In this document: in pieces, positions 1 through 36,691 of the stretch
How the letters are laid out: each line of letters starts with the position of its first letter
Position numbering within the stretch: the first letter of the stretch is position 1
Source of the DNA: Gammaproteobacteria bacterium
GTDB lineage: Bacteria; Pseudomonadota; Gammaproteobacteria; Pseudomonadales; Halieaceae
DNA length: 36,691 nucleotides
Assembly: GCA_003646405.1 (NCBI GenBank)
Contig: QNFR01000015.1
Location: 1-36,691 of the forward strand
Direction: 5' to 3'
Notes under the pieces: model-generated
The model's database searches: none
What the model was told of the DNA's origin: nothing
The model's input: the letters and a program-made list of their open reading frames with translations, nothing else
Translations under genes and position numbers: made by a program

Positions 1-2318
1 AGACACTGGTATCACTTTTAAATGACGCAGAGCTGGCAGATGCGGCGGCAGCGGAGCTGAAGCACACCCTGCTGATGTTTGACTCCTTCCACGATGTGGC
101 CGAGCTGGCCGCAGAGGGCAACGATAACGCCCAGGCCGTACTGCAATCCTGGGCCGATGGGGAATGGTTCACTTCCCGCGACGCGGTGCCTGAATCCATC
201 AAGGTCGCCGTATTCAAGGTGACGGGAGAGACCAACACTGACGACCTGTCCCCCGCTCCGGATGCCTGGTCACGACCCGACATTCCCCTGCACGCCCTGG
301 CCATGTACAAGATGACCCGCGATGGCCTTACGCCACAGGAACACGGTGTAACAGGCCCCATGGCGCAAGTGCAGGAAATCCAGGACAAGGGCCTGCCCGT
401 GGCTTTTGTCGGCGACGTGGTCGGCACCGGCTCTTCGCGCAAATCCGCCACCAACTCGGTGCTGTGGTTCTTCGGCGATGACATAAGCGGTGTACCCAAC
501 AAGAAAGGCGGCGGTATTTGCATTGGCGGCAAAGTCGCACCCATTTTCTACAACACCATGGAAGACGCCGGCGCACTGGTATTTGAAGCTCCCGTGGATG
601 ACCTGGGCATGGGCGACGTGATTGAGATTCGTCCCTACGATGGCAAGATCCTGTCCGAGTCCGGCGATGTGTTGAGTGAATTCAAACTGAAATCCGACGT
701 ACTGCTGGATGAGGTTCGCGCCGGTGGCCGCATCAACCTGATTATCGGCCGCGGCCTGACTACCCGCGCCAGGGAGGCACTGGGCCTGGGCGAATCCGAC
801 TTGTTCCGCAAGCCGGTCGAACCGGTGGATACCGGCAAAGGCTATACCCTGGCGCAAAAAATGGTGGGCAAGGCCTGCGGTACCGACGGCATTCGCCCCG
901 GCACTTATTGCGAACCACGCATGACCACCGTTGGCTCCCAGGACACCACCGGCCCCATGACCCGCGACGAGCTGAAAGACCTGGCCTGCCTGGGTTTCTC
1001 CGCCGACCTGACCATGCAATCGTTCTGTCACACGGCTGCCTACCCCAAGCCGGTGGATATCGATACCCAGCACACACTGCCGGACTTCATCATGACCCGC
1101 GGTGGTGTGTCACTGCGCCCCGGTGATGGCATCATCCACTCCTGGCTCAATCGTATGCTGCTGCCAGACACCGTCGGCACCGGTGGCGACTCCCACACCC
1201 GCTTCCCTATGGGTATTTCCTTCCCGGCGGGTTCCGGCCTGGTGGCGTTCGCCGCGGCCACAGGCGTGATGCCGCTGGATATGCCGGAGTCCGTACTGGT
1301 GCGTTTCAAAGGGGAAATGCAGCCCGGTATTACCCTGCGCGACCTGGTGCACGCCATCCCCTACTACGGCATCCAGCAGGGTCTGCTGACTGTCGACAAG
1401 AAGGGCAAAAAGAATATATTTTCCGGTCGTATCCTGGAGATAGAAGGCCTTACCGGCCTGACTGTGGAGCAGGCTTTTGAGTTATCCGATGCCTCGGCTG
1501 AGCGCTCCGCCGCGGGCTGCACCACCGCTCTGGACGAGGACACCATCGCCCAGTACCTGCGCTCCAACATCGTACTGCTGCGCTCCATGATCGCCGAGGG
1601 CTATGGTGACCCCCGTACCATCGAGCGACGCGCACGCAAGATGGAAGAGTGGCTGGACAAGCCGAGCCTGATGCAAGCGGATGCAGATGCCGAGTACAGC
1701 GCGGTTATCGAAATCGATCTGGCTGATATCACAGAGCCCATCGTCTGTTGCCCGAACGATCCGGACGACGCGCGCCTGCTGTCCGCCGTTGCCGGAGACA
1801 AGGTCGATGAGGTTTTTATCGGCAGCTGCATGACCAATATCGGGCACTTTCGCGCGGCCGGCAAACTACTGGAAAAACACAAAGGCGGCATCTCCACCCG
1901 CTTGTGGATAACCCCCCCCACCCGGATGGATGAGCACCTGCTGATGGAGGAAGGCTACTACAATATCTTCGGCGCCGCAGGCGCGCGTACGGAAATGCCG
2001 GGTTGTTCCCTGTGTATGGGCAACCAGGCGCGCGTGGCCGCCAACTCCACCGTGCTGTCCACCTCCACGCGCAACTTCCCCAACCGCCTGGGCGATGGCG
2101 CCAATGTGTATCTCACCTCAGCGGAACTGGCTGCAGTGGGCGCTATTTTGGGCAAGCTGCCGACGCCCGAGGAATATTTGTCCTTCGCCAGCGATCTCGA
2201 TTCCATGTCTGACGAGATCTACCGCTATATGAATTTTGACCAGATAGTGGAGTTCCAGAAGAGCGCAGAGGAAGGCAAACGTATTGCCGCGGTGGAGATT
2301 CAGGAACTTGGCGCCTGA
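1..2318 (+). CDS. acnB: Aconitate hydratase B (5' end outside window)
   Basis: This is the bifunctional aconitase B / 2-methylisocitrate dehydratase of the TCA cycle, which isomerises citrate to isocitrate in the cytoplasm with a [4Fe-4S] cluster. The reading frame is open from base 3 to the left edge, and residues before the ATG at 75 (for example [12 protein letters not shown]) still match AcnB. The true start is therefore upstream, and roughly 100-125 residues are missing. The remainder follows E. coli AcnB almost without gaps: [19 protein letters not shown], the swivel-domain stretch [12 protein letters not shown], and GGDSHTRFP. The three cluster cysteines are visible: one in [10 protein letters not shown] (codon at 1827) and two in PGCSLCMGN (codons at 2002 and 2011). 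The stop is at 2316-2318. The gene converges on tgpA, 67 bases away. The family assignment is certain; only the start is out of view. Confidence 0.97.
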
Positions 2319-2346
2319 TTCATTCATCGCCTGCGGGCTGGCTTTT

Positions 2347-2381
2347 GGCGTTTTCGCCGATCCAGGTGCGCACTGCGCACC
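2347..2381. other. Two small hairpins between convergent acnB and tgpA
   Basis: Two inverted repeats lie in the 67-base convergent gap. One is GGCG-TTTT-CGCC at 2347-2358; the other is GGTGCGC-ACT-GCGCACC at 2365-2381. Neither is followed by a clean T-run on either strand, so they are not textbook intrinsic terminators. Their place between two facing stop codons suggests a shared transcription end. Confidence 0.35.
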
Positions 2382-2385
2382 ATCA

Positions 2386-4398
2386 CTACTGCCCCTTGCG
2401 CGGCCTGAACCCCGCCACGACTTTTTTGAATTGACGCAGTAGATCGGTTTCAAGCTCCGGAGACCCCGCTTTTTCCCTATAGGCCAGATCGCCATGCAGC
2501 GACGTGATTTGATCGATTCGCGCTGCCAGGGCCGGCATAGCCTGTCGTGCCCGGTGCGCCAACTGATCCGGCGTCTCACCGGGCTCACGGTCTATGCCCA
2601 CTCCAGCCAGGCGGCTGCAGAAAATCAGGTACTGCTTGTCCAGCGTGCTGAGTTGATGCGTAGCGCGCTTGCGCAACAGTGATATTGCCACCGGAATCAA
2701 CACCAACGCCCAACTACCAAGCAGCACCGCGGCAAACTTACGCGCGCTGATCTCGCCAAACACGTTCTGCAGTAACTGAAATTGCTGCTCGCTATTGAAA
2801 CCGACCACCCAGGTCTGCCACCTGTAGGTAAGCGCGTCATAGCGCAGACGCAACAAATTGACCCAGGCGATACTGCGGTAGCGCAGGGGAGAAAGTGGCG
2901 AGTTCTCCAGAAAACTGCCCTCCCCCGCCAGCGCTTGTTCCAGTCCCCACTCGATGCGCTCCGGGGAAACTGCCGCGGTGGGATCTACCCGCACCCAGCC
3001 CTGCCCCGCAAGCCACACTTCCGCCCAGGCGTGGGCGTCAAACTGATGCACGATCACCGTTTTGTTCACTGGATTTACCTCGCCACCCTGATAGCCGGCC
3101 ACCACCCTCGCGGGGACGCCTCCGGCGCGCATCATGACAACGAAAGCGTAGGCGTAATGTTCGCAGAACCCACGCCGCGTCCGGAACAGAAACTGATCCA
3201 TGGGGTGCTCCCCCGGCAGCGCTTCGGGTTGCAGCGTGTAGATATAGGGTTCGGTATTAAACTTGTTAAGTACCGCTTTGACAAAATCCCCATCGCTGGC
3301 CACACCACGCCTTAATTCCTGTGCCAACTGTCGTGTCTGTGGATTGTCCTGCGCCGGCAATTGCAGCTCGGTTTTACGACGCCAGTCCGAAAGCGCCGTC
3401 TCCAGCAGTGCCTCAGGCCAGGAACTGACGTTGTACCTGTACTGATCTTCCAACGGCACCAGTAAAAACAGGCTAAAATCCGCAGCCGCCATCACCCCCA
3501 GGTGTTCCGCCTGAGCGTAGCGCAGACTGTACAGCCAATTTTGCTGGGTGGGCTCCATGATAATGCTGTAATTCAGTGGTTCCCCGCTGGTCAGGACTTC
3601 TTGCGGGCGACGCTCGGCCACGGGCACATCGTAGTAGCGTAAACTGCGCCAGGCGCCCTCTTGCAATGTGCTGAAAACCAGCCCCCGCCAGTACATCTGC
3701 GACGGGGCCGGAATTTCTCCGTCAAATTGTACGCGGAAGGCGACATCGGCAGATTGACTAAGCCGGGAAACATCGCCGGGTTTCATGAAGTCACTCATTC
3801 CGGTTTTGGCAGTTTGACTTTTAGCCGGCACAGCCCACAGTGGACCTATGCGGGGAAACATAAAAAACAACACCACCATCAGTGGCATCGCCTGCAACAA
3901 CATGATGCCGGCCAGGCGAATCGTTTTGCGGTTGAACTGGTGCTCTCCGGGCTGATGCAAGGCCACCAGAGCGGTGGTTATCAGGAGCACATTCAGTAGT
4001 GAGTACAGAACAATCAGCAGATCCTGGGTGAACAGAAATTCGGTGATGCAAATAAAGTAGCCCAGGAACAGCAGTACATAGGCATCCTTGCGGCTCGTCA
4101 GCTCGATCAGCTTGAGGGCAAAGGCCGTCAACAGCAGGGCCACCGTAGGCTCCAGACCTATCAGGGAACCGTAACTCAGGTAAATTCCGGCGAAGCCGCT
4201 CAGCGTCAACAAAATCTTCACCCGACGACCAGGGAATGACCAGCGGCCACTGTATACAAGCATGCGCCACACAGCGGAAAAGACATATATAGCCAAAATC
4301 CACAGGGGTATTCGAGCGGCATGGGGAGCCATCAGCGTGAACAGGCAAATGATCATCCACACCAGGGCGTTGCGCGGCACTTGCTGCTGCGGTTTCAC
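2386..4398 (-). CDS. tgpA: TgpA-type membrane transglutaminase-like protein
   Basis: This is an inner-membrane protein with a periplasmic transglutaminase-like domain, 670 residues long, of the same build as Pseudomonas aeruginosa TgpA. Residues 1-190 hold several hydrophobic helices (the DUF3488 region). The transglutaminase core carries the Cys-His-Asp triad: Cys412 in RRGFCEHYAYAF, His456 in HQFDAHAWAEVW and Asp472 in VRVDPTAAV. A further membrane helix lies near 557-576, followed by a cytoplasmic tail. The start is GTG and overlaps the stop of the DUF58 gene by four bases (GTGA), which implies translational coupling. It is the last gene of a moxR-DUF58-tgpA unit. The natural substrate of TgpA is not established; a role in envelope or peptidoglycan maintenance is inferred from the family. 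Confidence 0.9.
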   Translation of the reverse strand: MKPQQQVPRNALVWMIICLFTLMAPHAARIPLWILAIYVFSAVWRMLVYSGRWSFPGRRVKILLTLSGFAGIYLSYGSLIGLEPTVALLLTAFALKLIELTSRKDAYVLLFLGYFICITEFLFTQDLLIVLYSLLNVLLITTALVALHQPGEHQFNRKTIRLAGIMLLQAMPLMVVLFFMFPRIGPLWAVPAKSQTAKTGMSDFMKPGDVSRLSQSADVAFRVQFDGEIPAPSQMYWRGLVFSTLQEGAWRSLRYYDVPVAERRPQEVLTSGEPLNYSIIMEPTQQNWLYSLRYAQAEHLGVMAAADFSLFLLVPLEDQYRYNVSSWPEALLETALSDWRRKTELQLPAQDNPQTRQLAQELRRGVASDGDFVKAVLNKFNTEPYIYTLQPEALPGEHPMDQFLFRTRRGFCEHYAYAFVVMMRAGGVPARVVAGYQGGEVNPVNKTVIVHQFDAHAWAEVWLAGQGWVRVDPTAAVSPERIEWGLEQALAGEGSFLENSPLSPLRYRSIAWVNLLRLRYDALTYRWQTWVVGFNSEQQFQLLQNVFGEISARKFAAVLLGSWALVLIPVAISLLRKRATHQLSTLDKQYLIFCSRLAGVGIDREPGETPDQLAHRARQAMPALAARIDQITSLHGDLAYREKAGSPELETDLLRQFKKVVAGFRPRKGQ

Positions 4399-5393
4399 TG
4401 GCGCTTGTCCCCCTGACCGTAGAGGGCCAACTCCTTCAGTACCCGGTCACGGTGTTTCTCTCCCATACCCGGCTCGATTACAACGCCGGGCAACCGCAGG
4501 CCGTATTCCTCGTTCCGGCCCTCGAATTCCAGCGCCCAGTAACACAAATGAGACAGACGTTGTTCGATACCCAAACCGGGAAACATGTCCCAGTCCAGCC
4601 ATACACTACGGTCTGCGTAAGCGGCGTACTGCTTGCTTTGCAAACCCTGCCCCTTGGCAAGTCCCTTCCAGTGAATCTGGCGCAGGGAATCTCCTCGCCG
4701 ATAATCCCTGAAGCCGTAAAAGTCATCACTGCCGGTGACAGGCACGGCCGCACCGTCTGGCTTGTCGGTAGCCAAACCCGGCAGCTGTGCTGAGGCCAGC
4801 GGTTGTGGATAGACCAGCGCATAAAGGTCCAGGTCTATCCAGGTCCAGCACCGCAACAGGCCCAGGGGATAGGTGGATTCCAACAGTAAACGCCCGGGGC
4901 TGTACCAACCGCGTTTACCCACTGCCGTGTGCAATTGCACCTGCACCCGGTCCTCTTCCACTAGGCTCACCAGCGCGTCCGTGCTGTCGGGCCAGGTCAT
5001 ATACAGCGCGAAATGATCCCGCCGTTTACCCCTTTCAATCAGCACATCAAACTTCGACTGCTGACCCGGAAATGCAGGCTGCGCGCGCAGGGCGCGAATG
5101 GTCAGGCCGGAAAGATTAGCAAAGGTATGCAGGGTGGCGATGATAAACAGGGTAGCCAGCAAAAACGTCAGCGCGTAACTCATATTATTCTGGTAGTTGA
5201 TGGCCGCAATCAACATAATCAGCAGACAAAAACCGAAGAAAAAGCCCACCCGACTGGGAAAAATAAATATGCGCTTCTGATCCAGGGTGACCACCCGGGA
5301 CGGTGGAATGCGGCGATTGATCCACGCGCGAAACCGGGTGCGCAGGCGCTGCCTGATACTTTGCTTCTGCATTTGCTCGGCTCTGCTTGGCAC
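4395..5393 (-). CDS. DUF58 domain membrane protein
   Basis: This 332-residue protein belongs to the DUF58 family, the usual partner of MoxR ATPases. Two adjacent hydrophobic segments lie at about residues 45-85, after a basic N-terminal stretch. The C-terminal half has the family signature DDFYGFRDYRRGDSLRQIHW followed by KGLAKGQGL. DUF58 proteins are thought to carry a von Willebrand A-like fold and to work with MoxR chaperones, but the molecular role is unknown. The start used is GTG at 5393; an in-frame ATG at codon 8 (5372) is an alternative, and neither has a strong ribosome binding site. The gene lies 12 bases after moxR and overlaps tgpA by four bases, so the three are very probably one transcript. 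Confidence 0.88.
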   Translation of the reverse strand: MPSRAEQMQKQSIRQRLRTRFRAWINRRIPPSRVVTLDQKRIFIFPSRVGFFFGFCLLIMLIAAINYQNNMSYALTFLLATLFIIATLHTFANLSGLTIRALRAQPAFPGQQSKFDVLIERGKRRDHFALYMTWPDSTDALVSLVEEDRVQVQLHTAVGKRGWYSPGRLLLESTYPLGLLRCWTWIDLDLYALVYPQPLASAQLPGLATDKPDGAAVPVTGSDDFYGFRDYRRGDSLRQIHWKGLAKGQGLQSKQYAAYADRSVWLDWDMFPGLGIEQRLSHLCYWALEFEGRNEEYGLRLPGVVIEPGMGEKHRDRVLKELALYGQGDKRQ

Positions 5394-5405
5394 CGGCTTA
5401 CCCGA

Positions 5406-6335
5406 TCAAGGCCTGATCACATCCACATTGCGCTGCAGTAAATCTATCAGCGCCATGCCGCCACCGGCATAATCGCCACTGGGCACCAGGCGATGAGAGG
5501 CCACCGCGGGCAACACCATCTGCAGGTCTTCGGGCACCACATGCCCGCGATTGTGCATTACCGCCCAGGTTTTCGCGCTTTCCAGCAAAGCCAGCGCTCC
5601 GCGCGGCGACAGACCAACCTCGAATTCGGCCGATTGACGTGTATAGGCCACCAGGCGCTGCAGGTAATCCAGCAAATTATCCGAGGCGTGTACCTGACCT
5701 ACCGCGCTGCGAATAGCATCCAACTGCGCGCCGTCTATACGCTGCGTAAGCACATCGCGATTTGCCAGGGTTACCTGTTGGCGCAGCAGCATTTCCCGCT
5801 CGGCCCTGGGGTGCGGGTAGCCCAGCTCCAGTCGCATGAGGAAGCGATCTAACTGTGATTCCGGCAGGGGGTAGGTGCCCGACTGGTGAATGGGATTCTG
5901 TGTGGCGACAACAAAAAACGGGTCAGGTAGTGGTCTGGTCTCGCCTTCGACCGTCACCTGCCCTTCCGCCATGGCCTCCAGCAAGGCACTCTGGGTTCGC
6001 GGTGTCGTACGGTTGATCTCGTCGGCCAGTAACAACTGGGTAAAGATGGGACCGGGGTGAAAACTGAAGCTGGCGTCGTTGCGGTCGTACACGGAAACCC
6101 CGAGAATATCCGCCGGCAGCAGGTCACTGGTGAACTGAACCCGCTTCCAAGACAGACCCAATACCTCGGCCAGGGCTTGCGACAAGGTGGTTTTACCCAT
6201 ACCGGGCAAGTCTTCTATCAGCAAGTGCCCACGGGCGAACAGGCAGCATAGCGCCAACCTGATCTGGGGTTCCTTACCCAGCAGAACCTGCCCCACCTCG
6301 GCTACCGCCGCGTCGATCACACCCTGTAGTTGCAT
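5406..6335 (-). CDS. MoxR-family AAA+ ATPase
   Basis: This 309-residue MoxR-type AAA+ ATPase is a chaperone-like protein thought to help assemble or activate metal- or membrane-associated complexes. The Walker A motif is at residues 45-50 (GMGKTT, within EDLPGMGKTTLSQ), Walker B at about 101-108 (LLLADEINR), and sensor 1 in ATQNPIHQSGTYPLPESQLD near 144-163. The length is normal for the family, and the ATG start gives the expected N-terminus. It starts 31 bases after the metZ stop and is followed by the DUF58 and transglutaminase genes. That trio recurs in many bacteria, which supports a joint envelope function. The gap after metZ holds no evident terminator, so read-through from the purF-metZ operon is possible. 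Confidence 0.93.
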   Translation of the reverse strand: MQLQGVIDAAVAEVGQVLLGKEPQIRLALCCLFARGHLLIEDLPGMGKTTLSQALAEVLGLSWKRVQFTSDLLPADILGVSVYDRNDASFSFHPGPIFTQLLLADEINRTTPRTQSALLEAMAEGQVTVEGETRPLPDPFFVVATQNPIHQSGTYPLPESQLDRFLMRLELGYPHPRAEREMLLRQQVTLANRDVLTQRIDGAQLDAIRSAVGQVHASDNLLDYLQRLVAYTRQSAEFEVGLSPRGALALLESAKTWAVMHNRGHVVPEDLQMVLPAVASHRLVPSGDYAGGGMALIDLLQRNVDVIRP

Positions 6336-6366
6336 TTTAGTTGCCCCGGGGTTGTGTAAAATACTG

Positions 6367-7569
6367 TCAGCTCAGGCCGGCGAAACCTCGCTGCAGATCC
6401 GTTTTTAGATCGTCCACGTGTTCCAGTCCTACCGCAACACGAATCAGGTTATCCGTAATACCGGCCTCTGCCCTATCCTGTGCACTGAGCCGGCCATGGG
6501 TAGTGGTCGCCGGATGCACGATGGTGCTCTTGGCATCGCCGAGATTGGCAGTCAGAGACAGTATTCGGGTGGCGTCGATAAACTGCCAGGCCTGCTCTTG
6601 GCCGCCTTTGACCTGGAACGACAGCACACCGCCAAATGCACTCTGCTGTCGACAGGCCAACTCGTGACCCGGATGGTCTTCCAGCCCCGCGTAGTATACT
6701 TTCTCGACCGCAGGTTGTTGTTGCAGCCAGCGAGCCAGTTCCAGTGCCGATCGACTGTGGACCTCCATGCGCAGGCGCAAAGTTTCCAGGCCCTTGAGAA
6801 ATACCCAGGCATTGAAGGCACTCATAGTGGGGCCGCAGGTGCGCAGGAAGGTCAAAACTTCATCCATATGTTGCCAGGAGCCGACCACGGCACCGCCCAC
6901 ACAACGCCCCTGGCCATCCAGGTACTTGGTAGCGGAGTGCACTACGATATCGGCTCCCAGGGCCAGCGGGGTCTGCAGCGCGGGGGTGCAGAAGCAGTTA
7001 TCCACTACCAACAGACAATCATGTTCTTTGGCAAGACCCGACAGCACCGCCAGATCCGCCACTTCACAAAGTGGATTGGACGGTGTCTCCACAAACAACA
7101 TGGCCGTGTTCGGGCGAATCGCGGCACGCCACTGAGCAAGGTCTAACAGCGGGACAAAAGTCACTTCCACACCGAATTTGACCAGGTATTTGCCAAACAG
7201 GTTGACCGTAGTGCCGAACACGTCCCGTGAACACACCACGTGGTCGCCGCTCTTGAGCAGGGCCATGCAGGTGCTGAGTATCGCCGCCATACCAGAGGCT
7301 GTTGCCACCGCTGCTTGTGCCCCTTCCAGTGCCGCAATACGCTGCTCAAATGTGCGCACAGTGGGATTGGTATAGCGTGAATAAACATTGCCGGGCACAT
7401 CCCCGGAAAAACGGGCAGCTGCATCTGCGGCATTGTCAAACACATAGCTGGAGGTGGTGAAAATGGGCTCACTATGCTCCCCCTCCGCGGTGCGTGAAAT
7501 ACCTGCGCGCACGGCCAGGGTATCCAGGTGGACCCCATCCAATGCGCTCGGTTCAAAGTCATCAGTCAT
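6367..7569 (-). CDS. metZ: O-succinylhomoserine sulfhydrylase
   Basis: This PLP-dependent Cys/Met-metabolism enzyme has 400 residues. In the direct-sulfhydrylation route it converts O-succinylhomoserine and sulfide to homocysteine. Lys215, in DIVVHSATKYLDGQG, is the Schiff-base lysine; the cofactor-binding stretches ASGMAAI and FVETPSNPL are also present. The frame stays open upstream as far as 7812, but that part overlaps purF and resembles no protein. The ATG at 7569 gives the normal family N-terminus and lies 7 bases after the purF stop. The purF-metZ order is conserved in pseudomonads, which is why MetZ is preferred over cystathionine gamma-synthase or lyase. Substrate choice (O-succinyl versus O-acetyl) cannot be proved from sequence alone. 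Confidence 0.92.
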   Translation of the reverse strand: MTDDFEPSALDGVHLDTLAVRAGISRTAEGEHSEPIFTTSSYVFDNAADAAARFSGDVPGNVYSRYTNPTVRTFEQRIAALEGAQAAVATASGMAAILSTCMALLKSGDHVVCSRDVFGTTVNLFGKYLVKFGVEVTFVPLLDLAQWRAAIRPNTAMLFVETPSNPLCEVADLAVLSGLAKEHDCLLVVDNCFCTPALQTPLALGADIVVHSATKYLDGQGRCVGGAVVGSWQHMDEVLTFLRTCGPTMSAFNAWVFLKGLETLRLRMEVHSRSALELARWLQQQPAVEKVYYAGLEDHPGHELACRQQSAFGGVLSFQVKGGQEQAWQFIDATRILSLTANLGDAKSTIVHPATTTHGRLSAQDRAEAGITDNLIRVAVGLEHVDDLKTDLQRGFAGLS

Positions 7570-7576
7570 GTTTGTT

Positions 7577-9097
7577 CTAAACGTCGTTATGCAGGCCGAC
7601 CACTGCGCCGTCCGCCTGCAATTCGGCTCTCCTTTCATTTTGCGCATCATCATTGCGCAGTGATTCCACCCGATCAAGGTAATTTTGATCCACATCACCG
7701 GTAATATATTCGCCGTTGAATACGGAGCAATCAAAGCCATTGATAGCGGGATTACCATCCAGCGAGCACTGCACCAGGTCATCCAGTTCCTGGTAAACCA
7801 GCCAATCCGCACCGATCAACTCACAGACTTCGTCCACGGTCCTGCCGTAGGCAATCAGTTCCGATGCCGAGGGCATATCTATACCATAGACATTGGGGTA
7901 GCGCACCGGCGGTGCCGCTGAGGCAAAATATACGTTGGCGGCACCAGCACCCCTGGCCATCTCGATAATTTGCCGGCAAGTGGTGCCACGGACGATGGAG
8001 TCATCCACCAGCATGACGTTTTTGCCTGCAAACTCCAGTGGTACCGGATTGAGCTTCTGGCGCACAGACTTCTTGCGCTCGCTCTGTCCCGGCATAATAA
8101 ATGTCCGACCGATATAGCGGTTTTTCATCAGGCCTTCACGAAACTTGACGCCCAGTTCATAAGCCATGGACTGCGCGGCTATTCGGCTGGTATCGGGTAT
8201 CGGGATGACCACGTCGATCTTCAACTCCGGGCGCAGCTTACGGATTTTCCGAGCCAGGGTCGCTCCCTGGCGCATCCGCGTTTTATAGACTGAGATGCCA
8301 TCCATCAGGGAGTCGGGCCGGGCGAAGTAGACGTGCTCGAAAATACACGGCTGAGGACTGACCCGTTCCGAGCACTGGCGTCGATGCAGTTGCCCCAACT
8401 GGTCGATAAAAATAGCCTCACCGGGTGCCACGTCACCCAACAGCGTAAAGCCCAGTACATCCAGGGCGACACTCTCGGATGCAATCATATACTCCTGGCC
8501 CGATGCGCTGTCGCGCACACCAACAACCAGGGGGCGGATGCCCAGCGGATCACGAAAACCCACCACCCCGTAATTCACCAGCAAACACACCGCCACATAG
8601 CCGCCGCGACAGCGCTTGTGCAGCGCCTTGACCGCCTTGAATATATCGTCGGCACCGGGACTCAGCTTGCCCAGTGCCTGCATCTCGTGTGCAAATACGT
8701 TGAGCAGCACCTCGGAGTCAGAGTCGGTATTGAGGTGCCGCAGGTCATCCTGGAATAACTCCCGGGTCAGCTGCTCGGCATTCGTCAGGTTACCGTTATG
8801 CGCCAGGGCGATACCGTAGGGCGAATTGACATAAAATGGCTGCGCCAGCGCCGCACCGGAACTCCCCGCTGTGGGATAGCGCACATGGCCAATGCCCATC
8901 GTGCCTCGCAGCCGGTGCATGTGCTGCTGGCGGAACACATCGCGCACCAACCCTTCACTTTTGCGTTGACTGAACTTGCCGCCCACGCAGGTCATAATAC
9001 CGGCGGCGTCCTGTCCCCTGTGCTGCAGCACCGTCAGGGCATCGTAGATGTCGGGAGCGACATCGTTCTTTGCAACCAAGCCAACCAGACCACACAT
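7577..9097 (-). CDS. purF: Amidophosphoribosyltransferase
   Basis: This is the committed enzyme of purine synthesis: PRPP plus glutamine gives 5-phosphoribosylamine. It has 506 residues. The N-terminus is MCGLVGLVAK, so Cys2 becomes the N-terminal nucleophile of the class II glutaminase domain once the Met is removed. LQHRGQDAAGI and HNGNLTN are conserved glutaminase elements. The C-terminal phosphoribosyltransferase domain has the PRPP-binding motif at about 361-374 (VMLVDDSIVRGTT). The gene lies between cvpA (27 bases upstream) and metZ (7 bases downstream). A PurR-type operator was not found in the short upstream gap. The gene is intact and typical. Confidence 0.97.
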   Translation of the reverse strand: MCGLVGLVAKNDVAPDIYDALTVLQHRGQDAAGIMTCVGGKFSQRKSEGLVRDVFRQQHMHRLRGTMGIGHVRYPTAGSSGAALAQPFYVNSPYGIALAHNGNLTNAEQLTRELFQDDLRHLNTDSDSEVLLNVFAHEMQALGKLSPGADDIFKAVKALHKRCRGGYVAVCLLVNYGVVGFRDPLGIRPLVVGVRDSASGQEYMIASESVALDVLGFTLLGDVAPGEAIFIDQLGQLHRRQCSERVSPQPCIFEHVYFARPDSLMDGISVYKTRMRQGATLARKIRKLRPELKIDVVIPIPDTSRIAAQSMAYELGVKFREGLMKNRYIGRTFIMPGQSERKKSVRQKLNPVPLEFAGKNVMLVDDSIVRGTTCRQIIEMARGAGAANVYFASAAPPVRYPNVYGIDMPSASELIAYGRTVDEVCELIGADWLVYQELDDLVQCSLDGNPAINGFDCSVFNGEYITGDVDQNYLDRVESLRNDDAQNERRAELQADGAVVGLHNDV

Positions 9098-9124
9098 TCG
9101 CCACTCACCTCATTGCCAATAAAT

Positions 9125-9640
9125 TCAGGCCGATATCGCCTGCGCGCCAGCATTAAACTGCGAGAACAGTGTTTGCACCCAATACGCCAACATATCCAGA
9201 TGGGGCATCAACTGCGACTGGTGCAACCACTGCAGATCCCCGGGCGGCGCCAGCTGGCGCAATACAAATACGGCTACCAGGACAAGGATAACGCCACGGG
9301 CAAAGCCAAACACCGTACCCAGCACCCGGTCCAGCACGGTCAAGCCAGTGACCTTGACCAACAGACCCGCCAACTTAGCCAACACACCGGCAACGACCAG
9401 CGTCCCGACAAACAAAATCGCATAGGAAGCCACATAACGACCGGCGATATTGACGATCCATTCCGCCAACAGGGACGCCATCTCGTCTACGAACAGGTTG
9501 GCGATCACAAAGGCCGCCACCCACCCCGCCAGGGACAAGGCCTCCCTGACAAACCCGCGCCACAAACTCAGCAGGATCGACAAGCTCAGCACGACGATGA
9601 TTATCCAATCCACCCCGTTGAGGTGTGTCCAGTCCACCAC
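9125..9640 (-). CDS. cvpA: CvpA family inner-membrane protein
   Basis: This 171-residue integral membrane protein of the CvpA family was named for a role in colicin V export in E. coli and has also been linked to envelope tolerance. Four hydrophobic stretches are visible, starting with VDWIIIVVLSLSILLSLWRG; the charged stretch GFVREALSL after the first helix is typical. The start used is GTG at 9640 (GTG GTG GAC TGG), with a GGTAGG-like site a few bases upstream. A later GTG at codon 10, just before DWIII, is also possible and would match shorter homologues. It sits directly before purF, as in E. coli and Pseudomonas. Confidence 0.9.
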   Translation of the reverse strand: MVDWTHLNGVDWIIIVVLSLSILLSLWRGFVREALSLAGWVAAFVIANLFVDEMASLLAEWIVNIAGRYVASYAILFVGTLVVAGVLAKLAGLLVKVTGLTVLDRVLGTVFGFARGVILVLVAVFVLRQLAPPGDLQWLHQSQLMPHLDMLAYWVQTLFSQFNAGAQAISA

Positions 9641-9666
9641 CCCGACCTACCCTGAAACCCGGTGTA

Positions 9667-10308
9667 TCACGGCAAATACCGTCCGATCATGGATTTCACA
9701 CCAAATTCAGCGTCTATATGCGCCTGCATTTTCTCCAGTGCGGCTCGCTCAAATTTCGGTCCGATATAGACCCGGTACAGATCCCTGCCCCCGCCCTGAA
9801 CCTTCTTCACATATGCTTTCTGGTCCATCTCGAGCAGTCGTTGTCGCAATTGATCGGCCTTGTCTGCGCTACTGACACTGGCCACCTGCAGAATCCAGGC
9901 CACCGGCACACCATCGGCGTCCAGCGCCAGTTTTTGTGGCGGTTCAGAACGGGTTCGCTCTACCGATTGCGAGGCAATAATGGGTGCTGGAGCCGGCTTA
10001 TCAACAGCTGGCAGTAAATTTTTGTGATCAGAATTTTCATCAACCACAGCCGTCGTCGATTCCGGTTCTGGCGCAGAGAATTCCACGGGTTCCATTTCCA
10101 CCGGCGCTGCCCGCTCGGGTGACGCTCTCAGTCCGGCCAGATCGGGTACCGCAATGGGTGTCGTCGCGATCTGCGGGCGGGCGGGGATTCTGGCCTGTTG
10201 CGCCACAGCTTTGTCGCCCGGCTCTACAAAAATAATCGGCCAGAACACCACGCCTAACGCGATCAGGATCAGCGCCCCTACCAATCGTTGTTTGAGGATA
10301 TCATTCAC
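9667..10308 (-). CDS. SPOR-domain membrane protein (DedD-like)
   Basis: This 213-residue bitopic protein has one N-terminal membrane helix (about residues 9-27, LVGALILIALGVVFWPIIFV). A Pro/Ala/Glu-rich periplasmic linker follows, then a C-terminal SPOR domain (about 133-213) that begins VAWILQVASVSSADKADQL and ends GVKSMIGRYLP. SPOR domains bind denuded peptidoglycan glycans at the division septum, so a role in cell constriction is likely. The position between folC and cvpA is that of dedD in E. coli. The start is GTG at 10308, with a GGAA-type site upstream. The linker is low-complexity and will be poorly conserved. Confidence 0.9.
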   Translation of the reverse strand: MNDILKQRLVGALILIALGVVFWPIIFVEPGDKAVAQQARIPARPQIATTPIAVPDLAGLRASPERAAPVEMEPVEFSAPEPESTTAVVDENSDHKNLLPAVDKPAPAPIIASQSVERTRSEPPQKLALDADGVPVAWILQVASVSSADKADQLRQRLLEMDQKAYVKKVQGGGRDLYRVYIGPKFERAALEKMQAHIDAEFGVKSMIGRYLP

Positions 10309-10335
10309 GAATCAGGTTCCACCCTTCCTGCGACC

Positions 10336-11601
10336 CTAGTCTAACAATGGCAGCACTGCTGCCACTGTATAAAATGATCCAAATATCACCAGCCGGTCCC
10401 CTTCTACCATGAGACTCTGTGCTCGACGAAACGCCTGTCGTACATTCTTACTGATGCTGATCATGTCCCGCCCTTGTTCACACAGCAAGGCCGCTATATC
10501 CGCCGCGGGCGCCGCCCGCTCGTTGGCCGCCTGGTCCGCCAGAAACCAGGCGTCAAAAGTTCCCGTGGCGGCGTGAATCATCCCCTTGGTATCCTTGTCT
10601 GCCATGACAGAAAATAAAGCAATGGTTCTTCCTTTACATGGTGTTACGTGAATATACTCAAGTAATTTATTAACCGCCGCCGGATTGTGCGCCACATCCA
10701 GTATATAGTCCCGCCCCGACAACCTTTGCAACTGGCGGCGCCCCGTCGGGCAGGCTTTATCCAGGGCCCGCTGCATCTGTTGGGGGCTGAAATCCACTTT
10801 CAGCAGCAGCGCCGCCTGCAGTGCCGCGCAAATATTGCCGGGCAACAACGCCCCGGCGGGCTGTGGCGCAAGCAGGCGCCGGCCCCCCGATGTTTCATAC
10901 AGCACACCCTGCCATGCCTCACCGACGCTTGTCACGGTAAAATCACGCCCTAAACACAATATCGGAGCGGCCGCCGCAGCTGACGCGCAATCCAGTAGTT
11001 CGGGGGGCGGTGCCGGCTCGGCGATCACCACAGGCATCGCACCGCGCATAATACCGGCCTTCTCCCTGGCTATCTCACCGCGACTGTCGCCCAGCCAGTT
11101 TTGGTGATCCAGGTCTATGCTGGTGATGACCGCAACCGCGGGATCGACGATATTGACCGAGTCCAACCGCCCACCCAGGCCCACTTCCAAAATGACGACA
11201 TCCGGATCCCTCGCCCGAAAAACGCATAAGGCCGCTAAAGTGGCGAACTCAAAATAAGTAAGCGATATCCCTTCTCTGGCGTTATCAATGGCCGTGAACG
11301 CCGTGACAATTTCCCCGTCCGAAGCCTCTACACCCGCCACGCGAATTCTTTCGTTGAAGCGCAGGAAATGCGGTGAGGTAAAGGTCCCGGTGCTGTGCCC
11401 GGTCTCATTCAACAAGGCTTCCAGAACCGCAACCGTAGAGCCTTTGCCATTGGTCCCGGCAACGGTGACTACCGGTTGTTTTACAGGTAGTAGTTCCAGC
11501 TTATGAGCCACAGCGGACACCCGCTCCAACCCCAGGTCCATCGCGTTAGGGTGAAGACATTCCAGCCGCTGTAACCATTGTTCCAGAGACTCCTTATTCA
11601 T
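10336..11601 (-). CDS. folC: Dihydrofolate / folylpolyglutamate synthase
   Basis: This Mur-ligase-family enzyme adds glutamate to dihydropteroate and to folates. It has 421 residues. The P-loop is GTNGKGS at about 49-55, followed by [13 protein letters not shown] and [16 protein letters not shown]. The C-terminal domain includes [12 protein letters not shown]. The chosen ATG at 11601 ([13 protein letters not shown]) matches the usual N-terminus and has AAGGGG immediately upstream; it overlaps the accD stop by 8 bases. An in-frame start 10 codons earlier (11631) would lie deeper inside accD and adds nothing recognisable. The accD-folC-SPOR-cvpA order is conserved in gammaproteobacteria. Confidence 0.95.
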
Positions 11602-12535
11602 CCCCTTCCGGTGCGATTGTAACCTCGTCAACCTCTTCTTCTCCGGGCAGGGGCGGCTGTTCCTCTGCCGGAGTCAATGGCTGTTTAGTCAGTTTTGACA
11701 GTAAGCGGGCAATCGTGTCACGCATCTCGGTGCGGTGTACGATCATATCTATTGCCCCGTGCTCCAGCAGGAATTCGCTGCGCTGAAAACCCTTGGGAAG
11801 CTTCTGGCGAATGGTCTGCTCGATGATATTGGGGCCAGCGAAGCCCGCCCGAGCATCGGGTTCGGCAATATTGATATCACCCAACAGCGCCAATGACGCT
11901 GACACACCGCCGTAGATGGGGTCGGTCATCACAGAAACATAGGGCACGCCTTCGATTTTCATGCGCTCAATGACAGCACTGGTCTTGGCCATTTGCATCA
12001 GTGAGATCAGCGCCTCCTGCATCCTGGCTCCGCCCGAGGCGGCAAAACAGACCAGCGGTATGCGCTCGTCCAGAGCCAGTTGCGCGGCGCGGGTGAATTT
12101 TTCACCCACCGCGTAGCCCATGGATCCACCGTGAAACTTGAATTCGAAGGCCACCGCAATAATAGGCAGCCCCTGCAGCGCGCCACGCATGGCAATCAGC
12201 GCATCTTTTTCGTTGGTGGCCTTCTGCGCTGCGCTCAGGCGATCCCGGTAGCGCTTTTTGTCCTTGAACTTAAGCCGGTCCACTGGCTCAATATCCGCCA
12301 ATATCTCTTCTCTGTCGGCATCATCCAAAAAACTGCCCAGACGCTGGCGAGCGCCAATACGCATATGGTGATCACACTTGGGGCAGACATCGTCATTGCG
12401 TTCCACATCCGGGCGGTAAAGCACCGCTTCGCACTTGACGCATTTTTTCCATAGGCCCTCAGGGACACTGCTGGAGCGCTTCTCGCTCTCCTCGCTGCCT
12501 ACTCCCGACGGTAGAATTCTATCTATCCAACTCAT
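11594..12535 (-). CDS. accD: Acetyl-CoA carboxylase, carboxyltransferase beta subunit
   Basis: This is the beta subunit of the carboxyltransferase that makes malonyl-CoA for fatty-acid synthesis. It pairs with AccA, which is not in this window. It has 313 residues. The N-terminal four-cysteine zinc finger is intact: Cys32, Cys35, Cys51 and Cys54 ([10 protein letters not shown], then VCPKCDHH). The crotonase-like core includes [15 protein letters not shown] and [20 protein letters not shown]. The C-terminus is an acidic tail ([15 protein letters not shown]...), as often seen. It lies 53 bases after trpA and overlaps folC by 8 bases. Confidence 0.96.
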
Positions 12536-12588
12536 GCTATACCCACCCCTTCGATATCGCCATTATAGACGGGACACTACACTGGAAT

Positions 12589-13407
12589 CTAGGCAGTGCT
12601 GTCAATCCCCTGGCGAATCTCTGCCAGCAAGGCGCTGGCGGCAGCCAGGGCCGCCTCATGGTCACCGCCAGACTCTATGGCTCTAGCCATGCTATTGACC
12701 AGAGCACTGCCCACTACTACCCCATCTGCCACTGCCGCTACGGATCGCGCCGACGCGGCGTCCTTGATCCCAAAGCCCACAGCCACCGGCAGCTCGCAGT
12801 GCTTTTTAATAAGCTCGACGTGCCGGGCGACATCTTCAGTATCCAGATTACCGGCGCCGGTTACACCTTTGAGAGCAACATAATAGACAAAGCCGCTGGC
12901 CTGGCCAACGATACGAGCCACGCGCTCATCCGGCGTGGTCGGTGCCACCAGAAAAATATTATCCATACCCACACGGCGCAGCTGTACGTGAACGTCCTCC
13001 ACCTCCTCCGGCGGAATATCCACAGTGAGCAGCGCATCCACATCCGCCTGTGCAGCGGCGTCGGCAAACGCAGCGTAGCCCATGTGCTCTACCGGGTTAG
13101 CGTAACCCATCAATAACACGGGTGTATCTTTATCGCTCTGGCGAAACTCCTGCACCAGTGCCAGTACATTACGCAAGCTGGTGCCGTTGGCCAGCGCACG
13201 TTCATGCGCCAGCTGGATGACCGGCCCCTCTGCCATAGGATCCGAAAACGGCACCCCCACTTCGATGATATCCGCTCCACTGTCCACCAGAGCGTGCATA
13301 AGCTTCACGGTGACATCCAGCCCTGGATCGCCCGCCACAATATAAGGAATCAGCGCTGTGCGGCCCTGCGCTGCCAGTTGCGCGAAACGTCCTGCAATAC
13401 GACTCAC
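12589..13407 (-). CDS. trpA: Tryptophan synthase alpha chain
   Basis: The alpha subunit cleaves indole-3-glycerol phosphate and passes indole through a tunnel to TrpB. It is a 272-residue TIM barrel. Glu49 ([13 protein letters not shown]) matches the catalytic glutamate of E. coli. The residue corresponding to catalytic Asp60 is glutamate here: the sequence is [11 protein letters not shown], and codon 60 reads GAG. Phosphate-binding elements FGIKDA and VVGSALV are present. The start is GTG at 13407, preceded by a purine-rich GAGGGAGAGGG site. It lies 23 bases after trpB, so the two subunits are made together. Apart from residue 60 nothing suggests loss of function. Confidence 0.95.
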
Positions 13408-13430
13408 TACACCCTCTCCCTCTTTCTAAC

Positions 13431-14651
13431 CTAAATTCCAATACCGTCAATCTGGGCAACTGTATGAATATCCTTGTCGCCTCGTCCCGACAAATTGACA
13501 ACAATCATCTGCTGCGCTGTCATGCCGGCCGCCAGTTTCTCGGCGTAGGCCAGGGCATGGCTGCTTTCCAGCGCCGGCATAATACCTTCTACCCGGGTCA
13601 AGGTGTGAAATGCTTGCAGGGCTTCATCATCATCCGCCACTACGTAACTGACTCGCCCCAGATCCTTCAACCAGGCGTGTTCCGGGCCCACTCCGGGATA
13701 ATCCAGGCCTGCCGAGATGGAGTGTGTATGCATAATCTGCCCATCCGCGTCCTGCATCAGATAAGTGCGGTTACCGTGCAGCACGCCGGGCGTTCCCGTG
13801 GTCAGTGGCGCAGCATGCTGGTTGGTCGACAGACCGTGTCCAGCAGCCTCCACGCCATACATGGCAACGCTTTCATCGTCCAGAAAGGGGTGGAACAGGC
13901 CGATAGCGTTAGAGCCGCCACCGACACAGGCCACCAGGGCATCCGGCAGCCGACCAGTTTGCTGCAGGGACTGCGCCCTGGCCTCACGCCCGATGACACA
14001 CTGAAAGTCCCGCACCAACATGGGATAGGGGTGCGGCCCGGCCACGGTGCCAATGATATAAAACGTATCGTCGACATTGGTCACCCAGTCGCGCATCGCC
14101 TCGTTCATAGCATCTTTCAGAGTCCTCGAGCCAGAGGTAACAGGAATCACCTGCGCTCCCAACAACTTCATACGGTAGACATTAAGCGCCTGACGATGGA
14201 TATCATCCTCGCCCATGAACACCTGGCACTCCAGGCCCAAACGCGCGGCAATGGTCGCCGTGGCAACCCCGTGCTGGCCAGCACCGGTCTCGGCGATAAC
14301 ACGCTTCTTGCCCATATGTTTGGCCAGTAGCGCCTGGCCAATGCAATTGTTAATTTTGTGGGCGCCGGTGTGATTCAGGTCTTCTCGTTTAAGAAAGATA
14401 CGCGCCCCACCAATTTCATCGGACCACCGCACCGCCTCGTAAAGTGGGGAGGGACGCCCCACATAGTGCGCCAAATCCATATCGAGTTCCCGCTGGAACC
14501 CAGGGTCAGCCGCCAGCTTGCGGTACAGGGTTTCCAGCTCTGACAGCGCCGCCATCAATGTCTCGGCAACGAACTTGCCACCGTATGGCCCAAAATGCCC
14601 CTGCGCATCGGGAACCGCTGTAAATAAGTTTTCCTGTGTATCACTAGCCAT
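13431..14651 (-). CDS. trpB: Tryptophan synthase beta chain
   Basis: This PLP enzyme condenses indole with serine to give tryptophan. It has 406 residues and is the standard TrpB1 type. Lys99 in [11 protein letters not shown] is the Schiff-base lysine; [10 protein letters not shown] holds the catalytic glutamate, and [10 protein letters not shown] binds the PLP phosphate. The N-terminus [13 protein letters not shown] is the family signature. Its ATG (14651) overlaps the trpF stop by 8 bases, implying coupled translation. TrpA follows 23 bases later. No leader peptide or attenuator is visible upstream. Confidence 0.97.
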
Positions 14652-15294
14652 CTGTTAATCCGTCCAACAGTTGATCCGCGGTCCGCACCGCCGTAATAAA
14701 TCGCCTGATTTTCTCAGCATCCTTAATACCCGGGGATAGCTCTACGCCGCCACTAACATCCACAGCGGCGGGTCGCACCCTGGCTATGGCGGAACCCACA
14801 TTGTCTCCGTGCAAGCCCCCGGCCAGCACCACTGGCAACGGCAATTCATCTGCCGCGAGCTGCCAGTCGAAGGCCTTGCCAGTACCACCCGGGACGCCTT
14901 CCTGCCAGTTGTCCAGTAGCACTCCACGGGCATTGTGATAAGTGTGGCAGGCCGCCTCCAGATTCGTTTCGGGCCTGACCCGCAGGGCCTTGACCCAGGG
15001 CCGTGCAAATTGCTGGCAAAACCGGGGTGACTCGTCGCCATGAAACTGCATCAGGTCTATCTGCACACTGCCCAATATACGGGTAATTTCGTCAGCCAAC
15101 TCGTCTACAAACAATGCCACGACAGATACAAAGGGCGGTACAGCCGCGACAATGCGCTGCGCCTGCTCAATAGTGACCGCCCTGGGACTTTCTCCATAGA
15201 AAACCAGACCGATAGCGTCTGCACCGTTGGCAACAGCCGCCTGCGCATCTTCCGGCCTGGTGATACCGCAAATTTTGATACGCGTGTGAATCAT
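14644..15294 (-). CDS. trpF: Phosphoribosylanthranilate isomerase
   Basis: TrpF performs the Amadori rearrangement of N-(5-phosphoribosyl)anthranilate in tryptophan synthesis. It is a 216-residue TIM barrel. The general-base cysteine is Cys9 in IKICGIT, and the acid aspartate lies in [16 protein letters not shown]. It stands alone, not fused to TrpC as in enteric bacteria. The ATG at 15294 has no strong ribosome site. It follows truA by 75 bases and leads the trpFBA group by overlapping trpB. The remaining trp genes (trpE, trpGDC) are not in this window. Confidence 0.95.
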
Positions 15295-15326
15295 TCGGCT
15301 TGATAACTGACAAAAAACAGGGCCGC

Positions 15327-15356
15327 ATAATAACAGATCACGCGCCGCACTGTCTT
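15327..15356 (-). promoter_or_regulatory. Possible sigma-70 promoter before trpF
   Basis: Read on the minus strand, AAGACA (15356-15351) and TATTAT (15332-15327) are separated by 18 bases. They match four of six and five of six positions of TTGACA and TATAAT. The -10 lies about 32 bases before the trpF ATG, inside the only sizeable gap between truA and the trp genes. It could let trpFBA be transcribed apart from fimV-truA. No Trp-repressor-like operator is apparent. Confidence 0.35.
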
Positions 15357-15369
15357 TATGGCCAGCGAT

Positions 15370-16224
15370 TCAAATACGCTGATTAGTACCCAATAACAAG
15401 GGGCCGTAGGGTGTTGGTGGCAATCCATAGCGCCGTGGATAGTCGACCTCTACCAGGTAGAGCCCATGCGGTGGGGCTGTCTCCGCTGCCAGCGTACGAT
15501 CGCGCCCGGCCATAAGCTCATCAATCCAGCCGGCTTCGTTGCGTCCGTATCCCACGGCCATCAGGGAGCCGACGATATTTCGTACCATGTGAAGCACAAA
15601 AGCATTGGCTTTGACATCCACGATAATCAGGTCACCACGGCGACAGACATCAATTGAATGCACATTGCGCATAGGAGTCTTTGACTGGCAGCCTGCAGCG
15701 CGAAATGCACTGAAATCGCGTTCCCCCAACAGACATTGCGCAGCTTCATGCATCGCGTGTTCATTCAGGGGGCGGCGCTGCCAGGTCACCTGGCGGCACA
15801 ATAAAGCTGGCCGCACCGGGGTGTTGGCAATGATATAGCGATAGCGGCGAGCCAGCGCAGAGAAGCGCGCATGGAAGCGGGCGACTACCGGGACGGCCCA
15901 GTGTATGCGTATATCCACAGGCAGGTTGGTGTTGCCACCCAGGACCCAGGATTTGCTGCTGCGTGCCACCGGTGCATCGAAGTGGACTATCTGGCCAAAA
16001 CCGTGCACCCCGGTGTCGGTACGCCCGGCGCAATGCACTCGCACAGGCACCCTGGCAATCTCACCAAGGCCCAATTCCAGTTGTTCCTGTACAGTATGTA
16101 CGTCCAGGTGCGGCTGGGCTTGCCAACCGCTGTAACGGCTGCCGTCGTACTCGATACGACAAGCCATGCGGCTGCCCGCAGGGTGCGGGTCAGCGGAAAA
16201 AGGAGGAAAAGGGCTGCTAGCCAA
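15370..16224 (-). CDS. truA: tRNA pseudouridine(38-40) synthase
   Basis: TruA makes pseudouridine at positions 38-40 of the tRNA anticodon arm. It has 284 residues when started at the TTG at 16224. The catalytic aspartate is Asp70 in HCAGRTDTGVHGFGQIVHFD. MACRIEYDGSRYSGWQ is the family N-terminus, and VRNIVGSLMAVG is the conserved C-terminal motif. The start is uncertain. TTG at 16224 overlaps the fimV stop by 8 bases and gives a 19-residue Pro/Ser-rich extension; the ATG at 16167 starts right at MACRIEYDG. Neither has a convincing ribosome site. Some relatives do have a short N-terminal extension, so both remain open. Confidence 0.94.
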   Translation of the reverse strand: MASSPFPPFSADPHPAGSRMACRIEYDGSRYSGWQAQPHLDVHTVQEQLELGLGEIARVPVRVHCAGRTDTGVHGFGQIVHFDAPVARSSKSWVLGGNTNLPVDIRIHWAVPVVARFHARFSALARRYRYIIANTPVRPALLCRQVTWQRRPLNEHAMHEAAQCLLGERDFSAFRAAGCQSKTPMRNVHSIDVCRRGDLIIVDVKANAFVLHMVRNIVGSLMAVGYGRNEAGWIDELMAGRDRTLAAETAPPHGLYLVEVDYPRRYGLPPTPYGPLLLGTNQRI

Positions 16225-18517
16225 TGCGCTCTAGCAGTTCTTTGGCCTCAGCTTTTAGCTCATCGGTGGCATCGGCGGCCACCTCTTCCAGAATTTCCCG
16301 AGCACCGTCATCGTCGCCCATATCCATATACGCTCTAGCCAGATCGAGTTTGGTGGAAAAGCCATTGCTTTCAGTGGCGATGACCAGGTCCCCGTCCTGA
16401 TCGTCCAGAGTCAGCCCGCTGTCAGCAAAATCCACTGACAGATCCAGATCATCCGTCGCGCTCCCCGGCTTTTCCGGGTCCTCTATCTCCAGACCACTGA
16501 AGTCTACCTCCAGCAGCGCATCGGAATCAGTTGCCAGTTCGGCCGGTGCCTCTTGCGCAGGTTCCTGTTTGGCCACGCTGATGCTCGCCGGCGTGGCTGC
16601 ACCCGCCAGGCCATCCAGTACTTCCTGAGCCCGGCCCAGGGTAGCGGGATCATCGATCGCCTGTAACTCGGCAAACTGCGCCATAGCAGCATCGCGATCA
16701 CCCATCTCGGCGTGCATTTCCAACAACTTCAGACGGTAAGCCGGATTGTTGGGCTCGTTAGCTATAGCGTTATTCAGCAGGTCTATTGCCTGGGGATAGC
16801 GACCATAAGCAATATAAATATCAGCTTCCGCCAGGGCATCGCCCGTGTCGACATCCGAGGCGTATTCGTCATGCTTATGCTCACCATAGCCACGGTTGTC
16901 ACGCGCTGGAACCGGCTCCTCTTCATCCAGCAGGGCATCTTCTGCGGGAACTTCGGATATTTCAGGTTCTGCAGGCGCCTCTACTTCAAGTTTCTCGCCC
17001 TTGAGTTGTACATCTGCAAAAACGTCTTTTGTCGGTGCAGACGCGGCAGCCGGCGCTTCTTCACCAGCCTCCCCTCCCCGGCGACGCATAAAAATGAACC
17101 CCAGGATCGCCAGTACCACGGCTCCCAGGATATACAGAATATTGTCCATAAAACCGCCGCTCTCCGGCGCCTGTGGCTGCCCGGCAACGGGAGCGGGTTG
17201 CGCGACGGCGGGGGCCGGCGTAGTTACAACCGCAGGTTCGGGCTCTTCCTCAATCACCTCCACGGTGACCGGCGTTTGCACCTCGTCGAGGCTTTCAGCT
17301 TCAGGTACAGCCTCCAGAGTATCCGGTGCCGCAACCAACTCTTCATCAGTTGTGATTACGGATTCAACTCCGGTATCAACCGCTGCAGAACCACCTGCCT
17401 CGGCCAGTGCGCTCTGCAGCGCAGCAATCTGCTCATCCTTCAAGCTGACAATGCGCTGTAGTGTCTGAAGCTGCTGCTCTATGGCTACCAGACGCTGCTC
17501 GGCTTCGGCGCGATCCAGTGCAGATTTGTCCAAATCTTCCATCGCCGCTGCGCCTGCACCGGTTTGTTGTTGTCCCGCCGTCGAATCTTCACCGGCGTCA
17601 GCGGGATCATCAGACTCTACCGATATGCGCAGGGATGGGCCACTGCTGGAACGGGCCTGGGAAGCCCGGCCTTCTCGCCAGTCTTCATTTTGCTGGCGCA
17701 CTTCCGCCAACGCCTCTGACAGATCAGTTGAACTGATATCATCGGAGTCCGGCAAATAGATGATATAGCCCGATTTGACCCGGTTGATATTGCCATCAAT
17801 AAACGCTTCGGGATTGATACGCTGGATATCCAGCATGGTTTGATGCACCGAGGTCCCTTCAGGTTTGGCCTGCAGGGCTATATCCCACAAAGTGTCATCG
17901 CGGTGGACCATATAGCGACTTCCCGCCACCGGTGTGGAAGTCGCCTCCGCGTTGTAGTCGCGCTGGGGCATTTCTCCCGGCGCCAGTTCGGAATTTTTTA
18001 GGCCAACATGGGTTCCGCTAGTCTTTACTGCGGCCGGGTCCTGCGTTTTTTTTAGTGGGTCCGGTTCTCCATCGACTTCCGCCACCCGCGCGCTGGCAGA
18101 GATAACCGGCGAATCCTGGTCAAAAACGGGGGGATCCACCAGCACCGTATACCCGCGCAACAATCGGCCCGAGGGCCAGCGGGCTTCTACGACGAAATCG
18201 AGGTAGGGCTCCAGTACCGGATCTTCGGACGATATGACAAGCTGGGTATTGCCGCTGTCATTTGTCACCACTGCAAATTTAATACTGGTAAGAAAGTAGG
18301 CGCGGTGGAGGCCCAACTTATCAAAATCTTCCTTGGTGGCCAGCCGAATCCTTATTTCGTCCTGGTGCAGGCCGCCGGTGTTCAGCAGATCGACCCTGGC
18401 ATTTAACGGCTCATTGAGAAATGAATCCAGGGTCAGTTCACCGAGGCCAAGGGCCATCACCGAACTCGCATGAAGACACCCCAGCGAGAATACAACAGCA
18501 GCAAACTTATGAGCCAT
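16217..18517 (-). CDS. fimV: FimV-type polar hub protein
   Basis: FimV is a large inner-membrane protein that organises the cell pole and, in Pseudomonas, is needed for type IV pilus twitching and cyclic-AMP signalling. It has 766 residues. A signal peptide covers about 1-22 (VMALGLGELTLDSFLNEPL follows). The conserved N-terminal domain is at 23-130 and a LysM peptidoglycan-binding domain at about 201-256. A predicted coiled coil lies at 332-373, a Pro/Ala/Val linker at 420-453 and a membrane helix at about 458-477. An acidic cytoplasmic part follows, with TPR-like helices and the C-terminal FimV domain (LDLARAYMDMGDDDGAREIL). AAGGGA lies 6 bases before the ATG. The gene starts 203 bases after the asd stop, so its own promoter is likely. 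Confidence 0.94.
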   Translation of the reverse strand: MAHKFAAVVFSLGCLHASSVMALGLGELTLDSFLNEPLNARVDLLNTGGLHQDEIRIRLATKEDFDKLGLHRAYFLTSIKFAVVTNDSGNTQLVISSEDPVLEPYLDFVVEARWPSGRLLRGYTVLVDPPVFDQDSPVISASARVAEVDGEPDPLKKTQDPAAVKTSGTHVGLKNSELAPGEMPQRDYNAEATSTPVAGSRYMVHRDDTLWDIALQAKPEGTSVHQTMLDIQRINPEAFIDGNINRVKSGYIIYLPDSDDISSTDLSEALAEVRQQNEDWREGRASQARSSSGPSLRISVESDDPADAGEDSTAGQQQTGAGAAAMEDLDKSALDRAEAEQRLVAIEQQLQTLQRIVSLKDEQIAALQSALAEAGGSAAVDTGVESVITTDEELVAAPDTLEAVPEAESLDEVQTPVTVEVIEEEPEPAVVTTPAPAVAQPAPVAGQPQAPESGGFMDNILYILGAVVLAILGFIFMRRRGGEAGEEAPAAASAPTKDVFADVQLKGEKLEVEAPAEPEISEVPAEDALLDEEEPVPARDNRGYGEHKHDEYASDVDTGDALAEADIYIAYGRYPQAIDLLNNAIANEPNNPAYRLKLLEMHAEMGDRDAAMAQFAELQAIDDPATLGRAQEVLDGLAGAATPASISVAKQEPAQEAPAELATDSDALLEVDFSGLEIEDPEKPGSATDDLDLSVDFADSGLTLDDQDGDLVIATESNGFSTKLDLARAYMDMGDDDGAREILEEVAADATDELKAEAKELLERIG

Positions 18518-18596
18518 ACCGGTCCCTTATTATTCTTCCTGCCTAATCTTAAGCCGGCCTCCCCTGGGCCTGACCACCGCATCGGTAATGTCACTG

Positions 18597-18637
18597 GCGC
18601 AGTGCTTGAAAACTCCAGCCCCGACAAGCACTTGCGC
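18597..18637. repeat. Imperfect inverted repeat between asd and fimV
   Basis: The arms GCGCAGTGCTTG (18597-18608) and CAAGCACTTGCGC (18625-18637) pair over 12 bases with one bulged T, around a 16-base loop. This is the most stable-looking structure in the 203-base asd-fimV gap. No T-run follows on either strand, so it is not an ordinary intrinsic terminator. It lies in the 5' untranslated region of fimV if transcription comes from asd, and may separate the expression of the two genes. Confidence 0.5.
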
Positions 18638-18720
18638 TACTCACTAAAAGCAGCGCTTAAATCACCCAGCGCACTCGCAACATCCCGAATATCACCCCAA
18701 GTATCAGTGATATATTGGTA

Positions 18721-19746
18721 TTAATCAAGGTAGGTTGACACCAAGCTCTCGGCAATTTGCACACTATTGAGGGCAGCCCCCTTGCGCACATTGTCCGAAA
18801 CAACCCACATATCCAGCCCCCGGGGATGGGAGATGTCCTCGCGGATCCTGCCCACGAATACCGGATCCTTACCCGCGCAATCGCTGACAGCAGTCGGATA
18901 ACCGCCGTCAACCCGCTCATCCAACACGATCACGCCCGGGGCGTGTTCCAGCAGGGCTCTGGCCTCTTGTGCGGTAATTTTGTCCACTGTCTCTATATGC
19001 ACCGCTTCGGAGTGCCCGAAAAACACCGGCACCCTGACACAGGTCGGGTTGACCGCAATACCCGGATCAGCAAAGATCTTGCGTGTCTCCCACACCATCT
19101 TCATCTCCTCCCGGGTATAGCCATTGTCCTCAAACGTATCGATATGCGGTAACACGTTAAAGGCAATCTGCCTGGGATAGACCTCACACTCGGCTTCCTG
19201 CCCATTGAGCAGCCTCGCGGTTTGCCCGGCCAACTCTTCGATGGCCTCTTTTCCTGTGCCGGAAACCGCCTGATAAGTCGCCACATTGATACGCTCTATG
19301 CCCACCGCATCATAAATGGGCTTCAGGGCGACCAGCATCTGGATCGTCGAACAGTTTGGATTGGCGATGATATTGCGCACTGTATAGCCCGCCAGGGCCT
19401 CTATATTGACTTCCGGAATAATCAGCGGGATATCATCAACCTGGCGGAAATGGGAGGTATTGTCCACCACCACGCAACCCGCCGCTGCCGCTTTTGGGGC
19501 AAACTCCGCGGAAATGCTGCCACCGGCTGAAAACAGCCCGATTTGCGCCCGGTTGAAATCAAATTCCGCAAGATCAGTCACTTTTACCGCTTTGCCATGG
19601 AACATGATGGTCTTGCCGGCTGAGCGGCTACTGGCCAGTGGATACAGGTTGCGAACCGGAAAATCCCGTTCCTCCAGTATGGCGATCATGGCCTCTCCGA
19701 CCGCCCCTGTGGCACCCACTACCGCCACGTCATATAGATCACTCAT
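18721..19746 (-). CDS. asd: Aspartate-semialdehyde dehydrogenase
   Basis: Asd reduces aspartyl phosphate to aspartate semialdehyde for lysine/diaminopimelate, threonine and methionine. It has 341 residues. The nucleotide-binding motif is GATGAVGE at 11-18. The active-site cysteine is Cys132 in IIANPNCSTIQML, and the catalytic histidine is in VFFGHSEAVH. GAGGT lies a suitable distance before the ATG. It heads the long minus-strand run and is divergent from the LysR gene, with 230 bases between them. The neighbour expected on its upstream side in Pseudomonas (leuB) is missing. Confidence 0.96.
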   Translation of the reverse strand: MSDLYDVAVVGATGAVGEAMIAILEERDFPVRNLYPLASSRSAGKTIMFHGKAVKVTDLAEFDFNRAQIGLFSAGGSISAEFAPKAAAAGCVVVDNTSHFRQVDDIPLIIPEVNIEALAGYTVRNIIANPNCSTIQMLVALKPIYDAVGIERINVATYQAVSGTGKEAIEELAGQTARLLNGQEAECEVYPRQIAFNVLPHIDTFEDNGYTREEMKMVWETRKIFADPGIAVNPTCVRVPVFFGHSEAVHIETVDKITAQEARALLEHAPGVIVLDERVDGGYPTAVSDCAGKDPVFVGRIREDISHPRGLDMWVVSDNVRKGAALNSVQIAESLVSTYLD

Positions 19747-19955
19747 TAGCCTGTACCTCTTTACTTGATAACGTCAACCAGCCAGCGCACTGTCACCATC
19801 GGGTGCCTGCAGCAGGTGGTTTTGCCATAATTTATCGTAAAACGTCTGCCCGCTATGGCACACCGCTCACCACATCTGAAAAAGCAGAAAATTGTAGATT
19901 GAAGATTATGGGGTTGATTTATGGATAACTCAAATTTATTATTTTTATATATTGT

Positions 19956-19970
19956 ATTCCAATTAGGAAT
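19956..19970. promoter_or_regulatory. Candidate LysR-type operator
   Basis: ATTCC-AATTA-GGAAT is a perfect 5-bp inverted repeat and fits the general T-N11-A pattern of LysR-type binding sites. It ends 6 bases before the LysR start codon and overlaps its ribosome site (AGGA at 19965-19968). Binding there would block the gene itself, that is, negative autoregulation. The same AT-rich 230-base gap must also hold the asd promoter. Confidence 0.4.
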
Positions 19971-19976
19971 TAATGC

Positions 19977-20894
19977 ATGGATACCCAGAACCTCAAAGCT
20001 TTCCTGCTGGTAGCGGAAACCGGCTCTTTTTCCCGGGCCGCAGAACAACTGCACCTAACCCAACCCGCCGTCAGCAAACGAATAGCACAATTGGAGCAAC
20101 ACCTGGATAGTGCCCTGTTTGATCGTATTGGTCACAACATACGCATGACAGAGGCAGGCCAGACGCTGCTACCCCACGCCAAGGCCGTGCAGCAGGCACT
20201 GCAGGGCGCAGAGCAATCAGTGCGCGACCTGGCCGGCGATGTGGCTGGGGAGTTGCGCCTGGCAACCAGTCATCACATCGGCTTGCACCGACTGCCACCG
20301 CTGCTCAGTCACTTCAGCAAGGCTTTCCCGGCGGTACAGATCGATATCGAATTCATGGATTCAGAACAGGCCTGCGAACTGATCACGCAAGGCAAGGTGG
20401 AACTGGCGGTAGTCACCCTGGCTCCCGTCACCGAGACCAGTATCATAGCGCTACCAATATGGCAGGACCCACTGGACTTCATGGTGCGGGTGGGCGATGA
20501 ACTGTTGCAGCAACCGACACTGGATCTCAGGGCCCTGAGCACTCACCCGGCCGTCCTGCCCGGGCTCAATACCTACACCGGCCAGATCGTCAAAAGCCTG
20601 TTTGATCAACACGAATTACAGCTGCAGGTATCGATGGCAACCAACTACCTGGAAACCGTACGGATGATGGCGTCGGTAGGGTTGGGCTGGACCGTTTTGC
20701 CACGCAGCATGTGCGATAACTCCCTGGCCACGTTGCAAGTCAGTGAAGCGTACATTGAGCGAACCCTGGGTGTTGTCTACCACCGGGACCGGAGCCTGCC
20801 CCGCGCCGCCCGCGCATTTATGGACGCATTGATCTCATTCGGTGATTCCAACGCTGGCAGCATCAAACCCGCCAGTGTTGCGTCCTGCGCTTAA
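19977..20894 (+). CDS. LysR-family transcriptional regulator
   Basis: This is a 305-residue LysR-type regulator. The winged helix-turn-helix is at residues 1-60 (DTQNLKAFLLVAETGSFSRA, then LHLTQPAVSKRIAQLEQHL). A linker helix and a two-lobed periplasmic-binding-like effector domain (about 90-295) follow. AGGA lies 8 bases before the ATG at 19977; a second ATG at 19973 is out of frame. It is divergent from asd. In Pseudomonas a LysR gene next to leuC opens the leuCDB-asd-fimV cluster, so this may be the same gene with leuCDB lost from between. The effector and targets are unknown. Confidence 0.9.
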   Translation: MDTQNLKAFLLVAETGSFSRAAEQLHLTQPAVSKRIAQLEQHLDSALFDRIGHNIRMTEAGQTLLPHAKAVQQALQGAEQSVRDLAGDVAGELRLATSHHIGLHRLPPLLSHFSKAFPAVQIDIEFMDSEQACELITQGKVELAVVTLAPVTETSIIALPIWQDPLDFMVRVGDELLQQPTLDLRALSTHPAVLPGLNTYTGQIVKSLFDQHELQLQVSMATNYLETVRMMASVGLGWTVLPRSMCDNSLATLQVSEAYIERTLGVVYHRDRSLPRAARAFMDALISFGDSNAGSIKPASVASCA

Positions 20895-20932
20895 TCCACG
20901 ACACTGAGGACGGGTAGGTCACTACATAATGT

Positions 20933-21388
20933 CTAAAAAATCCCCATCGCCAGTCCAGCGGCGAATGCCTGTCCCAATTCTTCACTGGACTGCAGGTGGG
21001 CGGTGGTCACTTCCCCGCGCAGTATCAACGGCTCTGCCGCTGCAGGAAAAGGGTAGCCCGAAAGAATCCGTTGGGCCTGGCGCACCGCACCGCGTCCGTC
21101 ATTGCCGGCACTGACCAATAGAGCATAAGGCAATATCAGGTCCCTATCGATACACGGATAAAAAGTACGATCCAGGAAATCTTTCATGGCGCCACTCAAG
21201 GCACCGGAGTTCTCCGCCGCCACCAGTAACAGGCCATCAGCCTGCAACAAGTCCGCCATGCCTGCATCCCATACCCGCCGTATCGTCACCCCAACTTCGG
21301 GCTCTGCTTGAGCTCCGCGCCAGGCGGCACGCGCCAACTGCGCACTGGCACCGCTCTGACTGTGATAGGTGATCAACAATGATTTCAT
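20933..21388 (-). CDS. Flavodoxin-like / NADPH-dependent FMN reductase-like protein
   Basis: This is a small (151-residue) flavodoxin-fold protein. The N-terminal strand and phosphate loop read MKSLLITYHSQSGAS, as in FMN-binding proteins. The middle stretch LLVAAENSGALSGAMKDFLD resembles the flavin-contacting loop of WrbA/NAD(P)H-dependent FMN reductases. It probably carries electrons or reduces quinones or flavins, but the partner is unknown. An upstream in-frame start at 21430 would add 14 residues of no family likeness, so the ATG at 21388 is preferred. It converges on the LysR gene, 38 bases away. Upstream lies a long gene-free interval. Confidence 0.82.
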   Translation of the reverse strand: MKSLLITYHSQSGASAQLARAAWRGAQAEPEVGVTIRRVWDAGMADLLQADGLLLVAAENSGALSGAMKDFLDRTFYPCIDRDLILPYALLVSAGNDGRGAVRQAQRILSGYPFPAAAEPLILRGEVTTAHLQSSEELGQAFAAGLAMGIF

Positions 21389-21490
21389 GGAATTTCGACA
21401 TGGGGGGAAATACACCCATGATTGGAACACAGCCGGCCGATTGTGTCATGCCCGACTGGGTAAGCAACTGCTTGAACTGGCCGATCCGCA

Positions 21491-21524
21491 ATACTTATCC
21501 ACAGGCTGGCCTGTGGATAAGTAT
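21491..21524. repeat. Perfect palindrome of two consensus DnaA boxes
   Basis: The arms at 21491-21506 and 21509-21524 are exact 16-bp inverted copies around a TG centre. Each contains the 9-mer consensus DnaA box: TTATCCACA at 21495-21503 and its complement TGTGGATAA at 21512-21520, eight bases apart. No T-run follows on either strand, so it is a poor intrinsic terminator. There is no dnaA, dnaN or gidA nearby, so it is unlikely to be the chromosomal origin. A DnaA-titrating or DnaA-reactivating site, or a DnaA-controlled promoter, are possible roles. Confidence 0.6.
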
Positions 21525-21666
21525 GGGGACAGACGCCCCACCCGGGCCCGGGGATCTGTGCCTACGCCTGATGTTCAACTCTGTCGGTGAAACCGCAGCC
21601 ACAGTATTTATATTCTTAAATCAATGACTTACAGATTTTTTATAGGCTTTAAGGAATGCCCCTGAC

Positions 21667-21688
21667 AAAAAGCCCTATATAAATAGGG
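21667..21688 (-). terminator. Likely intrinsic terminator of rlmKL
   Basis: On the minus strand the sequence reads CCCTAT-TTAT-ATAGGG, then C and five T. It lies about 120 bases after the rlmKL stop and is oriented correctly for that gene. The six-pair stem is short, so efficiency is uncertain. Confidence 0.5.
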
Positions 21689-21809
21689 TTAAACTGCCTT
21701 TTGTGGATATCCTTTCGACGACGGGGTTGGCGGGCACTAACGGCGAAAGCCACTAATCACCACTAGTTTCATATTTGAACCAGGCCAAAAGCGATGCCAA
21801 CCACCCTAC

Positions 21810-23996
21810 TCAAGCACCAGCACGGTGCGTGATTAACCAGCAGCGGTGGATTTTGCGATTGCGCTGAAAGTCGGGACCCAGGGTTTGTGCGCTGATGTCC
21901 TCACAACAGAACTCATCCTGCAGGGCCGCGTCCAGATGGAAGCCGCGGCGGTTATTGGAAAAGTATAGCCGCCCGCTTTCGTGCAATACAGCCATGGTGG
22001 CGCGCACCAGATCCGGGTGATCGCGCTGCACATCGAAGCTATCATCCATGCCTTTGGAGTTCGAGAAAGAAGGCGGGTCCAGCAGGATCAGGTCGTAGCG
22101 GTGCTGCGCCTGCTCCAGCCAACGCAGGCAGTCGGCCTTGACCAGGGTATTGCGAGTTTCATCCAATCCGTTGTGAGCAAGATTTTTGCGCAGCCAGTTG
22201 ATATAGGTATTGGACATATCCACACTCGTCGTCGAGCGAGCGCCACCCAGGGCGGCATGCACGCTGGCACTGCCGGTGTAACAAAAGAGGTTCAGAAAAT
22301 CCCTGCCGTCAGCCTCCCTGCCGATGCGCAGTCGCAGCGACCGGTGATCCAGAAAAAGCCCGGTATCGAGGTAATCATGCAGGTTTACCAGCAGCTTCGC
22401 CCGCCCCTCGCTGACACTCAACAACTCTCCGCGAGCCGCCTGTTTTTCGTATTGCTCAATACCGCGTTGCCGGCGGCGCTGCTTGTAAACAATCGATTCA
22501 GGGGATACACCGAGCACCACCGGCAACGCCACGCGCACCTCGTCCATCCTGCGCGTTGCCGCATCCGGGTCCACCCCACGGGGAGCCTTGTATTCCGCCA
22601 CATGCACCTGCCCGCCATATAAATCCACTGCCACCGCATACTCGGGCATGTCCGCATCGTACAGACGATAGCATTCCACTTGCTCGCGCTTTACCCACTT
22701 AGCCAGGCGCTTACGATTTTTGCCCACGCGGTTGGCGAACATTTGTGCACCTTCAGACAGGGAGTCCGGGGCGAGTTGGACCGCGGTCGTAGCCGCTACC
22801 GACCCACGCAGTTCATTATCACTCAGGTCAAACAACAACAGACTGGCGGCAATAGCGCCGTTGTACATGGCATAGCGCTTGTAGCTGCGCAGGCCGGTGG
22901 CCCTGCCCAGGTCCAGGTCGGAGGTAAATATAGCCGCCTGCCAACCCGTGAATTCCACCAGCATTTTCTCACCGAGCTGTCTGTACAGATAGACAAGGCT
23001 CTCTTTCTCCCCGAGACGTTCCCCGTAGGGTGGATTGCAAACCACCAGCCCCAGGGGCATGGGTTGGTGTGTAGGCTTACTCAATTCAGCCACTGGCCTG
23101 CAACTCACCCGCACAACTTTTTCCAGCCCAATGCGCGCGATATTTTCCTGGGCACGACGAATGACTTTCGGGTCTGCATCGTATCCACGGATCTGTGGGA
23201 GTTGCGCCGCCCTGCCCCGTTCCGCGCGACCCCGGGCATCGCTGAGTATCGCCTGCCACTGTTGTTCGTTGTGGGAGTGCAAATGTTCGAAGCCGAAGCG
23301 CTTTCTGCCCAGCCCGGGGGCTATATCGGCCACCATCATGGCCGCCTCCAGCAACAGGGTGGCGGAACCGCACATGGGATCGACCAGCGCGCCGCCGCGA
23401 GCGGCGATATTCGGCCAGTCCGCACGCAGCAGAATGGCCGCGGCCAGGTTTTCCTTCAGTGGAGCGACTCCCGCCCGCAGGCGATAGCCACGCTGGTGCA
23501 AACTACCGCCAGAGAAATCGATAGACAGCTGCGCCCGGTCCCTGACCAGACGGATGTTAAGCCTGATATCCGGATTGTGCCGCTCTACTGAAGGTCGCTG
23601 GCCAACTTTAGCCACAAACCAGTCAACAATGGCGTCTTTGCTGCGCTGGGCGCCAAACTGGGTGTTACGAATCTCGTGGTTCTGGCCGGAAAAATCGATC
23701 GCTATACTCTGCTGTGGCCCAAACATGTCGGCCCAGTCAATACCGCTCAATTCACGGTAAAGGGTGTCCCCATCACCAGCCTCAAGGCTGGCGATGGGCG
23801 CCAGAATACGATTGGCCAGGCGTGACCAGAGGCAGGCTCGATAAGCCAGCGCCTGTGGGCCATCGAAATACACACCGGCCACAGTTTCACGGGTGGCACT
23901 GGCCCCCATAGCCGACAATTCCGCCGCCAGCAGGGCTTCCAGCCCTTTGGGGCAGGCCGCAAACCATGGCTCTTTTGCTGTTTTACTCACAGGCAC
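21810..23996 (-). CDS. rlmKL: Bifunctional 23S rRNA m2G2445 / m7G2069 methyltransferase
   Basis: This 728-residue fusion enzyme modifies two guanines of 23S rRNA, as in E. coli RlmKL. The N-terminal half has a THUMP RNA-binding domain (about 45-155) and the RlmL methyltransferase with catalytic motif NPPYGER (Asn321). The C-terminal half is RlmK, with FLNLFCYTGSASVHAALGGA for SAM binding and DPPSFSNSKGM at about 640-650. The start is GTG at 23996, with GAGGA upstream; a second GTG two codons later is an alternative. The length is as expected for the fusion. A 104-base AT-rich gap separates it from the upstream HTH gene and probably holds its own promoter. Confidence 0.95.
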   Translation of the reverse strand: MPVSKTAKEPWFAACPKGLEALLAAELSAMGASATRETVAGVYFDGPQALAYRACLWSRLANRILAPIASLEAGDGDTLYRELSGIDWADMFGPQQSIAIDFSGQNHEIRNTQFGAQRSKDAIVDWFVAKVGQRPSVERHNPDIRLNIRLVRDRAQLSIDFSGGSLHQRGYRLRAGVAPLKENLAAAILLRADWPNIAARGGALVDPMCGSATLLLEAAMMVADIAPGLGRKRFGFEHLHSHNEQQWQAILSDARGRAERGRAAQLPQIRGYDADPKVIRRAQENIARIGLEKVVRVSCRPVAELSKPTHQPMPLGLVVCNPPYGERLGEKESLVYLYRQLGEKMLVEFTGWQAAIFTSDLDLGRATGLRSYKRYAMYNGAIAASLLLFDLSDNELRGSVAATTAVQLAPDSLSEGAQMFANRVGKNRKRLAKWVKREQVECYRLYDADMPEYAVAVDLYGGQVHVAEYKAPRGVDPDAATRRMDEVRVALPVVLGVSPESIVYKQRRRQRGIEQYEKQAARGELLSVSEGRAKLLVNLHDYLDTGLFLDHRSLRLRIGREADGRDFLNLFCYTGSASVHAALGGARSTTSVDMSNTYINWLRKNLAHNGLDETRNTLVKADCLRWLEQAQHRYDLILLDPPSFSNSKGMDDSFDVQRDHPDLVRATMAVLHESGRLYFSNNRRGFHLDAALQDEFCCEDISAQTLGPDFQRNRKIHRCWLITHRAGA

Positions 23997-24025
23997 CCGG
24001 CTATGTCCTCGATTGGAAGAAGTAA

Positions 24026-24044
24026 AATAAATATCATATTTATT
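24026..24044. promoter_or_regulatory. AT-only palindrome upstream of rlmKL
   Basis: AATAAATA-TCA-TATTTATT is a perfect 8-bp inverted repeat 30 bases before the rlmKL start codon. It lies in a 104-base AT-rich gap between two minus-strand genes. It may be a regulator binding site or part of the promoter region; no protein can be named. Confidence 0.4.
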
Positions 24045-24100
24045 AAGAAGTTATAGCTTTTAGTTAAAGAAAATTAATGGTTTATGTTATACCTACGATC

Positions 24101-24847
24101 TCAAGGTTGTTTGCGCTTCGCAACAGGTGTCCGCTTAGGTTTGCGCGGAGCGGCCTTTTGCCTCGGCGCTTTGGCTTTGATGATGGCCTTGGCCTTGGCT
24201 TTGACAGCCGGGCCTGCGCCCTTACTATCGGCCTGTCGCTGCGCACTGGCCGCTTTCTCTTTTTGCATGACGTCCAGCACCAGATTACCGGAACTCTCCA
24301 TGTAGTGAATGAAACGCTCATACTCGTCATCAGTCAGGCTTCTGAGCACGTCGTGCTGACGATACAGGTTAACAAAACGCCGCTCTCGCTCGTATTGCCT
24401 GGGCAGTGCGAGTACGCCCCACTGCTCCAGGGTCTTCTCCAAAGCCGGATTGTAAGTGCGCATGAACTTGATCAGGAACGGAATAGGATCATGCCGGGCC
24501 AGCAGTGAGGCACTGCGTAACATTAGCTCCAGCGGCATGATTGTTGAGCCGCTTTCGATATCTTCCAGCACGGCCTTGTCCGACAAACCCAGGCTCTCGG
24601 ACAAATCCTTGATCGACATCCCCGCCGTTTCCCGGGCATCCTTCAGAAAATGACCGGCATCCGCCATCGCTTCCAGCCGCTCGGGCTCGAGTTGGTTCAG
24701 TACGGCAGTACGCAGCCAACTCTCGCCAAACATCGCGGTCATGGTCGCGGTATTGCGTGCCAACCCCAACGTGCCACCGGCGACCTGCCCGGTGACATTT
24801 TTCAGAGTCTGCAGCAGCGACTCGTGTTCATTATCTTCAGTGGCCAT
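24101..24847 (-). CDS. HTH (XRE-like) protein with basic histone-like tail
   Basis: This 248-residue protein is not a named family to me. Residues 67-116 form an XRE/Cro-type helix-turn-helix (LKDARETAGMSIKDLSESLG, then LSDKAVLEDIESGS). Residues 117-195 look helical (FLIKFMRTYNPALEKTLEQW). The last 44 residues (205-248) are Lys/Ala/Pro/Arg-rich with about 15 basic residues and KAKAK-like repeats, resembling eukaryotic H1 or bacterial histone-like tails such as AlgP. It probably binds DNA. It starts 21 bases after the exported-protein gene and so is probably last in that operon. The tail lies at the 3' end, where simple-repeat codons make length changes likely. Confidence 0.78.
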   Translation of the reverse strand: MATEDNEHESLLQTLKNVTGQVAGGTLGLARNTATMTAMFGESWLRTAVLNQLEPERLEAMADAGHFLKDARETAGMSIKDLSESLGLSDKAVLEDIESGSTIMPLELMLRSASLLARHDPIPFLIKFMRTYNPALEKTLEQWGVLALPRQYERERRFVNLYRQHDVLRSLTDDEYERFIHYMESSGNLVLDVMQKEKAASAQRQADSKGAGPAVKAKAKAIIKAKAPRQKAAPRKPKRTPVAKRKQP

Positions 24848-24868
24848 AACGGGGCAGCATAGCAGAAA

Positions 24869-25975
24869 TCAGGCGTCGGGCGTCAGGCCCGTCTCGAGAA
24901 CAAATATTTGCTGCAGAATATCCCGCCACTCGGTGTATTGCGTATCCAGCGTGCCGTTGAGCCTGAAAACTTTGCCACTGACCTCCATGACGGTGGGCGC
25001 TACCTCATTGTTAAAGCCAAGCGCCAATTCATCCAGGTCCTGTTCATGTATTTTCGACCATTTGTAGGCATCGTAGGTCTGCTCCATCGCGGCAAAGGTA
25101 CCGCGCTTTCCCCGTCGCTCCCTGTTCGCCGCACGATCTTCATAACTTTCCCTGTAGAGCGCCTGTTCCCTGCCGAATTGCCGCCACATGTTATAGGTGG
25201 GCGCCATCTCCTCATAGAGTGCGGCGTACTGCTCATCCACCGTATCAATAAAGAGGTATTCCTGATTCCTGATCTTGCTGACCCGCTCCATCATGGGATC
25301 ATCCGCGGCGGGCAGGCGCGCCAGGATATACGTGCCGCCCGCAGTTTGAGACAGGTAGCCCGCAAAAACCTCCGGTGACAAGCTGGCGGCGTAACGTATC
25401 AGACCCACCTGGCGGATATTACGCAGTTCCTTACTACCCAGACGCTGCTTCATGGCCAGCATTTCATTGGCTATCTGGTGATACAGGTCCTGGTAGGGGT
25501 CATCCCCTGCGGCCACCGGATAGTCGCCCGGGGAGGTCTCGTCCACATACACCTTGTCCAGCCAGAGCCGACCGGTGGCATCGTGTACCCGTATTTGCAG
25601 TGCCAGGCGCAAGCCATCCGAGTGCAGTATCCTGCCGGTGACCAACAGTTCTGATGAATTCAATGTTTCGGGTAAAACCCGCACCACGCCCCAGGCAGCC
25701 GATTTGAGCAACACCTGACGCAGTATCACCGGCATAAACTTGGCTTCGGATTTGCGTATCTCCGGAAAAATGCCCAATTTACTATGGGTCGATGCATCCT
25801 TGGGGATGCCGGGATCGAAAATCACCACCCCCACGTCCAACACCATCTCCGCAGACGACTGCCGGTCAATCTTCAACGGAACACCGCTGACCGAGGCCTG
25901 CGCGAAGCCGGCTCGCAGGGTCACGCCAAGCGTGCACAGGCACACAAAAATCAACCATCTCGACAATCGCATCAT
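24869..25975 (-). CDS. Uncharacterised exported protein
   Basis: This 368-residue protein has an N-terminal signal peptide (WLIFVCLCTLGVTL core, likely cleaved after FAQA near residue 27). The next ~140 residues read as alternating strands and helices, including MVLDVGVVIFDPGIP and ELLVTGRILHSDGLRLALQI. This recalls the TolB-N/CsgG-like fold of periplasmic proteins, but only weakly. The C-terminal third is charged and helical (EQALYRESYEDRAANRERRG). The frame stays open 22 codons upstream, but the ATG at 25975 is preferred: it overlaps the lipoprotein stop as ATGA, and what follows is a normal signal peptide. The second ATG at 25972 is equally possible. Function unknown. Confidence 0.8.
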   Translation of the reverse strand: MMRLSRWLIFVCLCTLGVTLRAGFAQASVSGVPLKIDRQSSAEMVLDVGVVIFDPGIPKDASTHSKLGIFPEIRKSEAKFMPVILRQVLLKSAAWGVVRVLPETLNSSELLVTGRILHSDGLRLALQIRVHDATGRLWLDKVYVDETSPGDYPVAAGDDPYQDLYHQIANEMLAMKQRLGSKELRNIRQVGLIRYAASLSPEVFAGYLSQTAGGTYILARLPAADDPMMERVSKIRNQEYLFIDTVDEQYAALYEEMAPTYNMWRQFGREQALYRESYEDRAANRERRGKRGTFAAMEQTYDAYKWSKIHEQDLDELALGFNNEVAPTVMEVSGKVFRLNGTLDTQYTEWRDILQQIFVLETGLTPDA

Positions 25976-26733
25976 TGGGGTGCGGGCTCGGGTGCAGGTT
26001 CGGGTGTGGTTGCGGGCGTGGATGCAGATTGGGTGGAACATACTCTACCCTTGGTCAGTGTCATCTTACAGGAGAAACCGCTGCCACCTGGCACAAAGCG
26101 GTTATAGACCCTGTTGAGGGTGAATGGGTAAGAAACTTGGTCAGAAACAACGGTCGTGGCGACGTTGAGTTTCCCGCCAAAGGACGCCAGCGTCATTACG
26201 TGTTGAATGCTGAGCCCTTCGGGGAGCAATATCTTGAACACGAGCTGGTGGCCGTTCCAGCCGCAAATCTCGGTACCAAGCGGTGTCTCCACGGTTTTGT
26301 ACTGGCCGGCATAAAACTCACAAGTCAGCGCGAAGTTTTCCTCGCGCTTCACCTTAATCTTGTGCTCACTCTGCTGGATCTTCAGCAATGGTGAGCGGGT
26401 GATCAAATCCGACATCCGTGCCAGGCCTATAATAGACGGCGCACTGTTGGTTCCGGCCGCACCGCCAACCATTATCGCACCCTGATTACCACCCGTGCGA
26501 TCCGCATGGCGTCGCAACTCCCGCACCATCGAATCGAGCTTGGTCTGGATATTGTCGCTCTGGCTGTAATCCAGTTCCCATGAACCACCGAAGTCCACGT
26601 CGTCACTGCTCTGGCCCTGCAGAACCACGGTTTTCTTTTTTTGTCGACCACCATCACTACTACAGCTAACCAGCAGCAGACAACCGGTCAACAACAGGAT
26701 GATAATTTTTATGGGCAGGCGTGGCAAATTCAT
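25972..26733 (-). CDS. Uncharacterised lipoprotein
   Basis: This is a 253-residue lipoprotein. The lipobox LVSC ends at Cys24 after a hydrophobic helix (IIILLLTGCLLLVSC). Ser follows the cysteine, so Lol sorting to the outer membrane is expected. The mature part begins with a basic linker, then FGGSWELDYSQSDN, reminiscent of the GxWxLD opening of small beta-barrel domains. Four cysteines in the mature chain (TCEF, EICGW, FSCKM, RVCST) could form disulfides. The C-terminus is a Thr/Pro/Glu/Ala repeat (TPEPAPEPAPQ). It is first in the lipoprotein/exported/HTH operon and is divergent from ppdK across 154 bases. Its ribosome site is weak. Function unknown. Confidence 0.8.
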   Translation of the reverse strand: MNLPRLPIKIIILLLTGCLLLVSCSSDGGRQKKKTVVLQGQSSDDVDFGGSWELDYSQSDNIQTKLDSMVRELRRHADRTGGNQGAIMVGGAAGTNSAPSIIGLARMSDLITRSPLLKIQQSEHKIKVKREENFALTCEFYAGQYKTVETPLGTEICGWNGHQLVFKILLPEGLSIQHVMTLASFGGKLNVATTVVSDQVSYPFTLNRVYNRFVPGGSGFSCKMTLTKGRVCSTQSASTPATTPEPAPEPAPQ

Positions 26734-26828
26734 AACGGTGGGTAGTGTACCTCAAGGTCTATGTAAAAGACGACCACCACACACTATTTACATCATAATT
26801 CCTGGTATGCCTCCCGCATCGGGGACTG

Positions 26829-26851
26829 AGCCGATATACTTGCCATCGGCT
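26829..26851. promoter_or_regulatory. Inverted repeat upstream of ppdK
   Basis: AGCCGAT-N9-ATCGGCT, a perfect 7-bp inverted repeat, ends 36 bases before the ppdK ATG in the divergent gap between ppdK and the lipoprotein gene. It could be an operator or a hairpin in the 5' untranslated region. No T-run follows. Confidence 0.35.
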
Positions 26852-26887
26852 AGAGAAAGCAAACATGACCAGCCCTGAGGAACACCC

Positions 26888-29494
26888 ATGGCGAAGCGCG
26901 TATACCTGTTCAACGAAGGCAGCAAGGACGACCGGGATCTGTTGGGCGGCAAAGGTGCCAACCTGTGCGAGATGACCAGCATGGGACTGCCCGTTCCCTT
27001 CGGTTTCATCATCACCACCAGCACCTGCCACGAATTCTTCCAGGCCGGCAACAAGTTGCCTTCGTTACTGGAGCAGGAATACCGGGTCGCCCTGGACCTG
27101 GTGGAAAAGAAAATGGGCGCGCGCTTTGGCGACCCGGAAAACCCGCTACTGTTCTCCGTTCGCTCCGGCGCGCCGGTTTCCATGCCCGGGATGATGAATA
27201 CTATCCTCAATCTGGGCCTCAATGACGAGATCACCGAAGGTCTGGCAAAGAAAACCGGTAATCCCCGCTTCGCCTATGACTCCTATCGCCGCTTCATTCA
27301 GATGTTCGCCGACGTGGTGATGGATGTGGACGGCAAGAAGTTCGAACATGAACTCAACCAGTACAAAACCGCCCACGGCAAAACTCTGGACGTGGATATG
27401 ACTGCCGAAGACTGGCGGGAAATCGTCCGCATCTACAAAACCCTGGTGGACTTCCCGGAAGACCCCTTCGTACAACTCAAGATGGCTGTACAAGCGGTGT
27501 TCATGTCCTGGCACACACCACGAGCCATCGTCTACCGGGAGATGAACAACATCCCCGACAATCTGGGCACGGCAGTCAGCGTACAGTCTATGGTATTCGG
27601 CAACTTCGGCGATGATTCCGGCTCCGGTGTGGCATTTACCCGTAACCCATCGACCGGCGAACATCAGTTCTTCGGCGAATACCTGTTCAACGCGGCCGGT
27701 GAAGATGTGGTGGCGGGGATTCGCACCCCACTGCCCGTGGCGGCGCTGGGGGAGCGCATGCCGGAGATTTACGACGAGTTGTTCAAGACCCAGGCCCAGC
27801 TGGAAAAACACTATCGGGATATGCAGGACATTGAGTTCACCGTACAGAAAGGTGTGTTCTACATGCTGCAGACCCGCAGCGGCAAACGCACCGGTCGGGC
27901 TGCGGTGAAGATTGCCGTAGAGATGGTTAAAGAGGGGCTGATCACCGAGAGCGAAGCATTGATGCGCGTGTCCACAGACCATGTTGAAGCGTTTTTGCAT
28001 CCCATGGTGGACCCGACGGCCAAGACTGATATCGTCGCCACCGGACTGGCCGCCAGCCCCGGTGGCTCCACCGGGCAGGTGGTGTTCTCCGCGGAAGAGG
28101 CGGAAGATGAAGCGGCCCAAGGCCACAGTGTCATATTGGTGCGCAGGGAGACAACCCCCGAAGACATCCACGGTATGCGGGTGGCCGCGGGTATACTCAC
28201 CGAGCTGGGCGGCATGACGTCACATGCCGCGGTGGTGGCAAGAGGCATGGGCGTGTGCGCCATAACGGGCTGCGATGCGCTGAGCGTGGATTACGCGGCG
28301 GGCACCGCCACCACCACGGACGGCGTGGTCATCAAACGCGGTGATATCATCACCCTGGACGGCACCTCCGGCGAAGTCATGCTGGGCGATATCGCCAAGA
28401 CCGAGGCCAGTTCCAGCGATGACTTCCAGACCCTGCTGTCCTGGGCGGACAAGCACCGCAGGCTCAAGGTCCGGGCCAATGCGGAAACGCCCGAAGATGC
28501 CGCCAAGGCCAGGGAATTGGGCGCCGAGGGCATAGGCCTGTGCCGCACCGAGCACATGTTTTTCGCCGCCGACCGTATCGACGTCATGCGCGCCATGATT
28601 CTGTCCGAGAGCAGGGAGGAGCGACAAACCTTCCTGGACCAGTTACTGACATTCCAGCACGATGACATACTGGAATTGTTCAGGGTAATGGACGGCCTGC
28701 CGGTAACGATTCGCCTGCTGGACCCGCCCCTGCACGAATTTCTGCCCCAGACCGAGGAGGATATCAACGCCCTGGCACAGCGGATTGGCAAGCCGGCGGA
28801 CAAAATCCGGGAAATTGCCGGACGCCTGAAAGAGGTCAATCCCATGCTGGGCTTTCGTGGCTGCCGCCTGTCAGTGGTTTACCCGGAAATCACTGAAATG
28901 CAGGTCAAGGCCATTATTGGCGCCGCGGTGGACGCTACCGAGCAGGGCTGCAGGCCCCTGCCTGAAATCATGATTCCGTTGGTCATCAACGTGCGCGAAA
29001 TCCGCCTGGTCACCGAGATCATCGACAAGGGCATCCACGAAATCCTGAAAGAGAAGAACATTTCCATCCCCTACAAGATCGGCACCATGATGGAAACGCC
29101 CCGCGCCACTCTGGGCGCACACCGCCTGGCGCCGGAAGTCGAGTTTATGAGCTTTGGCACCAATGACCTGACCCAGATGACCTACGGCTTTTCCCGTGAC
29201 GACGCCGGCAAGTTCATACCCCGGTATCTGGAGAAAAAACTCATTGATGCCGACCCCTTTGTCACACTGGACCAGCGAGCGGTGGGCCGCCTGATGGAAA
29301 TCGCGGTGAACGAAAGCCGAGCGAAGAAGAAAGGCATCAAGTATGGCATCTGCGGTGAGCACGGCGGCGACCCCCGCTCTATCCGCTTCTGCCACGACCT
29401 GGGCCTGGATTATGTATCGTGCAGTCCATTTCGGGTGCCCATCGCCAGGATCGCAGCGGCCCAGGCAAATGTGGGATTTGAACCCAACGACTGA
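26888..29494 (+). CDS. ppdK: Pyruvate, phosphate dikinase
   Basis: PPDK interconverts pyruvate, ATP and phosphate with phosphoenolpyruvate, AMP and pyrophosphate, serving gluconeogenesis or glycolysis. It has 868 residues, close to the usual length. The N-terminal ATP-grasp domain begins KRVYLFNEGSKDDRDLLGGK. The phospho-carrier histidine is His446 in GGMTSHAAVVARGMG; the Thr444 before it is the site used by regulatory kinases in other PPDKs. The C-terminal PEP/pyruvate barrel holds Cys822 in YGICGEHGGDPRS. GAGGAA lies 6 bases before the ATG. No PPDK regulatory protein gene is in this window. It is transcribed alone. Confidence 0.97.
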   Translation: MAKRVYLFNEGSKDDRDLLGGKGANLCEMTSMGLPVPFGFIITTSTCHEFFQAGNKLPSLLEQEYRVALDLVEKKMGARFGDPENPLLFSVRSGAPVSMPGMMNTILNLGLNDEITEGLAKKTGNPRFAYDSYRRFIQMFADVVMDVDGKKFEHELNQYKTAHGKTLDVDMTAEDWREIVRIYKTLVDFPEDPFVQLKMAVQAVFMSWHTPRAIVYREMNNIPDNLGTAVSVQSMVFGNFGDDSGSGVAFTRNPSTGEHQFFGEYLFNAAGEDVVAGIRTPLPVAALGERMPEIYDELFKTQAQLEKHYRDMQDIEFTVQKGVFYMLQTRSGKRTGRAAVKIAVEMVKEGLITESEALMRVSTDHVEAFLHPMVDPTAKTDIVATGLAASPGGSTGQVVFSAEEAEDEAAQGHSVILVRRETTPEDIHGMRVAAGILTELGGMTSHAAVVARGMGVCAITGCDALSVDYAAGTATTTDGVVIKRGDIITLDGTSGEVMLGDIAKTEASSSDDFQTLLSWADKHRRLKVRANAETPEDAAKARELGAEGIGLCRTEHMFFAADRIDVMRAMILSESREERQTFLDQLLTFQHDDILELFRVMDGLPVTIRLLDPPLHEFLPQTEEDINALAQRIGKPADKIREIAGRLKEVNPMLGFRGCRLSVVYPEITEMQVKAIIGAAVDATEQGCRPLPEIMIPLVINVREIRLVTEIIDKGIHEILKEKNISIPYKIGTMMETPRATLGAHRLAPEVEFMSFGTNDLTQMTYGFSRDDAGKFIPRYLEKKLIDADPFVTLDQRAVGRLMEIAVNESRAKKKGIKYGICGEHGGDPRSIRFCHDLGLDYVSCSPFRVPIARIAAAQANVGFEPND

Positions 29495-29549
29495 GTTGAA
29501 AAAACCGCAACCGGTACGACACGGCGTTACAAACACCCTCAAAATGCCC

Positions 29550-29612
29550 AGGTGTTTTCGCCTCGCCTAAAAACGCCTGCTGTTGGTGTCTCGCACTCGC
29601 CTGAGACTTTTT
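29550..29612 (+). terminator. Hairpins after ppdK, probable terminator
   Basis: Two hairpins follow the ppdK stop. AGGTGTTTT (29550-29558) can pair with AAAACGCCT (29570-29578), with one U-G pair. Then GTCTC (29588-29592) pairs with GAGAC (29603-29607), followed directly by five T (29608-29612). The second stem is short, but the T-run is placed as in an intrinsic terminator. The facing acyl-CoA ligase stop is at 29614. Confidence 0.5.
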
Positions 29613-29613
29613 C

Positions 29614-31146
29614 CTAACCTTTCAGCTGCTCTTTCAGCTCAAACTTGAGCACCTTGCCCGCGGGGTTGCGCGGTAGGGCCTCTACGATATGCAGACGCGA
29701 GGGTAACTTGTAGCGCGCCAGGAAGGTTTCGGCGAACTCGCGCAGTTCCTCAATGGTCAGTGTCTGATCCGCGTGCAGTGCCACCACGGCGGTCACCGCC
29801 TCGCCCCATTTTTCATCCGGCAGCCCGATAACCGCCACCTCGGCTATGGCCTCGTGCCGGTACAGCACGCTCTCCACCTCGGCCGGGTAGACATTCTCGC
29901 CACCAGAGATCACCATATCCTTGAGGCGATCACAGATAAACAGGAAACCGTCTTCATCCACGTATCCCCCATCACCGGAGTGAAACCATCCCTCTTTATC
30001 GATGGCCTCGGCGCTGGCCTCGGGACGGTTCCAGTAACCCTTCATGATATTGGGGCCGCGCAGGCAGACTTCGCCGTGTTCGCCCCTGGGCAGTTCCCGG
30101 TTATTGCCATCGACAATGCGCGTGTCGCCGTACAGGGGCGGCTGGCCCGCCGAACCCAGTTTGCTGGTGGCCCATTCCGGGGTGAGAAAAGCGGCAAATG
30201 GCGCGGTTTCCGTCAGGCCATAGCCCTGGCAGAAGTCTATATCCCTGGCGCCGTACAATTCGATCAGCGGTTCCGGCACCGGTGCGCCACCACAGATCAG
30301 GTGCTTGATCGAACTCAGGTCCGTATCGGCAAACTGGGGTTGCTGCGACATAAACAGAAACATGGCGGGGGCGCCGAACATACAGGTGGCATTATAGCGT
30401 TCAATATCCGCCAGCACCTGCCCCGGGTCAAAATTGCGCAACAGCACCACGGTAGAACCCGTGTGAAAAGAGCCCAGGGTCATGATATTAAGCCCCGCTA
30501 TATGGAACAGCGGCGCCGCAGAGAGAATCACATCGTCCCGTGAGCCGCCGAAGGCGAGCATGGCGTTGAGATTGTTCCACAGGATATTGTTGTGAGTCAA
30601 CATCGCCCCTTTGGGCTGGCCGGTGGTGCCGGAGGTATACATGATGATCGCCACATCGTGCTGGTCCACAGATACCGGGAAGGCCAGGGGCTCCGCCGCG
30701 GCACGTTCCGATGACACATGGCGCCAACCGTCGGCTTTACTCTCAGAACTGAAGAATTGTCGGCAGCAAAGGTTGGGTATGGCCGGCTCCACAACCGGTC
30801 GCAGCGCGTCATCGGCTACCAGTGTGTGAACACCCGCATCGTTGATCATGAACGTCAGTTCCTCTGCGGTCAGACGGAAATTGAGCGGCACGAAGATCGC
30901 CCCCAGAGCCTGTGCGGCAAACATGGTCTCCAGCGATACGGGATGGTTGAAACCCAGGTAGGCCACCCGGTCACCTATACAGACGCCCCCCGCCTTTAGC
31001 AGTGTCGCCTGCCGACGCACCCGGTCGCCAAATTCTCCGAACAGGGTTTCTTCCCCCTCAAAAATAAGTGCCGTCCGTTCGGGGTTTAACTCTGCTCGAC
31101 GCAACATGACGGCAGCCAGGTTGGACTCTATAGTTGGTCTGTTCAC
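29614..31146 (-). CDS. Acyl-CoA ligase (AMP-forming, FadD-like)
   Basis: This 510-residue member of the AMP-binding superfamily activates a carboxylic acid to its CoA thioester through an acyl-adenylate. The phosphate-binding loop is IIMYTSGTTGQPKG (167-180). The A5 motif is CQGYGLTETAPF (306-317), the A7/A8 region is GWFHSGDGGYVDEDG and DRLKDMVISGGENVYPAEVE, and the catalytic lysine Lys498 is in RNPAGKVLKFEL. The overall pattern suggests a fatty or aromatic acid rather than acetate; the exact substrate cannot be read from sequence. The start is GTG at 31146, with AGGAG 7 bases upstream. It is divergent from the cupin gene. Confidence 0.92.
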   Translation of the reverse strand: MNRPTIESNLAAVMLRRAELNPERTALIFEGEETLFGEFGDRVRRQATLLKAGGVCIGDRVAYLGFNHPVSLETMFAAQALGAIFVPLNFRLTAEELTFMINDAGVHTLVADDALRPVVEPAIPNLCCRQFFSSESKADGWRHVSSERAAAEPLAFPVSVDQHDVAIIMYTSGTTGQPKGAMLTHNNILWNNLNAMLAFGGSRDDVILSAAPLFHIAGLNIMTLGSFHTGSTVVLLRNFDPGQVLADIERYNATCMFGAPAMFLFMSQQPQFADTDLSSIKHLICGGAPVPEPLIELYGARDIDFCQGYGLTETAPFAAFLTPEWATSKLGSAGQPPLYGDTRIVDGNNRELPRGEHGEVCLRGPNIMKGYWNRPEASAEAIDKEGWFHSGDGGYVDEDGFLFICDRLKDMVISGGENVYPAEVESVLYRHEAIAEVAVIGLPDEKWGEAVTAVVALHADQTLTIEELREFAETFLARYKLPSRLHIVEALPRNPAGKVLKFELKEQLKG

Positions 31147-31264
31147 GGCATACTCCTGCTATGGCTATGTACGCCAATGCGCTCAGCGAGAAAAGGGATA
31201 CTATCACGGGACGTTTCGCCGTAGAATCATTCTCATAAATACCCGATCACAAGGAACCTGCCCC

Positions 31265-31606
31265 ATGACCGAGAGCACCTGGCAAGTCTTCGACCTGGAG
31301 AAAATCAAGGACAAGCTCAAGGGCGAGCCGGTTGAATACCTGGAATTTCTCAATGTACCCGCTCTCAACTGTGGCATCTACTTCCTGGCAGCCGGCAGCA
31401 CCGACATGCAGGCGCCCCACGATGAGGACGAAGTTTATATCGTCATGAGCGGTAAAGCGCGTATGCGCCTGGATAGTGAAGAACGCGATGTGGGCCCCGG
31501 TTCCCTGCTTTATGTCGGCGCCACAACGAAGCACTCCTTCTTCGAAATCGAAGAAGACATGACGCTGCTGGTTTTGTTTGCCGCCACGCCACTGGAACAC
31601 AACTGA
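31265..31606 (+). CDS. Small cupin-domain protein
   Basis: This is a single-domain cupin of 113 residues. Motif 1 reads APHDEDEVYIVMSGKARM, with His52, Glu54 and Glu56 as likely metal ligands. Motif 2 reads GPGSLLYVGATTKHSFFEI, with His90 as another ligand. The standard HxH pair is reduced to HxE, so metal binding is plausible but not typical. The frame is open back to 31106, but the ATG at 31265 has AAGGA about 10 bases upstream and begins the recognisable domain. Cupins this small may be isomerases, sensors or binding proteins; I cannot choose among them. Confidence 0.83.
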   Translation: MTESTWQVFDLEKIKDKLKGEPVEYLEFLNVPALNCGIYFLAAGSTDMQAPHDEDEVYIVMSGKARMRLDSEERDVGPGSLLYVGATTKHSFFEIEEDMTLLVLFAATPLEHN

Positions 31607-31749
31607 CTCGACATTCCCTGGATGTGCGGCCGGTGCACGGCCCACCACCGGGTCACCGAGACAAAGAGGAAATTGCCAACTCACCCTTAAGCTTCACGCC
31701 AAAATCTGCTAACGTTGCGCCACTTTCAATGCACTAGAGCAGCGCGGAT

Positions 31750-32928
31750 ATGATCAGCAGTTTTTTCCCTCCCCAGCGGACCCTGATGGGCCCCGGCCCC
31801 TCCGATGTCTCTCCCCGGGTACTGGGTGCTTTAGCACGCCCGACTATCGGCCACCTGGACCCCCTGTTTGTGCAGTTAATGGATGAAATCAAGGAACTGT
31901 TGCAATTCGCTTTCCAGACGGAAAATGCGCTGACGCTACCCATCTCCGCTCCCGGGTCCGCCGGCATGGAGGCCTGCTTTGTCAACCTGGTATCGCCGGG
32001 GGACAAAGTCATTGTCTGCCAGAACGGGGTATTTGGCGGGCGTATGAAGGAAAACGTGGAGCGCTGTGGCGCCACTGCGATCATGGTGGACGACACCTGG
32101 GGCGAGCCGGTAAGCATAGACAAGGTCGCGACCGCCTTTGACCAACACCGGGATGCCAGTATTCTGGCTTTCGTGCACGCTGAGACGTCCACCGGCGTAC
32201 GCAGCGATGCCGCCGCCTTGTGCGACCTGGCCACCGGGCGGGGCGCTTTGTCAATTGTCGACGCCGTGACTTCACTGGGCGGCATTGCAGTGCTTACGGA
32301 CGACTGGGGCGCTGATGCGGTTTACTCCGGCACCCAGAAATGCCTGTCCTGCGTACCGGGCATCTCTCCGATAACCTTTAGCGCCCGGGCTGTTGATCAC
32401 ATCAACAATCGTGTACACAAGGTACAGAGCTGGTTCCTGGATATGCAACTGATCATGGGCTACTGGGGCGGCAGCGGCAAGCGCGCCTATCACCACACTG
32501 CACCGGTTAATGATCTTTATGCCCTGCACGAAGCCCTGGTCATGCTGCAGGAGGAAGGCCTGGAAGCCGCTCACCAGCGTCACCGCCGCAACCATGAAGG
32601 TCTGGTGGTCGGACTGGAAGCGATGGGCCTGGCCATGGCCGTGGCCCCCAAATTCCGCTTGCCGCAACTCAACTCCGTACTCATTCCCGAGGGTGTCGAT
32701 GACGCGGCATTACGCACCACTCTACTGCAGGAGTTCGACCTGGAAATCGGTGCGGGACTGGGTACCCTGGCCGGCAAGACCTGGCGCATTGGACTCATGG
32801 GCTTCGCCAGCAGCGAACGCAACGTCGTGTACTGCCTGAATGCACTGGAAGCGGCGCTGCACGGACAGGATATCGCCATTAACACTGGTGTAGCCCTGCC
32901 TGCCGCCCGGGCCGCGTTCAACCGATAG
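31750..32928 (+). CDS. Class V aminotransferase (alanine-glyoxylate / serine-pyruvate type)
   Basis: This PLP-dependent class V aminotransferase has 392 residues. The N-terminus MGPGPSDVSPRVL and TIGHLDPLF are typical of the alanine-glyoxylate/serine-glyoxylate group. Asp171 in SIVDAVTSLGG contacts the PLP ring nitrogen, and Lys197 in YSGTQKCLSCVPGIS forms the Schiff base. It probably uses glyoxylate or pyruvate as acceptor with alanine or serine as donor; which pair cannot be told. It lies 143 bases after the cupin on the same strand, with no clear terminator or promoter between. It converges on the YdjM-like gene, 18 bases away. Confidence 0.92.
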   Translation: MISSFFPPQRTLMGPGPSDVSPRVLGALARPTIGHLDPLFVQLMDEIKELLQFAFQTENALTLPISAPGSAGMEACFVNLVSPGDKVIVCQNGVFGGRMKENVERCGATAIMVDDTWGEPVSIDKVATAFDQHRDASILAFVHAETSTGVRSDAAALCDLATGRGALSIVDAVTSLGGIAVLTDDWGADAVYSGTQKCLSCVPGISPITFSARAVDHINNRVHKVQSWFLDMQLIMGYWGGSGKRAYHHTAPVNDLYALHEALVMLQEEGLEAAHQRHRRNHEGLVVGLEAMGLAMAVAPKFRLPQLNSVLIPEGVDDAALRTTLLQEFDLEIGAGLGTLAGKTWRIGLMGFASSERNVVYCLNALEAALHGQDIAINTGVALPAARAAFNR

Positions 32929-32946
32929 AGGGAATCCCGCGGGCAC

Positions 32947-33948
32947 TCAACCCCCGATGACCATACCCCACATCAGTGCCACCCGGCCCTCCCCCGCATC
33001 GCGATGCACCCGGTAGGCCGCGTGTTCTTCGGGCGCCGCCTCCGGGCGCAACTCGATGCTCCACAGGGGCGCCACCTCATTGGGAATAATGGAGTATCGA
33101 ATATCTATGACCCGGTTGGCGTACAGCGGGTCGCGGGCAATGTAGCCGTCACTGAACCAGCGAAAACGCTCTATATCCCTGGCCTGCTGTGAATCTCGAT
33201 CCAGCCAGGGCATGTCCCGGTCGATAACCAACTTCTGCACCGAGTCGCCGACAAATACCCGCGGGCCGAGGCGGGCACGCACCGCGTCCACGTAAAACCT
33301 GTCATCCGTTTCATACACGATTTTCCACACCAGGATATTGGCGAAGCTGGGCTTGGCCTCCAGCCGCACAGGCGTGTGACCGCGCTGCGCTGCCAGTGCA
33401 TAGCCCATTGCCATGGCCTCATTGCGCTGCGACAAACCCAGGGCCATGTAAGCCACGGCCCACAACAGGGCCAGACGCGCGTATAGGGGCCGATGTCGCC
33501 TGCCCGCTAAAATAACCGCCACAAGAATTGGAATGGTGAATAAGGGGTCGATAATGGAAATTGTATTCCAGGCTATACGCTGTTCACTAAACGGCCAAAA
33601 CAGCATCGTGCCATAGGTCGTACAGGCGTCCAGCAGCGCGTGGGTGGCATAGCCCAGCGTACAGAACAACCAGCTCTGGCGAAATGACAAACCGCGCCTG
33701 CGACCGATGACATAATGCAGGACCAGGGCGCAGATCAGGCCGCCGAAAGGAATAAATACCAGGGAATGAGTGAACTGGCGGTGGTACTCCAGAAACAGCA
33801 GTGGATCGCTCGCGGAGCGAATTAATACATCCAGGTCGGCCGCCATACCGGCCAAAAAGCCAAGCAGCCCGGCGCTGGCCGCATAGCGACCGGCGCTGCT
33901 GGCCTGGGGTAACGAAGCGCCCAGTACACCCTGGGTGAGCGGATCCAT
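32947..33948 (-). CDS. YdjM-type membrane-bound metal-dependent hydrolase (DUF457)
   Basis: This 333-residue inner-membrane protein belongs to the YdjM/YbcI-like family, annotated as putative metal-dependent hydrolases. The N-terminus MDPLTQGVLGA is the family start, so the ATG at 33948 is preferred over the open frame back to 33963. Conserved polar residues that may bind metal are Asp38/Asp40 (MAADLDVLI), His56 and His61 (EYHRQFTHSLV), and His103/Asp107 (YATHALLDACTTYGT). Several membrane helices lie in residues 1-170. The C-terminal half is soluble and Arg/Asp-rich. The physiological role is unknown; some family members are induced in the SOS response, but no LexA box is evident here. Confidence 0.86.
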   Translation of the reverse strand: MDPLTQGVLGASLPQASSAGRYAASAGLLGFLAGMAADLDVLIRSASDPLLFLEYHRQFTHSLVFIPFGGLICALVLHYVIGRRRGLSFRQSWLFCTLGYATHALLDACTTYGTMLFWPFSEQRIAWNTISIIDPLFTIPILVAVILAGRRHRPLYARLALLWAVAYMALGLSQRNEAMAMGYALAAQRGHTPVRLEAKPSFANILVWKIVYETDDRFYVDAVRARLGPRVFVGDSVQKLVIDRDMPWLDRDSQQARDIERFRWFSDGYIARDPLYANRVIDIRYSIIPNEVAPLWSIELRPEAAPEEHAAYRVHRDAGEGRVALMWGMVIGG

Positions 33949-34054
33949 CAGCCGACCCCACACAAAATAGCCATACCTTCGATACCTGTGTAATTACTCA
34001 TTTTGTTACTCTGCATAAATCCCCGGGTGGAGCCATATACTGCCAAAAAAACGC

Positions 34055-36691
34055 TCAGTCAATATCAAAGGAGTAGTACAGGTCCATTGAGTTCTCCAGG
34101 CTGCTCACCACTTCAAGCCACAATCGAGTGCCCAGGTACAACCTGGCGGTAAGCACATTGACGGGCTCGTACAAGCCAAACCCATAGGACAAGTATAACC
34201 TCCCTCCGACATAACCGCTCACTGTCGCCGCGGTATCGTCTCCCGACCCGTCAGCGCCGAACTGCACATCACTGACACCGGGAACCCGGTTCAGCTCGGA
34301 GACCAGGGTGGAGCGGTTTACCACACCAGAGGCCACGGATAGAGCCACCGCCGTACCATCCGCGCCGGCGCCGGCGTCCAGCCCCCTGCCCCGCACCAGA
34401 TACGACATGGCTTCGCCCTGCGACATGGCCGGCTCGGAATAGACCTCCAACACCAACTCCTCTTGCAGTCGCCCCCGCACCTGCACGCCGGCCGCAACAC
34501 TACTGCCACTGATATCACGCTGGGCACGGAGATCAAGCGCTGGATTATCCGGCGTCCCGTTGAAGCTGAGTAAGCCGCGCTTGATTTTCAATTGCTGTTG
34601 GTAGGCGCGCAACTCGCCGCCAACTGTATTGAGACTGCCAAACAACTGCAGCGGTTTCCCGGCCTTCTGCAACAGGTGCAAGTCTCCGCCGAGCGTGGCC
34701 CGCAGCAGGCTACCGGTCACCTTGAAGCGATCCCGTATGCGCACCCAGACATCCATACTGATGTCGAATGGCAACTCCTCCCGTATCACGGCGCCGGTAT
34801 AATCCACCTGCACCACGTCGCTGGAAAGCGCCACGCTGCCGGCCGGCAATTGTTCGAACTCCAGTAAGCCCTTGTGTACGACAACCTCTCCCGTGACACC
34901 CAACAAACCCGGGGTAACCGTTATGTTGAGATTCTCTGACACGTGCAATTCGGTAGACGGCGGATACAGGATATTGTGCTTTGTCCCTGCAACAGCCAGC
35001 TGCAGGCGTGGCTCGGGTTGGGTCACCAGCTCACCGACCAATTGCAGCTCACCACCGCCGAGCACGCCTCCACCGCGCACTTGTGCCCTGTCCCCCTGCA
35101 GTTGCAAGGTCAAATTCAGGTCATTCAATTCGGTGGGGTTGGCCACCATGGCCAGTCGCCCTCCGGCCAGCCGTAGCACGCCACTGGCCAGCGGCTGATC
35201 TACTGTGCCAGCCAGCTGCAGGTGCCCACTGATCTCTCCCTCCAGAGCGGACAGCGACGGTGCAAATGATGCCAGCGCGCCCAGCTGAACCCGTTCAAGG
35301 CTTATGGCACCGCCCATGGCTTCATCTCTGTGAGGCGGCAACAGCAGCTGTAGATCAACCAGCTTGTGACCCTCCCGGTGCAATTCCCAGTCCAGGTTCA
35401 GCCCTTCGCTGTCGTAGCCAAAAACGCCCTCGCCCCTGTCCCAACCAATACTGGCGATCTCACCCTCACCATGGTGTTGGGTGAGCAAGAGTGAACGGGT
35501 TTTCGAGTATCCCGTGACCACGACGCCCCCGCCGGAGCCCCAGCTGCCTTCAATCTGCAGCTGGAGATTACCCGCCAGCTCGACATGGGCCGGCAGCAGA
35601 CCTTCAAACAGGCTCAGGTCACCCGCCACTTCCAGGCTGCCACTGCCTTGCGCACCCAGCAATAACTCGCCGGGGCAAACACGTGTCTGCTGTTGTTGCC
35701 AGCAGTGGGCGTCCAGCACCAGCTGTTGTTGAGGTATTGACCAGGCGGCCGTTACTGCCTCAGTCAATTGCCAGTTACCAAGAGGCGTGTGCAAATTCGT
35801 TGGTGCCAGGCGACCGCTCCACTGCTGATCTTGTAGACTTCCTGCCAGGTCGAGCTCACCTTGCACGTCGCCTTCACTGATGACAGAAACATGATGTTGC
35901 GACGCGGTTCCGCCTGCCAGCAACCGCATTGAACTGAGTTCGACACCGCCCAGCACTGCTTCTTCAACAGCGATATCCAGTTTGAATTCCGCCTCAGCCA
36001 AGAAGCGATAATCCCCCGTGACGCTACCCTGTTCGATTGTCAGCCCACCCCATTCGATATCCTGCAGTATCCCGGATAGCTGCAATTCCTGCTTGCCGGG
36101 CGCCAACAACGCCTGCAGCTGCAGCTGTCCCCGGCTGCCGGGTTGCCAGCGACCCAGGTCAGCCACCGCCAACTCGAACCTCCCGCCTCGTCCACGGACA
36201 CCCGAAGACTGCAATAGTAACTGGGCGCCATTCAAATCAGCGCGCAAATCGCTGTTGGCCAGCAGCAAACCGCTGCCCAGGCCGCCGAAGCCATTCACGC
36301 GGGCCGGCAGGCCATTGATATCACCATGCAGGTCAACATCCTCCACCACCACCTGCCAGGTTTCATCCTGTACTGTGCCATTCACCCGCACGGCACCCTG
36401 TAGCCGGCCAAAGGCAAATTTACTCAGCTGTGGCAGGTCAAATCCGCGGGACTCCAGCCGCACCGCCCAGCGCAGTCCGTCTGACACCGAAATTTCGCCC
36501 GTTCCACGCAGGTCGTTTGTTCCCGCTCGGTCATTTAGCTGCAATTCCTCCAGCAGTATTCGCCCCTGATCATGCTGACCGACCACAGAGATCTGCATAG
36601 ATTGATAACCCAGACCGCTGGCCACGGTTTGCAGCTTGAACCGCTGTGTTGGCAGGGAGCCGTCAGCTGGTAGGGAGCCGTCAGCTGGTAG
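34055..36691 (-). CDS. tamB: TamB-like translocation and assembly protein (N-terminus outside window)
   Basis: This is the C-terminal part of a TamB/AsmA-like protein, a periplasm-spanning beta-rich bridge linked to outer-membrane assembly and phospholipid transport. At least 878 residues are visible and the frame is open to the right edge; the apparent start at 36625 is an internal GTG. The chain is long, repetitive and beta-rich (repeated G-x-L-x-L-x-G patterns). The last ~350 residues are the DUF490/TamB domain, with PSTELHVSENLNITVTPG, RLYLSYGFGLYEPVNVLTAR and the C-terminal MDLYYSFDID typical of the family. Its partner tamA would be expected upstream, outside the window. Confidence 0.9.
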   Translation of the reverse strand, partial: LPADGSLPADGSLPTQRFKLQTVASGLGYQSMQISVVGQHDQGRILLEELQLNDRAGTNDLRGTGEISVSDGLRWAVRLESRGFDLPQLSKFAFGRLQGAVRVNGTVQDETWQVVVEDVDLHGDINGLPARVNGFGGLGSGLLLANSDLRADLNGAQLLLQSSGVRGRGGRFELAVADLGRWQPGSRGQLQLQALLAPGKQELQLSGILQDIEWGGLTIEQGSVTGDYRFLAEAEFKLDIAVEEAVLGGVELSSMRLLAGGTASQHHVSVISEGDVQGELDLAGSLQDQQWSGRLAPTNLHTPLGNWQLTEAVTAAWSIPQQQLVLDAHCWQQQQTRVCPGELLLGAQGSGSLEVAGDLSLFEGLLPAHVELAGNLQLQIEGSWGSGGGVVVTGYSKTRSLLLTQHHGEGEIASIGWDRGEGVFGYDSEGLNLDWELHREGHKLVDLQLLLPPHRDEAMGGAISLERVQLGALASFAPSLSALEGEISGHLQLAGTVDQPLASGVLRLAGGRLAMVANPTELNDLNLTLQLQGDRAQVRGGGVLGGGELQLVGELVTQPEPRLQLAVAGTKHNILYPPSTELHVSENLNITVTPGLLGVTGEVVVHKGLLEFEQLPAGSVALSSDVVQVDYTGAVIREELPFDISMDVWVRIRDRFKVTGSLLRATLGGDLHLLQKAGKPLQLFGSLNTVGGELRAYQQQLKIKRGLLSFNGTPDNPALDLRAQRDISGSSVAAGVQVRGRLQEELVLEVYSEPAMSQGEAMSYLVRGRGLDAGAGADGTAVALSVASGVVNRSTLVSELNRVPGVSDVQFGADGSGDDTAATVSGYVGGRLYLSYGFGLYEPVNVLTARLYLGTRLWLEVVSSLENSMDLYYSFDID
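36656..36691. repeat. 18-bp tandem repeat at the right edge
   Basis: GGAGCCGTCAGCTGGTAG occurs twice in exact tandem (36656-36673 and 36674-36691), and a partial copy precedes it. On the minus strand, in the tamB frame, it encodes LPADGS twice, followed by LPTQR. The array runs into the end of the window, so its full copy number is not visible. Confidence 0.75.

Follow-up and report, generated by a model that had tools for sequence, protein, structure and literature searches.

A predicted, constrained DnaA–IHF element downstream of rlmKL in Halieaceae, with a DARS2-like organization

The palindrome at positions 21491–21524 of the analyzed DNA (a stretch of 36,691 nucleotides, hereafter the window) was found to be the core of an element of approximately 216 bp (21495–21710). 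Judging from the predicted binding sites and their conservation, this locus next to rlmKL is almost certainly a constrained DnaA–IHF element. We also consider it somewhat probable from the sequence that the locus is a DARS2-like, DnaA-reactivating element, at which the nucleotide bound to DnaA would be exchanged, and that the copy in the window is most likely a Halieaceae variant, with an 8-nt gap between the opposed DnaA boxes and without a Fis-like site.

Organization of the element

The palindrome sits between the 3′ end of rlmKL and a flavodoxin-like gene, and reads ATACTTATCCACAGGC-TG-GCCTGTGGATAAGTAT, a perfect inverted repeat of 16+2+16 bases. An earlier note on this DNA had described it as flawless, with two consensus DnaA boxes facing each other eight bases apart and a third, near-consensus box at some distance; reading of the window confirmed the repeat, the two facing boxes (21495–21503, + strand, and 21512–21520, − strand) and the distal box, ATATCCACA, which has one mismatch (21702–21710, − strand). 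The features are listed below, with element coordinates in the sense of rlmKL and the first base of box II as 0.

20933–21388, − strand: flavodoxin-like gene flanking box I, start codon ATG at 21388; weak NCBIfam matches only
21491–21524, no strand: palindrome, i.e., boxes I and II with flanks (arms 21491–21506 and 21509–21524)
21495–21503, + strand: DnaA box I, TTATCCACA, facing boxes II and III; position +17
21512–21520, − strand: DnaA box II, TTATCCACA, exact; position 0
21524–21532, − strand: weak DnaA box III, CTGTCCCCA; position −12, separated from box II by 3 nt
21619–21631, − strand: IHF consensus (TAAnnnnTTGATW), TAAGTCATTGATT, read directly; position −111
21636–21645, − strand: conserved AT-rich sequence adjoining the IHF site, CTATAAAAAA
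21702–21710, − strand: distal DnaA box, ATATCCACA, one mismatch; position −190
21810–23996, − strand: rlmKL (RlmK/RlmL methyltransferase; NF008748, 964.8 bits), the constant neighbor

Box III has three mismatches to TTWTNCACA and constitutes a “double DnaA box” together with box II. The IHF consensus used here is the one printed in the accessible part of PMC8682772. The earlier note had overlooked the exact IHF consensus, the conserved weak box III and the conserved spacings, and its term “orphan” does not apply, because the palindrome is not isolated: it forms the core of a larger element, one of two such elements in most of the family genomes tested. The exact box TTATCCACA occurs three times in the window, a number reached in 0 of 100 dinucleotide shuffles, versus 0.21 expected. 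The third exact box (1903–1911) lies alone within the acnB reading frame and is probably a chance occurrence. The head-to-head box pair occurs once in the draft genome to which the window belongs (2.9 Mb, 279 contigs, 91% complete), the surrounding 360 bp are single-copy in the same genome when searched for as a repeat element, and no Rfam match was obtained in the window.

The closest named relatives of the window's rlmKL are those of Haliea, Halioglobus, Parahaliea and Pseudohalioglobus (67–73% identity), and identity reaches 86% in unclassified gammaproteobacterial drafts, which places the window within Halieaceae or near this family. The neighbor on the box I side varies. In the window it is the flavodoxin-like gene, whose ORF as listed begins at GTG 21430 and is read away from the palindrome; in 6 of 13 relatives it is a frame, which we take to be oxidoreductase-like, that is convergent with rlmKL and ends within tens of bases of the palindrome.

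Two further sequences were observed between the IHF site and rlmKL. A terminator-like stem with a T run (21673–21688, − strand) follows rlmKL closely and separates the distal box from the IHF site; such stems occur at the rate expected by chance, but a similar one is present in L028. Near the distal DnaA box, a 16-mer, GTTAGTGCCCGCCAAC (21726–21741, − strand), is kept in many family loci approximately as GTTAGTGYCTRCAAAC; it is partly dyad-symmetric and includes the rlmKL stop codon in L035, L036 and L039.

Conservation of the element in Halieaceae

The opposed pair was searched for with the pattern TTATCCACA-N(0–20)-TGTGGATAA, using the reversed pattern as the control. Matches were obtained in 25 of 58 genomes (own genome included), exactly once in each, and the control gave 0 of 58. 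In the family of the window (37 genomes; Halieaceae according to its named relatives), 20 genomes matched, and all 20 matches adjoin rlmKL; none of the five matches in other families is beside this gene. Among 80 rlmKL loci from named genomes, a set that overlaps with the family set (e.g., L028 and L016), nine carried an exact pair, always downstream of rlmKL; apart from two unclassified drafts close to the family, all belong to Halieaceae. More distant genera, Pseudomonas among them, had no head-to-head pair at rlmKL. Box I has been lost in some of these named relatives; one strong box is retained downstream of rlmKL in L032, L034, L035, L042 and L080, and L052 has two same-strand boxes 187 nt apart. 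The earlier note had suggested that relatives be searched for the palindrome between rlmKL and the flavodoxin gene; rlmKL is the constant neighbor (20/20), and the gene on the flavodoxin side changes.

The 20 family loci were selected by the palindrome alone, the IHF site and the distal box being absent from the search pattern. In these loci, many of which share descent and some of which are nearly identical (e.g., L197, L198, L202 and L203), so that the counts are not independent events, the IHF consensus was located at −110 to −112 in 14 and at −101 in one, and was not found in the other five, by a scan that allowed T or C as the first base or the reverse form WATCAANNNNTTR. A same-strand DnaA-like distal box was present at −191 to −187 in 16 loci and at −180/−179, one helical turn nearer, in four; two of the 20 distal boxes have two mismatches to TTWTNCACA. 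The gap between boxes I and II is 8 nt in 17 loci and 5 nt in three (L006, L012 and L013). When the 17 eight-nt loci were aligned, in which the search itself imposed identity on boxes I and II, mean pairwise identity was 0.87 for box III versus 0.29 for the spacer from −98 to −14. The value for the distal box at the single offset −190 was 0.39, which is as low as this because both its place and its letters vary. The inner six bases between the boxes had a value of 0.34; they are not kept in relatives, and the complete arms of 16 bp are therefore in part a peculiarity of the genome of the window.

A sister element at queD and related elements in other families

A second pattern consisting of box II and the IHF site, TGTGGATAA-N(88–106)-WATCAANNNNTTR, matched in 46 of 140 family genomes (reversed control, 0 of 140). 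Thirty pattern loci were fetched, of which 22 adjoin rlmKL and eight lie elsewhere; all eight are accompanied by queD, and seven also by an alpha/beta-hydrolase gene. The genome of the window itself carries such a sister element.

L131 1422–1633, contig C4: own-genome sister element, between queD (TIGR03367) and an alpha/beta-hydrolase gene

Along this element lie the distal box TTATACACA (−189), the IHF site TAACCTATTGATA (−110), box III, TTACCCACC (−12), box II (0) and box I, TTTTCCACA (+14). Its arrangement, I-5-II-3-III, is the exact order and spacing of the DARS core. The layout shared by L131 and the rlmKL element indicates that one genome has two elements built on one plan, with gaps of 5 and 8 nt, respectively. 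The possibility that the queD-side matches represent oriC was rejected, given their flanks (queD and the alpha/beta-hydrolase gene) and a distance of more than 2 Mb from dnaA in G036.

The pattern of box II and IHF also matched in 150 of 391 genomes of the order (reversed control, 2) and, with the gap set to 80–106, in 131 of 377 genomes of the class (reversed control, 3). In 30 order-wide loci, several of which are close relatives, box I, which like the distal box lies outside the pattern, fitted best at a gap of 5 nt with at most two mismatches in 26, a distal box was located at −193 to −187 in 21, and the IHF site fell at −108 to −112 in all 30, though −101 to −119 was allowed. Among the fetched class-wide matches, 21 of 29 were 117–121 nt long where 102–128 nt was permitted. 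A reverse test that started from exact head-to-head pairs yielded 58 pairs in 48 of 292 genomes of the order (reversed control, 1). The gap was 5 nt in 40 pairs, 8 nt in seven (all in the family of the window), 19–20 nt in eight (all in family f36), and 1, 3 and 14 nt in one pair each. Of 23 five-nt loci examined, 11 have an IHF site (at most one mismatch) at −109 to −111, in every case on the side of box III; some of the other 12 are cut by contig ends, and those of family f8 are without this site. The few reversed-control matches throughout (0/58, 0/140, 2/391, 3/377 and 1/292), counted by reading the result tables, led us to reject chance as the source of these patterns.

Two families differ in form. 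The eight exact pairs of family f36 (L277, L278 and others) are separated by 19–20 nt, and neither IHF nor box III was found in the usual place in the two f36 loci examined. Family f8 (L004 and L268–L274) has five-nt, DARS-like cores without IHF in the usual place, a simple DARS1-like form.

Fis and IHF

DARS2 needs both IHF and Fis, according to the available portion of PMC4245941. We scanned for the Fis consensus GnnYAnnnnnTRnnC. Between the IHF site and box III, this consensus was detected in 7 of 8 queD-type loci (0.4 expected), 13 of 30 order-wide loci (1.8 expected) and 9 of 22 class-wide loci (1.2 expected), mostly at −77/−78, as in the seven queD-type loci. The same interval gave 0 of 21 in rlmKL-type loci, and none was found from −215 to +30 in the window, although a consensus scan can miss weak sites. 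A Fis gene scored above the cut-off in all six genomes tested, including the own genome, and IhfA was detected in five of the six. The exception was the own draft, where the IhfB gene is present; IhfA and full-length DnaA were not found in this genome, which is itself incomplete.

Comparison with the E. coli DARS sites

The places of DARS and datA in E. coli were checked against gene tables, a published deletion primer and a ChIP table; datA lies between yjeV and queG. The DARS1 core is TTATCCACT-5-TGTGGATAA-3-TGTGTATTA (L108 1608–1642, bioD–uvrB), and the DARS2 core is TTATTCACC-5-TGTGGATAG-3-TGTGAAGAA (L109 2636–2670, rppH–mutH region). On the coordinate scale used for the window, the IHF-like sites of DARS2 fall at −99 and −83, and an exact DnaA box occurs at approximately −197, on the other strand. 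A second core-like sequence, TTATCCCAG-5-TGTGGATAA-3-GGTGTAAGA (21.0 bits with the model R1 described below), was observed in the DARS2 region of E. coli at L109 2952–2986.

The box order that defines DARS, with box I opposed to boxes II and III (PMC5742627 and PMC8682772, in the parts available), is present in the window, as is the 3-nt spacing between boxes II and III, and both are shared with DARS1 and DARS2. Like DARS2, the window has IHF on the box III side and a further DnaA box beyond it. It differs from DARS2 in the gap between boxes I and II (8 nt versus 5 nt), in having one IHF site, which at −111 lies 12 bp beyond the nearer-matching site of E. coli, in its distal box at −190, which is on the strand opposite to that of the DARS2 box, in its lack of a Fis-like site and in its location beside rlmKL rather than mutH. 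DARS1 likewise has a 5-nt gap; no IHF site was seen in DARS1, and none is given for it in the literature consulted. Both the queD-type sister and 3 of the 20 rlmKL-type loci have the 5-nt gap. Since the spacing of boxes I and II in the window departs from that of DARS, we call the element DARS-like and do not assign it to DARS as a member.

Copy number and chromosomal position

Of 81 elements found with a match length of 117–121 nt, 74 were non-redundant, and 48 of these were used to build a sequence-only model, R1; neither E. coli nor the window was included. The window scored 45.5 bits, a value that is not fully independent because R1 includes a same-genus rlmKL copy (L132). In E. coli, where only stretches chosen to hold DARS and datA were scored, R1 gave 33.0 bits for DARS1, 24.1 bits for DARS2 and at most 16.7 bits, in pieces, for datA; the core boxes carry much of the score.

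R1 was run on 18 genomes, 15 of them from the family of the window. Both the rlmKL and the queD kinds, each confirmed by a neighboring gene, were present in 12 of these 15 (G000, G007, G008, G012, G016, G019, G022, G031, G034, G036, G072 and G142). The rlmKL copy of G036 was detected with the pattern alone; the second R1 match in that genome (24.2 bits) is located immediately upstream of dnaA. Two queD-type copies and one further R1 match are present in G026, G013 has only the queD type, and G127 has only a weak rlmKL-type match (26.4 bits). The three genomes outside the family gave 7, 7 and 4 R1 matches, the weakest of which were near the threshold. G377 and G706 have seven R1 matches each, and two or more elements occur in one order away from E. 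coli-like genomes.

Two relatives are available as single contigs. In G034, dnaA is at 0 Mb and the elements lie at 2.49 Mb (rlmKL) and 2.76 Mb; the corresponding positions in G036 are 0.21 Mb for dnaA and 2.33 and 2.48 Mb for the elements. The sign of the GC skew changes between 2.04 and 2.24 Mb in both genomes. These positions place the rlmKL element approximately 80–96% of the way from the origin to the terminus. The available part of PMC5010248 states that E. coli DARS2 works less well when moved near terC.

Discussion

DARS-like action of the rlmKL element is favored because of its I-II-III core, the side on which IHF is located and the presence of a sister element. DnaA would occupy boxes III and II (the double box) together with box I, which opposes them, whereby two DnaA AAA+ domains would meet head to head. 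IHF would bend the DNA at −111, which could loop DnaA on the distal box (−190) back to the core. The complex would then change the nucleotide state of DnaA, most likely through release of ADP, after which DnaA could rebind ATP and start replication. The 8-nt gap and the missing Fis-like site argue for a changed output, and the element may run differently from its canonical 5-nt sisters; the simplest history of the gap would be a 3-nt change at a fixed locus. Several observations count against a DARS2-like element, namely the 8-nt gap, the missing Fis consensus, the offset of IHF, the strand of the distal box, the IHF consensus not found in 5 of 20 loci and located at −101 in another, the loss of box I in some relatives, the terminus-proximal place in two relatives and the failure to find IhfA and full-length DnaA in the own draft. 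The earlier note had suggested a DARS-like or datA-like role. This suggestion of a DnaA-control element is well supported by comparison, through the conserved place, the phased IHF and DnaA sites and a sister with the DARS core spacing; sequence alone cannot tell reactivation from inactivation or titration.

A datA-like element, which together with IHF would hold an ATP-DnaA oligomer so that ATP is hydrolyzed and DnaA switched off after initiation, appears unlikely. In datA, box 2, a single IHF site and box 3 share one strand and precede an opposed box; the window repeats this order and strand arrangement with its distal box, IHF site, box II and opposed box I. Moreover, the IHF 13-mer of datA, TAACCTATTGATA, recurs unchanged in the sister element. 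However, the datA double box (7+2) lies across IHF from that of the window and points towards IHF, whereas that of the window points away; the spacings differ (97 bp between IHF and box 3 versus 111 bp here, and 65 bp between box 2 and IHF versus 79 bp here); and datA is recognized by R1 only in fragments. The sisters show the DARS core spacing. Still less probable is a plain high-affinity sink that titrates DnaA and leaves its nucleotide unchanged, for which two perfect boxes plus a double box and the single copy at the rlmKL locus would be suitable. DnaA prefers a double box, and this arrangement predicts in vivo DnaA binding in E. coli, according to the portion of PMC11317965 available; as there, CTGTCCCCA-tac-TTATCCACA in the window has a weak upstream and a perfect downstream box 3 nt apart, but here these are joined by a third box in opposite orientation and by an IHF site at a fixed distance. 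Titration requires neither a phased IHF site nor a fixed distal box, yet both are kept, and a terminus-proximal site would be replicated late and at low dosage, which is poor for titration.

The remaining readings are less probable still. The flavodoxin gene starts approximately 107 bp beyond box I and reads away from it, which would fit a DnaA-controlled promoter, the alternative offered in the earlier note; such a promoter is improbable in view of the changing neighbor on that side, with the convergent frame in 6 of 13 relatives, and of promoter-like sites at the level of shuffled sequence (2 found, 2.2 expected). The transcript of the palindrome folds well (−30.5 kcal/mol, z −5.1), as expected for an RNA hairpin or transcription terminator, but between 0 and 4 of the 4 inner pairs are kept among relatives, no T run follows the palindrome, so that the stem with T run and conserved pairing of an intrinsic terminator was not found, and a separate terminator-like site is located nearer rlmKL (21673–21688). 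A hairpin would also leave the phased IHF site and distal boxes unexplained, and we regard it as very improbable. Least credible is a second or relocated replication origin: DnaA boxes, an IHF site and an AT-rich stretch do occur together, but in the two single-contig relatives the locus is terminus-proximal, on one arm, far from dnaA and away from the skew change that would mark an origin.

A bolder extension of the DARS2-like interpretation, which we regard as doubtful, is that gammaproteobacteria carry a dispersed DARS2-type DnaA–IHF family in which the Halieaceae rlmKL copy is a distinct machine with another output. The gap longer by 3 nt and the loss of the Fis-like site would then alter the meeting of the AAA+ domains, and the output could be, e.g., Fis-independent, or inactivating rather than reactivating. 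If so, the two elements would be paired DnaA switches working in opposition, both in the terminus-proximal region.

DARS sites were described from E. coli, and the conservation statements in the accessible parts of PMC8682772 and PMC4245941 cover relatives of E. coli, the later one naming Enterobacterales species, one Vibrio and one Shewanella. A literature search by title and abstract, with few subscription journals covered, returned no description of an rlmKL element or of a DARS in Pseudomonadales, which is weak evidence of absence. If the DARS2-like reading is true, reactivation of DnaA by phased DNA elements would be a general gammaproteobacterial system with a recognizable anatomy, often with several elements per genome (up to seven R1 matches). 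The Halieaceae pair would offer a natural experiment in which the spacing of the opposed boxes and the presence of Fis sites can be set against output, and the anatomy supplies a search pattern for such elements in unannotated intergenic DNA.

In G333 (contig C33:42650–44049), three matches to the pattern of box II and IHF lie within approximately 1.4 kb, as if duplicated.

Follow-up and report, generated by a model that had tools for sequence, protein, structure and literature searches.

The described proteins that come closest to those encoded at the locus reported here fall into two structural groups. The first is the FABP family, the fold of which is given as ten antiparallel strands with a helix-turn-helix cap in an account that, where it deals with distribution, treats the family as seemingly metazoan only and bacterial members as unreported (PMC6646235). 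The second comprises the CsgG, TolB-N and DUF330 families, which one paper lists as members of a single Pfam clan (PMC3173608).

Here, a stretch of DNA from a member of the Halieaceae, a family placed in the Cellvibrionales by NCBI taxonomy, was analysed; the stretch, referred to throughout as the window, spans 36,691 nucleotides and belongs to contig C15 of a 2.9-Mb genome. An initial annotation, made from the sequence alone, had drawn attention to three genes within it (A, B and C), hinting at an envelope module equipped with a dedicated regulator or nucleoid protein. The analysis bears out the envelope pair, A and B, but not the role assigned to C.

Gene layout and distribution of A, B and C

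The tight succession of the three genes on the minus strand was confirmed from their coordinates and spacing (Table 1), with the ATG of gene B sharing the motif ATGA with the TGA of gene A, and gene C starting 21 bases past the gene B stop codon. The gene that we take to be rlmL lies on the same strand as C after a gap of 104 bases, and the divergent gene presumed to encode PPDK is separated from A by 154 bases. A, B and C are regarded as real genes: A and B homologues keep their frame and order in all of the named loci, which are the best 80 of 107 loci encoding B relatives, A has a lipobox, B has a signal peptide and C has an HTH match (below).

Table 1. Positions and attributes of the genes discussed, numbered within the window
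Feature	Position	Strand	Length	Attributes
Gene A, candidate outer-membrane lipoprotein	25972..26733	-	253 aa	Lipobox LVSC with Cys24; predicted FABP/calycin-type beta-barrel with two-helix lid; invariant Cys 138, 157, 222 and 232
Gene B, exported protein	24869..25975	-	368 aa	Predicted domains: mature 4-158, TolB-N/CsgG/PelC/PqiC-like; mature 200-294, long helical hairpin; C-terminal beta-hairpin and helix
Gene C, XRE-type HTH protein	24101..24847	-	248 aa	Lys/Ala/Pro-rich basic tail
rlmL homologue adjoining C (presumably 23S rRNA methyltransferase)	21810..23996	-		Downstream of C
PPDK (presumably pyruvate phosphate dikinase)	26888..29494	+		Divergent, upstream of A; left-hand boundary of the A-B cassette

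The intergenic stretch of 104 bases from C to the start of rlmL (23997-24100) is markedly richer in A+T than the surrounding genes and, on that basis, is likely to hold a promoter region for rlmL; a consensus promoter scan picked no site there. Scans for promoters and terminators across 23700-27100 returned 4 against 2.5 and 4 against 3.5 on shuffled sequence, respectively, and, with counts so near to the shuffled expectation, no operon boundary was drawn from them. An Rfam search over the entire window gave 0 matches.

The distribution of the three genes was examined first among 100 genomes drawn from the Halieaceae: 85 encode A, 63 encode C and 99 a B-family protein. Among the matches listed, A and B are immediate neighbours in the same orientation in each of the 81 genomes with both. 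This count rests on 82 B rows, those judged to be of the paralogous B2 type (below) having been left out; four genomes (G146, G159, G199 and G200) have A with B uncounted, and one (G210) has B without a counted A, its B beginning at base 206 of the contig. Similarly, A is directly upstream of B in all of the best 80 of 107 loci, and outside the Halieaceae the pair is still together even where its flanks are wholly different. By co-occurrence and adjacency, then, A and B constitute a two-gene module.

A module of three genes was rejected by the same measures, C being downstream of A-B in 40 of the named loci (best 80 of 107), once at a distance of ~2.6 kb (L206), and absent from the other 40, and 6 of 30 fetched C-rlmL loci having no A-B beside them. 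The proposal that A, B and C form one functional envelope operon, with C as its dedicated regulator, does draw on real proximity: B and C are adjacent and co-oriented in 49 of the 57 Halieaceae genomes with both, among the matches listed, with C directly downstream of B at a spacing of 24-450 bases, compared with 21 in the window genome. However, besides the A-B loci that lack C, among 115 genomes sampled across the order C occurs in 17, 15 of them outside the Halieaceae, and A in 5, and A was found in none of those 15 C-bearing genomes of other families. Together with the C-rlmL loci described in the next section, these exceptions leave the three-gene operon very improbable. Of the two outcomes named beforehand as counting against a three-gene unit, genes lying apart in relatives was thus observed for C, whereas membership of known unrelated families was not observed for A or B. 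A and B are a pair, and C is a separable neighbour; the tight run of three genes in the window is not a single module.

Alignments were built for A (77 rows; 76 of the 80 fetched A rows kept, with near-duplicates and L205 left out) and B (78 rows; 77 of the 80 fetched B rows kept, with near-duplicates left out), giving mean column identities of 47% and 57%, respectively. Such strong conservation, combined with strict pairing in differing neighbourhoods, argues against neutral linkage. It likewise argues against the idea that A-B is a stress- or antibiotic-protection lipoprotein pair that has no specific ligand and is co-inherited neutrally, an idea with which the lack of a known family, the failure to find an enzyme motif and the variable flanks outside the Halieaceae would agree, and which is considered improbable.

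In a class-wide draw of 321 genomes, B-family proteins were found in 23 and A in 3; two of these three A matches are weak, neither being from the window's genome. They are distant A-like exported proteins with the same first-strand motif, encoded at L246 1261-1992 (243 aa) and L247 1456-2160 (234 aa), and nothing B-like adjoins either of them in the flank that was fetched, which counts against the reading of A and B as one unit. A may belong to a wider family of exported barrels.

Gene C and the PPDK-C-rlmL interval

The description of C as a DNA-binding protein with a basic tail held up. The protein matches HTH_19/HTH_31 with an E-value of about 3e-5, which is below the Pfam cut-offs, and its 48-residue tail contains 16 K/R and 1 D/E; a sequence search of the C profile against solved structures returned generic HTH domains only. 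C shares the HTH_19/HTH_31 match with XRE-family HTH regulators, but differs from them in its long conserved C-terminal region, its basic tail and its sub-cut-off score. The basic Lys/Ala/Pro tail is C-terminal in the Halieaceae (24104-24240 in the window) and N-terminal in the homologues from G031 and G070 (L070 and L071).

Neighbours of C were examined in 30 fetched Halieaceae loci, of 63 found, and a homologue of rlmL adjoins C in all 30. Six of these loci (G115, G142, G154, G180, G194 and G201) have neither A nor B in the fetched flank, and PPDK is on the other side of C in G115, G154 and G194 and farther off in G180, indicating that the interval PPDK-C-rlmL exists without A-B. Indeed, in G154 the A-B pair is located on a different contig and C is still found between PPDK and rlmL. 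A further seven Halieaceae C loci (G119, G121, G130, G131, G133, G143 and G157) have no rlmL in the fetched stretch, and rlmL is beside C in none of the 15 C loci outside the Halieaceae. These exceptions indicate that C is separable from every neighbour, that the C-rlmL link is a trait of the Halieaceae, and that A-B is a separable cassette. C is tied more tightly to rlmL than to A-B, and the A-B pair has been gained in or lost from the PPDK-C-rlmL interval. C itself resembles an independent XRE-type DNA-binding protein more than a regulator dedicated to A-B.

Predicted structure and export of A and B

The initial annotation had matched none of the three proteins to a named system. This stands for A and B, for which no credible family was found with Pfam or NCBIfam, and C is a generic XRE-type HTH protein. 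Profile searches and structure prediction, the checks proposed at that stage, placed neither A nor B in a sequence family and gave predicted folds that are FABP-like and TolB-N-like, respectively. Scattered matches of individual members, such as those of CLP1_P to 2 of the 77 A members (best E 0.0007) and of PRK12391 to 5 of the 78 B members (best E 0.0057), were taken as chance.

With A, no lipocalin or FABP Pfam match was found among the 77 members at E-values up to 10, and a sequence search of the A profile against solved structures revealed no meaningful relative; FABPs are the top three of the seven PDB matches, with non-significant E-values of 0.39-0.70 and alignments out of register with the fold match. 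The AlphaFold model of A (pLDDT 84.8, pTM 0.75) comprises a strand (27-31), two helices (39-58 and 75-88) separated by a low-confidence Gly-rich loop (63-69), and then strands spanning 93-211, which together yield a predicted beta-barrel with a helix-turn-helix lid between strands one and two, and an extra C-terminal hairpin bearing Cys beyond the barrel. The four cysteines listed in Table 1 do not vary in any of the 77 rows, and a G-x-W motif in the first strand is present in 76, the remaining row having a gap. Conversely, the Pro-rich tail noted at the outset is present in the window protein and its nearest relative, but not in the other rows of a 14-row alignment.

Searches with the model returned FABP1/LFABP entries as the top nine Foldseek matches (E 2.0e-4 to 1.5e-3), at low TM-scores of about 0.33 (0.34 by query) and 0.53, and lipocalins and avidins were also among the Foldseek matches. 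The 50 VIA matches listed have Z-scores of 10.6-11.2 and titles that are nearly all those of fatty-acid- or retinol-binding proteins, the number of matches, though not Z, being inflated by a library rich in engineered FABP and retinol-binder variants; CRBP1 is the best (Z 11.2 over 115 residues, 2.4 A). A may therefore be a calycin in the broad sense. The carboxylate-binding motif of FABPs is R-x-Y, near the barrel end. In A, an Arg near the barrel end is conserved in only 53 of 77 rows and a Tyr there in only 58, which, with the non-significant sequence link, weakens the FABP reading, and a predicted fold shared with FABPs does not establish function.

The B protein of the window species has a signal peptide without a lipobox when read by eye. 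Its C-terminus had been described as charged; in the AlphaFold model (pLDDT 89.6, pTM 0.88), the charged part is instead an internal helical hairpin. Searches of solved structures with the B sequence and the B profile found no meaningful relative, and none of the TolB-N, CsgG, PelC or DUF330 models in Pfam or NCBIfam matched the 78 B members at E-values up to 0.1. Nevertheless, the alpha/beta domain typical of TolB-N, CsgG, PelC and DUF330 proteins is present in the model, Foldseek retrieving DUF330 XCC0632 (E 5.8e-4), TolB (6.1e-4) and PelC (7.3e-4) at a low TM-score of 0.26. The VIA search matched B to FlgT (Z 10.8 over 133 residues, 3.5 A), the LPHT ring (10.1), DUF330 (9.8), PelC (9.8 over 110 residues, 2.4 A), CsgG (9.3), TolB (8.9) and PqiC (8.3 over 126 residues, 4.2 A); the match to the TolB-N/CsgG/PelC/DUF330/PqiC/LptE/FlgT group covers residues 4-158.

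A paralogue of B, referred to as B2, is encoded elsewhere in the window's genome (L055 9447-10655; 40% identity over 269 residues). Its setting is a conserved operon of some ten genes (L055 28-13142 on contig C23 of G000, and L056-L064), which encodes TPR proteins, a PEGA and FGE-sulfatase protein, a MotA/TolQ/ExbB protein, one protein of no recognised kind, two proteins with VWA or TolR-like N-termini (VWA_2 at E 4e-8 in one, the other recognised by eye) and then two further small lipoprotein-like proteins. By eye, one TPR protein has a C-terminal TonB-like domain, and in B2 a hydrophobic Gly/Ala-rich segment replaces the charged helical hairpin of B, which suggests a membrane-inserting variant. 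Of 10 fetched loci, clustering recognised B2 in 8 and the ExbB-like gene in 9; since a separate search places B2 in both remaining loci, the missing genes are attributed to gaps of the simple ORF caller. The operon resembles a Tol-like, energised machine of the envelope, to all appearances undescribed; a literature search on it found nothing. Dependence of A-B on the B2 operon was considered but is not supported: G126 (98% complete) and G188 (96%) have one B match only, and G142, G180, G194 and G201 are without A and retain B-family matches at the B2 level.

The ring formers among the nearest folds of B (FlgT, the LPHT ring, the PelC dodecamer and CsgG), together with the operon in which B2 resides, are what would be expected if A-B served secretion or the building of surface structures, as a ring or assembly factor of the outer membrane like CsgG, PelC and FlgT, with A as a structural cap. 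However, the Halieaceae loci have no gene for an exported substrate, a polysaccharide synthase or a pilus next to A-B, the TolB-N fold is also found in the lipid-handling proteins PqiC and LptE, and the two-helix lid of A would be unexpected for a mere cap, such that an assembly factor is judged somewhat unlikely.

Identification of the LVSC lipobox supports the proposal that A of the window is a lipoprotein, a candidate for the outer membrane. Export and anchoring were tabulated by script for 81 pairs, comprising the window and the 80 loci (best 80 of 107). One or other export signal, lipobox or signal peptide, was called for A in 79 of the 81; of the others, L228 has its start cut off and L208 is mis-started and reads as having the lipobox LAGC. 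Candidate lipoboxes were called in both proteins in 34 pairs, in A only in 23, in B only in 22 and in neither in 2, a pattern that largely splits by clade and so may reflect few events. The two pairs in the last class were L208, in which A has the LAGC just mentioned, and L244, in which B has ...AAC among ambiguous bases when read by eye; after this correction, every readable pair has at least one member with a candidate lipobox. A is usually a lipoprotein in the Halieaceae, the window included, and in other lineages mostly has an ordinary signal peptide, B then having a Cys at the end of the signal core. Several other lipobox calls are doubtful: an ordinary signal peptide is more likely for B of L170, L172 and L173 and for A of L183, and a T, N, H or Q occurs close to the Cys at some B sites.

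Proposed role and comparison with known systems

The explanation favoured here, tentatively and at a little under an even chance, is that A-B forms an outer-membrane-tethered unit, with A as the binder of a hydrophobic ligand, B as the scaffold and C outside the unit. The observed gene order, shared inheritance and export and lipidation signals, together with the predicted folds, are the basis from which the physical complex, the binding of a ligand and its hand-over are inferred. The two proteins would form a complex at the inner face of the outer membrane, held by a lipid anchor on A, B or both. A, as a lidded beta-barrel stabilised by disulphides, which would be expected to join Cys138 to Cys157 and Cys222 to Cys232, would bind a fatty acid or similar compound, as animal FABPs do, while the TolB-N/CsgG/PelC/PqiC-type domain of B, used by envelope proteins for outer-membrane assembly, would anchor or assemble the complex. 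B would dock A and either pass the ligand on or position A in the periplasm, into which the helical stalk of B could reach to receive or deliver ligand. C would be a cytoplasmic XRE-type DNA-binding protein of the rlmL neighbourhood.

A more specific version, which is considered unlikely, is that A is a bacterial outer-membrane-anchored counterpart of FABPs, with the same lidded barrel and mode of ligand binding, and with B constitutes an unrecognised shuttle for lipids or other hydrophobic ligands between the outer membrane and periplasm in marine Halieaceae and related Pseudomonadales. Were the tethered unit real, it would point to a previously unrecognised means of handling lipids at the outer membrane of bacteria abundant in the sea, and the question would arise whether the lidded barrel evolved twice, given that the FABP family is described, in the account cited above, as confined to animals (PMC6646235).

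Compared with the Pqi phospholipid transport system (PMC10897342), no MCE protein or PqiA-like membrane protein was recognised beside A-B in the clustered loci, as judged from cluster lengths and starts. PqiC and B are nevertheless alike in being exported and in the N-terminal fold, which for B is predicted, and many B orthologues resemble PqiC further in being putative outer-membrane lipoproteins. With the wider group of TolB-N, CsgG, DUF330 (ABC_trans_aux, PqiC), PelC and FlgT proteins, B shares the predicted fold of residues 4-158, but it differs in having no Pfam match and in adding a helical hairpin of roughly 95 residues and a C-terminal hairpin-helix. A differs from the animal FABP/CRBP family in being a bacterial exported lipoprotein, FABPs being cytosolic and without a signal peptide, in its four invariant cysteines and extra Cys-bearing hairpin, and in the non-significance of the sequence similarity; conversely, its model has the strand-helix-helix-barrel order of FABPs and superimposes best on CRBP1. 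A literature search on A, B and their combination found no paper; the folds predicted for A and B are both already known, and it is their combination in one gene pair that is new to the literature searched.
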